A model generated the notes under the pieces. It saw nothing but the letters and a program-made list of their open reading frames with translations. It was not told the DNA's origin and did not search any database. DNA of 41,142 nt from NCBI GenBank assembly GCA_902589115.1, contig CACIRS010000010.1, positions 1 through 41,142 of the forward strand. Reading direction: 5' to 3'. Of the stretch, positions 1 through 41,142 are shown one piece after another (position 1 is the stretch's first letter; the number at the start of each line of letters is the position of its first letter). This DNA comes from an uncultured Prochlorococcus sp. GTDB taxonomy: Bacteria; Cyanobacteriota; Cyanobacteriia; PCC-6307; Cyanobiaceae. Both the position numbers and the translations under genes were made by a program.

Positions 1-123
1 GCTCACAAGGTAAACAACGAAGGATCAGCCGAAGTCTGGAGGGGACCTCTAGAACAAGCTGAGCTTTATCATCAACAGTTATCTAGTAGGGGTTTAACGC
101 TGGCTCCACTAGAAAGATGTTAA
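1..123 (+). CDS. clpS: ATP-dependent Clp protease adaptor ClpS, C-terminal part
   Basis: The window opens inside a reading frame that ends at TAA 121-123 and leaves 40 residues. It contains the stretch GPLEQAELYHQQL followed by GLTLAPLE, which matches the C-terminal half of ClpS. ClpS is the N-end-rule adaptor that delivers substrates to the ClpA/ClpC unfoldase. Cyanobacterial ClpS proteins end with this helix and a closing 'L-x-P-LE' segment. The N-terminal half, with the degron-binding pocket, lies outside the window, so its integrity cannot be judged. The identification rests on this short tail only. Confidence 0.75.
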   Translation, partial: AHKVNNEGSAEVWRGPLEQAELYHQQLSSRGLTLAPLERC

Positions 124-210
124 CAAATTTTAAAGTCAAAATTTCTAGAAACTCACTTAATGTCGACTCTTACTAAGCAATCAAAAAATAACTAGTCCAG
201 CATTAATTAT

Positions 211-477
211 TTATTTAATGCTTTTAGAATTGCTATGAAGCTTTAGGAGCTCAACTGTTCTTATATGTTTAGTTCTAGAAAAAAAAACGTACTTTATTAC
301 CTTGCCAGGACAAACCGCTAAACCTCTGACCTCTTCTGAATGGGACTCCACACTTAAAACCTTGACCTTGGTGCCAAAGTTACTCGATAATTTTTCCATG
401 ACTTCTTCGCGAAGAGTATCTATGGAACAAATCATTGCTGGTAAAGATCTATATTCATTTCGTAGCAAGATCAGCAA
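211..477 (-). CDS. Small conserved cyanobacterial protein, function unknown
   Basis: An 88-codon frame begins at a TTG at 477; an internal ATG at 435 would give 74 residues. The protein is mixed alpha/beta in character, with a hydrophobic start (LILLRNEYRSLPAMIC) and a C-terminal GLAVCPGKVIKYVFF strand. No signal peptide or membrane segment is seen. It is divergent from the DUF2103 gene, and the longest forms of the two frames overlap at 435-477. The overlap disappears if the DUF2103 gene starts at 507. I recognise the style of a short conserved picocyanobacterial protein but no function. The frame on the other strand at 302-502 looks like its shadow. Confidence 0.6.
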   Translation of the reverse strand: MLILLRNEYRSLPAMICSIDTLREEVMEKLSSNFGTKVKVLSVESHSEEVRGLAVCPGKVIKYVFFSRTKHIRTVELLKLHSNSKSIK

Positions 478-506
478 ATTTCGACCACTTAGCAGGCTCT
501 AATGAT

Positions 507-782
507 TTGGGAAGACTTGTAATAACACATAGTTCCTACCTGGAAGGATTAATTCCAATACTAGAGAAATTAGCAAAAAAACAAGGAATTAAGACAGTTA
601 CTCCTGGAGTTATTGGCTCTTCAAAAGGAAGATGTCAAAGCTTGCGAGTAAAAATATCATCATCAATTAATGGTGGATATAAGCTAATAGCCAGAAGAGG
701 AAAAACCGTCCAAGAGGTATTTGTGATTACAGAAGTAGAAAAAATAGATTTAGAAAATATAATAAAGGATTTAACTAAGTAA
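507..782 (+). CDS. DUF2103 (putative metal-binding) protein
   Basis: This protein of about 91 residues belongs to the cyanobacterial DUF2103 family, often labelled metal-binding. Key stretches are GRLVITHSSYLEGLIPIL at the start, KTVTPGVIG in the middle and ARRGKTVQEVFVIT near the end. The last of these is the family hallmark. I place the start at TTG 507 because the conserved domain begins in the next codon and the divergent neighbour occupies the sequence up to 477. An upstream TTG at 435 would add 24 poorly conserved-looking residues. No strong Shine-Dalgarno site decides between them. The 3' end overlaps the convergent permease gene by 8 bases. Biochemical function is unknown. Confidence 0.75.
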   Translation: MGRLVITHSSYLEGLIPILEKLAKKQGIKTVTPGVIGSSKGRCQSLRVKISSSINGGYKLIARRGKTVQEVFVITEVEKIDLENIIKDLTK

Positions 783-1554
783 ACAGTAGAATTAAAGGCT
801 TTAATAAAAGAGAGATGCTAACTGAAAGGCATAATAGTTCGAACGATTTCTTAACTAGTTTATTACCCTTACGAATACCCAAATTAACTCCAAAATACCC
901 TCCTAATAATGATCCTAGTATTAAAGATGGAATCCACTGCCAGATCAGACCAGTTTGAACTGTAAGGGAATAAGCTCCAGTAGCATTCCAAAATAGTCCT
1001 ACAAATATAAGAGTATGTGCAATTGCAGAAAGATAGTCTAACCGGAATACTTTTACAAGCCAAATAGTTACTATAATGCCGGTTCCAGAGGACAATGAAC
1101 CATTAAGAAAACCTATTAAGAAAAAACCACAAAAGCCAACTATTAATCTATTAATTGTTAAGGCCTTATCGAAACAATTTAAACCAAAACCTTTATTGAA
1201 AAGTGAATATAACGATACAAGTAATGTTAAGAGACCTAAAAGGATTGAAAAAGTATGTTCTGAAATAGCAAGGACTGATTTTGCTCCTAACCATACGCCA
1301 GGTAAACCACCTAAAAGCATTAGGAATGAGATATGTTTATTTAATCTGTTTTCTTTTACAATTCTAAAAAATGCGCCAAGACCAAGAAAAACACTTGCGA
1401 CCTTATGCGTAGAGAGTGCGGTCGAAAAAGGCAAGCCAAAGAATAGTAATGCTGGTAACTGCAATAAGCCTGCTCCTCCACCAGCTAATGCGGATAAGAA
1501 ATTGGATGTAAATGAAATTATTATTAAGGAGAGTTGAGTAAATAATTCATTCAT
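775..1554 (-). CDS. TauE/SafE (TSUP) family membrane permease
   Basis: This is a 259-residue, very hydrophobic protein with about seven to eight predicted membrane helices. It has the two half-repeats typical of the TauE/SafE family. The first is marked by SNFLSALAGGGAGLLQLPAL and the second by GFLNGSLSSGTGIIVTIWLV. TSUP proteins export or import sulfite, sulfoacetate or other small organic sulfur anions across the inner membrane; the substrate here cannot be read from sequence. Length is normal for the family. The ATG at 1554 starts directly before the first helix. It converges on the DUF2103 gene with an 8-base overlap, so no terminator fits between them. Confidence 0.85.
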   Translation of the reverse strand: MNELFTQLSLIIISFTSNFLSALAGGGAGLLQLPALLFFGLPFSTALSTHKVASVFLGLGAFFRIVKENRLNKHISFLMLLGGLPGVWLGAKSVLAISEHTFSILLGLLTLLVSLYSLFNKGFGLNCFDKALTINRLIVGFCGFFLIGFLNGSLSSGTGIIVTIWLVKVFRLDYLSAIAHTLIFVGLFWNATGAYSLTVQTGLIWQWIPSLILGSLLGGYFGVNLGIRKGNKLVKKSFELLCLSVSISLLLKPLILLFT

Positions 1555-1620
1555 AAGATAAAATAATATGAGTAGGATTGATACTTTTAAGTTAAATAAA
1601 TGAATATATTTCTCGAAAAA

Positions 1621-1755
1621 TTAGATTTGGAGATGTTCCTGAATAGTATCATTAAGTTTGTAATTTTCTGATATTGATTCAACAAGGTCTTTTAATAACT
1701 CCTCCTTAATAGCTGTCATGGCCTCATCAATCAAGGTGGTATCAGTAACTGACAT
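1621..1755 (-). CDS. Small ORF, 44 residues, unknown
   Basis: An ATG at 1755 opens a 44-codon frame ending at TAA 1621-1623. The product is acidic and mostly helical (KEELLKDLVESISENYKL), without a signal peptide or membrane helix. Its start codon directly abuts a large imperfect inverted repeat (1756-1825), described separately. Nothing identifies a function, and a chance ORF cannot be excluded at this length. The regular amphipathic pattern and well-placed upstream structure favour a real gene. Confidence 0.45.
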   Translation of the reverse strand: MSVTDTTLIDEAMTAIKEELLKDLVESISENYKLNDTIQEHLQI

Positions 1756-1825
1756 TGTAATACGCTACAAGCTTCTATTATGATTAATAGATGAAATTTT
1801 TTCCTAAATTGTAACGAGTATTACA
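1756..1825. repeat. Imperfect inverted repeat between divergent genes, holding a GTA-N8-TAC site
   Basis: The left arm TGTAATACGCTACAA (1756-1770) pairs with the right arm TTGTAACGAGTATTACA (1809-1825). Eight outer pairs and five inner pairs are perfect, separated by a two-base bulge and one mismatch. The loop contains a second perfect hairpin, CTATTA-N4-TAATAG. The right arm is itself a palindrome, TGTA-N8-TACA at 1810-1825, which matches the NtcA consensus GTA-N8-TAC. About 22 bases downstream on the plus strand lies TATAAA (1847-1852). This geometry resembles an NtcA-activated promoter reading towards the gene at 1938. The assignment to NtcA is inference. Confidence 0.45.
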
Positions 1826-1937
1826 CCAGCTTAAAGGTTAAAATATTATAAAAAGGTATTTAAGTCATAGAACATTTTAAAGAGATAGAATCATCTATAG
1901 TGATGTTGTATGATAAAAAAAGAAGAACATTTCCTAA

Positions 1938-2321
1938 ATGAAGCTAAGCGGTAAAAAAAAGACGTTTTCCATATTTCTATTATTGATAAATTCTATGATT
2001 CAACCTACTACTGCTGATAATAGAAAGGAGATAAAAGATTTTTGCAAGAATTCTGAAGAGAGAGTAAGATGTGAAAGAGCATATGAAGGTCTGCCACCTA
2101 TTGAAGAAGAGTTGACTAAATCGTCAAATAGTCCAATAACGATACCAGTAATAAGATACAAATTAAAAAGCAATATGAAAACCAAGAAAAAAAACTATTC
2201 AAATTTATGCCGAAGCAAAAAATGTAGAGAAGAAAACAAAAGAAGTAATAAATATTCAAGCTTTTCTAATAATAAGGATCCATGGGCTGATGAAGATGAG
2301 GGATATTTGTATAATTTTTAA
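1938..2321 (+). CDS. Secreted basic protein with paired cysteines, unknown
   Basis: This is a 127-residue protein. A lysine-rich start followed by a hydrophobic stretch (residues about 8-26, SIFLLLINSMIQPTTA) looks like a Sec signal peptide, with cleavage after TTA. The mature part has four cysteines, in KDFCKN, VRCERA, NLCRS and KKCREE. This could allow two disulfides, consistent with an exported location. The tail is acidic and aromatic. No known domain is recognised. It overlaps the convergent gene at 2318 by four bases. The upstream inverted repeat with a GTA-N8-TAC site may control it. Confidence 0.65.
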   Translation: MKLSGKKKTFSIFLLLINSMIQPTTADNRKEIKDFCKNSEERVRCERAYEGLPPIEEELTKSSNSPITIPVIRYKLKSNMKTKKKNYSNLCRSKKCREENKRSNKYSSFSNNKDPWADEDEGYLYNF

Positions 2322-2743
2322 TCATTTAATGTCTTCTGATAATTACAGAAGTCCCTTACTAAAGAAGCCTCAAAATCTTTATAAGGAAACTCCCAACCCT
2401 GCCATTTATTATCTAAACCTGTTACATTAATCATCCTCTTATCACAATTAATAGCTAAATATAATGTTTTATTGGAATTATTTAAAATTCTAGCTACATA
2501 ATTGAACTCAGAAGCTTTTCTCCATTTCCAGAGTACTCGAAGCGGTCCATAACGATATAAAGAATTCGATTCTGATGTATTACTTGTTATTGGTATAGTT
2601 TTATACTGTAGGTGTCTAATACAACCTATATAGTCCTTAGCATATAGACAATCGTTATGTGCATCTGTCTTGTTATGAGCTGCAACAATGTTGCCAAAGA
2701 AAATTAACAGAAAGAGTTGAAGAAGGGCTTGAAATCTAAACAT
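2318..2743 (-). CDS. Exported picocyanobacterial hypothetical protein
   Basis: This is a 141-residue protein with a clear N-terminal signal peptide (MFRFQALLQLFLLIFFGNIVAA). The mature domain starts with a C-x8-C pair (NDCLYAKDYIGC). It continues with YGPLRVLWKWRKASEFNYVA and YLAINCDKRMINVTG, and ends WEFPYKDFEASLVRDFC. I recognise this layout as a family widespread in marine Synechococcus and Prochlorococcus, but it has no assigned function. Four cysteines suggest two disulfides outside the cytoplasm. The ATG at 2743 directly precedes the signal peptide. Confidence 0.7.
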   Translation of the reverse strand: MFRFQALLQLFLLIFFGNIVAAHNKTDAHNDCLYAKDYIGCIRHLQYKTIPITSNTSESNSLYRYGPLRVLWKWRKASEFNYVARILNNSNKTLYLAINCDKRMINVTGLDNKWQGWEFPYKDFEASLVRDFCNYQKTLND

Positions 2744-2790
2744 GCTATTTTGATGTCATACACTAATATAGATAGAATTCTGAAAAATCT

Positions 2791-3738
2791 ATGAATATTA
2801 AAGAGATCGATAAAAGAGAGTGTAAAGAATGTAATAGATTCTTATCTCTAAACCTATTTAGGGCGGATGGAGATTGCTGTAGGTACTGTGAGATAGGAGT
2901 TATACCTCCTAGACACGTAACCAATCAATTCAAAGCTTCTAATGATAGTAAGAATGATATTAAACTGGATAGTTCGGCAATAAATAGTTCTGATATTAAA
3001 AAAGTAGTAGAAGATGTTTATAAGAGCTATGTATATGAAATAATAATAATAATAGGTTGTTCATATAGATGGAACAAATCAAGAATAGATGAAGATATAT
3101 TAATTGACTGGTTGCTGAATAGAAAAGATCTATCTATTTCAAAACAAGATAGCGAGAATTTATTAGTAATAAAGTCTAAGCTAAAAGAAAAAATAAGAGA
3201 AACTGTCGTTGATGTAATGATGATCAAAGCATCTATAAGAACTCTTCATGAAGCCAAATTAGATAGGAAAAACGATTTAATGTCTTTTATAGACAAGTTA
3301 CTAACTAATGAGACAAACAGGAATGAAGCAATTAGTGAACTTAAAGAAGATCTTATTTCAGATAAAGAGGAATTAGGATATGAAATTCCAATTGTTAAAT
3401 TAGATCATACGAATTACAAAAAAGATACTCTTAATGATAGAAAAATACTACTAGAAAAATTAGCCTTAAATGAATTTGTTGCCTCCATTATCGACAATAT
3501 AAATAGTAGAAACTATATAATTGATAAAAAAGATAATGAAGACAATACCAGAAAAAATATTGAAAAGATATTAGATCATAAAATCATAGGTATAGATTAC
3601 ACAGATTACTATGAAATAATAATAAAATCATTTAATATTGGATATACCTTATTTGGCATTAATTATATTAATGGTGGGATTTCTAAAGGTATGAATGGGA
3701 TAGAAATTATTAATTTAAGGAATAAGTCTATTGACTAG
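2791..3738 (+). CDS. Unknown 315-residue protein with N-terminal zinc-ribbon-like cysteines
   Basis: The first 35 residues contain C11-x2-C14 and C30-x2-C33, with C29 adjacent, a pattern expected for a zinc ribbon. A flexible S/N/D-rich linker follows (about 45-70). Then comes a long charged, mainly helical region (about 70-260) rich in K, D, E and I, with possible coiled coil around SKLKEKIRETVVDVMM. The final 50 residues are beta-rich with GIDYTDYYEIIIKSFNIGYTL. No catalytic signature is recognised. The codon usage is very A+T rich, as in the surrounding accessory genes. It abuts the gene at 3735 tail to tail with a four-base overlap. A nucleic-acid or protein-binding adaptor role is possible but not demonstrated. 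Confidence 0.65.
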   Translation: MNIKEIDKRECKECNRFLSLNLFRADGDCCRYCEIGVIPPRHVTNQFKASNDSKNDIKLDSSAINSSDIKKVVEDVYKSYVYEIIIIIGCSYRWNKSRIDEDILIDWLLNRKDLSISKQDSENLLVIKSKLKEKIRETVVDVMMIKASIRTLHEAKLDRKNDLMSFIDKLLTNETNRNEAISELKEDLISDKEELGYEIPIVKLDHTNYKKDTLNDRKILLEKLALNEFVASIIDNINSRNYIIDKKDNEDNTRKNIEKILDHKIIGIDYTDYYEIIIKSFNIGYTLFGINYINGGISKGMNGIEIINLRNKSID

Positions 3739-4007
3739 ATTTCATATTCATCCTCAAATTTATTCAAATTAGCTTTATAATCCTCAATTCCTTTTTGAGT
3801 TCCTTCTGTCAAGCCTTCTGAATCATAAAGAGTTGACACATAAGTATATGCGTATTTTATTGGATTAAATGCCGTTCTATACTCACCTTGTATTTCCTCA
3901 TCATCTATATCATTAATAATTGCAGTAATCAATTCAACTTTTCGCTTAGCAGCTGCTATTTCCGATTCAAGCTCTGGACTTAACTTTCGTCTTTTTTTTC
4001 TAGGCAT
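3735..4007 (-). CDS. Small charged helical protein, unknown
   Basis: I choose ATG 4007, giving 90 residues that begin MPRKKRRKLSPELESEIAAA. A TTG six codons upstream (4025) is the alternative. The very basic start followed by a long amphipathic helix (SEIAAAKRKVELITAIINDI) and an acidic C-terminus suggests a soluble, nucleic-acid-friendly or oligomeric protein. No known domain is recognised. It is convergent with the zinc-ribbon-like gene, overlapping by four bases. Confidence 0.55.
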   Translation of the reverse strand: MPRKKRRKLSPELESEIAAAKRKVELITAIINDIDDEEIQGEYRTAFNPIKYAYTYVSTLYDSEGLTEGTQKGIEDYKANLNKFEDEYEI

Positions 4008-4119
4008 GCGATTTACATATATCAAATAAATACTAGCTCATCAGAAGATACAAGCAAAATCCTCCAACCACAGAATGAAAAATATTAACGTAGGGAATAA
4101 GAATTAGGTAAATTTAAAA

Positions 4120-4431
4120 CTAATTGGATTTAACTTGAGCTCTTTTTGTTATTACCGCAAGACCAGCTTCTATGGAAGTAAAGATGGAAAGTATAATAAC
4201 ACCATAAATACCTATCATATTATTCGAAGGTAATGGGTCTGCTGGATCCTTGATGAAGAGATTAAGCTGTCCTAGAGACAAAATTACAGAGGCTAAAAAA
4301 CCAGTAAGCCAATAGGCCTTCCATCTTCTTTGATAAAGATAACCGGAACCTACTCCCGGTAATATATTTAATAAAACAGAAACCCAAATAGATGAAGCTG
4401 CAATAATGGAGTCTTTGTCTTGTTTATACAT
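4120..4431 (-). CDS. Small conserved membrane protein
   Basis: ATG 4431 gives 103 residues; a TTG at 4452 would add seven. There are about three hydrophobic helices: SIWVSVLLNILPGVGSGYLY, a second after the conserved RRWKAYWLTG, and a third (IGIYGVIILSIFTSIEAGLAV). The motif NILPGVGSGYLYQRRWKAYWLTG resembles short cyanobacterial membrane proteins of unknown role and loosely recalls TM2-type domains. It sits alone, with more than 100 bases on each side. Confidence 0.65.
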   Translation of the reverse strand: MYKQDKDSIIAASSIWVSVLLNILPGVGSGYLYQRRWKAYWLTGFLASVILSLGQLNLFIKDPADPLPSNNMIGIYGVIILSIFTSIEAGLAVITKRAQVKSN

Positions 4432-4670
4432 GGATTTTGGAAATGTAAGCAAAATAGAATTTTTAATAAAACACTATAAGTGAATAAAGGGATACATTCC
4501 GTAAATTAATGTATTTATAAGACTCTCAGGAAGTTAATTAAAAGGTGTTGCAGCTCTTAAAAAGAGAAGGTGAATATAAGAAAAAAGTTAAGCCCTCTTT
4601 CATAAGTGGCTAGTTGATTTTCATCCTGATAGAACTCAGATATATTAAGATCGTAGAAAATAGAATTTCT

Positions 4671-5042
4671 ATGAGCGACGAGGCCAAGAAGCGAGTAGGC
4701 AAAGCCAAACGAAATAATGGCCTACCTTGGTGGGTCGAAATACTATTTGTCCAGATTGGACTTCCTGATTCGTTACTAAGATGGTTTCTTAAAACAAGAA
4801 AGAAAGCATATTACACATTATCTGAACATAAGAAGCCAATAGCTCTATTCCTACTCATTTCTAGTTTTATCATTTATCTCGAGCCTATAGTCACAAAAGC
4901 AAAAAGGGATAATGAATGCATAGAGAGTGCACACTATTATTTAAAAACCAATAAGAAATTAAGTCTAGAGAAGCAATCCAGCATTAGTGTTGCACTCGCC
5001 CATCATATATGTAATGGAGGAAATCTGAAATTCCTTGAATAA
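4671..5042 (+). CDS. Picocyanobacterial membrane-anchored protein, unknown
   Basis: ATG 4671 gives 123 residues starting MSDEAKKRVGKAKRNNGLPWW; an in-frame TTG at 4614 would add 19 unlikely residues. The conserved-looking block PWWVEILFVQIGLPDSLLRWFL is an amphipathic or re-entrant segment. It is followed by one clear transmembrane helix (IALFLLISSFIIYLEPIV). The C-terminal part carries two cysteines (NECIESAHYYL and AHHICNGG). I recognise the family as a recurrent short Prochlorococcus protein without assigned function. The next gene begins 13 bases downstream, so they may be cotranscribed. Confidence 0.65.
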   Translation: MSDEAKKRVGKAKRNNGLPWWVEILFVQIGLPDSLLRWFLKTRKKAYYTLSEHKKPIALFLLISSFIIYLEPIVTKAKRDNECIESAHYYLKTNKKLSLEKQSSISVALAHHICNGGNLKFLE

Positions 5043-5055
5043 ACTAATTGCATAA

Positions 5056-5250
5056 ATGACAAACAAAGAAAAAATAGAATTTTTCGATAAAAATACTCAA
5101 CTTATTTTTAATCATCCAGATAATAAGTTCATAGAAGCTATTGTGAATGAACTCAAAAATGAAAAACTAGTAACTTTACTAAAAAGATGGCCAAATGAAA
5201 TAAAAATACTGATGGTAGATAGATACATGAGAAACAAAGGAAATTATTGA
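5056..5250 (+). CDS. Small hypothetical protein, 64 residues
   Basis: ATG 5056 opens a 64-codon frame 13 bases after the previous gene, which suggests a two-gene transcript. The product is soluble, charged and mainly helical (FIEAIVNELKNEKLVTLLKRW), ending MVDRYMRNKGNY. No motif is recognised. The close spacing and non-random composition support a real gene, but evidence is limited. Confidence 0.5.
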   Translation: MTNKEKIEFFDKNTQLIFNHPDNKFIEAIVNELKNEKLVTLLKRWPNEIKILMVDRYMRNKGNY

Positions 5251-5359
5251 CTCAAAAACTCAATAGTCTTGACCCTAATGAAGAAATCAACGTCCCATCT
5301 CTAAATCATTAGGTATTTACGCTCAATATGCTATAAAGGATGTATAGGTAGAAACACCC

Positions 5360-5530
5360 ATGAAAAACAAAGGCCTAAAGCTAGCTGAATTGACCAATGG
5401 ACGGCTAGCAATGATTGGAATCTCATTAGTTGCGATAACTGAGCTGATAACAGGGAATGGCTTGATTACGATGATTTACAGCTCAAAGCTAGATTACTTA
5501 TGGTGGGCATTAGGCATTTACGCCAGCTAG
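5360..5530 (+). CDS. hli: High-light-inducible (Hli/Scp) chlorophyll-binding protein
   Basis: This is a 56-residue protein. The sequence KLAELTNGRLAMIGISLVAITELITG is the diagnostic chlorophyll-binding helix of Hli proteins: E-x2-N-GR-AM with downstream glycine and a second acidic residue. Hli proteins are one-helix relatives of LHC antennae. They sit in the thylakoid membrane, bind chlorophyll and carotenoid, and protect photosystems or chlorophyll biosynthesis during stress. The C-terminus is short and hydrophobic (DYLWWALGIYAS). A Shine-Dalgarno-like stretch is weak. Island location is common for hli copies in Prochlorococcus, and many are induced by light, nitrogen or phage stress; no regulatory site is certain here. 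Confidence 0.9.
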   Translation: MKNKGLKLAELTNGRLAMIGISLVAITELITGNGLITMIYSSKLDYLWWALGIYAS

Positions 5531-5845
5531 AAGCTTTAAAAAGCACCTACAAAATATAGTTTCATTAATATTTTTATGTTTTTTTAGATTATTGGCAGGA
5601 GTGATATGTAATAAGACTTATATATTTAATTTAATATATTAATGATTAAATTATTAATATTAGTTTGTATATTTCAATGAAAAACTACCTAAGTTGATAC
5701 ACCTAGGTAGTTTATCTAATGTAACTGAACAGGTGAATTGCCGAAATTCATGTTAAAACAATAGTTGCTAAATCAAGAGACTTAAATGTTTACCCCTTTT
5801 TAGAAAATTATTAAGTTTTAATTAACTTCCTTACCTTGAATAAAA
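5531..5845. other. Intergenic region after hli
   Basis: About 315 bases without a convincing gene. It is very A+T rich. The only structure seen is the 10-base-pair inverted repeat at 5682-5713. Confidence 0.6.
5682..5713. terminator. Hairpin, possible terminator
   Basis: AAACTACCTA (5682-5691) and TAGGTAGTTT (5704-5713) form a perfect 10-bp stem with a 12-base loop. Each strand has a short T tract at the stem base, so it could end transcripts from either side. It lies about 150 bases after hli and 130 before the gene at 5846. A protein-binding palindrome is the alternative. Confidence 0.5.
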
Positions 5846-6121
5846 ATGCCAAAAAACCCTATTTATATTAGTAGCCTAGGAGGTACTATAAATTGCTTCC
5901 GTGGAGATAGTGGTTGGCTATTTAGAGTATGTTTTGAACAATTATACTTATACAGTAATGACATTATATCTGCAAAGTTCCAACTAAATAGACTCGAAAA
6001 ATTAAAAAAAAATTCATGCATGATATCTATTAAATCTATCAACAATGAAAGGAAAGCATTTAAGGAATTAGTCGAGAGTTCAGCAGCACCTTATATCAAA
6101 AAACAGCAACAATACACTTAA
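5846..6121 (+). CDS. Hypothetical protein, 91 residues
   Basis: The ATG at 5846 begins MPKNPIYISSLGGTINCFRGDSG. The product is soluble, with two cysteines near the start (INC, RVC), a middle helix (FQLNRLEKLKKN) and a basic tail. No signal peptide, membrane segment or known motif is seen. It has no close neighbour on the same strand. The complementary frame at 5863-6045 is judged a shadow. Confidence 0.45.
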   Translation: MPKNPIYISSLGGTINCFRGDSGWLFRVCFEQLYLYSNDIISAKFQLNRLEKLKKNSCMISIKSINNERKAFKELVESSAAPYIKKQQQYT

Positions 6122-6278
6122 ATATAAGAGTACATTTGGTAGAAGTAGACTTGACTATAAAAGGTCTTGGCACTGGAATATAATTATTAACGGATTATCA
6201 CCAAACGACATTATTTAAATCTGTTCCCGTAAATCTGGCCCAACCGACTATTCTAAGTAACCTAAAGCAAAAGATAAA

Positions 6279-6605
6279 ATGGCATTTCAAGCAAAACCAT
6301 CTTCACTAACAAAGTCTAAATCGTCTTGGATATGGAAATGGGACGAAGCTGAAAGCGAGTTGCAAGTTATACCCAAGTCAAAAACCGAGAGATTATCCAA
6401 AAAAGCTGAGTTAGCAAATCTAGATGCCGAGAAAGCATTAAGTAGAGCATACAAAGCTGAATTAGCTAGAACCAAGATAATTAGCGAAGCTATGTTTAAA
6501 TCTGGCAAAGCGCTTAAATACACTCTAGTAAGTATTGCCAGAGAATTGCTTCTAAGAACTGAAGCTTCTAGAAGAAGATTTGAACCAGGATTTCGGGAAC
6601 GTTAA
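6279..6605 (+). CDS. Alanine/lysine-rich helical protein, unknown
   Basis: This is a 108-residue protein. After a serine/lysine-rich start with WIWKWDEAESELQ, residues about 35-95 form one long charged helix (KKAELANLDAEKALSRAYKA) with coiled-coil character. It ends in an arginine-rich tail (RTEASRRRFEPGFRER). No membrane segment. The composition is less A+T rich than its neighbours. Function unknown; a structural or DNA-associated role would fit the basic helix but is not shown. Confidence 0.5.
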   Translation: MAFQAKPSSLTKSKSSWIWKWDEAESELQVIPKSKTERLSKKAELANLDAEKALSRAYKAELARTKIISEAMFKSGKALKYTLVSIARELLLRTEASRRRFEPGFRER

Positions 6606-6625
6606 TATTACAAAAGATCATCATT

Positions 6626-6889
6626 TTAATTATGATATTGTTTACTTATGTAAGCAAGCAAAGCATCTCTAGATGGGATTTTGGGATACAGCCAGGAGCA
6701 TATTATAAAAGAAATTATAAGCATATAGTAATAAATTCTATAATGCCAATTAGATTCAATGCTATATAAACCAATATTCATTAAAAATGAATCCAGTATC
6801 AAAGAAAGATTACCCCATAAAACAAGCCAAATTGAACAAAATCTTATGTTTAGCCTTTTTTTTAAGAAGGCCCTTGAGAGCCTAAGCAT
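6626..6889 (-). CDS. Small two-helix membrane protein
   Basis: ATG 6889 gives 87 residues. A basic start (MLRLSRAFLKKRLNIR) precedes two hydrophobic helices (FCSIWLVLWGNLSLILDSFL and YYYMLIISFIICSWLY). The C-terminus is polar, ending AYISKQYHN. It converges on the helical protein at 6279 with a 20-base gap. No family recognised. Confidence 0.5.
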   Translation of the reverse strand: MLRLSRAFLKKRLNIRFCSIWLVLWGNLSLILDSFLMNIGLYSIESNWHYRIYYYMLIISFIICSWLYPKIPSRDALLAYISKQYHN

Positions 6890-7048
6890 GGTTGGTTTAT
6901 AATATTCAAACTATTTTACTAAAGAAAACTATACCTATCTAAATAAATATACTAAGAAGTAAAGCAAGTCAAACAATAAGGTGTAGAGAAATTAACATGA
7001 TGCGCTCCTTTTTATACTTTTTTTTGAGATAAGTTTAACACCTACAAA

Positions 7049-7303
7049 TTAAATAACTCTTTTGCCGTAATTGTTCAAATCGGCCATAGTAAAACTATCT
7101 GGGATTATTACATCTTCAAAAAAATCATTAGTCAGAGAAACGGATAAACCAATTACAGAATCATCAGCAATGGTACTAACGACTTCGTCTAAACTTAGAT
7201 CCATGTCATCTGCCATCTGCTTTAAAATTTTGGCAGTATCAGAATTTACAGCCAATATTACTGGCAATAATTCCTTACCAGCCAACGGATCGTAGTACTT
7301 CAT
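7049..7303 (-). CDS. Small conserved soluble protein, 84 residues
   Basis: The ATG at 7303 starts MKYYDPLAGKELLPVILAVN. A helical middle (TAKILKQMADDMDLSLDEVVST) is followed by an acidic beta-rich end. The pattern resembles a short conserved cyanobacterial protein, but I cannot name it. A 16-bp perfect inverted repeat (7305-7369) lies two bases upstream of the start codon, so translation or transcription is probably controlled there. The overlapping plus-strand frame at 7071-7295 has the look of a shadow. Confidence 0.65.
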   Translation of the reverse strand: MKYYDPLAGKELLPVILAVNSDTAKILKQMADDMDLSLDEVVSTIADDSVIGLSVSLTNDFFEDVIIPDSFTMADLNNYGKRVI

Positions 7304-7304
7304 A

Positions 7305-7369
7305 AAGAAAATATTAAGACACAGGAGTCCTGAAGCACAAAATAGTTACAATCGTCTTAATATTTTCTT
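7305..7369. repeat. 16-bp perfect inverted repeat abutting a start codon
   Basis: AAGAAAATATTAAGAC (7305-7320) is exactly complementary to GTCTTAATATTTTCTT (7354-7369). The 33-base loop includes a second small palindrome, CAGGAGTCCTG (7322-7332). Read on the minus strand, the whole structure sits immediately before the ATG at 7303. It could be a leader hairpin affecting ribosome access, an operator, or the terminal repeats of a tiny non-autonomous element. Confidence 0.6.
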
Positions 7370-7671
7370 AAGATGAGTGAAGGCTTGTGTCTAGAAAATC
7401 AAAAACAAATTACAAATTCTTGATCAAATAAGGTTAGATGATTCAAAAAACCAGTAGTGGCAATGTCATAGGGGCAAAGCTATGTAAATGATTTCTTAAT
7501 ATGATCTTATTTCTGATTGGAAAAGGACCTAAATAAAATCTACAAGTAAAATCGAAAGTCTTTTAATTGGGGATATTTTATGAAGATGTTTCCAAATTAG
7601 ATTAGTAAGATAAATATATGACTTTTATTTGGGGCCAAATAGGATAAAATTTAAAAAATATATTGACCGAA
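7370..7671. other. Intergenic region, no gene seen
   Basis: About 300 A+T-rich bases between the inverted repeat and the gene at 7672. Promoters for the gene at 7672 probably lie here, but no box is distinctive enough to call. No RNA gene or ORF is supported. Confidence 0.5.
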
Positions 7672-7869
7672 ATGGCTACCAAAGCTAGTGAGAAAAAGGA
7701 ATTGGTAAAAAATCAACTGCAAAAACTAAGGAAGGACCTGCGTGTGATGCACGCAGGTGTGACGGAAGAACAAACTATGCCAGACACTGCTGAGGTCAAA
7801 AGAATTATGAGTGAGCTTGAATCTTTGCTTGAAGTTCTAGAAACTAAGTCTTCGCGAAAGAAAAAGTAA
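7672..7869 (+). CDS. Short helical protein, paralogue of the gene at 15060
   Basis: ATG 7672 gives 65 residues (MATKASEKKELVKNQL...); a TTG at 7663 would add three. The protein is one long helical segment with the core LRKDLRVMHAGVTEEQTMP, then a second helix (VKRIMSELESLLEVLE) and a basic KKK tail. The core matches the minus-strand gene at 15060-15263 (IREELRVMHQMLNEDGLLP, then a similar helix). The two are dispersed paralogues of a short cyanobacterial family. A helical-hairpin fold seems likely. Function unknown. Confidence 0.65.
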   Translation: MATKASEKKELVKNQLQKLRKDLRVMHAGVTEEQTMPDTAEVKRIMSELESLLEVLETKSSRKKK

Positions 7870-7870
7870 A

Positions 7871-8053
7871 TTAGTTACTTTTCATATTCCGAATAATTAA
7901 CACCTCTTCCTCTATATTTGGCGTGGTTAGCCATTCTCTATATTCATTAATGAGCGCCAATCTATCTTTACCTTTTATTATTCTCATACGGTCTACTGCA
8001 TTATTTAAAGACATTTCAACAGAAATTTCGGCCTTTAGATGATTTATGGTCAT
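7871..8053 (-). CDS. Small hypothetical protein, 60 residues
   Basis: The ATG at 8053 starts MTINHLKAEISVEMSLNNAV; the product is soluble and helical, ending EEEVLIIRNMKSN. It converges on the gene at 7672 with one base between stop codons. No motif is recognised. Support is composition and tight packing only. Confidence 0.45.
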   Translation of the reverse strand: MTINHLKAEISVEMSLNNAVDRMRIIKGKDRLALINEYREWLTTPNIEEEVLIIRNMKSN

Positions 8054-8207
8054 TGAGTCAAAGCTGTTACTAACATTTTCCTGTATAGAATTAAAAAATC
8101 AAGTTAATTGAGTATTTTATGCAGTCAAGTTAGCTGAAGTAAATCGTTTAGATAAATAGGTTTGGTTTGTCAATGATTTTCTATTATTGACTAATTAAGG
8201 CAATGTT

Positions 8208-8363
8208 TTATTCCTCTTCATTCTTTAGATGAACCTCCACGCATTTAGTGACACACTCAACGTCTTCTCCTCCCAACCAAGAACAAGAAGTTATGCACTC
8301 AAAGTAAGAGTCAAGAGCGTCTTTCTCATCTAAAGTGGTTTCCTCTATGGGATAGTTCTTCAT
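8208..8363 (-). CDS. Small cysteine-motif protein, 51 residues
   Basis: An ATG at 8363 opens a 51-codon frame ending TAA 8208-8210. The acidic product has four cysteines in the pattern ALDSYFECITSC ... ECVTKCVEVHL: two C-x3-C pairs about ten residues apart, in two short helices. This twin C-x3-C arrangement looks like a disulfide-locked helical hairpin or a metal site. I recognise the ECITSC/CVTKCVE layout as a recurring tiny Prochlorococcus protein of unknown role. No signal peptide. Confidence 0.65.
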   Translation of the reverse strand: MKNYPIEETTLDEKDALDSYFECITSCSWLGGEDVECVTKCVEVHLKNEEE

Positions 8364-8499
8364 TGGATTCCCTACAATATCTAGTAATATAGATGATAAT
8401 TGAATATTTAAGATTAAAATTACAACAAATAAAGTACCTAAGTAATAAGACCTAAGAATTTATCCATACAATTAGCATAAAACAAAGAGATAGGTAATG

Positions 8500-9081
8500 C
8501 TACCTAAGAAGTTGATTTACTAAAATGCTCGTTGGTATTTCAATATCTGATAACTTCCAAGATTTCAGTCCAAAACGAATCCATACTAATTTAAGTGGGT
8601 TTTCACTCTCAGATTTTGATGAGCTAAGAATAAATTTATTTATATTTACGTAGTAAAGTGAATAATTTGATTTATTCTTTTTTGGGAGAGATAAAGAGTT
8701 ATTATTTGAGCCTTGCGTTTGATTGAATGACTTGGTTAATGATCCCGTCCTTATCAAATATTGTAAACCTTTTGGTGTAACGGTAGCGTCAACAATCCTG
8801 TTAACAACAGGTCTGAAGAATATCGAACCTAATGGGGCTAAGGTACTTGAGTAGTTGGATTCTATAACCTCCTGAAAAGAATAATTAAGTTGACGCTTTA
8901 AACTTTCTCTGATAGATGGAAAAATAACAAAACTGGAAATTTTATTTTCATCAAGTCGATCTAATGCTTGTTTAAAACTAAATATAGCCAGATAAGGAGT
9001 GATGAATAGATATGATAATGAAAGACATACTAGAGATGAACTCAGTCTTATATAAAAATGTTTATTTTGATATTTATTCAT
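8500..9081 (-). CDS. DUF2939 family membrane-anchored protein
   Basis: This is a 193-residue protein with one N-terminal membrane helix (LVCLSLSYLFITPYLAIFSF). The domain after it follows the DUF2939 pattern: PYLAIFSFKQALDRLDENK, then FVIFPSIRESLKRQL, with an N-terminal 'residence-in-two-helices' segment and a C-terminal LVWIRFGLKSWKLSDIEIP. In this family the conserved part probably faces the periplasm; its role is unknown. The stop of the upstream gene (9082) directly precedes this ATG, so the two genes form a tight operon. Confidence 0.65.
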   Translation of the reverse strand: MNKYQNKHFYIRLSSSLVCLSLSYLFITPYLAIFSFKQALDRLDENKISSFVIFPSIRESLKRQLNYSFQEVIESNYSSTLAPLGSIFFRPVVNRIVDATVTPKGLQYLIRTGSLTKSFNQTQGSNNNSLSLPKKNKSNYSLYYVNINKFILSSSKSESENPLKLVWIRFGLKSWKLSDIEIPTSILVNQLLR

Positions 9082-9498
9082 CTAACCAAAAAGTGAAATT
9101 ACTCGCTTGCAAGAGGATAAGCTTGACCATTTTTCTATATTTTTCATGAGTTTGTCTTCTTCATCAATTGAGATAAGTGAATTACCGGTTTTTTTAGCTT
9201 TCAATAAATAATTATAGGCTTCTGAACCAAACCTACTTGCCTGAACCTTATATTTACAGGAATTAAACCTATTACCATTTTTTAGTTCTTTGTCTGATAT
9301 TTGTAGATATTCTTCTGCTAATATAATTTTTTCTCTCCACTGAAGCATATTGTATTTATAAGTCTCTACTGATAGGGTTGAGGTAGGGTTATAGAGTGAT
9401 ATAAATAATAGAATTGGTACAAAGCAAAAGAAATTAAGTATGATTTTCAATTTTAATACCTTAATCAATCCTAATAATTGCTTAAAGTATTTAATCAT
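9082..9498 (-). CDS. Exported protein, paralogue of the gene at 14326
   Basis: This is a 138-residue protein with an unusually long basic/hydrophobic start (residues 1-40, including LNFFCFVPILLFISLY), which is a signal anchor. The exported domain reads W-x-EKIILAEEYL, then GNRFNSCKYKVQASRFGSEA, LLKA and KWSSLSSC. The same spaced residues (W, A, FL, NACSYQEKAS, LLKA, KW..L..C) occur in the plus-strand protein at 14326-14673. The two are therefore dispersed members of one family. Two cysteines in the domain, at equivalent places in both, suggest a disulfide. It is immediately upstream of the DUF2939 gene, with no gap. Function unknown. Confidence 0.65.
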   Translation of the reverse strand: MIKYFKQLLGLIKVLKLKIILNFFCFVPILLFISLYNPTSTLSVETYKYNMLQWREKIILAEEYLQISDKELKNGNRFNSCKYKVQASRFGSEAYNYLLKAKKTGNSLISIDEEDKLMKNIEKWSSLSSCKRVISLFG

Positions 9499-9532
9499 TA
9501 TAGATTAAGTATATATCATTAGTTATTATAAC

Positions 9533-10738
9533 CTAGGTTAACCCTTTTGCAATATAACTAAAGTCATTGATACTCAAATTTTTACCAATATAAATTGCTT
9601 CTAAGTAGTTTGAACTATAAATGCCTATTCCACTTACAAAAACCCCTAGAGGACTGAGATAATCTGTTGTTTTGAAGGAAAGAGATAAAGTGCTTACTCC
9701 TTGAATAAAAATTCGATCATTAGCGTCTAATCCCTCTATTATATCTACCTTTTCGCCTGAAGAATTGTTGTTGGTTGTGTTGTATATCCAGTTATATGCA
9801 AACTGATCACTTTTGATATACAAATTGTCTTGATAATCGTCATTTTCATCCTTAAAGGTATTTAAACCAAATCCACCATATAAATTGTCATTTCCTAAGC
9901 CTCCAGCTAAGGTATCTCTTCCACTACCAGCTCGAAGTTCATCATTACCTGCTCCACCAATAAGAAAGTCAGCTCCGCGAAAACCAACTAAGGTGTCATT
10001 ACCAAGTGAACCATTAATATATTCAGACTTGTAAAGTGCTCCTGAAAGACCTAATAATCGATCGTCTTCCAAAGATCCATAGGAAGTTGAATCAAAAAAT
10101 TTGTTATTTGATTGAATATTTTTTCCCCATATTAACTCTAAAGCAGTTAAATCATTTTCAGTAAGAGATTGAGGCCAACTTCCAGTTCTTGGCGCTCTGT
10201 ATGCCATAACTGTATCTTCTGGGAATGCGCTGTCCCATGGAGATATAATCCCTTTGTAAATATCACCATCCTGGTTATCAAAGGGATGTTCCAATCCTAA
10301 AGTGTGAGCTATCTCATGAAGTAAAGCATATCTAAGATATGAATTGTCTTGAAGTTTTGTAGAATCAATAATTATTTCCCACCAATATCTTTCGTTATTT
10401 GAATTCGAAAGTGCTAGACCTAGTACATTCGGATCATCTAAATCTATATTAGTGTCATAAAAAACAGAAATATCGCTGTTTTGATAATTATCTACAAATT
10501 CTAGTTTAAGTGTTATACGATCATTAATTTCACTTATATTTTGAACTAGAAAAGATTGATCCGATGTAGATATAGGTATTGTTTTAATAGTCTGTGATCC
10601 AAAAATGCCTCCTGAGATATTAAAATCTCCGCCAATAATATTAAGGTAAAAACTTAGTGTGCCATCTTTACTAGAAATAGACTTAGTCAGTCCAGAATTA
10701 ACAGGTGAAACTAGTAATGATGGCTCTATAAGATTCAT
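9533..10738 (-). CDS. Serralysin-like zinc metalloprotease with calcium-binding (RTX) repeats
   Basis: ATG 10738 gives 401 residues; a TTG at 10744 would add two. The zinc site HEIAHTLGLEH (about residues 141-151) and a Met-turn VMAYRAP (about 177-183) define an M10-type metzincin, with E142 as the catalytic base. Residues about 243-293 hold GGxGxDxLx nonapeptide repeats (GGAGNDELRAGSGRDTLAGG). These bind calcium and form a beta roll. There is no Sec signal peptide, as expected for type I (ABC-transporter) secretion through the C-terminal region. No transporter genes are adjacent. The beta-rich first 130 residues are longer than in minimal serralysins and unassigned. Substrate unknown. Confidence 0.85.
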   Translation of the reverse strand: MNLIEPSLLVSPVNSGLTKSISSKDGTLSFYLNIIGGDFNISGGIFGSQTIKTIPISTSDQSFLVQNISEINDRITLKLEFVDNYQNSDISVFYDTNIDLDDPNVLGLALSNSNNERYWWEIIIDSTKLQDNSYLRYALLHEIAHTLGLEHPFDNQDGDIYKGIISPWDSAFPEDTVMAYRAPRTGSWPQSLTENDLTALELIWGKNIQSNNKFFDSTSYGSLEDDRLLGLSGALYKSEYINGSLGNDTLVGFRGADFLIGGAGNDELRAGSGRDTLAGGLGNDNLYGGFGLNTFKDENDDYQDNLYIKSDQFAYNWIYNTTNNNSSGEKVDIIEGLDANDRIFIQGVSTLSLSFKTTDYLSPLGVFVSGIGIYSSNYLEAIYIGKNLSINDFSYIAKGLT

Positions 10739-10884
10739 AAGCAAGTAATATTAACTAAAATTTAAGAACATATAGATTCTACAACACTGATGAAAGGCGA
10801 ATTTGGATAAGATATTTTAAAAATAAGAATAGTAGCAAATTACCTATAATTTAGACTATTAGAATAAAATGTAGATCTTATTAT

Positions 10885-11238
10885 ATGGATCTTATGAACA
10901 ATATTATTGGACACAGTGAAATTGATACAGGAAACAATTCTTGGGATGATTTCTACGAGAGTTATGATGGAAAATTTGACGAACAACATATGCTACATAT
11001 AACGATACACGGACAATATAAAAATGAAATAGAAACACTTGGGTATAAAAAACAGAGTATAGAGAACGACTGGCATAAGCCGGATGAAGGAGAATATAAA
11101 ATTGATGAAGAAGGTCATTTAGTAATAATACATAGTTGTCCTGATAGAGAAATATTTGATATTGATATAAATGAATACTTAGAAGACCTCTTAATTAATG
11201 AAGAATGGGTCAATAACGCTGAATTAACAGCAATTTAA
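10885..11238 (+). CDS. Acidic hypothetical protein
   Basis: This is a 117-residue, strongly acidic soluble protein starting MDLMNNIIGHSEIDTGNNSW. It is rich in D, E, N, H and Y, with a repeated feel of short beta strands (MLHITIHGQYKNEIETLGY, HLVIIHSCPDREIFDIDI). No signal peptide, no known motif. It runs to within six bases of the convergent gene at 11245. Confidence 0.5.
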   Translation: MDLMNNIIGHSEIDTGNNSWDDFYESYDGKFDEQHMLHITIHGQYKNEIETLGYKKQSIENDWHKPDEGEYKIDEEGHLVIIHSCPDREIFDIDINEYLEDLLINEEWVNNAELTAI

Positions 11239-11244
11239 ACAAAT

Positions 11245-11550
11245 TTACTTACTATTGCTATTATAGCGCCGAACGTGGCCTAGATAAAACCATCGCCAGG
11301 TAGGGACAGTAATGAAAATCCAAATCCAGATAAAATATGAGTAAAGAGAATCAATAGATGCTTCATTACATTTATCTTCTATAAAAGAGATCTCAGTTTC
11401 GTTTGTTCTGACATCTAGTTTCCTACACAAAATATAACCATGAGCTCCGAATAATCCTAAAGTGATAATGGTTGGCACGATAGACAAACAAGCAGCTAGG
11501 AATAAGTTACCTAATTTCAGTCTAAGATCATCTTTTTTGGCTATTGGCAT
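11245..11550 (-). CDS. Two-helix membrane protein, unknown
   Basis: ATG 11550 gives 101 residues. The first helix (LFLAACLSIVPTIITLGLFG) and the second (YFIWIWIFITVPTWRWFYL) flank a loop with two cysteines (YILCRKLD and EDKCNEA). The C-terminus is basic and cytoplasmic by the positive-inside rule. The helix-loop-helix with cysteines in the lumenal or periplasmic loop suggests a disulfide there. No family recognised. Confidence 0.55.
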   Translation of the reverse strand: MPIAKKDDLRLKLGNLFLAACLSIVPTIITLGLFGAHGYILCRKLDVRTNETEISFIEDKCNEASIDSLYSYFIWIWIFITVPTWRWFYLGHVRRYNSNSK

Positions 11551-11753
11551 AGATCTTATAGGAATTTCTTTGATTATATTATATTTTTATCCTCTATAAG
11601 AAATTTAACATTAATTTACGAATATAGGGAATTGATGCGTTCGCGATAAAGTGAATTTAGCATCGTTTGAATTTATAAAATTAAATATAATTAAAAAATC
11701 CAACGAAAGTAGAAATCGTCTAAGATAATTAAAATGAAGTTTAATTTAATCCA

Positions 11754-11885
11754 ATGGACTCAAACATCGTAATTGTTCTTCTTTCTTCTTTATTGCTTTC
11801 TAACACGGTTAAGGAGCAAAATGAATTTATTAAATATGCAGGTTTTGCAGTAGCTGTAGCTTGCCTATGCATAACTTTCTTATAA
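11754..11885 (+). CDS. Hydrophobic microprotein, 43 residues
   Basis: ATG 11754 starts a 43-codon frame. The product has two hydrophobic stretches (NIVIVLLSSLLLS and YAGFAVAVACLCITFL) separated by a polar turn (NTVKEQNEFIK), so it is probably a membrane microprotein. Eight bases after the stop begins a 16-bp perfect terminator-like hairpin (11893-11931), which supports a real transcription unit ending here. Confidence 0.55.
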   Translation: MDSNIVIVLLSSLLLSNTVKEQNEFIKYAGFAVAVACLCITFL

Positions 11886-11892
11886 AGCCTAA

Positions 11893-11931
11893 GAGAGCAA
11901 AAAAGTTGACTAAACCAACTTTTTTGCTCTC
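11893..11931. terminator. Strong hairpin terminator
   Basis: GAGAGCAAAAAAGTTG (11893-11908) pairs perfectly with CAACTTTTTTGCTCTC (11916-11931), a 16-bp stem with a seven-base loop. It follows the 43-residue ORF on the plus strand by eight bases and precedes the lipoprotein gene by about 50. The A/T tracts lie within the stem rather than as a trailing T run. It is the longest perfect stem I found beside a gene end. Confidence 0.7.
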
Positions 11932-11979
11932 AACCTTAAAAAGCTTTACATGATATTATAATAAAATCATTTTTTTTTT

Positions 11980-12345
11980 ATGAATCCTCGATTCTTTTTG
12001 TTATCAGCAACTATATCTCTAACATTTTTGAGCGGTTGCGAGTATGCTAAAAAAATTAAAATCCCAGAAATAAATCTTCCTAAACTAACAAATATTCAGA
12101 AAACTGTAATAGAAAAGAAAAATATTTCTATTATATGTAATAGAGGAAGTATAGATAAGTATATTAAAGATGGTTGGAAAGTTGTAAAAAAAGAATCAAA
12201 AGAAGTTACTTGTAGTTGGAAAGTAGGAAGAGCTAAACCAGGTTGTAATCTAAAAAAAGACAAAGGATGTAGAGTAACTATTCCAGATACTCTGGGGAAG
12301 GAACATTTTTATCAATTGGAAAGGAAGAAAAAGTTGGAGGATTAA
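11980..12345 (+). CDS. Small lipoprotein, unknown
   Basis: This is a 121-residue protein. The N-terminus MNPRFFLLSATISLTFLSGC is a signal peptide with a lipobox (L-S-G-C, C20), so the mature protein should be lipid-modified on C20. The mature part is very basic. It includes ISIICNRGSIDKYIKDGWKVV and VTCSWKVGRAKPGCNLKKDKGC, with four further cysteines giving possible disulfides. The RGSIDKYIKDGWKVV pattern recalls short cyanobacterial lipoproteins of unknown role. Confidence 0.65.
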   Translation: MNPRFFLLSATISLTFLSGCEYAKKIKIPEINLPKLTNIQKTVIEKKNISIICNRGSIDKYIKDGWKVVKKESKEVTCSWKVGRAKPGCNLKKDKGCRVTIPDTLGKEHFYQLERKKKLED

Positions 12346-12411
12346 CAACTTTAATAAATTTGGCCTAATTATTTAAATGCTTATATATAGATACGGAATA
12401 GTTCAAAGAGT

Positions 12412-12564
12412 CTATTTTGCCTCAGAATAGTAGTTTTTATTATTTAAAAATCGTGTCTCCTCTAATTCTAGAACTTCTGCACATGCCTCAGCTAGAAGAA
12501 AGTTACCTTTTAGCTTCCATGAAACCATTGCGGCCTCAAGACGTGATTTGTGATCTTTGTCCAT
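12412..12564 (-). CDS. Small helical protein, 50 residues
   Basis: ATG 12564 begins MDKDHKSRLEAAMVSWKLKG and ends at TAG 12412-12414. The product is a likely helical hairpin (LEAAMVSWKLKGNFLLAEACAEVLELEETRF). The pattern of A, L and W spacing looks selected rather than random. The overlapping plus-strand frame 12550-12738 starts at GTG and is less convincing. Upstream on this strand is CAGCTAACAGCTG (12578-12590), a short hairpin. Function unknown. Confidence 0.5.
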   Translation of the reverse strand: MDKDHKSRLEAAMVSWKLKGNFLLAEACAEVLELEETRFLNNKNYYSEAK

Positions 12565-12788
12565 GAGATTTCAGCAGCTAACAGCTGTACTGAACATTCT
12601 CTACATCTAAACGATAGAGATCACATAATCGATGAATGTCACACAATATTAAGAAAATATAAAGGAATCACCTTGATTCCAGTATATATACCTAAAGAAA
12701 GGATGATTTTAATGAAAAAATTTCTAATATTTTCCTGATTAGTAAAGCATTTTTAATAGATAAGTAGAAAAGAGGATAAGAATAGACT

Positions 12789-13043
12789 TTAGGTTAACTG
12801 GTTTTTTAAAAGTACAAAAATAACTAAGTTAACTAATATAAATAGAGTATATATCAATCCTGGATTCCTCAAACCTTCTGGAGCAGTCATCTCGAATCCA
12901 AACAATTTAAAGACTGTTTGCTTTTTATTCGTTCTAATATTCATTATTGGTAAATTCATTATACTTCTACCTAGGTATTTCTCCCTAGCTCGATTAACGT
13001 TATCCGGTGATTTGTTTGAATCATTTTCTTTTTGATTAGGCAT
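12789..13043 (-). CDS. Small tail-anchored membrane protein
   Basis: ATG 13043 gives 84 residues (MPNQKENDSNKSPDNVNRAR); a GTG at 13070 would add nine. A polar, asparagine-rich N-terminal half is followed by FKLFGFEMTAPEGLRNPGLIY and a single C-terminal membrane helix (LIYTLFILVNLVIFVLL). The FGFEMTAPE-x-RNPG block just before the helix looks like the conserved core. Unlike Hli proteins it lacks the E-x2-NGR motif. Function unknown. Confidence 0.6.
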   Translation of the reverse strand: MPNQKENDSNKSPDNVNRAREKYLGRSIMNLPIMNIRTNKKQTVFKLFGFEMTAPEGLRNPGLIYTLFILVNLVIFVLLKNQLT

Positions 13044-13129
13044 TATTTTAATTGCAATTGAGCTTCTCACTAATGTTGGCTATTCGATGTTATTCGATTA
13101 AACAAATATTTAGTTGTATTATATAAACA

Positions 13130-13672
13130 TTAATCTGTTTTTTTGTCATCGGGAGATAAATCATTTACTACACTCCCTGAAGAAAATTCTGGATCAATAG
13201 ATTCTTGGGGAGAATTGACTATCGGTTGAGATGGAGTTTGGGATAGACCTTCTGCTTCTGCTTCTGATTCTGATTCCATATCATTAACTGTTTGAGTTGA
13301 GTTTTCTTGGACATTGGAGGGATCAGAGGATTGTTCTTTTATGTCCTCTATCTGTACTGATTCAGATTTTTCCTGATTTTGAATTGATGCGTTTGATTTT
13401 TCACTAGGTTCAGTGGGTTGGGATTCTGATGTGCTTTGATTATTATTGTTAGCAGAGGAATCGTTTGTATCTTCTTCCTGAACTGTCATTTCTTTAATTA
13501 TTTCGTAAATGAGAGTTAATAACTTCGTAGTTTTGCCGAGTAACTCTTTGATTTTTTGGTATATATCCGGCAATAGTGACTTAGCTTCTTGAGCCTTTGG
13601 ATTTTTACTTAAATATAAGAGGGCTGTTAGAGCTACTAGAGTAAACAGCAAGAAAAAAATGAATTGAGCCAT
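13130..13672 (-). CDS. Membrane-anchored protein with long acidic low-complexity tail
   Basis: This is a 180-residue protein. Residues 1-22 (MAQFIFFLLFTLVALTALLY) form one membrane helix, followed by a helical stretch to about 65 (KSLLPDIYQKIKELLGKTTK). From about 66 to the end the sequence is S/E/N/Q/P-rich and strongly acidic, so probably disordered. The gene for the N-terminal part looks constrained; the tail looks free to drift. Could be a membrane-tethered scaffold. Function unknown. Confidence 0.6.
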   Translation of the reverse strand: MAQFIFFLLFTLVALTALLYLSKNPKAQEAKSLLPDIYQKIKELLGKTTKLLTLIYEIIKEMTVQEEDTNDSSANNNNQSTSESQPTEPSEKSNASIQNQEKSESVQIEDIKEQSSDPSNVQENSTQTVNDMESESEAEAEGLSQTPSQPIVNSPQESIDPEFSSGSVVNDLSPDDKKTD

Positions 13673-14013
13673 AGTTCATATAGGTTATATATATAAAGAT
13701 CTCTCTTATTTAAAATAAATCAAGGGGTAAAATAAAAAAAAGTGTCGATAAGAGTACTTTTCCTTGACTTCTCTATCCTTAGTTCAACCTAGGGATAAAG
13801 TTGGAATCTTTAAATTTCTAGAAAATTATTATAAATTCTAAAAAATTACATCAATAATAAAGTTCTAGAGATTGATAATAAAATGAATTAATTGCTCTCG
13901 TAATATAAATATTTTCTATTTCAAACAAACGAATGATAGTGTAGTTTATTTTGTAAAGTAATTATGTTTTAGAGTTGAGATTTGCTTTTAGATGTAATTA
14001 TATAAACATCTAT
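13673..14013. other. Intergenic region, no gene seen
   Basis: About 340 very A+T-rich bases. No convincing ORF, RNA gene or long repeat is visible. Promoters for the flanking gene at 13130 presumably lie at its left part. Confidence 0.5.
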
Positions 14014-14133
14014 TCATTCGTTCATTTCCTGGTTGGCTTTTTTAAACAAGTCATAAAGATAGTAACAAACTCCCCCTAGCAAAATTGCAACCATAATGTT
14101 GACGCTATGAACGACGTCTATTGATTCAAACAT
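14014..14133 (-). CDS. One-helix membrane microprotein, 39 residues
   Basis: ATG 14133 begins MFESIDVVHSVNIMVAILLG and ends at TGA 14014-14016. The single helix (NIMVAILLGGVCYYLYDLF) is followed by a charged end (KKANQEMNE). The layout resembles small thylakoid or plasma-membrane subunits, but I cannot assign it to a known photosystem or cytochrome subunit. Confidence 0.5.
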   Translation of the reverse strand: MFESIDVVHSVNIMVAILLGGVCYYLYDLFKKANQEMNE

Positions 14134-14325
14134 GGTATCTGCTTCTCTTTGGCTTATTTTAAATCTATGTTCATTATATTATAAAAAGAGCATTTAACAA
14201 GATATTGCTAATAACATAAGAATAGAAACCGATATGTTTTGAAATGCAAGGAAACTAGATAAAAGATATTATGTAGTTATAATTCTATTAGATATTGTGC
14301 TATTTTACTAAAAATTGAGATTCTA

Positions 14326-14673
14326 ATGAAAAATAGAATTAAGAATTTCTTCATATGCGTTTTTATCGGTTTATTTGTTTTAGTTGTTAGTGGAAGCCCG
14401 CTAGTGGCTGAAGAATTAGAATTATTTAATGAACTTATGAAAACCTGGGACAAAGAAAGAGTTTTAGCTTTAGAATTCTTAGATGAAGCGGAAAAGTACT
14501 ATAAAGATGGTGATGAGCTAAATGCTTGTTCATACCAAGAGAAAGCTAGCATTGCTGGAATAAAAGCAACAGAATCACTACTTAAAGCAATGGAATTAAG
14601 AAATTCGACTGATAATCAAGATAATATCAAAGCAGGACTTGATAAATGGAAGCAATTGGGAAATCTTTGCTGA
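14326..14673 (+). CDS. Exported protein, paralogue of the gene at 9082
   Basis: This is a 115-residue protein with a clean signal peptide (FFICVFIGLFVLVVSGSPLVA, cleavage near residue 28). The mature domain has W-x-KERVLALEFLDEAE, GDELNACSYQEKASIAGIKA, SLLKAMEL and a final KWKQLGNLC. The layout matches the minus-strand protein at 9082-9498, including two cysteines at equivalent places. I recognise this as a recurring exported Prochlorococcus family without assigned role. The repeated A-x-KAS-x-G-x-KA spacing suggests a helical bundle. Confidence 0.7.
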   Translation: MKNRIKNFFICVFIGLFVLVVSGSPLVAEELELFNELMKTWDKERVLALEFLDEAEKYYKDGDELNACSYQEKASIAGIKATESLLKAMELRNSTDNQDNIKAGLDKWKQLGNLC

Positions 14674-14748
14674 ATTTTATGTATCATTAATTACCACAGA
14701 GAAAAGAGTATTAGTAGATAATTAAAAATTATTATAAATCATTTTCTT

Positions 14749-14931
14749 ATGTCATATGAACCAGGCAGCCTTCAATGCAGGCTTCTCATTGATGCTAAAG
14801 AGCATCTTCTAAACACAATTAAAACTTTAACGAAGATAAACGATATGGAATCCATTAAGACGCAACTTCTTGATATTTACAATGAATTAGAGGAGCTTCA
14901 TGAAGATAGAAGAAAAATGGAAATGCCATAA
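14749..14931 (+). CDS. Small helical protein, 60 residues
   Basis: ATG 14749 begins MSYEPGSLQCRLLIDAKEHL. The product is helical and charged (LLDIYNELEELHEDRRKMEM), lacking a signal peptide. Its two-helix layout is similar in size to the paralogue pair at 7672 and 15060, though I see no clear residue match. It is 75 bases after the exported-protein gene, so it could share its transcript. Confidence 0.5.
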   Translation: MSYEPGSLQCRLLIDAKEHLLNTIKTLTKINDMESIKTQLLDIYNELEELHEDRRKMEMP

Positions 14932-15059
14932 TCCTAGAACAAGGTTTGTTTATTACATGATTAATAATTATAAAATGTGAGAATTAATTTAATATTAGTT
15001 ACTACATTCATTTGAATTTTTTACTTATTTCCATAATTAAATATATTAAAACAACTAGG

Positions 15060-15263
15060 TTAATCGTCGAATTCAGGTTTGGGCTTTTTCTTGACCTTTC
15101 CTGCTAAAAGCTGGTAAAGAGCATCAAGAGAAGCGTGAACTTCTTTCAACTCTGATACCTCAGGTAATAACCCATCCTCATTAAGCATCTGATGCATAAC
15201 CCGGAGTTCTTCACGGATATATCTCAAATGTGAAATTACCTCTTCCCTCTTGCTAGTGGACAT
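15060..15263 (-). CDS. Short helical protein, paralogue of the gene at 7672
   Basis: ATG 15263 gives 67 residues. The core IREELRVMHQMLNEDGLLP followed by VKEV-like helix and LDALYQLLAG matches the protein at 7672-7869 in order and spacing. A basic KVKKKPKPEFDD tail ends it. The shared EELRVMH/KDLRVMH block is the strongest signature. Less A+T rich than most neighbours. Probably a dimeric helical hairpin; function unknown. Confidence 0.65.
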   Translation of the reverse strand: MSTSKREEVISHLRYIREELRVMHQMLNEDGLLPEVSELKEVHASLDALYQLLAGKVKKKPKPEFDD

Positions 15264-15321
15264 TTATCAGTCATTGTAGTTGATATGACTCTAATCATAG
15301 ATAAGAATGGGGACTATCAAC

Positions 15322-15534
15322 ATGAATTTGAAAAAGTCTTCAAATATTAAAAATAATCAATCGAATCGATCTATTTCATCTCAAAGCTAGAACCTACTTT
15401 CCAGAGAATCATCTGCTCAAAGACTAGTCTGCTACAAGTCTGATACTAAACAGATCTCCAATAACAGAAGTAATTCGATAGGTTTTATGAGCAATCTTGC
15501 GAAATATAAATCTAACGACAGTCAAGAACTATAA
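15322..15534 (+). pseudogene. Small serine/asparagine-rich ORF broken by an in-frame TAG
   Basis: ATG 15322 starts a frame of 71 codons to TAA 15532-15534 with a single internal TAG at 15388-15390. Both sides share an unusual S/N/K/Q-rich composition (KNNQSNRSISSQS before; ISNNRSNSIGFMSNL after). This suggests one original frame with a recent nonsense change, a sequencing error, or read-through. Without the TAG it would encode about 70 residues. A chance open frame in A+T-rich DNA is the alternative. Confidence 0.3.
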
Positions 15535-15594
15535 AAACACTTATATTTAGAGAAAAGCTACTAAATTCAACTAAATTAGTCTATCTATATAAAT

Positions 15595-16248
15595 ATGGTA
15601 TTGATTAAACCCTTTTTCTCAAAAAAAACCTTAAATATTCTCCTTTTTTTCTTATTATTCATACTGCTCTCATTATTCATTAATAAATACGGATTAGAAA
15701 ATCTAAGAAATAATGTGGAAAATTTAGGAATATTTATACCTATATCAATATTTGCTCTTAGAACCAGCAGCATAATCGTACCAGCACTTCCAAGTACTCC
15801 CTATTCTTTATTGGCTGGCGCATTACTTGGATTCAAGAAAGGTGTAGTAATCATATGTCTTGCTGATCTAGTTTCATGTTCCATAAGTTTTTTCATATCC
15901 AGAAAGTTTGGCAGGAGATTAGTGAGAAGACTAGTTGGACAAAATTTTATGAATAATGTCGAAAACGTCGGTAAGAGACACATAGAGAATAATATATTCC
16001 TCATGATTGGTCTTCTAATGACAGGTTTATTTGACTTTATTAGTTATGGTATAGGGCTTACAAAAACACCATTAAAAAAGTTCCTACTTGCCCTTATAAT
16101 AAGTATTGCTTTATCCAACCCCCCTGTTGTTGCATTAGGTGCTGGAGTACTTGATGGAGGCATGAAAGTTCTTATACTTGCTATTATTTGTATATTTGTA
16201 ATTTCTATTATTAGTAGTAAGCTAATCAAGGTTAACGATACTAATTAA
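15595..16248 (+). CDS. TVP38/TMEM64 family (VTT domain) membrane protein
   Basis: This is a 217-residue protein with about five membrane helices. The VTT/SNARE-associated core is seen as PALPSTPYSLLAGALLGFKKG, then ADLVSCSISFFISRKFGRR, and GLFDFISYGIGLTKTPLKKF. The last of these corresponds to the conserved F/Y-G-x-x-x-P region of the family. DedA/TVP38 proteins are inner-membrane proteins linked to lipid scrambling or flipping and membrane homeostasis; the substrate here is unknown. A hydrophobic leader helix precedes the domain. Start ATG 15595. Confidence 0.8.
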   Translation: MVLIKPFFSKKTLNILLFFLLFILLSLFINKYGLENLRNNVENLGIFIPISIFALRTSSIIVPALPSTPYSLLAGALLGFKKGVVIICLADLVSCSISFFISRKFGRRLVRRLVGQNFMNNVENVGKRHIENNIFLMIGLLMTGLFDFISYGIGLTKTPLKKFLLALIISIALSNPPVVALGAGVLDGGMKVLILAIICIFVISIISSKLIKVNDTN

Positions 16249-17004
16249 TATATTCACCACAATATATAAACCCTGTAATTTCTTCTACTAACATTCAATT
16301 ATATTTCACTAATCACAACTATTAAACTTTTAAAAGTTATACCTTAAAGATTTCAACTATAGAAATAATAATTTATAGTTTTAATATTCTAAGTGTGTCA
16401 ATTCTCCTTATCACTGATTACCGATCTTAATAATCTGTTGTTTATATATATTTAATATATAATCCCAACCCTTAATAAATAATCATCATGATATATACGA
16501 TTGTTAATCTTTAATGTACTATTAAATAATTCAAATATATGTCATCAATTAATCATTGCTAAAGCATAATTAGCCAACATTTAGCGTTATAAAGATTTCT
16601 ATTTAGGTAAAAGTCGTTTGAAATCAATCTATTTCTTTTTTAGGTAAATAAATTCTATTACTAGCCGAAATCTATTGATAGCAATGTTTTTTTTGGATTC
16701 TAAACATCAACTTATCTAAAACGAAACTTTATAGAAAACAATTAAATCATAAATAATATACTGCCTGCAAAATCTTTAAAAGAATTTAGTTCAAATATCC
16801 CAGAGCAATCCAGGAATAAGCTATGCCACTAATTCTTCCTGTCACATATAAGCCTATCTTATACTTCATGTTAAATTTTTACAGAATCGTTCTTTTTTTT
16901 ATTAATCCTGACAAAGATGCCCTTGTTAATACTGAAAATTATTTAACTCTTTAAAAAAAAATCTTGAAAAGGTTAATCAAGGACTAATATGACTGTCCTG
17001 CTGG
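16249..17004. other. Long intergenic region upstream of acsF
   Basis: About 750 bases, very A+T rich. The only ORF of note is a 27-codon minus-strand frame at 16786-16869 (MKYKIGLYVTGRISGIAYSW...), hydrophobic and just possibly a membrane microprotein. No structured RNA or repeat is evident. The acsF promoter must be in its right part. The length is unusual for this compact genome. Confidence 0.5.
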
Positions 17005-17033
17005 ATGAAGTCAATGACAGCGACAGCTTCTAA
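16989..17033 (+). promoter_or_regulatory. Short upstream ORF overlapping the acsF start
   Basis: ATG 16989 reads 14 codons (MTVLLDEVNDSDSF) to TAA 17031-17033, in a different frame from acsF and across both its candidate ATGs (17005 and 17014). A Shine-Dalgarno-like AAGGA (16979-16983) lies at proper distance before this ATG, whereas no such site precedes 17005. Ribosomes may therefore load here first. This is a possible translational control device or simply a chance frame. Confidence 0.35.
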
Positions 17034-18069
17034 AGAGCCTGGACTAAGAGTCGATACCCGAGGTACTAACCAACTGCCTCCCCATCTAGACGAGGATCTG
17101 TTGACTCCGCGTTTTTACACTACCGAATTCGATAAAGCTGCCAAAACAGATTTAGATCAGGCTCGAGAAGAATTTCAAGCTATGTATAAAGAGATGGAGG
17201 CTGATTACAACAGAAATCATTTTGACAGAAAAGCTTCTCTAGACCGACTAGATGAACTGTCACCAGAAGACAAAGCGATTTATGAAAGCTATCTAGTTAG
17301 ATCAGTCGTATCAGAGTTCTCTGGATTTTTATTATTTAAAGAAATATCCAACCGATTTAAGAAGTCAGGAAGGAAAGAGTTAGGTCAATTTTTTCAATTT
17401 TTAGCACGAGACGAAGCCAGGCATGCTGGATTCTTAAGTAGAGCGCTTGTTTCTGAAGGAATAGAGGTTGATCTCCCTCACCTTGGTGGAAAAAGAGCTG
17501 CAACATTTTTCCCTTTAAGTTGGGTCCTCTACTCTTTATACCTTTCAGAAAAAATTGGATATTGGCGCTACATACTTATGGACAGACATCTAAAAGCAAA
17601 TCCCGATAATGCATTCGCTCCTTTATTTGATTTCTTTGAGCCTTGGTGCCAAGACGAAAATAGACATGGTGACTGCATCAACGTAATGATGAGATGTTGG
17701 CCAGGAATGACAAAAGGTTTTAGAGGGAAGATTTTAAGCAGATTCTTTCTCTGGACAGTATTTCTTACTCATACTCTTACCGTTTGCGAACGGGGAGAAT
17801 TTTATCAATTACTAGGAATTGACCCAGTTTCTTTTGATGAAGAAGTCATCATTAAAACTAATAATACATCTAAAAATGCTTTCCCTTGGGTATACAATTT
17901 CGATGATGGTAAGTTTCTAGAACTTCGAGTAAAAATTGTAGATGCATTCAGAGAATGGAGATCAACCTCAGGAATTAAAAAACCTTTGGCTTTTAGCAAG
18001 TTTGTTGGGTTAATTCTTAAGCAGTTTGCATTACCAATGCAAAAAACAAATGCAGTTCGCTATGGATAA
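17005..18069 (+). CDS. acsF: Mg-protoporphyrin IX monomethyl ester oxidative cyclase
   Basis: This 354-residue protein is the aerobic cyclase (AcsF/ChlE), which builds the fifth ring of chlorophyll from Mg-protoporphyrin IX monomethyl ester using O2 and electrons from ferredoxin. It acts at the thylakoid membrane. The di-iron site is visible: E104, then E137-x2-H140 (in DEARH), and E218-x2-H221 (in DENRH). The cyanobacterial N-terminal block EPGLRVDTRGTNQLPPHL and the family's FYTTEFDKAA are present. Length is normal. Start may be 17005 or 17014. It converges on the FdC2-like ferredoxin gene, a plausible electron donor. A short overlapping ORF precedes it. Confidence 0.95.
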   Translation: MKSMTATASKEPGLRVDTRGTNQLPPHLDEDLLTPRFYTTEFDKAAKTDLDQAREEFQAMYKEMEADYNRNHFDRKASLDRLDELSPEDKAIYESYLVRSVVSEFSGFLLFKEISNRFKKSGRKELGQFFQFLARDEARHAGFLSRALVSEGIEVDLPHLGGKRAATFFPLSWVLYSLYLSEKIGYWRYILMDRHLKANPDNAFAPLFDFFEPWCQDENRHGDCINVMMRCWPGMTKGFRGKILSRFFLWTVFLTHTLTVCERGEFYQLLGIDPVSFDEEVIIKTNNTSKNAFPWVYNFDDGKFLELRVKIVDAFREWRSTSGIKKPLAFSKFVGLILKQFALPMQKTNAVRYG

Positions 18070-18121
18070 TAAAATACATTAAATTGAGTTAATCCAATCA
18101 ATTCTAGTAATTAATAATCAT

Positions 18122-18487
18122 TTATATTTCAAATGGATTCCCTGCTCTGGCTTTAACTCTTCCTAAATACTTCCCAAATTGAAGCTGATATACTTCATCC
18201 TCATCTTGAGTTTCAACTTCAAGAGGGCCTATAGCTCTAGCTACACATAAAAGTCCATATCCTTGAGATTTAAGTTCCTTAGAGAGACCAATACATGCGG
18301 TTTGATCCATTTCACCGGATAAAATTCTAACTGCACATTCTGTACAACAACCATTTCTACAAGAGAAAGGAAGTTGCTCACCTTGTGATTCTAAACATCT
18401 TAAAATGTAATCTCCTTCTGGAACTTGAAATGTATGTGTTTGGCCAGAATTACGATTATGAATTGTAATCTTATGGAGATTTTTCAT
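18122..18487 (-). CDS. [2Fe-2S] ferredoxin with C-terminal extension (FdC2-like)
   Basis: This is a 121-residue protein with plant-type ferredoxin ligands C43-x4-C48-x2-C51-x29-C81 (in FSCRNGCCTECAV and LLCVA). After the core, residues about 95-121 form the extension DEDEVYQLQFGKYLGRVKAR. This extension marks the FdC2 group rather than the main photosynthetic ferredoxin. FdC2 in plants is linked to the cyclase step of chlorophyll synthesis, and here the gene lies tail to tail with acsF, 52 bases apart. Electron donation to AcsF is an inference from that context. ATG 18487. Confidence 0.85.
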   Translation of the reverse strand: MKNLHKITIHNRNSGQTHTFQVPEGDYILRCLESQGEQLPFSCRNGCCTECAVRILSGEMDQTACIGLSKELKSQGYGLLCVARAIGPLEVETQDEDEVYQLQFGKYLGRVKARAGNPFEI

Positions 18488-18574
18488 ACATAAGTATTGT
18501 AAAGAGTGTTGAAATTAAATAGTTAGTATCAACAACATCTAACAATATAGCTGTAAAAAAATATCTTGTATTTA

Positions 18575-18901
18575 TCAAGTACAAATATCACGATTAGTGG
18601 GTGAAGGAGGAAGATCACTGGCCAGTTCACGAAGTTGATCTATATCCAAACTTATCTCAAAGGACTGTCCCCCAAAACGTAATTTCAGCCATGAAATCAC
18701 AGAGGGGTCTTCTGCTACTACAGCTTCAATTGCTGTGCCAGGAAGCCCGAAGTGACTAATTAAATTTGGAGGAATGTACCAAAGAGGGAAATCGGCTCCT
18801 TTTCTTCCTCTGCGTTCACTCACTGATTCCCTGAGTTGACCATCTCCGCTCAGTTGGCCAATAGGAGCTGTTAGTACAGACAGGTTTTTAAGTTCAGACA
18901 T
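18575..18901 (-). CDS. Conserved cyanobacterial protein, unknown
   Basis: This is a 108-residue soluble protein with balanced, non-A+T-biased composition. A glycine/arginine-rich N-terminal third (GQLSGDGQLRESVSERRGRK) is followed by FPLWYIPPNLISHFGLPGTA and LKLRFGGQSFEISLDIDQL. The good codon spread suggests an old core gene. I do not recognise a named domain. It is upstream of the FdC2 gene on the same strand with an 87-base gap, so it may be linked to it. Confidence 0.7.
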   Translation of the reverse strand: MSELKNLSVLTAPIGQLSGDGQLRESVSERRGRKGADFPLWYIPPNLISHFGLPGTAIEAVVAEDPSVISWLKLRFGGQSFEISLDIDQLRELASDLPPSPTNRDICT

Positions 18902-19073
18902 GCAATAGCATGCTAGGTGGTAGATCTATAATACTAAATTAACGTATGATAAAAACTATTAATTTAAATATAATATTTTTTACTGTTATAGAAAAGAATA
19001 TAGGCTTCAATGAAATGAGAAATTTTTAACAAAGGACTAAAACGGTAATAGCTAAAGAATTAGGTTGAAAAGT

Positions 19074-19229
19074 TTATACAATTAGGGTTTGATTGAATAA
19101 AGTGCTATCGAAATCTTTTTCTTTCATAAGCGGTCTCAAAGCCTCCTCAAGCTGATCTTCATTTTGCATTCCTAATAGATCATGGCTTTCGTTTCCTAGG
19201 GAATCTATGAATATTTGATTAGGGGCCAT
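19074..19229 (-). CDS. Small acidic protein, 51 residues
   Basis: ATG 19229 opens 51 codons to TAA 19074-19076. The product starts MAPNQIFIDSLGNESHDLLG and continues MQNEDQLEEALRPLMKEKDF. It is acidic, soluble and partly helical. Composition looks selected, but no motif is recognised. Confidence 0.5.
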   Translation of the reverse strand: MAPNQIFIDSLGNESHDLLGMQNEDQLEEALRPLMKEKDFDSTLFNQTLIV

Positions 19230-19407
19230 GATCAATAAATAATATTAATTAAAGTACAAGCTACAGTTTCAACAACTAAAAAGGCGTAAAGATGTGGATA
19301 TGAAGATATTGAATTAATCTAGATTTATAAAATTAACTAATGGGTAGCTTATGATAAAGGTAATTATTCTAAGCAATTAAGACTATGTATATAGACAGAA
19401 AGAAACT

Positions 19408-19740
19408 ATGATTAAATCAATAATTACGATGAGCGTCCTCACTTCATTTCTATTGATCTTATTCAAAAGCCAATCCAAATGGTTGCCTTTTGTTTATTCC
19501 GATGAATATATTAACTGGCTAAACGAATCAAATAAAACTAAGGAATGCATTGAGCCATTTGAGGAAGGACTTAACAATAGGCTGAAAGAGTTAAAAGTGT
19601 TGCCAATTAATATTGAAAATAATAATGAGTTCGATTTGCTAATAGATGATGCAGTAAAAGGAAATATTATATGTGGAGGAATCGAAAAGCCACCTGATCG
19701 CAAATATATATGGGATAAAAAATCGAACCAGTTTAGATAA
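19408..19740 (+). CDS. Exported or membrane-anchored protein, unknown
   Basis: This is a 110-residue protein with an N-terminal hydrophobic segment (MIKSIITMSVLTSFLLILF) that could be a signal peptide or anchor. The rest is hydrophilic, with two cysteines (TKECIEPFEEG and NIICGGIEK). It ends in a short basic tail. It lies 60 bases before the first gene of the pilus group and on the same strand. Participation in the pilus system is possible but unsupported. Confidence 0.55.
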   Translation: MIKSIITMSVLTSFLLILFKSQSKWLPFVYSDEYINWLNESNKTKECIEPFEEGLNNRLKELKVLPINIENNNEFDLLIDDAVKGNIICGGIEKPPDRKYIWDKKSNQFR

Positions 19741-19767
19741 TTTGAAATAGAATTAAACGAAATTTGC

Positions 19768-19795
19768 TTGTATTTACATTCTTAATTGCTATAAT
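19768..19795 (+). promoter_or_regulatory. Promoter candidate before the gene at 19819
   Basis: TATAAT (19790-19795) is preceded at 16 bases by TTGTAT (19768-19773). The predicted transcript start falls near 19802. This is just after the first ATG (19801) and before the second in-frame ATG (19819), supporting the latter as the true start. Confidence 0.5.
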
Positions 19796-19818
19796 AAAAA
19801 ATGAAGGCACAAAATTCC

Positions 19819-20199
19819 ATGAAATATATAGTCTCCTTTTTGCTTATACTGGCAACCGGATCTTATTCAAAATTAAAAAGTGAAGAGATAGTTAATGAAC
19901 AGAGATTAGTTGATACGCAAAATGTTATCAGCTCAAGACCAGAAGAGTTTGAAATCAACTACCATCGGCATAACCCAACAACTCTAAGAGGCATGGATCC
20001 AATATATCAATTAACAGAATTGCTTGGTATTAGCTTTGGCGGTAAACAAGGAGGAAAGCTGATAGGTTTTGGCTACGAAGAGAGGACCCTGTTTTGGGAT
20101 GCTGAAGCCATAGAAAATACATATAATAAAGTTCTGAAGCAGCAATATTCTGAAAATCCAATAAATACAAAAGACATAAATTCAATTTTTGACGATTAA
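19819..20199 (+). CDS. Small exported protein preceding pilQ
   Basis: ATG 19819 gives 126 residues beginning MKYIVSFLLILATGSYSKLK, a normal signal peptide. An in-frame ATG at 19801 would add six residues but overlaps the promoter-predicted transcript start. The mature part contains RGMDPIYQLTELLGISFGGK and ends in an acidic tail. It lies 78 bases upstream of pilQ on the same strand. A role in secretin assembly or the pilus is suggested by position only. Confidence 0.6.
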   Translation: MKYIVSFLLILATGSYSKLKSEEIVNEQRLVDTQNVISSRPEEFEINYHRHNPTTLRGMDPIYQLTELLGISFGGKQGGKLIGFGYEERTLFWDAEAIENTYNKVLKQQYSENPINTKDINSIFDD

Positions 20200-20210
20200 A
20201 TACTTATGTC

Positions 20211-20233
20211 TTTGCAATTCAAACGATTGCAAA
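20211..20233. promoter_or_regulatory. Perfect palindrome overlapping the pilQ -35 region
   Basis: TTTGCAAT (20211-20218) is followed after seven bases by ATTGCAAA (20226-20233), a perfect 8-bp inverted repeat with a 7-base spacer. Its right half covers the -35 element of the pilQ promoter. The geometry suits a dimeric regulator. No T run follows, so it is less likely a terminator of the preceding gene. Confidence 0.5.
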
Positions 20234-20254
20234 ATAATTTATAGATGTTATAAT
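20227..20254 (+). promoter_or_regulatory. pilQ promoter
   Basis: TTGCAA (20227-20232) and TATAAT (20249-20254) are separated by 16 bases, an excellent sigma-70-type match. The transcript would start near 20261, giving a leader of about 17 bases before GTG 20278. A second TATAAT follows at 20265-20270. Confidence 0.6.
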
Positions 20255-20277
20255 TATAAAAAGTTATAATTTTTTCT

Positions 20278-22353
20278 GTGGGTAAAAGAAAAGTCATATT
20301 TATATCTATATATTCTTTACTAACTAGTTTTGGTTTATTAGGAACTGTTGACTATTTAAAAGCCTTTGCTATGCCTATAAGTTCAATTAGTAATAAGACA
20401 AATAATTCTAATCAGACTAGGCTCCAACTATATAGAGATAGCTTCAATATATCAATACCTGGAGTAAAAAAAGCAAGTCAAGCTACATTGTCAAATGAAA
20501 ACAGCAAATGGGAAAGCACACTAGTATATTCTGGCGGCTCGCAAAAATACATTAAGCCAAAAATTCTTTCATTGCCTGAGGCTGGAATTAAGGCAATTGA
20601 GATATTTGCTCTAGGTAGAGATCCCAAGACAAAACATCAGATTTACGGTCTAAAGGTAGAGTCTTCAAAAGGTTATACATTGAAAGAACCTAAAATAATG
20701 CCCTCTGAAGATATTTTAACTATTAAATTTACTAGGCCTATACCTGAAACAGAAAGCACATCAGCTAACAATAAAACTATTATTAATTCGCCAAAATCTA
20801 TTGAGGACAATCTCACTGAAAAGGAATCCAATCTAGAGAATAGGCAAAGAGCTAGCGCACCTCCTCTAGGAGACATGGCAATTGGCACAATGGTACTAAA
20901 AAGTAGAGGTTATATAAAATTAGATGGTCCTAATATATCAATGACTTTAAAGGAGGAAGAACCTAAGAATGCAATTATGTCAATTGCAAAGCTAGGAAGT
21001 TATGGATTTATATATGTACCTGATAAACCATCCTCAGAATCAGGAGATCTACTACCTAAGGTTACAATTACAATCAAGAATGAGCCATATGATAGAGCAC
21101 TCAACAGTGTCCTACTTGCATCAGGTTTGCAAGCGAAGAAGGAAGGTAATTTAATATTAGTCGGACCAAATGTATTAGGCAAAAGCTTTGGCCCTAAAAT
21201 ATCCAAAGTTTATAGACTAAATCAGGCATCAGCTGCTTCAGCTGCTGACTATTTGGCAAGTTTAGGAGCCTTAATATCAAAGGTAAATGTCACTTCAACA
21301 TCTACATCCTATGAAGATAGTGGAGTATCATCGGGTCCAAAAATAACTCTTAAAGACACTTCTATTCAAACCTATGGAGCAGTAAGTGGTCCTTTAACTG
21401 GTTTAATAGGAACTACAGACTCAAGGTTACAGACTATAACCTTAATAGGAGACCACAACCTAATATCTATAGCAGACAAATATCTAAAACAACTAGATCT
21501 TAGACAGCGTCAAGTTGCTCTTTCCGTAAAAATTCTGGATGTGAATCTTAAAGATGGCACAGATATTTCAAATAGTTTTTCGCAAAGATTTGGTAATACA
21601 TTTTTCATAAATGATGGTGGTGAACTATCCGCAATATTCGGAGGATATGTTCCCCCGGCTAATAAATCAGTTGAAAGTGCTACTGTTAATCCTGGATATA
21701 AGTATCCAGACAAACAGCTGATGAATTTTTTGAAAGCTAAAGTAACCTCTACAGCAACAAAAGTACTTGCAAGTCCAACACTACTACTTAGTGAAAACAA
21801 TGAAGAAGTAAAAAGTGGTAGCGAATCAAGTGGTGCAAGTGAAGGATTAACCTCTGGGAAAATTGGTAGACCATTTGCAAACGAATCATTCGTAACTGTT
21901 GGGACACAAGTAATTACTAATTACAATGTAAGTGCAGGACAAAATGGTGCACCACCTACATGTAATCCTTCATTTGGAACGGCGGGATTAACTTTTGGTG
22001 CAAGAGTTTCTAAAATTGATGATAATGGTTTCGTTACCTTTACAATAAGTCCAACATTATCAGCTAGTACCTCTGTAAGAACCATCCCAACTTGCGGACC
22101 AGTAGATATCTTAAGTATTAGAAAACTTGATACAGGGACAATAAGAGTAAGAGATGGACAGACATTAATATTAACTGGTGTTATATCAGATGATGACAAG
22201 CGTGTAATTAGTAAATGGCCAATAGTTGGGGACATTCCATTAATTGGAAGTTTGTTTAGGCAATCAACTAAGGGAAGATCAAAGAGTGAGCTAGTAATTC
22301 TAGTTACTCCTAGAATAATAAATGACAACCAGCCAATTGGTGTAAGAAACTAA
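20278..22353 (+). CDS. pilQ: Type IV pilus secretin PilQ
   Basis: This is a 691-residue protein starting at GTG 20278. It has a signal-like hydrophobic N-terminus and an AMIN-like beta domain (about 45-150). A linker and N-domains (about 200-330) follow, and then the secretin pore (about 395-690). Pore landmarks are RQVALSVKILDVNLKDG, VLASPTLLLSENNEEV and the closing block VGDIPLIGSLFRQSTKGRSK with ELVILVTPRI. PilQ forms the outer-membrane ring through which the pilus passes. Length is typical for cyanobacterial PilQ. It has its own promoter and palindrome. The next plus-strand pilus gene, pilN, is about 900 bases on, past an opposite-strand gene. Confidence 0.93.
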   Translation: MGKRKVIFISIYSLLTSFGLLGTVDYLKAFAMPISSISNKTNNSNQTRLQLYRDSFNISIPGVKKASQATLSNENSKWESTLVYSGGSQKYIKPKILSLPEAGIKAIEIFALGRDPKTKHQIYGLKVESSKGYTLKEPKIMPSEDILTIKFTRPIPETESTSANNKTIINSPKSIEDNLTEKESNLENRQRASAPPLGDMAIGTMVLKSRGYIKLDGPNISMTLKEEEPKNAIMSIAKLGSYGFIYVPDKPSSESGDLLPKVTITIKNEPYDRALNSVLLASGLQAKKEGNLILVGPNVLGKSFGPKISKVYRLNQASAASAADYLASLGALISKVNVTSTSTSYEDSGVSSGPKITLKDTSIQTYGAVSGPLTGLIGTTDSRLQTITLIGDHNLISIADKYLKQLDLRQRQVALSVKILDVNLKDGTDISNSFSQRFGNTFFINDGGELSAIFGGYVPPANKSVESATVNPGYKYPDKQLMNFLKAKVTSTATKVLASPTLLLSENNEEVKSGSESSGASEGLTSGKIGRPFANESFVTVGTQVITNYNVSAGQNGAPPTCNPSFGTAGLTFGARVSKIDDNGFVTFTISPTLSASTSVRTIPTCGPVDILSIRKLDTGTIRVRDGQTLILTGVISDDDKRVISKWPIVGDIPLIGSLFRQSTKGRSKSELVILVTPRIINDNQPIGVRN

Positions 22354-22361
22354 ATCATCAT

Positions 22362-23153
22362 TTATATACTTAGATTAGAAAAAGCTATCGCTGATAAGTT
22401 TCGTACACTTAAATTAAACAACTTAAAAAGATCTATACCTAAACCATTAGCATTAATTTGCTTATAATTTGTTTTAGATTGTATCTTTAAAAGTATATCT
22501 ATATGATTATATATGATGTTAGCATTAATATTATCACCTCTACTCTTATACAAGAAGGCCGCTTGGTGGAAATCTGAAATAGAAGTACGATACTGATTTA
22601 ATTTGCTATAAGATAGAGCTCTAGCTAGCCAAGTTAAAGGAGAATATGGAAGCCTATTAATGGCTTTATTAAAATAGTTTATAGATAGATTATACTTCCC
22701 CTCTGTGAATGCAATAATTCCTGTATTATGAAGTTGTGTATAACTTATTTTATCTAGGTCAAGGCCTACAACACCTAGCCAATAGCAGTTACTTAATGAT
22801 TGATAATTAAGCTTTGCATTGTACATATTTGCATTTTCTAACGACGCAGAATTTAATTTTGCTCCACTTAAAATTGCTCCTGTTAGATTAGTATTCGATA
22901 GATTGGCAAATGAAAGGTCTGAATTCATTAAATTAGCATTAGTAAGATCTGAACCACTTAGATTGGCTCCTCGAAGATTTGAATTACTGAGGTCTGCACC
23001 CTTTAAATCTGATAAGACTAGATCTATTCCTTCTAGTCGACATTCAATACATTTATTAGTTCTAAGTAATAGAGATAGATCGCCAAGAGAAATCTCAGCA
23101 GAAGCTGGGAATAATAATACTAACTTTAGAAGGCCAATAATTAGAATAAGCAT
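22362..23153 (-). CDS. Exported pentapeptide-repeat protein with TPR-like C-terminal part
   Basis: This is a 263-residue protein. Residues 1-20 (MLILIIGLLKLVLLFPASAE) are a signal peptide. From about 38 to 125 are pentapeptide repeats of A(D/N)LxN/S type (GADLSNSNLRGANLSGSDLT), which build a right-handed beta helix. The C-terminal 110 residues are helical with TPR-like spacing (GIIAFTEGKYNLSINYFNKA, then SISDFHQAAFLYKSRG). Such proteins are common in cyanobacteria and mostly of unknown function. It sits on the opposite strand between pilQ and pilN, nine bases from the pilQ stop and 97 from the pilN start. It may use the divergent pilN promoter region. Confidence 0.8.
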   Translation of the reverse strand: MLILIIGLLKLVLLFPASAEISLGDLSLLLRTNKCIECRLEGIDLVLSDLKGADLSNSNLRGANLSGSDLTNANLMNSDLSFANLSNTNLTGAILSGAKLNSASLENANMYNAKLNYQSLSNCYWLGVVGLDLDKISYTQLHNTGIIAFTEGKYNLSINYFNKAINRLPYSPLTWLARALSYSKLNQYRTSISDFHQAAFLYKSRGDNINANIIYNHIDILLKIQSKTNYKQINANGLGIDLFKLFNLSVRNLSAIAFSNLSI

Positions 23154-23250
23154 GAGTAAGAATAGGTAAGATAAAAGTATTAAGCTGCTGTAACCAAATT
23201 GTATTTAGAGTCAATATAAGCTTTAATAGATTGTATATGCCTGTAATTCA

Positions 23251-23946
23251 TTGTCCAGAGATGCATGGCTAAGAAATGATCTGCTAAGGAGAAGGCGTCA
23301 AGAAGCAGGCATAACCTTGCCTAATCCCTCTTCAAGCAAGACTTCTCTAAATCAAGGAATGATTCTAGGTGGAGGAATATTATCAATAGTTCTACTTTCA
23401 TGTTTGAATGTTATAGTTCAAACTAATGCTATTAAAAATGCAAAAAAGTCAATTCAAGAAAATGTAGAAAAGTACGATGAATATACAAACCAAATAAATC
23501 TAAAGTCAATTCTTATAAAGTCAACAAATGAATTTAATGTAAAATTAGCGAAAGGTATTTCAGGGTTAAGGTCAAGTTCAGCAGTATTAACAGAAATAAG
23601 TAATATTATACCAACGTCATTACAGCTAATTAAGGTTGCTATATTAGATAACAACATCACTATCGAAGGCAGAGCAAACTCTAAAGATGGACTTGAACTG
23701 GTTAATTCATTTATTCTACAATTAGAAGATTCACCATTTTTTCAAAGTGATTCAATAAGTTTAGTAAAAGCATCTGAATCACAAAATAAAGTACAAAGTA
23801 TGACAGAAAAGGTCCTTAATTTTAAGATCCAGGCAAATTTTTCAAAGGACATATCAAAAATCTCAAGTGATAAGCTGCTGCTTCTTGGGTCAGAAGGCTT
23901 AGCATCAAGAATAGAAATATTAAGGAAGGAGGGTCTAATCAAATGA
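23251..23946 (+). CDS. pilN: Type IV pilus inner-membrane protein PilN
   Basis: This is a 231-residue protein. It begins with a TTG (23251), the only plausible start, because an in-frame stop lies just upstream. A short cytoplasmic segment rich in arginine (RNDLLRRRRQEAGITLPNP) recalls the PilM-binding N-terminus of PilN. It is followed by one membrane helix (MILGGGILSIVLLSCLNVIV) and a periplasmic coiled coil. A ferredoxin-like domain follows (VLTEISNIIPTSLQLIKVAI, then ITIEGRANSKDGLELVNSFI). PilN pairs with PilO and binds PilM. The stop overlaps the pilO start as ATGA, indicating translational coupling. Confidence 0.85.
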   Translation: MSRDAWLRNDLLRRRRQEAGITLPNPSSSKTSLNQGMILGGGILSIVLLSCLNVIVQTNAIKNAKKSIQENVEKYDEYTNQINLKSILIKSTNEFNVKLAKGISGLRSSSAVLTEISNIIPTSLQLIKVAILDNNITIEGRANSKDGLELVNSFILQLEDSPFFQSDSISLVKASESQNKVQSMTEKVLNFKIQANFSKDISKISSDKLLLLGSEGLASRIEILRKEGLIK

Positions 23947-24596
23947 CTAATTACCTTCCAGATGCTCTTAAGAAGAAGCAATACATTACTCCAGAAAGAG
24001 CAGTAATATTTATTCCTATTTTATCTGGTATATTTATAGCAGCACTTTTAGGAATATTCGCCCTTAATCCGTTAAATAAGAATAAATCGAAAGAATATTC
24101 CGAATTATTAGAACATCAAAGGAAAGCAAAGGAATTACCAATAATATTTTCACGCCTACAAAACATAAATAAAGAGCTAGATAAGGCAAATAAGAAGCAA
24201 CAAAAGATAATAGAATTAATTGCTGGAGAATCCCAGATCAAGACCTTTTATTCCCAATTGAATCAAATAATTTCTAAATACGATGTAAACCTGAAAAATA
24301 TAGTTCCTGACACAGAAAAAATATTCATTCCTACTACAGCGGATCTAAATGCAATATCAGATCCTGATGACCCTTTACTTATCAAGGAAATAAAAAGATA
24401 TTCAACTAAAATTACTCTTACAGGAGGATATCTTGAAATACTAGAAGTTTTAAGGAAACTAGAACTGCTAGAAGTTATTTCATTGCCTTATAAGATGACA
24501 ATTAATTCTTCTAAGATAGCTTTGGGCACAAAGGAAGATAACTATGAAAAAATAAAGTTAATTCTCAACTTATACACTTATGGTAGGATCAATTAA
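23943..24596 (+). CDS. pilO: Type IV pilus inner-membrane protein PilO
   Basis: This is a 217-residue protein with one N-terminal membrane helix (VIFIPILSGIFIAALLGIFAL). It has a coiled-coil stretch (KSKEYSELLEHQRKAKELPI) and a periplasmic ferredoxin-like domain (ITLTGGYLEILEVLRKLELLE). This is the PilO layout, and the position after pilN agrees. PilN and PilO form the alignment complex linking the cytoplasmic platform to the secretin. The start overlaps the pilN stop by four bases. Sequence identity in this family is low, so the call rests on layout and context. Confidence 0.85.
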   Translation: MTNYLPDALKKKQYITPERAVIFIPILSGIFIAALLGIFALNPLNKNKSKEYSELLEHQRKAKELPIIFSRLQNINKELDKANKKQQKIIELIAGESQIKTFYSQLNQIISKYDVNLKNIVPDTEKIFIPTTADLNAISDPDDPLLIKEIKRYSTKITLTGGYLEILEVLRKLELLEVISLPYKMTINSSKIALGTKEDNYEKIKLILNLYTYGRIN

Positions 24597-24601
24597 ATAT
24601 A

Positions 24602-25105
24602 ATGACTTATATATACGCTTTAATTGGTATAGCGATGATGTCAGGAATTATGAGTATGCTTGAAACATCTCTCTCTATATCCGAATCCAATAGATTCAAT
24701 GAGTATCCTAGAGATTACTATATAGATTCCTCAGATGCATATAGTAATGACCAAGAATTTCTAAGCATAATAAATAAAAAAGATATAAAAAACCAACTAA
24801 TAGCTAGCAATAATTTATGCAATGATATCAAACAAGTTATTAAGGATGACGGCAATATATATCTAAAAAAGTATAATCTAGGCCAAGAGACAAGTTCCAG
24901 TCATTATAGATTTTCTAATTCATGCGTATATGTTGGTGAGATAGAAATAGATTCATCGGATAAAAACAATTATTCAAACAATAAGAATGCATGGCATAGG
25001 ATAATTATAAATAAAGACTCATCGAATAATCTTTCATATTATTCATGTATTTATAAAAAGAGTGAAGTTAGAACCTCTTGTGATTTCGAACTAAATTATA
25101 GATAG
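24602..25105 (+). CDS. Pilus-operon membrane protein of unknown function
   Basis: This is a 167-residue protein inside the pilNO-pilM operon, five bases after pilO. A hydrophobic N-terminus (IYALIGIAMMSGIMSMLETS) looks like an anchor, but it lacks the G|x4-E class III pilin signal. The hydrophilic remainder is S/N/D/Y-rich, with four cysteines (NNLCNDIK, NSCVYVGE, YSCIYKKS, RTSCDFEL) that could form two disulfides outside the cytoplasm. I recognise no domain. Position suggests a minor pilus or pseudopilus accessory role. Confidence 0.65.
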   Translation: MTYIYALIGIAMMSGIMSMLETSLSISESNRFNEYPRDYYIDSSDAYSNDQEFLSIINKKDIKNQLIASNNLCNDIKQVIKDDGNIYLKKYNLGQETSSSHYRFSNSCVYVGEIEIDSSDKNNYSNNKNAWHRIIINKDSSNNLSYYSCIYKKSEVRTSCDFELNYR

Positions 25106-25108
25106 TAA

Positions 25109-25318
25109 ATGCTTTCATCAATATTCGGATCTGTTATAATGACTATAGCTACATTAGCTCTACTAATGGCAATAGGAATATCTGAAGATAATAGAAGAAA
25201 TATGGGAAAGCAATCCTTGTCAAAACAAGAAAAAGAAATAATGTCGAAAGCAGGATTTGATACAGGAAATCAAAAAGAACTGCATCAAGACATAAAGGAT
25301 TTCTTCAAAACTAAATAG
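25109..25318 (+). CDS. Small membrane protein in the pilus operon
   Basis: This is a 69-residue protein, three bases after the previous gene and two before the pilV-like gene, so clearly in the operon. The N-terminus is one membrane helix (SVIMTIATLALLMAIGISE) and the remainder is a charged cytoplasmic or periplasmic tail (KQSLSKQEKEIMSKAGFDTG). No known motif. It may be a small assembly or regulatory subunit of the pilus machine. Confidence 0.65.
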   Translation: MLSSIFGSVIMTIATLALLMAIGISEDNRRNMGKQSLSKQEKEIMSKAGFDTGNQKELHQDIKDFFKTK

Positions 25319-25320
25319 TA

Positions 25321-25857
25321 ATGAAGATAGTAGAACATAAGAAAAATCAAGGGATGGCTCTACCAGAGGTAATTGTTGCTGTAATTATGCTTGCTGCATT
25401 TACAGGTATATTTGTTACAATGACAGAGTATATATCAAAATTTTTCAAACTTACTGAAGACTATTCTAAAGCTAATAAATCTAGCGGGCTACTAATAGAT
25501 CAACACAAAATTAGAATAGCAATGGACAGTTGGGTAGATATATTTAGCCAAGTAGGCTATTCAAAATCTGATTTAAAAGAAATAGTTAAACTAGGATGTT
25601 CTAATATTCCATATATTGATTGGGATCTACCTGGTGAAAGACATGAGTTGCCAAATGGATACCAATTCTGTGTAGGTGGAACTCGATTCGATGAAAGTAA
25701 CATCTTAGATTGGTACGATTTAACTAAGAAAAAAACAGCAAAACCTGGAATTTATGTAATATACGCAAAACCATTAAAGGCTTCTAATGCAGCATTACCT
25801 CTAAGAAGAGTTTTCTGCAGACCAAAGCCCTATTGCATAGACACATCATCACAATAA
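25321..25857 (+). CDS. Type IV pseudopilin (PilV-like)
   Basis: This is a 178-residue prepilin. The class III signal is MKIVEHKKNQG|MALPE, with cleavage after G11, E at +5, and a hydrophobic helix (VIVAVIMLAAFTGIFVTMTE). The C-terminal globular part has cysteines (VKLGCSN, YQFCVGG and paired RVFCRPKPYC near the end). Minor pilins of this sort prime the pilus or sit at its tip. It should be processed by PilD (33910). It ends two bases before the pilM ATG. Confidence 0.85.
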   Translation: MKIVEHKKNQGMALPEVIVAVIMLAAFTGIFVTMTEYISKFFKLTEDYSKANKSSGLLIDQHKIRIAMDSWVDIFSQVGYSKSDLKEIVKLGCSNIPYIDWDLPGERHELPNGYQFCVGGTRFDESNILDWYDLTKKKTAKPGIYVIYAKPLKASNAALPLRRVFCRPKPYCIDTSSQ

Positions 25858-25859
25858 CT

Positions 25860-27653
25860 ATGACAAGCTCATCCAAAGAAACCTTACTATCATTAGAATT
25901 CAATGATATTCTAAATTTATTTAAAAAATACCGAAGACAAATATCTAAAAGATTTGTATTGATAGAATTCGCAAAAAACTACATAACCATAGCGGAAGCC
26001 CAATTTAGAAACCACAAAATACAAATAAGAAAAATTAAAAGGGAAATGTTACCTAAAGAAGCTATTGAAAAAGGTATACCAACAGATCCAGAAACAATGG
26101 CAGAACTAATTAGAGATATTATGACAGAACAAAATATTTATACACTCAGAGCAGCTTTAATTATACCCACTGAATCCGCATATACAAGAATAATTAAATT
26201 GCCTATTAACCTTTCTATTGAAGAAGCATACGAATATGTTGCAAATCCTTTGTCAGATATACAAATACCTATTCCTATACAACAATCCGAATTTTACCTA
26301 AATCCTGTTCCTAAAAATAAGGGTTCTAATAAAAATAGTCAAAAATATTTCTTGTCATCAGTGCCTAGAAAAACAATCAACACACTTCTAAAAACAATAG
26401 AACTATCCGGCCTTCAATTATACTTTATAGATCTTGAATTCAATTGCCAACTAAGGTTAATCAGTAAAGAAGTCTCACAATTAAAACAAAATGAACGAGT
26501 ACTACATTTAGAACTACTTACCGATTGTACTCATTACACATTAGCTGGACAATCAGGTCCAATAGATATAAAGAGATTGACCTCTATTAGGAATTATCCT
26601 GATCCATTTGTAAAATATAGCTCAGAAGAGATAGAGAATATAAAAGAAGAAGATAATAACAAGAGTACGACTAAATACTTATCAATTACAGAATTAGATT
26701 TACGAGCTCTATTAAAACAAATAGTTAATAGAATAATTAAACTTAAGGCTGCATCTCCAAACTCATCAATAACAAAGATATTTCTTTCTGGTGTAAATGC
26801 TTCTCATCCTGGCATTACAAAAATAGTAGGCAATACATTAGGCATACCAACATTCCTAATTTCTTCATCGAACAATCCGTACATAAGTAATCTAGATTTT
26901 TCGCCAGAAATTATGTTAGAACAAAGCTTAGGAAGCATAGTTGGAATAGCTTATTCAATAACTAATAAAGACAGTCGTATAGATAATGATCTTCAAGCAG
27001 GAGATATATTCTATGTGGATTCATTTATGCCAAAATCCGAGAAAGATATCTCATCTATTTACAAAAATGAAATTTCTAACAAAGAATTAAGATCACAAAC
27101 ATTTAGGAATACAAAAAAACTAGAGAAAAAATCCAAGAATACAGATACTGTAATTAATAAGACTAGTGAAAAGGTAGATTTAAAAGGCTTAAACTTAGGG
27201 AATAATAAAGATAATAACAATGTAAGAATTGATAGTAAGAAGTTAAATCCTGACGAAAAGATTTCCATAGATAGCAATAATACTTATAATACAGAAATTG
27301 ACTTATCATTAAATAAAGAAACAAAAGATAAAAATTCGGAAACACTAATTAATTCTGATAAACAAGCTATAAATTCATCAGAACAAGATATTTCTACTGT
27401 TGAATCTAAAAAAAGTAAAGATTCTGTTCAAGAAAATAGTAAAGGAAACAATACAGATATTGTTAATGATTTGGAAAACAAAAGAGATAACATAATAACC
27501 GATTTTACTTTAGATACAAAAATATTAGATTCTAAAAGTGAAGACTCAAAAAAAAGTAATACACCTAACAATGCAGATGAATTACTAAAGGATTCTAAAA
27601 GTGATCAAACAAACGATGATGATTTTACGCTTGATAAATCCTTCTTAAAATAA
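25860..27653 (+). CDS. pilM: Type IV pilus assembly ATPase-like PilM with long C-terminal extension
   Basis: ATG 25860 gives 597 residues; an upstream TTG at 25833 would overlap the pseudopilin gene. Residues about 30-370 follow the actin-like PilM fold. FVLIEFAKNYITIAEAQF is the first phosphate strand, IRDIMTEQNIYTLRAALIIP follows, and KIFLSGVNASHPGITKIVG is the later nucleotide-binding turn. PilM is cytoplasmic and binds the PilN tail. From about 400 the protein becomes a very long S/N/K/D-rich tail (nearly 200 residues), absent from typical PilM (about 350). The tail is probably disordered. pilM is the last gene of this operon instead of the first of pilMNOPQ, as elsewhere. The stop is 39 bases from the convergent pilC stop. 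Confidence 0.85.
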   Translation: MTSSSKETLLSLEFNDILNLFKKYRRQISKRFVLIEFAKNYITIAEAQFRNHKIQIRKIKREMLPKEAIEKGIPTDPETMAELIRDIMTEQNIYTLRAALIIPTESAYTRIIKLPINLSIEEAYEYVANPLSDIQIPIPIQQSEFYLNPVPKNKGSNKNSQKYFLSSVPRKTINTLLKTIELSGLQLYFIDLEFNCQLRLISKEVSQLKQNERVLHLELLTDCTHYTLAGQSGPIDIKRLTSIRNYPDPFVKYSSEEIENIKEEDNNKSTTKYLSITELDLRALLKQIVNRIIKLKAASPNSSITKIFLSGVNASHPGITKIVGNTLGIPTFLISSSNNPYISNLDFSPEIMLEQSLGSIVGIAYSITNKDSRIDNDLQAGDIFYVDSFMPKSEKDISSIYKNEISNKELRSQTFRNTKKLEKKSKNTDTVINKTSEKVDLKGLNLGNNKDNNNVRIDSKKLNPDEKISIDSNNTYNTEIDLSLNKETKDKNSETLINSDKQAINSSEQDISTVESKKSKDSVQENSKGNNTDIVNDLENKRDNIITDFTLDTKILDSKSEDSKKSNTPNNADELLKDSKSDQTNDDDFTLDKSFLK

Positions 27654-27691
27654 GGCTTGAAATTAATATCAATTCGTTATTTAATTATTGT

Positions 27692-28864
27692 CTATCCCAT
27701 CTCTGTTATTAGGGCAAACATAGGGAGATAAAGTGCTACAACTATTGTTCCAACAATACCTGCGACTACAAGTATAACCGTAGGTTCCATTGCTTTGGTT
27801 AATGCCGAAACAGTCTCCTCCACTTCTCGTTTATAGAAATTAGACAAGTTTTCTAACATAAATGATAAAGCTCCTGTTTCCTCTCCAATCTTAATCATAG
27901 AAATAAGTAATCTAGGAATATCTTTTGAAATGGAAAGTGAATAACTTAATTCTTGACCTTGTTGTACAAGGGTTATTGCTTTTGAAATTGAGTTTTTTAT
28001 AACCTGATTTCCACTAGCAGCTATACATCTCTCTAAACCTTCTACAAGAGGGATTCCAGAATTAACTAAAGTGCTCAAAGTATCGCATAGGGCTGCCATC
28101 TCAGAACGAAGGATCAAATCACCAAATAAAGGTATTTTTAATATAAGTCGATCGACTAATATCCTACCTTGCTTGGAAGAATAATAAACACTAAATAGGT
28201 ATGAGAAAGTTAGGATTGCGATTGGAGCTCCAATAAAAAATCCTATAGATGTAACAATTTTAGATAACAAAAGCATAAAAGAAGTAAGAGCTGGAAGATC
28301 AGCTCCAAACCCGTCAAACATTTCCTTAAATGTAGGTACTATAAAAATTAGTAATCCTAAACTTACAGATATTGCTAGAACTAATACAATTACGGGATAT
28401 ATTAGTGCTCCTTGAATTTCTGATTTTAGTTTTGCTTGTGCTTCTATTAAAGATGCTACACGATCAAGAACCTCTGATAAAATTCCTCCTGCCTCTCCAG
28501 CTTGAATAAGTCCTATAGTGATTGGAGGAAAAACTTTAGGATACTGCATTAAAGAAGAGGATAAATCTTCTCCTGCAGAAAGATTTTTAGATATATTTCT
28601 AACACATATTCCAAACTTTTTATTTGTCATATTTTCAGATAAAAGATCTAAACCTTGTGCTAAAGGAACCCCACTTTGAAGAATTACTGCTAACTGTCTA
28701 AAAAATACTAATAAGTCATTTTGAGGTACTGTCAAATTTTTAGAAACAGTTTGACTAGAACCACCTATCTGATAGTTAAGGATAGATTTTAAAATGCTCT
28801 GTTTTTTAACAGGATTATTTATTTTCGATAGTGATTTGCTGGCTCTGTTGCCGTAAGGTGCCAT
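27692..28864 (-). CDS. pilC: Type IV pilus platform protein PilC
   Basis: This 390-residue protein is a GspF/PilC inner-membrane platform, with two copies of the helical cytoplasmic F domain. The first copy contains LLVFFRQLAVILQSGVPLAQ and IQAGEAGGILSEVLDRVASL; the second contains AALCDTLSTLVNSGIPLVEG and MIKIGEETGALSFMLENLSN. Each is followed by membrane segments, and the end is ALTKAMEPTVILVVAGIVGT. It couples PilB and PilT motion to the growing fibre. Start ATG 28864 is two bases from the pilT stop (28866), so the order pilB-pilT-pilC is a tight operon. Confidence 0.95.
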   Translation of the reverse strand: MAPYGNRASKSLSKINNPVKKQSILKSILNYQIGGSSQTVSKNLTVPQNDLLVFFRQLAVILQSGVPLAQGLDLLSENMTNKKFGICVRNISKNLSAGEDLSSSLMQYPKVFPPITIGLIQAGEAGGILSEVLDRVASLIEAQAKLKSEIQGALIYPVIVLVLAISVSLGLLIFIVPTFKEMFDGFGADLPALTSFMLLLSKIVTSIGFFIGAPIAILTFSYLFSVYYSSKQGRILVDRLILKIPLFGDLILRSEMAALCDTLSTLVNSGIPLVEGLERCIAASGNQVIKNSISKAITLVQQGQELSYSLSISKDIPRLLISMIKIGEETGALSFMLENLSNFYKREVEETVSALTKAMEPTVILVVAGIVGTIVVALYLPMFALITEMG

Positions 28865-28865
28865 A

Positions 28866-29921
28866 CTAATCTTCTAAATAACCATTTATTGCCTTTGGAT
28901 TAGAAGCCTTATTTATAGCTTCATCATAAGTAATTTTGCCTGTATCCATTAAATCATTCAAGCACTGTTCTAGTGTATTCATACCATCCTTACCACCCGT
29001 CTGAAGCTGCGAATAGATTTGACTTACTTTACGTTCTCTAATTAAGTTTCCAATAGCAGGTGTATTTATCATTAATTCATAAGCTAAGGATCTTTTTCCT
29101 ACTGTATTTTTACAAAGTGTCTGACACATAATACCTGCCAATGATGTAGAAACTTGCAACCTTGCTTGTTCTTGTTGTCCCCCAGGAAATACATCTACTA
29201 TTCTTTCAACTGTTTTTGCCGCTGAAGAGGTATGCAATGTTCCTAAGACTAGATGACCAGTTTCAGCTGCTGTAATTGCAAGTTGAATTGTCTCGAGATC
29301 TCTCATTTCTCCTATATAAATTACATCTGGATCCTCTCTTAATGCGGCTTTTAAAGCTGTAGAAAAAGAATATGTATCTCTTTTAACTTCTCTCTGATGA
29401 ATTATTGATTTTTCAGTATGAGAGAATTCAAATTCGATAGGATCTTCGATAGTAAGAATATGCCTATTTTGAGTCTCTAATATACAATTTATAAAAGCGG
29501 CTAATGTAGTAGATTTTCCTGAGCCTGTGGGGCCTGTACATAAAACAAGGCCTCGATGTTTTTTTGTTAATTCTATAAATGGTTGCGGTAATCCTAAGTC
29601 CTGCCATTTAGGTAAATTATCTGGCAAGATCCTTAGAGTCATGCATCTCTTTTCTCTTGCGATATAGACATTGATTCTTATTCTAGATAGGCCCTCAAGA
29701 CCTATTGATGTATCCAGGTCTCCATGTTCATTAAACTGATTTATTTTTTCCTTACCAAGTAGTTCATCTAATAGCTGATCCATATCTTGAGGGCGCAACT
29801 TTTGTGGACTAATTCGTATATCAGAATTTACTCTTACAGCAATAGGTGCGTCCTCTTCAAGATGTATATCTGAAGAACCTGCTTCTATTGCAAGATTTAC
29901 AATTTGTCTGGCAATTGACAT
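28866..29921 (-). CDS. pilT: Pilus retraction ATPase PilT
   Basis: This is a 351-residue hexameric ATPase. Walker A is GPTGSGKST (about 130-138), the Asp box and Walker B region is LREDPDVIYIGEMRD (about 194-208), and the His box is TGHLVLGTLHT. A variant of the conserved AIRNLIRE motif reads AIGNLIRER (about 284). PilT powers pilus depolymerisation, twitching and DNA uptake. Family length and layout are normal. It lies 17 bases after pilB and two before pilC. The C-terminal AIGNLIRE substitution (R to G) is noted. Confidence 0.95.
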   Translation of the reverse strand: MSIARQIVNLAIEAGSSDIHLEEDAPIAVRVNSDIRISPQKLRPQDMDQLLDELLGKEKINQFNEHGDLDTSIGLEGLSRIRINVYIAREKRCMTLRILPDNLPKWQDLGLPQPFIELTKKHRGLVLCTGPTGSGKSTTLAAFINCILETQNRHILTIEDPIEFEFSHTEKSIIHQREVKRDTYSFSTALKAALREDPDVIYIGEMRDLETIQLAITAAETGHLVLGTLHTSSAAKTVERIVDVFPGGQQEQARLQVSTSLAGIMCQTLCKNTVGKRSLAYELMINTPAIGNLIRERKVSQIYSQLQTGGKDGMNTLEQCLNDLMDTGKITYDEAINKASNPKAINGYLED

Positions 29922-29938
29922 GTTATGTAAAGGATTGG

Positions 29939-31591
29939 TTAATCATTTCCACTACATACCCGCATGAGTTCGGAAACAGTAGTTAATTCAGATTCTATTA
30001 ATTTAGTTCCATATGATTTTAGTGTCAACATACCATTTTGGACTGCTATTTCTTCTATATCCTTATCAGATTTACCAGATTTTAAGGCTTCTTGAATTTT
30101 TCGGTCAATAATCATCAACTCATATGTTCCTATTCTTCCATTGTAACCAGTTCCATTACATCTCATACACAAACTCTTTTCTTTCTTCCTTTGTTCTTTT
30201 TCCTCAACAGAAAGTACATTCGCATAACGAATAGAAGTACCTCTTTTAATACCAGTTAATTCAGATTCAAAATCTTGTATTCTACGTTGGATGCTGCAAT
30301 CAGGGCAGACCTTTCGAACAAGTCTTTGAGCTAAAACCCCTCTGACTGAAGCATTTAATTTATAACTTGGAACATCCATATCAATTAATCTCGTCAAAGA
30401 ACTTGAGGCATTGTTTGCGTGAAGAGTAGTGAATACGAGGTGGCCTGTTTCTGCAGCATCCATAGATGATTCTGCAGTCTCTGGATCTCTTGTCTCTCCT
30501 ATTAATATTACATCTGGATCTTGACGTAAAAATGTTCTTAACAAGTTAGCAAAAGTTTGTTTCTTAGCACGATTAACCTGGTGTTGAATAATATCGCCTC
30601 CTAAATCATATTCTATAGGATCCTCTGCTGTAACTATCTTAAGTTCTCCATTATCTTTCTCTCTTAGTGCTGAAGCTAATGTAGTGGATTTTCCTGAGCC
30701 AGTAGGACCACACACTATTACTATTCCATTAGAATAGCCTATAATTTTTCTAAAAGATTCTCTGACATGATCATCAAATATTAATGTATCTAAATTGAGC
30801 ATTTTAGAATCACTATTTAATATTCTTAGAACCATTCCCTCACCATATTTACCAGGAGCTGTAGAACATCTAAATTGCAATTTTTGACCTTCAAATTTTC
30901 TTAAAATTTTTCCATCCTGAGAAGCTCTTCTTTCAGCTATGTCCATTTGAGCCATAGTTTTTAGACAAGCCATTAATCTTTTACCTGCAATTGGAGGAAC
31001 CGATAAAAATTTCTGCATTACTCCATCTCTCCGTACTCTTATTTTATAAGCTTCTTCTTTAGGCTCTATATGTATATCAGAAACATTGGATCTACATGAA
31101 TTTATTAATATAACGGCTGCTGCTCTCTGAGTTTTACTGCCTAACATTTCTGTTGAAAGATCCAAAGATTCATCGTCTTCGTAATTTTCTTCTTCAAATT
31201 CGTCAAATTCTATTTGAAATTCATCGTCACCTTCATCTAATGAAGTATCCTTCAAAGCCTCTATAATTTCTTCATCAGTAAATGATGAGCTATCGACACT
31301 ATCTCCAACTATAAATCGTTCTTCTGCTGCAATATCTAATATTTGCTGAATCTCTTCTGGTGATTTCTCAACAAATCTACATTCAAGTCCTGATGTATTT
31401 AGACGATCCTTAATTGTATTACCAATAGTTCCTAAATAAGTTATGTTACCTAAAGCTATAGTTATTATTCCGGGGTTAGGTGGTAAACCTGGTTCTACCG
31501 AAATTGGTACAACAATATTATCTCTACACCATTGAAGAGAAAAATACTTGTCGATTAAATTTCTTGTACTAGTAGCTGAATATTCTTGCAT
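29939..31591 (-). CDS. pilB: Pilus extension ATPase PilB
   Basis: ATG 31591 gives 550 residues; ATGs at 31609 and 31618 would add six or nine residues but run into the upstream gene. The ATG at 31591 overlaps that gene's stop (TAATG), a usual coupling signal. The N-terminal T2SSE-N-type region precedes an acidic linker (about 100-150), and the AAA+ core follows. Walker A is GPTGSGKST (about 295-303), then the Walker B region DPDVILIGETRDPET and His box TGHLVFTTLHA. The zinc-binding cysteines CPDC and CMRC complete PilB. It polymerises pilins. Confidence 0.95.
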   Translation of the reverse strand: MQEYSATSTRNLIDKYFSLQWCRDNIVVPISVEPGLPPNPGIITIALGNITYLGTIGNTIKDRLNTSGLECRFVEKSPEEIQQILDIAAEERFIVGDSVDSSSFTDEEIIEALKDTSLDEGDDEFQIEFDEFEEENYEDDESLDLSTEMLGSKTQRAAAVILINSCRSNVSDIHIEPKEEAYKIRVRRDGVMQKFLSVPPIAGKRLMACLKTMAQMDIAERRASQDGKILRKFEGQKLQFRCSTAPGKYGEGMVLRILNSDSKMLNLDTLIFDDHVRESFRKIIGYSNGIVIVCGPTGSGKSTTLASALREKDNGELKIVTAEDPIEYDLGGDIIQHQVNRAKKQTFANLLRTFLRQDPDVILIGETRDPETAESSMDAAETGHLVFTTLHANNASSSLTRLIDMDVPSYKLNASVRGVLAQRLVRKVCPDCSIQRRIQDFESELTGIKRGTSIRYANVLSVEEKEQRKKEKSLCMRCNGTGYNGRIGTYELMIIDRKIQEALKSGKSDKDIEEIAVQNGMLTLKSYGTKLIESELTTVSELMRVCSGND

Positions 31592-32751
31592 TATAAATAT
31601 CCCGAACATGTGCACCATTCAATGCATTCTGGTCTACGCATATGTTCTTCAGAATTAATACAATACCAATGAGGTCTAAATCCACAATCCTTTGGTTTCT
31701 GGCCACATGTAGTTGCCTTATAATCTTCTTCTGTAAATACCATAGTTCCATTACACATCCATACAGTTACTCCGCATGGATCTGGGCCAGGTATTGGACT
31801 TGTAGGATACTTACCTGAGTGATTTGATGTTCTAGCTTTTGCTCTATCCGAAATACATTTAGCTGACTTATTTTTTTCTATGCATGAATCCCAAGCTTCA
31901 GAACTACCCTTGTTTTCACCCAAGCAGAAAAAATATTGAGTATTACCACAAAATTCATTGGACATTGGCACAACATTCCCTGAAGAATCAGATGAATTAG
32001 TAGTATTTAATCCTCTTTGTTCAGTAACCCAATCAGAACACTTCTCTCCATACTTTTGTGCTAAGGCTCTATCATTAGCCTCTTTACTACCAGTTATCCT
32101 ACCCTCAAAAACCCAAGTTGTTTTTGTACAAGTATTAGTTGAGTCATCCCATCTTTCAAAAGAGCCTGTATTTTTTGCATTCATCCATTCTACAAAGGTA
32201 GCTTCACAAACTCGCTTTTTTTCTGCTAATTTTTTTTCTTCTTCCCACCTTGCTAACTGTTCAGCAGAGGCACCACAGTTATTTCCTGCCCAGCCCTTAC
32301 ATGAGCCTAAGCTTCTTGACTTTTCTGCCGGGAAAGCTTTTTTAGTAATCTTTCCGTCAACTATTGAGAAACCAAATTGATAACGTAATTTGTCTTGACT
32401 ATTAGTAGGTTCAAGCATTAAATCAGCACAGGTATTTGACCCTGATTTCGTCTTATAGCCCAAGGTTGCAAGTTTATCAGAAGAAATAGAGGCAGGAGTA
32501 AAGGTACTAAAATTTGATTCATCTAACCGATATTGTTGCAAACATTCTGCTGCTCCCATATTCATTATCGCTTTGGTTTCATCAACCTTTGACAACTCGA
32601 CAGTATCAATTATGTTCGGTACAGCAATAGCAGAAAGAGAGCTCAAAACTGCTAAAACAGCTGCTACTTCTATGATTGTAAAACCCTCGGAATAATTATC
32701 TTCTTGATATGGTTTTATATGTTGAATTTTTCTAGGAAGGTTTATAGACAT
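31591..32751 (-). CDS. Large cysteine-rich type IV pseudopilin
   Basis: This is a 386-residue prepilin. The N-terminal leader is 23 residues, cleaved at EG|FTIIE, followed by a hydrophobic helix (VAAVLAVLSSLSAIAVPNII). After about residue 70 comes a long exported region with some 19 cysteines in all. It includes repeats of tryptophan/cysteine segments such as FVEWMNAKNTGSFERWDDST and CKGWAGNNCG, and a dense C-terminal end (CGVTVWMCNG, then ECIEWCTCSGYL). It is more than twice the size of a standard pilin. Overlap with pilB by the TAATG junction ties it to the motor operon. A tip adhesin or priming minor pilin is a sensible guess. Confidence 0.8.
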   Translation of the reverse strand: MSINLPRKIQHIKPYQEDNYSEGFTIIEVAAVLAVLSSLSAIAVPNIIDTVELSKVDETKAIMNMGAAECLQQYRLDESNFSTFTPASISSDKLATLGYKTKSGSNTCADLMLEPTNSQDKLRYQFGFSIVDGKITKKAFPAEKSRSLGSCKGWAGNNCGASAEQLARWEEEKKLAEKKRVCEATFVEWMNAKNTGSFERWDDSTNTCTKTTWVFEGRITGSKEANDRALAQKYGEKCSDWVTEQRGLNTTNSSDSSGNVVPMSNEFCGNTQYFFCLGENKGSSEAWDSCIEKNKSAKCISDRAKARTSNHSGKYPTSPIPGPDPCGVTVWMCNGTMVFTEEDYKATTCGQKPKDCGFRPHWYCINSEEHMRRPECIEWCTCSGYL

Positions 32752-32916
32752 TTTTTTACCAAATTGTTACCAGAGATAACCAGCAAAATTAGATGCCCTT
32801 TACATGGCATAGCAACGACTGGTGAAAATGTCAACTACATTAAGCTATGAAAAGGCTTAAAGGATTAATTTTTTTAATTTTATATAAGAATAACGTTCTT
32901 TAAATAACCGATAAGA

Positions 32917-33441
32917 TTAAATATTGCCGTACAGCTTGATCTCCAAAATGGAATTACCTTGACGCAGAATAAGAGATTCTTTATCCATATCAATTTTATC
33001 AACTGTAATACCATTAGGAAGGAGACTAGTTGATAAACCACCAGTTTGCCCCTTTCTCAATTCGCCTCGCTCATCTAAGTATTGAACTAGAGCTATGTTG
33101 TCCTTGCCATCTGATATTATTCCATTTAATCTTAAATTTTTAGCTATTAGCTCTATTTTATCATTAGTGAATTGAGAGAAAGGGTCTTTTTTTCCTATTT
33201 CAAAGGAATTCTTCACTATCTTTTTACGAGGTAATTTAACAAAGGTATTTATATCTTCACTCGACTGTGCTTGAGTATTAGCTTTATCTGCTTTTTCTAC
33301 TGGAGGTGGTATTTGAACTGGCTCTGGGGAAAAGACTATGTCGGGATTTTGTGCGCACCCAGAAGCCAATACGATTGAAAATACTAGAGGAGGTAAAGTT
33401 AAAAAAGAATATCTGAGTTTGTTTGGGTAGGAAGTTTTCAT
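32917..33441 (-). CDS. PilP-like pilus lipoprotein
   Basis: This is a 174-residue protein with signal peptide and lipobox (LASGC, C29), so it is lipid-anchored. A proline-rich linker (about 30-70) follows. The C-terminal beta domain has the PilP-type pattern GKKDPFSQF (about 83-91), LRLNGIISDGKDNIALVQYL, GITVDKIDMDKESLILRQG and ends LEIKLYG. PilP binds PilN/PilO and docks the secretin PilQ in proteobacteria. Clear PilP proteins are rarely noted in cyanobacteria, so this is of interest. It is first in the minus-strand half, 165 bases before the cysteine-rich pseudopilin. Confidence 0.7.
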   Translation of the reverse strand: MKTSYPNKLRYSFLTLPPLVFSIVLASGCAQNPDIVFSPEPVQIPPPVEKADKANTQAQSSEDINTFVKLPRKKIVKNSFEIGKKDPFSQFTNDKIELIAKNLRLNGIISDGKDNIALVQYLDERGELRKGQTGGLSTSLLPNGITVDKIDMDKESLILRQGNSILEIKLYGNI

Positions 33442-33581
33442 TATGTCATCAATAATAATTAACTTTAAAGGTAAATAACCTATATATCAATATTGTGTTA
33501 TTGAAAATATATAAAACCCTTATTTGCTTGACTAGACTATATTGAATTGAAACCTATTTAATCCTTTAGCAGAAACTCCTC

Positions 33582-33905
33582 TTGATACCTTCAATTTTTA
33601 AGATCTTTTTTATAGTGATTAGTAAATCCTTTGATTACAAAGGATTCTCTACTAGAAAAGAATATTGGTATTTTATAGTTGCAAATTTCATTATTAGCCT
33701 TCTTATTAATATAATCTTCGGTATAGGGACTACTGTTTTTACCGTTTATACTTATATAATATCAATATCAGCAATACCATTAATGGTAAGGCGACTCAGA
33801 GATATTAATATGAAGTGGACTTGGCTTCTACTAGCAATTATACCTGTCATAGGTCAGATTATTTTGATAACATTATTCATTAGACCATCTAAAAGTCAAT
33901 CTTGA
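33582..33905 (+). CDS. DUF805 family small membrane protein
   Basis: This 107-residue protein starts at TTG 33582 (a GTG at 33615 is an alternative). The DUF805 signature is visible: FDYKGFSTRKEYWYFIVANF, then PLMVRRLRDINMKWTWLLLA, with three to four helices, and a C-terminal arginine-rich end (FIRPSKSQS). DUF805 proteins are inner-membrane proteins of unknown function. It precedes pilD by four bases on the same strand, so the two are likely cotranscribed. Confidence 0.8.
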   Translation: MIPSIFKIFFIVISKSFDYKGFSTRKEYWYFIVANFIISLLINIIFGIGTTVFTVYTYIISISAIPLMVRRLRDINMKWTWLLLAIIPVIGQIILITLFIRPSKSQS

Positions 33906-33909
33906 ATCA

Positions 33910-34728
33910 ATGAGTACATATAATCCAATAATGTATATCTTTACAATATTAATGGGATTGAGCATAGGAAGTTTTATAAATGTATTGGTATGGAGGTTGC
34001 CGCGAAATGAATCAATAATTTTCCCAGGTAGTCATTGCACAGTATGTAATAAAGGACTTAATTGGTACGATAATATTCCTTTAATTAGTTGGATTTACTT
34101 AGGGAGGAGATGTAGATATTGCAATAGCAAGATCAGCATAATTTATCCTATTACAGAATTAATATGTTCCATTACATTCCTAATATGTTTATGGGCAAAA
34201 CCTACTAATTATATATATATAAATTCTAGTATTACTATCATTCTAGGATGGATATTATCATCTATATTACTCACTATCACTATTATAGATATAAAATATT
34301 TATGGATTCCAAAATCAATATCTTATGGAGGTATTATTATAGGTATAATTAATATTTTTATTTTATCACTAATTTATAATCAATACCCTAGTAGTGAAAT
34401 TATAGTCAACCATATCTTGGCTAGTTTAATTGGATTTATCGCATTTAGTTCTATAAGCTTTATTGGCGAGATAATACTAAGAAAACCAGCTTTGGGATTA
34501 GGTGATGCAAAATTAATTGCTTTAACAGGTGCATGGTTAGGTATAAAAGGAGTACTTATAGTTATGTTTTTAAGCTTTATTAGTGCTGCGATATTTTCTT
34601 CTTTAGCTTTGTTAATTGGTTACATAAAAAGAGGAGATCCTTTCCCTTTTGGGCCTTTCATATCTCTTTCAACTTTTGCTGTATGGCTAATGGGAAATAC
34701 TTTCTGGATAAAAATATATTTCTATTAA
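33910..34728 (+). CDS. pilD: Prepilin peptidase / N-methyltransferase PilD
   Basis: This is a 272-residue, many-helix membrane protein. The N-terminal zinc-binding cysteines are C43-x2-C46 and C68-x2-C71. The catalytic aspartates are D127 (in IDIKYLWIPK) and D197 in GLGDAK. It cleaves the leader from PilA, the PilV-like protein and the cysteine-rich pseudopilin, and methylates the new N-terminus. Length is close to the family norm. It follows DUF805 by four bases and is followed by a strong hairpin terminator. Confidence 0.95.
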   Translation: MSTYNPIMYIFTILMGLSIGSFINVLVWRLPRNESIIFPGSHCTVCNKGLNWYDNIPLISWIYLGRRCRYCNSKISIIYPITELICSITFLICLWAKPTNYIYINSSITIILGWILSSILLTITIIDIKYLWIPKSISYGGIIIGIINIFILSLIYNQYPSSEIIVNHILASLIGFIAFSSISFIGEIILRKPALGLGDAKLIALTGAWLGIKGVLIVMFLSFISAAIFSSLALLIGYIKRGDPFPFGPFISLSTFAVWLMGNTFWIKIYFY

Positions 34729-34741
34729 TTGTATGCAAAAA

Positions 34742-34769
34742 AAAGAGGCCTTAACAAGAAGGCCTCTTT
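34742..34769. terminator. Bidirectional terminator between pilD and pilA
   Basis: AAAGAGGCCTT (34742-34752) pairs with AAGGCCTCTTT (34759-34769), an 11-bp stem with a six-base loop. A T-rich tail (plus) and A-run (left, giving T on the minus strand) flank it. It should end both pilD and pilA transcripts, whose stops are 13 and 30 bases away. Confidence 0.8.
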
Positions 34770-34798
34770 ATATAAAAGCTTGTTGGTGAAATAATTAA

Positions 34799-35269
34799 TT
34801 ACCAGGTACCAGCATTACAACCTAGAGCTAGATTATCTCCAGTTCCAGTACCATTAATACATGTCTTTGCACCAGTAGCGGCGTTGTAACGAAAGGTAGG
34901 AGTTGAGTTATCATTGGCTGCCAATTGAAAAACATCTGCTGGATCACAAACTCCTACTGCTCCAGTTTGATGAGTCAAAGTATGCCCACTTGCTGCATAC
35001 GAACCGGCTACATAGGTTTGATTATTTTGGTCGCTATCAACAAGTTTTACAGCACATTCTTTAGCTAAATTTGCAAGCGTAGCTTTTGCTCCAGCGACTC
35101 TAGCTTCTGCATTGAGACTAGAAAATGATGGAATAGCTATAGCAGCCAAAATAGCCAAAACAGCTACAACTACTACAAGTTCGATAAGTGAAAATCCTTC
35201 TTCTCCAGGCTTAGTGGTTAAAACCCTCTTCGCCTTTGGTGAATTCAAATAAAGTTGAAAAGCTAGCAT
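34799..35269 (-). CDS. pilA: Major type IV pilin PilA
   Basis: This is a 156-residue prepilin. The long 25-residue leader ends at EEG|FSLIE, with glutamate at +5, and the classical helix (VVVVAVLAILAAIAIPSF) follows. The globular part is A/N/T-rich and contains C-terminal cysteines (GAKTCING and ALGCNAGTW), typical of the disulfide loop near the C-terminus. Another is in KECAVKL. It is the likely fibre subunit. The upstream 600 bases on this strand form a structured leader, described separately. Confidence 0.93.
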   Translation of the reverse strand: MLAFQLYLNSPKAKRVLTTKPGEEGFSLIELVVVVAVLAILAAIAIPSFSSLNAEARVAGAKATLANLAKECAVKLVDSDQNNQTYVAGSYAASGHTLTHQTGAVGVCDPADVFQLAANDNSTPTFRYNAATGAKTCINGTGTGDNLALGCNAGTW

Positions 35270-35290
35270 TAGTTTTAAAGAGAATTAAGC

Positions 35291-35322
35291 GTGTTTTGGG
35301 AAACACCCCAATTACAAAGGGG
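35291..35322. promoter_or_regulatory. Tandem hairpins in the pilA leader
   Basis: GTGTTT-TGGG-AAACAC (35291-35306) and CCCC-N9-GGGG (35306-35322) are adjacent hairpins. In pilA mRNA they end 21 bases before the ATG. They could form an attenuator, an mRNA-protecting cap or a target of a small RNA. No T run follows on the pilA strand, so simple termination is unlikely. Confidence 0.5.
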
Positions 35323-35351
35323 AGTTCTCTAATAATAGACCAATAATGTGG

Positions 35352-35438
35352 ATATGGCCATGTAAAACACCCTAGGCAGACTCATTCCGCTGGAAGAATT
35401 CTGAGGCCACTAAGGCAGGTTGCGGTTGCTGGCCATAT
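35352..35438. promoter_or_regulatory. Long-range imperfect hairpin in the pilA leader
   Basis: ATATGGCCA (35352-35360) is perfectly complementary to TGGCCATAT (35430-35438), enclosing 69 bases. Inside, 35370-35375 and 35410-35415 pair as a six-base stem only on the minus strand, where a G-T wobble replaces a C-A mismatch. Within that lies a smaller stem (CTCA/TGAG and TTCC/GGAA). The element lies 83-169 bases before the pilA ATG. A cis-regulatory RNA or separate small RNA is possible. Confidence 0.45.
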
Positions 35439-35746
35439 TTCTCTGGCTGGAGTCCAACAAATATCGTTGTTTCAATGAAAATAAATGCTGGCTAATGAGA
35501 CAAATGTGACGTAAACCTTGCCTAAAGTAAATCTTCCCAAAGGCATTAATATGAATCCTGTGGATGGGATTATGTAAATACTGGTGTCTTTAGTACCCAA
35601 CGCAATTATTGGAAAGTTTAGTTATTTTAATTTAAAGAAAAAATCATTTAAATTAACTAAATTATCTAATTAACTTAAGTTTTAAAGTGATTTATATGTG
35701 TTTTATCCATAGCTTAATTATTTTTTCTAGTACAGTAACCTTATAT

Positions 35747-35775
35747 TTCAACAGATAAGTCTGTGTCCATATAAT
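35747..35775 (+). promoter_or_regulatory. Promoter candidate before the GC-richer region
   Basis: TATAAT (35770-35775) is a perfect -10, with a weak -35 (TTCAAC, 35747-35752) 17 bases upstream. It predicts plus-strand transcription from about 35782, directly into the hairpin-rich stretch that has no convincing ORF. Confidence 0.45.
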
Positions 35776-35781
35776 GTTAAA

Positions 35782-36220
35782 TACCGATCTCTTGGACCCC
35801 CACCCCACCACTAGTTAAATGAGGAGAAGGATGGGTTCAAAGGTATCCGTATCCATTCTCATTAAGCCTCAGTAGGTACCTAAAGAGACAAATAAGATTA
35901 ACCAGTTCTACTAAACTATTATCTAAATCCATTGTGCTACAACTAGTTATAGAGTTAGTACTGGTAGGACCACCCTGAAAACTAGACCCGACTGCACCAG
36001 GCAGAACCCTTGTGATGCAGTCAGTTACGCCTAGCGAACCACCTTGCCGTGCAGCCCCAGTAGCATCGACCTGGTAACACCAGAAGAGGAATCAAAGTGA
36101 GGCTTCGTTTCCGATCATGCCGGTTTACGTTACGTTCACGACAGCTTCCTCAAGTCGAAAGAGAGTCAGATCAGAGCACTAGAAAAGGCTTTCACCAACA
36201 GAGCAGTTGATATAGAGCAT
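35782..36220 (+). ncRNA. Possible structured RNA, unidentified
   Basis: This stretch, between pilA's upstream region and purK, is visibly richer in G and C than any intergenic DNA here. Hairpins include GAGAAGGAT (35824-35832) with ATCCATTCTC (35851-35860), GACTGCA/TGCAGTC (35990-35996 with 36016-36022) and CTGGT-AAC-ACCAG (36071-36083). No hallmark of RNase P RNA, SRP RNA or a tmRNA tag is found. Cyanobacterial 6S RNA is reported near purK, but I cannot confirm that here. A decayed gene is the alternative, since short coding-like frames exist (for instance up to 36230). Confidence 0.3.
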
Positions 36221-36228
36221 ACTACTAA

Positions 36229-37422
36229 TTAATTAACTGAGTACATTGGCCAAATGGATCGCACTAATTCAAGTGCCTTGAATGCCTCTACTTTTCTAGC
36301 CTGACTATCTTGACTATTTAACAAAACGGTAACATGACCTAGTTTTCTTCCTGGTATTTCCGAAGTCTTACCATACCAGTGAAGATTTAAAGACTCATGT
36401 TGACGAAGTTTCTCCAATCGATTTTGTATTGGCAAAGTATCTGTATTAGAAAGACCTAATAAATTAACCATTAATGCTCCAGGTACAATCATTTTTGGAT
36501 CAGGTATTGGCAAATCTGCAGCAATACAGAGTTGCTGATCAAATTGGCTACTGTTACAAGCTTCAATTGAAAAGTGAGCAGAGTTATGCGTTCTTGGTGC
36601 TATTTCATTAACCATTAATCCTTCTTTTCCATAAAAGAATTCGATAGCTATTACTCCAATATAATTTAATTTATTAAGAATTGAAAGAGCAATATTATAG
36701 GTTAAAGCTTCAACATCTTGCCCTACCGAGGCTGGCGCAAGTACCCAATCACAAACATTTTGAGCTTGAGAAGTTTCAACTAGTGGAAAAGTTCTTACTA
36801 TTCCAGTCCTGTCTCGGGATGCAACTATTGCTAATTCTTGATCATAATCAACCCATTTCTCTAAGAACCAATCGCGAGGATTTACATTTTTGATCAAATC
36901 ACTTAAAGCATTAATATCTTTTATAATTTTTGTTCCCTTTCCATCGTAGCCCCCCCTACCAGACTTAGCCATTAAAGGGAAATTCCAACCATAAGGTAAT
37001 TTTAAAGAATCAATTTCTTTTGAATCAAGTCTTAGCCAATCTGGCCCAGATATATTCAGCTGATTTAATAATTGCCTCTGTGAGATCTTATCTATCAAAG
37101 GTTCTAGTGCTGACAAGCTAGGTACAAATAGATTATTTTCTCTATCTATTTTTTTTAATCCAGATATATTTACCCATTCGTTCTCAAAGGTTACACATTT
37201 GCAATCAGTTATTAACTTTTTAGTGCCTGATATATCTGTTGAACTTGCCACCACAACTTTATTGGACTCAAGAGCTGCTGGATCTGACTCTGATCCAGTT
37301 TGAACTACTATTTTTATAGCTCTTTTTTTTGCCGCTTTCACTAGCATTTGCGCTAGTTGTCCTCCACCTACTACTCCAAGGGGGCTTTTTTGAATTCTCT
37401 GAGATGGTGAAGTGCTGATCAT
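36229..37422 (-). CDS. purK: 5-(carboxyamino)imidazole ribonucleotide synthase PurK
   Basis: This 397-residue ATP-grasp enzyme carries out the ATP-dependent carboxylation of AIR to N5-CAIR in purine synthesis. The N-terminal GVVGGGQLAQMLVKAA is the family's nucleotide-site loop, PLMAKSGRGGYDGKG is the ATP-grasp glycine loop, and NEIAPRTHNSAHFSIEAC is the catalytic block. The end (WYGKTSEIPGRKLGHVTVL) is also typical. Length is normal. It is divergent from aroB across about 300 bases. Confidence 0.95.
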   Translation of the reverse strand: MISTSPSQRIQKSPLGVVGGGQLAQMLVKAAKKRAIKIVVQTGSESDPAALESNKVVVASSTDISGTKKLITDCKCVTFENEWVNISGLKKIDRENNLFVPSLSALEPLIDKISQRQLLNQLNISGPDWLRLDSKEIDSLKLPYGWNFPLMAKSGRGGYDGKGTKIIKDINALSDLIKNVNPRDWFLEKWVDYDQELAIVASRDRTGIVRTFPLVETSQAQNVCDWVLAPASVGQDVEALTYNIALSILNKLNYIGVIAIEFFYGKEGLMVNEIAPRTHNSAHFSIEACNSSQFDQQLCIAADLPIPDPKMIVPGALMVNLLGLSNTDTLPIQNRLEKLRQHESLNLHWYGKTSEIPGRKLGHVTVLLNSQDSQARKVEAFKALELVRSIWPMYSVN

Positions 37423-37725
37423 TATTATTCAGAAATGCAGAAATGCTTGTTGCTCACTTCTTAGACTGGAAATATTCATGATAATATTATTAGTACTGTT
37501 TTGCAAATCTATTCCCCAGAGTAGTGTTAATCAAATAAATTGCTTTTATAAAATCCTATATCATTCCTTCAATACTTTAATTTAGCTACCATTTAAGGAA
37601 AGACCATCAGACCAAGAAATTAATAAATTTAAAGATATCTGGCTGAGATGACTTAATAGCAATACAATAATAGACTATATTATTAAATTAACCAGGTTAA
37701 CTTGAATGGACGTTTTTTCTTTATT
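37423..37725. other. Divergent promoter region purK-aroB
   Basis: About 300 bases between the two divergent starts, A+T rich. Two promoters must lie here, but no single pair of boxes stands out. A cyanobacterial 6S RNA gene is sometimes beside purK; I see no clear candidate in this stretch. Confidence 0.4.
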
Positions 37726-38844
37726 ATGAAAAGTACTTTGAATTCCTATTCAAGGAGAATTCCTGTAAAACTTGCAAATAATCCTTACGAGGTAGTTATT
37801 GGCGGTTCTGGACTATTGGGTATTAGTCAAGAACTTAGCAAAGCTGGATATACCAAAGGAATAAAAATACTTATAGTTTCTAATGAAGATGTTGCAAAGC
37901 ATTATGGAGAATCTTTAGTGAAATGCCTAGAAGAGGCAGGCTACAAAACGACACTTCTTATAATTAAAGCAGGGGAAAATCACAAGAATCCAAAAACGAT
38001 TGGATTAATACATGATGCTGCTTATAAAGCGAAACTAGAACGTGGGTCATTAATGATTGCATTAGGTGGCGGAGTAGTAGGAGATATGACAGGATTTGCT
38101 GCTTCAACATGGCTTAGAGGTATTGCAGTGGTTCAAGTTCCAACAACACTTTTAGCAATGGTAGATGCTGCTATAGGCGGGAAAACAGGTGTTAATCATT
38201 TTGGAGGTAAAAATCTTATCGGTGCATTTCACCAGCCAAAACTAGTATTAATTGATCCTAAAACTCTTTTGACTCTTCCTGATAGAGAATTTCGAGCTGG
38301 TATGTCAGAAGTTATAAAATATGGAGTAATTGGGGATAAAACTCTATTTAATCTTTTAGAAGAAACACCATGCATTTCTAAAATATCTGAAATAAGTAAT
38401 AACTTATTAGAACAAATACTAGAAAAATCTGTATCAGCCAAGGCAAAAGTAGTTGAGCTTGATGAAAGTGAGTCAGGGCTAAGAGCAATACTTAATTATG
38501 GTCATACATTTGGCCATGTTATTGAAAAGCTGTGTGGCTATGGTAATTGGCTTCATGGAGAAGCAGTTAGTATGGGAATGGTTGCTGTAGGTCAATTAGC
38601 CTTAGAATTAGGAAGTTGGGGAAAAGAAAGTCAAATAAGACAAAGGAATCTAATAAGTAAAACTTCTCTTCCTACTAAATGGCCTGAATTAGATTCAGAG
38701 AGTGTAATTAAAGCCCTTGAGGGTGATAAGAAGGTAATTAATGAAGCTATACGATTTATCATTCCAACTGAGATAGGTCACGTTGAAATTAGAGACGATA
38801 TTACAAAAAAAAAGATAAGAAGTTTTCTTGAGATTTTGAACTAA
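37726..38844 (+). CDS. aroB: 3-dehydroquinate synthase AroB
   Basis: ATG 37726 gives 372 residues; a TTG at 37702 would add eight. AroB converts DAHP to 3-dehydroquinate, the second step of the shikimate path. NAD-binding and metal residues are visible: [33 protein letters not shown], a metal-site region [24 protein letters not shown] and GEAVSMGMV. Length is normal. It overlaps the convergent gene at 38841 by four bases. Confidence 0.95.
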
Positions 38845-40040
38845 AAATATTTTTTTAGAAAAAGCGTTTCTAATTTCTGTTCATTGCTTGGTAATTCGCA
38901 ATGGCTTGATCTGTCGAATGCTAACCATCTAAATTCTCCCAAGCACAAAGGATCAACCAACCTTAATAAAGCCTCTCTTCTTCTAAAGGCCTCTGAAAGA
39001 TTATTACTATATTTTACTTGCAAAGAAGACAAACGTTCTGCAAGACCTAGTGCTAAAAGCGCTTGGCCTTGTCTTGCTTCTCCAATAAATTTAAATTGAT
39101 TTTTTTCTGCTTCTAAAATGAGAGTTTCTATACATAGATGAGAAGTTAAATCCCAAGAACCAGGTTCAGTCAATAAGTGCTGACTAGCAACTTGATTTTT
39201 GTAAGCGAGCATAGATCCTTTAGATCTATTTTGACTGTAATATCGTTTAGCTTCCATTGCATAATCTATTATAAGTAAATGACCTTTCTCTAAAGATCTA
39301 GAAGCTTGATGAAACCAAGGCTTTAAGTCTATATGCCACTCACTACACCAACCATCTAACGCTCCTGCAGGTGGAATTGATATACCCAATTTTCGTGATG
39401 CCTTATATATCTGAGATTTCAATTCCTCAGTTAAAGATAGATCTTTATATCTTAACTTCGAGTTTATTCCATTATTTAATAATTCAACCCCTAAACGTTT
39501 TAGTTTGCCATCTCTTAAAATAATTCTTTCAACTGGTAATACATCTAGACCTTCATTTGAAATAAGTATTCCTACTACGGGTGAGCGAGAAAGATCGTCA
39601 AAACTTTTCCATAAAACTTGTATATTATTTTTAGATGATATAGATTTTTTTTGTCTTTCAATCATAGATCGATTACATTCGACCAGGATTAATTGGAGCC
39701 TTGAAAGCAATTCTGGGCATATTGTTTCAAAAGCATCTATAAGATCAAATGATAAATTGCCATCGCCAGGTCCAAATTCTATAAGAGATAACCTTGTATC
39801 CTTAGATACAGTTTCTTCAAGTTTTTTAAACCATTGTGCTAATTGAGCAGCTAAGAGTTGAGCGAAGTCGTTACTTAAACTTGGAGAAGTAACAAAGTCA
39901 CCCTTTTCACCTATAGATACTTGTCCAGTGGAATAGAAACCAAATTCAGGGTCGTTTAACGACCAATCCATATATTCATAGAAGCTTATACTTCCTCCTG
40001 CATCAGAAATTCTCTTAGAAAGCCAAATTGGACAGTTCAC
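38841..40040 (-). CDS. MidA/NDUFAF7-type SAM-dependent methyltransferase (DUF185)
   Basis: This is a 399-residue protein starting at GTG 40040. The SAM-binding loop is [14 protein letters not shown] (about 87-100). The conserved entry [20 protein letters not shown] and the region [18 protein letters not shown] are family hallmarks. The MidA/NDUFAF7 group methylates an arginine of a respiratory complex I subunit in eukaryotes; the bacterial target is unclear. Length is normal. It converges on aroB with a four-base overlap and is divergent from the TPM gene, with 45 bases between starts. Confidence 0.85.
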
Positions 40041-40085
40041 GGTTCAAGGTTTGATTAGAGAGAATAGGTACGTTTAGTTAAAAGC

Positions 40086-40898
40086 ATGAAAAAGAACCAA
40101 GCACAAAAAGTCTTCTTAGTATTGATAGCATCAATACTAAGTTTGATCATCTGTAATCCAACAATTGCTTTAAATAACCCTGAATTGCTTCCTGAGACTC
40201 AAACACCTGTTATAGACCTAGCTAGAGCTTTGACTGAAAATCAAAAAGCCAAACTAGAGTCTTCTCTAAATGAGTATGAAAAGGAAACGGGATGGAAAAT
40301 ACGCGTACTTTCACAGTATGAAAATACTCCTGGACTAGCAGTCAAAGAATATTGGGGACTAGATGAAAGAAGCTTATTAATAGTAGCTGATCCAAGAGGT
40401 GGAAATTTACTAAATTTCAATGTAGGAGATGCATACTTTGCTTTGATGCCAAGAATATTTTGGGTAGAGCTTCAAACAAGATTTGGCAATCAGTATTATG
40501 TAAGAGATAATGGTGAAGATGGAGCAATAATAGATACAATTAGTGCGGTGGAAGTCTGCTTAGATAAAGGTGGATGTCAAGTTGTACCTGGTCTAGCTAA
40601 TGAACAATGGGTATGGACCTTCTCAGCCTCTATTTTAGGTGGATTAATAGCAGGATTTGCGGCTTTCCCTAGGAAAGAAGGTCAACTTATTGCTTGGGGA
40701 TGGTTATTGTTAGTTTCTCCATTATGGTTAATGCTCTTTGGATTATTTGGTATTACACCTGTTATAACTCGTACAAGTGATTTAATACCAATTCTAAGAA
40801 ATAGCCTGGGTTTTATAGGCGGAATAATATCCGCCTATTTAATAGCACAATCAACATTTGGTAAGAAATTTTATCAAAATGAGAATGGTCAATTATAA
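40086..40898 (+). CDS. TPM-domain protein, Psb32/TLP18.3-like
   Basis: This is a 270-residue protein with a signal peptide (SLIICNPTIAL...). The TPM domain (about 35-160) contains TPVIDLARALTENQKAKLES, WKIRVLSQYE and a closing NQYYVRDNGEDGAIIDTISAV. Three to four membrane helices follow in the C-terminal part (WVWTFSASILGGLIAGFAAF, then WLLLVSPLWLMLFGLFGI). TLP18.3 and Psb32 assist photosystem II repair in the thylakoid lumen. A Psb32-like role is an inference from the layout; the C-terminal helices are more numerous than the single anchor of typical Psb32. It overlaps the convergent gene by six bases. Confidence 0.75.
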   Translation: MKKNQAQKVFLVLIASILSLIICNPTIALNNPELLPETQTPVIDLARALTENQKAKLESSLNEYEKETGWKIRVLSQYENTPGLAVKEYWGLDERSLLIVADPRGGNLLNFNVGDAYFALMPRIFWVELQTRFGNQYYVRDNGEDGAIIDTISAVEVCLDKGGCQVVPGLANEQWVWTFSASILGGLIAGFAAFPRKEGQLIAWGWLLLVSPLWLMLFGLFGITPVITRTSDLIPILRNSLGFIGGIISAYLIAQSTFGKKFYQNENGQL

Positions 40899-41142
40899 AC
40901 AATCTTCTTCATTGAAAAGCTTAGCAATTTCAATAATTTTTAATGCTGATTTAACATCACCATCTTCAGGTAAAGCTCCTAACAATGGAGATATAAGTTC
41001 TTCATTTAACCTCCATTTCCCTAATTCCATTTCGTCTCTTGTTATGATCTTATTGAATCCATGTTGCTTTAAACCTCTAAGCAAAAAATCAGATTCTACA
41101 AAGTGTTTTCTTGGGCAAACATGAATACCTAAATCGTATTTC
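40893..41142 (-). CDS. C-terminal part of an unidentified protein, cut by the window edge
   Basis: A minus-strand frame runs from the right edge to TAA 40893-40895, giving 82 complete residues. The part beyond the internal ATG-like start at 41084 is also open and protein-like (YDLGIHVCPRKHFVESDFLL), so the gene extends outside. The C-terminus has RDEMELGKWRLNEELISPLL and a helical end (VKSALKIIEIAKLFNEED). Its domain cannot be named from this fragment. It converges with the TPM gene, with six bases of overlap. Confidence 0.6.
   Translation of the reverse strand, partial: KYDLGIHVCPRKHFVESDFLLRGLKQHGFNKIITRDEMELGKWRLNEELISPLLGALPEDGDVKSALKIIEIAKLFNEEDCL

Follow-up and report, generated by a model that had tools for sequence, protein, structure and literature searches.

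The question raised by this locus is what occupies a stretch of about 440 bases (positions 35782–36220) beside purK in 41,142 nucleotides of contig from an uncultured Prochlorococcus sp., the whole of which is referred to here as the window. The original prediction described it as one gene-less block of distinct composition and proposed a possibly new structured RNA, read from the plus strand behind a TATAAT. The composition is indeed exceptional (46.2% GC vs. 32.3% for the window, at the top of 2036 sliding 439-nt windows), and no ORF of ≥ 40 aa overlaps the stretch. It is thus real and unusually GC-rich, but it is not an unknown RNA: an Rfam search, which had been suggested as a check together with a covariance analysis in relatives, returned a full-length match to 6S RNA (RF00013) on the minus strand, and a match to a known RNA had been named in advance as grounds for giving up the headline claim. 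What we propose instead is that the stretch probably consists of a minus-strand 6S RNA gene and its 3′ flank, that the 6S gene would be an attachment site for mobile islands, and that the flank in the window resembles the left end of such an island.

The 6S RNA gene downstream of purK

The features on which the following text draws are:

36229–37422, minus strand: purK (397-aa ORF), upstream of 6S on the same strand
36032–36212, minus strand: almost certainly 6S RNA (Yfr7 / ssaA), by the full RF00013 model and covariation in 20 sequences
36039–36072, minus strand: 3′ part of 6S corresponding to the core repeated in relatives, 34/34 nt identical to both copies in genome G020
35990–36022, minus strand: terminator-like hairpin directly after 6S (arms 35990–35999 and 36013–36022, 90% complementary)
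35962–35971, minus strand: single GGTCCTACCA motif, resembling the iterons after 6S in G100 and G066
35397–35807, plus strand: mobile-DNA debris, the decayed end of a small Cys-rich ORF (~35397–35622) plus spacer
435–782, plus strand: DUF2103 gene (PF09876, E 9e−18), the usual downstream neighbour of 6S

The RF00013 match scored 69.5 bits against a gathering cut-off of 46.4, covered model positions 1–187 of 187, and was the sole RNA over its Rfam cut-off in the whole 41-kb window. Other Rfam families gave nothing up to E = 5 in positions 35270–36300 searched with permissive filters, a yfr6 copy beside 6S, as in SS120, was looked for in the same 35270–36300 segment and rejected for lack of a match, and no tRNA was detected in the window. 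Across 20 aligned sequences, both sides had changed in at least one sequence for 23 of the 49 predicted consensus pairs, and the long stem with a central bubble is present in the Rfam alignment. Since the window sequence on its own folded at the shuffled level (z −0.48), the 6S identity rests on model, covariation, and place. As for the latter, the original prediction had pointed to the purK neighbourhood of cyanobacterial 6S, and rightly so: the gene lies downstream of purK on the minus strand, in agreement with the published cyanobacterial arrangement, in which Yfr7/ssaA is located downstream of purK in four marine strains (PMC1242208). Across 40 genomes, 34 had a 6S RNA scoring over the cut-off, one of them being that of the window, and relatives of purK were found at 42 loci in the genome contigs (best 61% identity).

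The gene shares with cyanobacterial 6S (Yfr7 / ssaA / 6Sa) the full-length model match, the strand and the position downstream of purK. The RNA itself shows no difference, whereas in the alignment with relatives its promoter region differs from their TTAAATT-like sequence, and its flank adjoins mobile-element debris, unlike known 6S genes. RNAs of this family mimic an open promoter, bind the RNA polymerase holoenzyme in this way, and are released through synthesis of a short product RNA; by analogy, the window 6S would presumably bind the holoenzyme and be released via its product RNA in the same manner.

An unknown structured plus-strand RNA of ~440 nt could draw on the high GC content and on the TATAAT, which does exist (35770–35775, plus strand), but this motif lies on the strand opposite to 6S and amounts to no more than chance, the three promoter-like sites comparing with a shuffled mean of 2.8 (sd 1.8), and it was not kept in the homologous DNA of another genome (G050), where it reads TATAAC. 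Furthermore, 181 of the 439 nt are occupied by the minus-strand 6S, and the 250 nt outside it fold at the shuffled level on both strands (z −0.40 and −0.93). The block also fails to behave as one unit, as its GC content differs piecewise (49.7% in the 6S part at 36032–36212, 44.0% in the 3′ flank at 35782–36031, and 35.3% at 35808–35960). Such an RNA is ruled out by the Rfam match to 6S, and we would give it next to no chance of being real; the observation of an odd stretch was partly confirmed and its interpretation partly supported.

The 3′ flank of 6S and the debris beyond it

The 250 bases of the stretch that are not 6S form its 3′ flank, composed of the terminator-like hairpin, one repeat motif, unmatched DNA, and then the debris. 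Hairpins of differing sequence could be seen by eye at the same place after 6S in the alignment of relatives. The GGTCCTACCA motif, a candidate arm-type recombinase site, has its sole exact occurrence on either strand of the window here, and it is at this motif (35962) that the identity to G020 DNA (90%) stops. The core at 36039–36072 is present as a single copy in the window, and tandem iterons were not detected in the window's 6S flank (score 5, shuffled p 0.78). No match of weight was obtained for 35808–35960 in the sequence searches made; a degraded recombinase was considered for this segment and rejected, the only similarity being a 15-nt match to a G050 gene (13/15, E 0.48). Repeats of the flank elsewhere in its own genome gave weak matches only (best E 0.22 and 1.04). 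With regard to a phage origin, a 531-bp region of the locus was unmatched in 50,697 phage records, as was the recombinase of genome G106 described below, and a 20-nt core had no exact match among viral contigs.

The debris (411 bp) begins 225 bp downstream of 6S and aligned with 82% identity over 418 columns to G050 (L114:1818–2232), where the match starts within a Cys-rich ORF of 104 aa and reaches the final codons of a gene for a PF00589 tyrosine recombinase, which adjoins two tRNA genes. In the window, the copy of the Cys-rich ORF contains an in-frame stop and has lost its start region. Apart from the window's own genome, G050 was the only one of 300 family genomes in which the block was matched at length, and 13 others matched ≤ 84 bp. 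A second GC-rich patch of the window (35350–35449, 52%) is part of the same decayed ORF.

Repeats of the 6S 3′ end beside tyrosine recombinases in relatives

Genome G020 has a second copy of the 6S 3′ end 3.4 kb further downstream; a truncated protein is encoded next to it, which matches DUF6538 weakly (E 5e−4, under its cut-off) and may represent the start of a recombinase. A 34-nt core allowing ≤ 3 mismatches was matched in 6 of 400 genomes, few because the core sequence varies, and therefore each genome's own 6S tail was used as query. This comparison covered 60 6S loci, for most of which it extended over 15 kb downstream. Own-tail repeats at E < 3e−4 were recovered in 4 of the 60 loci (G020, G106, G143, and G180). 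Across the 60 loci, the reverse strand gave no repeats below 3e−4, and neither the 6S 5′ half nor the purK tail was repeated at E ≤ 0.005. The insert in G106 measures 9.7 kb and encodes an uninterrupted recombinase of 433 aa, which reached the PF00589 cut-off (27.1 bits) on its first 400 residues. Its relatives were found in 27 of 300 genomes (30 loci), and at nine of these loci, in eight genomes (G106, G179, G287, G170, G022, G159, G100, and G212), the recombinase start is preceded by a 6S tail within ~250 bp. These nine rank within the 13 best-scoring rows, and no tail was found at any of the remaining 21 loci; of the four tail-less loci in the best 13, one ends with its contig (G123) and three sit elsewhere (a second G170 copy and those of G183 and G115). 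These last three, being recombinases of the same family without a 6S tail, count against 6S as the attachment site.

Both copies of the ~45-nt 6S tail could be placed in eight genomes, at distances of 3.4–40 kb (G020 3.4 kb, G179 6.2 kb, G100 7.2 kb, G106 9.7 kb, G287 10.5 kb, G170 15.5 kb, G212 ~22 kb, and G022 ~40 kb), and in G159 the distal copy was found alone, with no 6S located there. In these eight genomes a tyrosine recombinase adjoins the distal copy (truncated in G020, split in G179), and the recombinase genes start just inside it. The G022 protein (452 aa) diverges at its C-terminal end, so the catalytic tyrosine was not seen in the alignment. A single clade for the 6S-linked recombinases was not supported: 6S linkage requires two changes on a tree of 17 recombinases, a result that 103 of 500 label shuffles equalled. 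The second G170 recombinase (L229, G170:C2:39083–40336) is a close sister of the 6S-linked one without a 6S tail, and GTGGGG-type repeats were noticed by eye before its start.

Matching short repeats at both island ends were present in six of nine genomes (G170, G179, G106, G100, G123, and G022), at about +39 to +97 after 6S and again near the far end, ~80 nt before the distal 6S copy where that copy is present. Many of them are tandem with 12–13-nt spacing, and such iterons could serve as arm-type sites for the recombinase. Any tandem pattern at threshold was found in 11 of 73 6S flanks vs. 2 of 361 control segments. The flank of the window did not reach the threshold, and two of the 11 (L171 and L175) resemble other repeat kinds. 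In addition, uninserted sites were sought for G100, G179, G106, G287, G170, and G020. In G070, the right flank of the G100 island continues straight from the 6S end, and nearly uninserted relatives were identified for G179 (G148), G106 (G009), and G287 (G161, G126, and G103), with no empty site for G170 and G020 among the loci compared. The right flank of the G106 island also matches G129 (L253) at ~+6.5 kb from its 6S (90%), which may mean that G129 carries another insert at the same site.

The repeats might alternatively have arisen by plain duplication or gene conversion, given that some are diverged and close to 6S (G143 at +360, 83%; G180 at +636, 75%) and that four loci also had repeats at E < 3e−4 of internal control segments, of which up to five were taken per locus; the weak repeats in G143, G180, and G110 were left out of the eight genomes. 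However, it is the 6S 3′ end that is copied in every case, with the 5′ half and the purK tail unrepeated at the threshold given above, the recombinase genes begin just within the distal copy, the iterons match at both ends, and uninserted relatives exist, all of which makes duplication or conversion very unlikely. Recombination at 6S would have made the repeats, and the 6S 3′ end of marine picocyanobacteria is very probably an attachment site in these relatives. Tyrosine recombinases would act on the final ~45 nt of the 6S gene; the incoming element would bring a replacement 3′ end, and the old one, displaced, would mark the far edge. The 6S RNA would stay whole because of this replacement.

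tRNA and tmRNA genes are already known to receive islands at their 3′ ends (PMC12424338), and the proposed islands at 6S have in common with these a recombinase at one end, a direct repeat of the target 3′ end, a target restored by the incoming copy, and uninserted relatives. They differ in their target, the gene of 6S RNA instead of a tRNA or tmRNA gene, and recombinase loci L202, L204, and L205 contained no tRNA. The tycheposons of Prochlorococcus, in the same organisms, likewise carry cargo and a tyrosine recombinase, but they are described as integrating at tRNA genes (seven tRNAs; PMC10872708), which is not the case here, although tycheposons may have a 6S site as well. The 6S RNA itself is known; among the matches listed in the literature searched, no report of its gene as an attachment site or target for islands was found, and absence from print is not claimed.

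The interval between 6S and the DUF2103 gene

Of 72 genomes, 30 have a DUF2103 gene in reversed orientation in the DNA examined downstream of 6S, 13 of these 30 at 28–500 bp and others at up to 16.2 kb, and it was not met in the DNA examined for the remaining 42. In the window it is 35.2 kb away, and the interval holds type IV pilus genes, acsF, and many unnamed genes. An ORF with RTX calcium-binding repeats (PF00353; 9533–10744) also lies there. Pilus genes occur near 6S beyond the window genome too, with pilQ-like genes 9.7 and 11.7 kb downstream of 6S in L168 (G053) and L179 (G092), respectively, and G053 has a relative of the protein encoded at 25833–27653 of the window 13.9 kb downstream of its 6S.

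The interval offered no distal 6S repeat (none better than E 0.065 in positions 1–35950) and no recombinase; the genome's single PF00589 match lies on a different contig (C1), and a relative of the G106 recombinase was not found in this genome (71% complete). The 6S gene, the repeats with recombinases in relatives, and the debris are read directly from sequence, whereas an insertion in the window itself is inferred. With neither distal repeat nor recombinase in the interval, no tandem iterons after 6S, and 35808–35960 unmatched in the searches made, the locus could be an ordinary 6S gene with a plain, fast-evolving flank that never received an island, its neighbours having changed through other rearrangements. 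We regard this as unlikely, given the debris 225 bp downstream of 6S, the exact GGTCCTACCA motif at the place expected for an iteron, and a DUF2103 gene displaced by 35 kb instead of 28–500 bp. The same three observations speak for an insertion scar, against which it must be said that the debris resembles DNA beside a tRNA-linked recombinase and not a 6S-linked one. On balance, we cautiously favour the scar: the flank would be the left end of an island (6S core, hairpin, and one arm-type motif), followed by mobile-DNA debris.

With the 6S 3′ end as attachment site, the 6S–DUF2103 interval would become filled with islands. We consider it fairly likely that islands at this site carry their own 12–13-nt iterons at both ends, that the interval is a lineage-wide hotspot, and that the 35-kb interval of the window, pilus genes included, grew there. 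If true, the gene of a global transcription regulator would double as a landing site for islands in highly abundant ocean phototrophs, and insertion could alter the 6S terminator or the 6S level. Transferred genes could also be sought in the 6S flank, and the recombinases would be candidate integration tools for hosts that are hard to engineer.

As a separate observation, Rfam placed a Glutamine-II riboswitch aptamer inside yfr6 of SS120 and MED4 (L104:945–1003 and L105:595–657), two genomes identified through published coordinates, in keeping with a short reading frame that has been reported within Yfr6 (PMC1242208).
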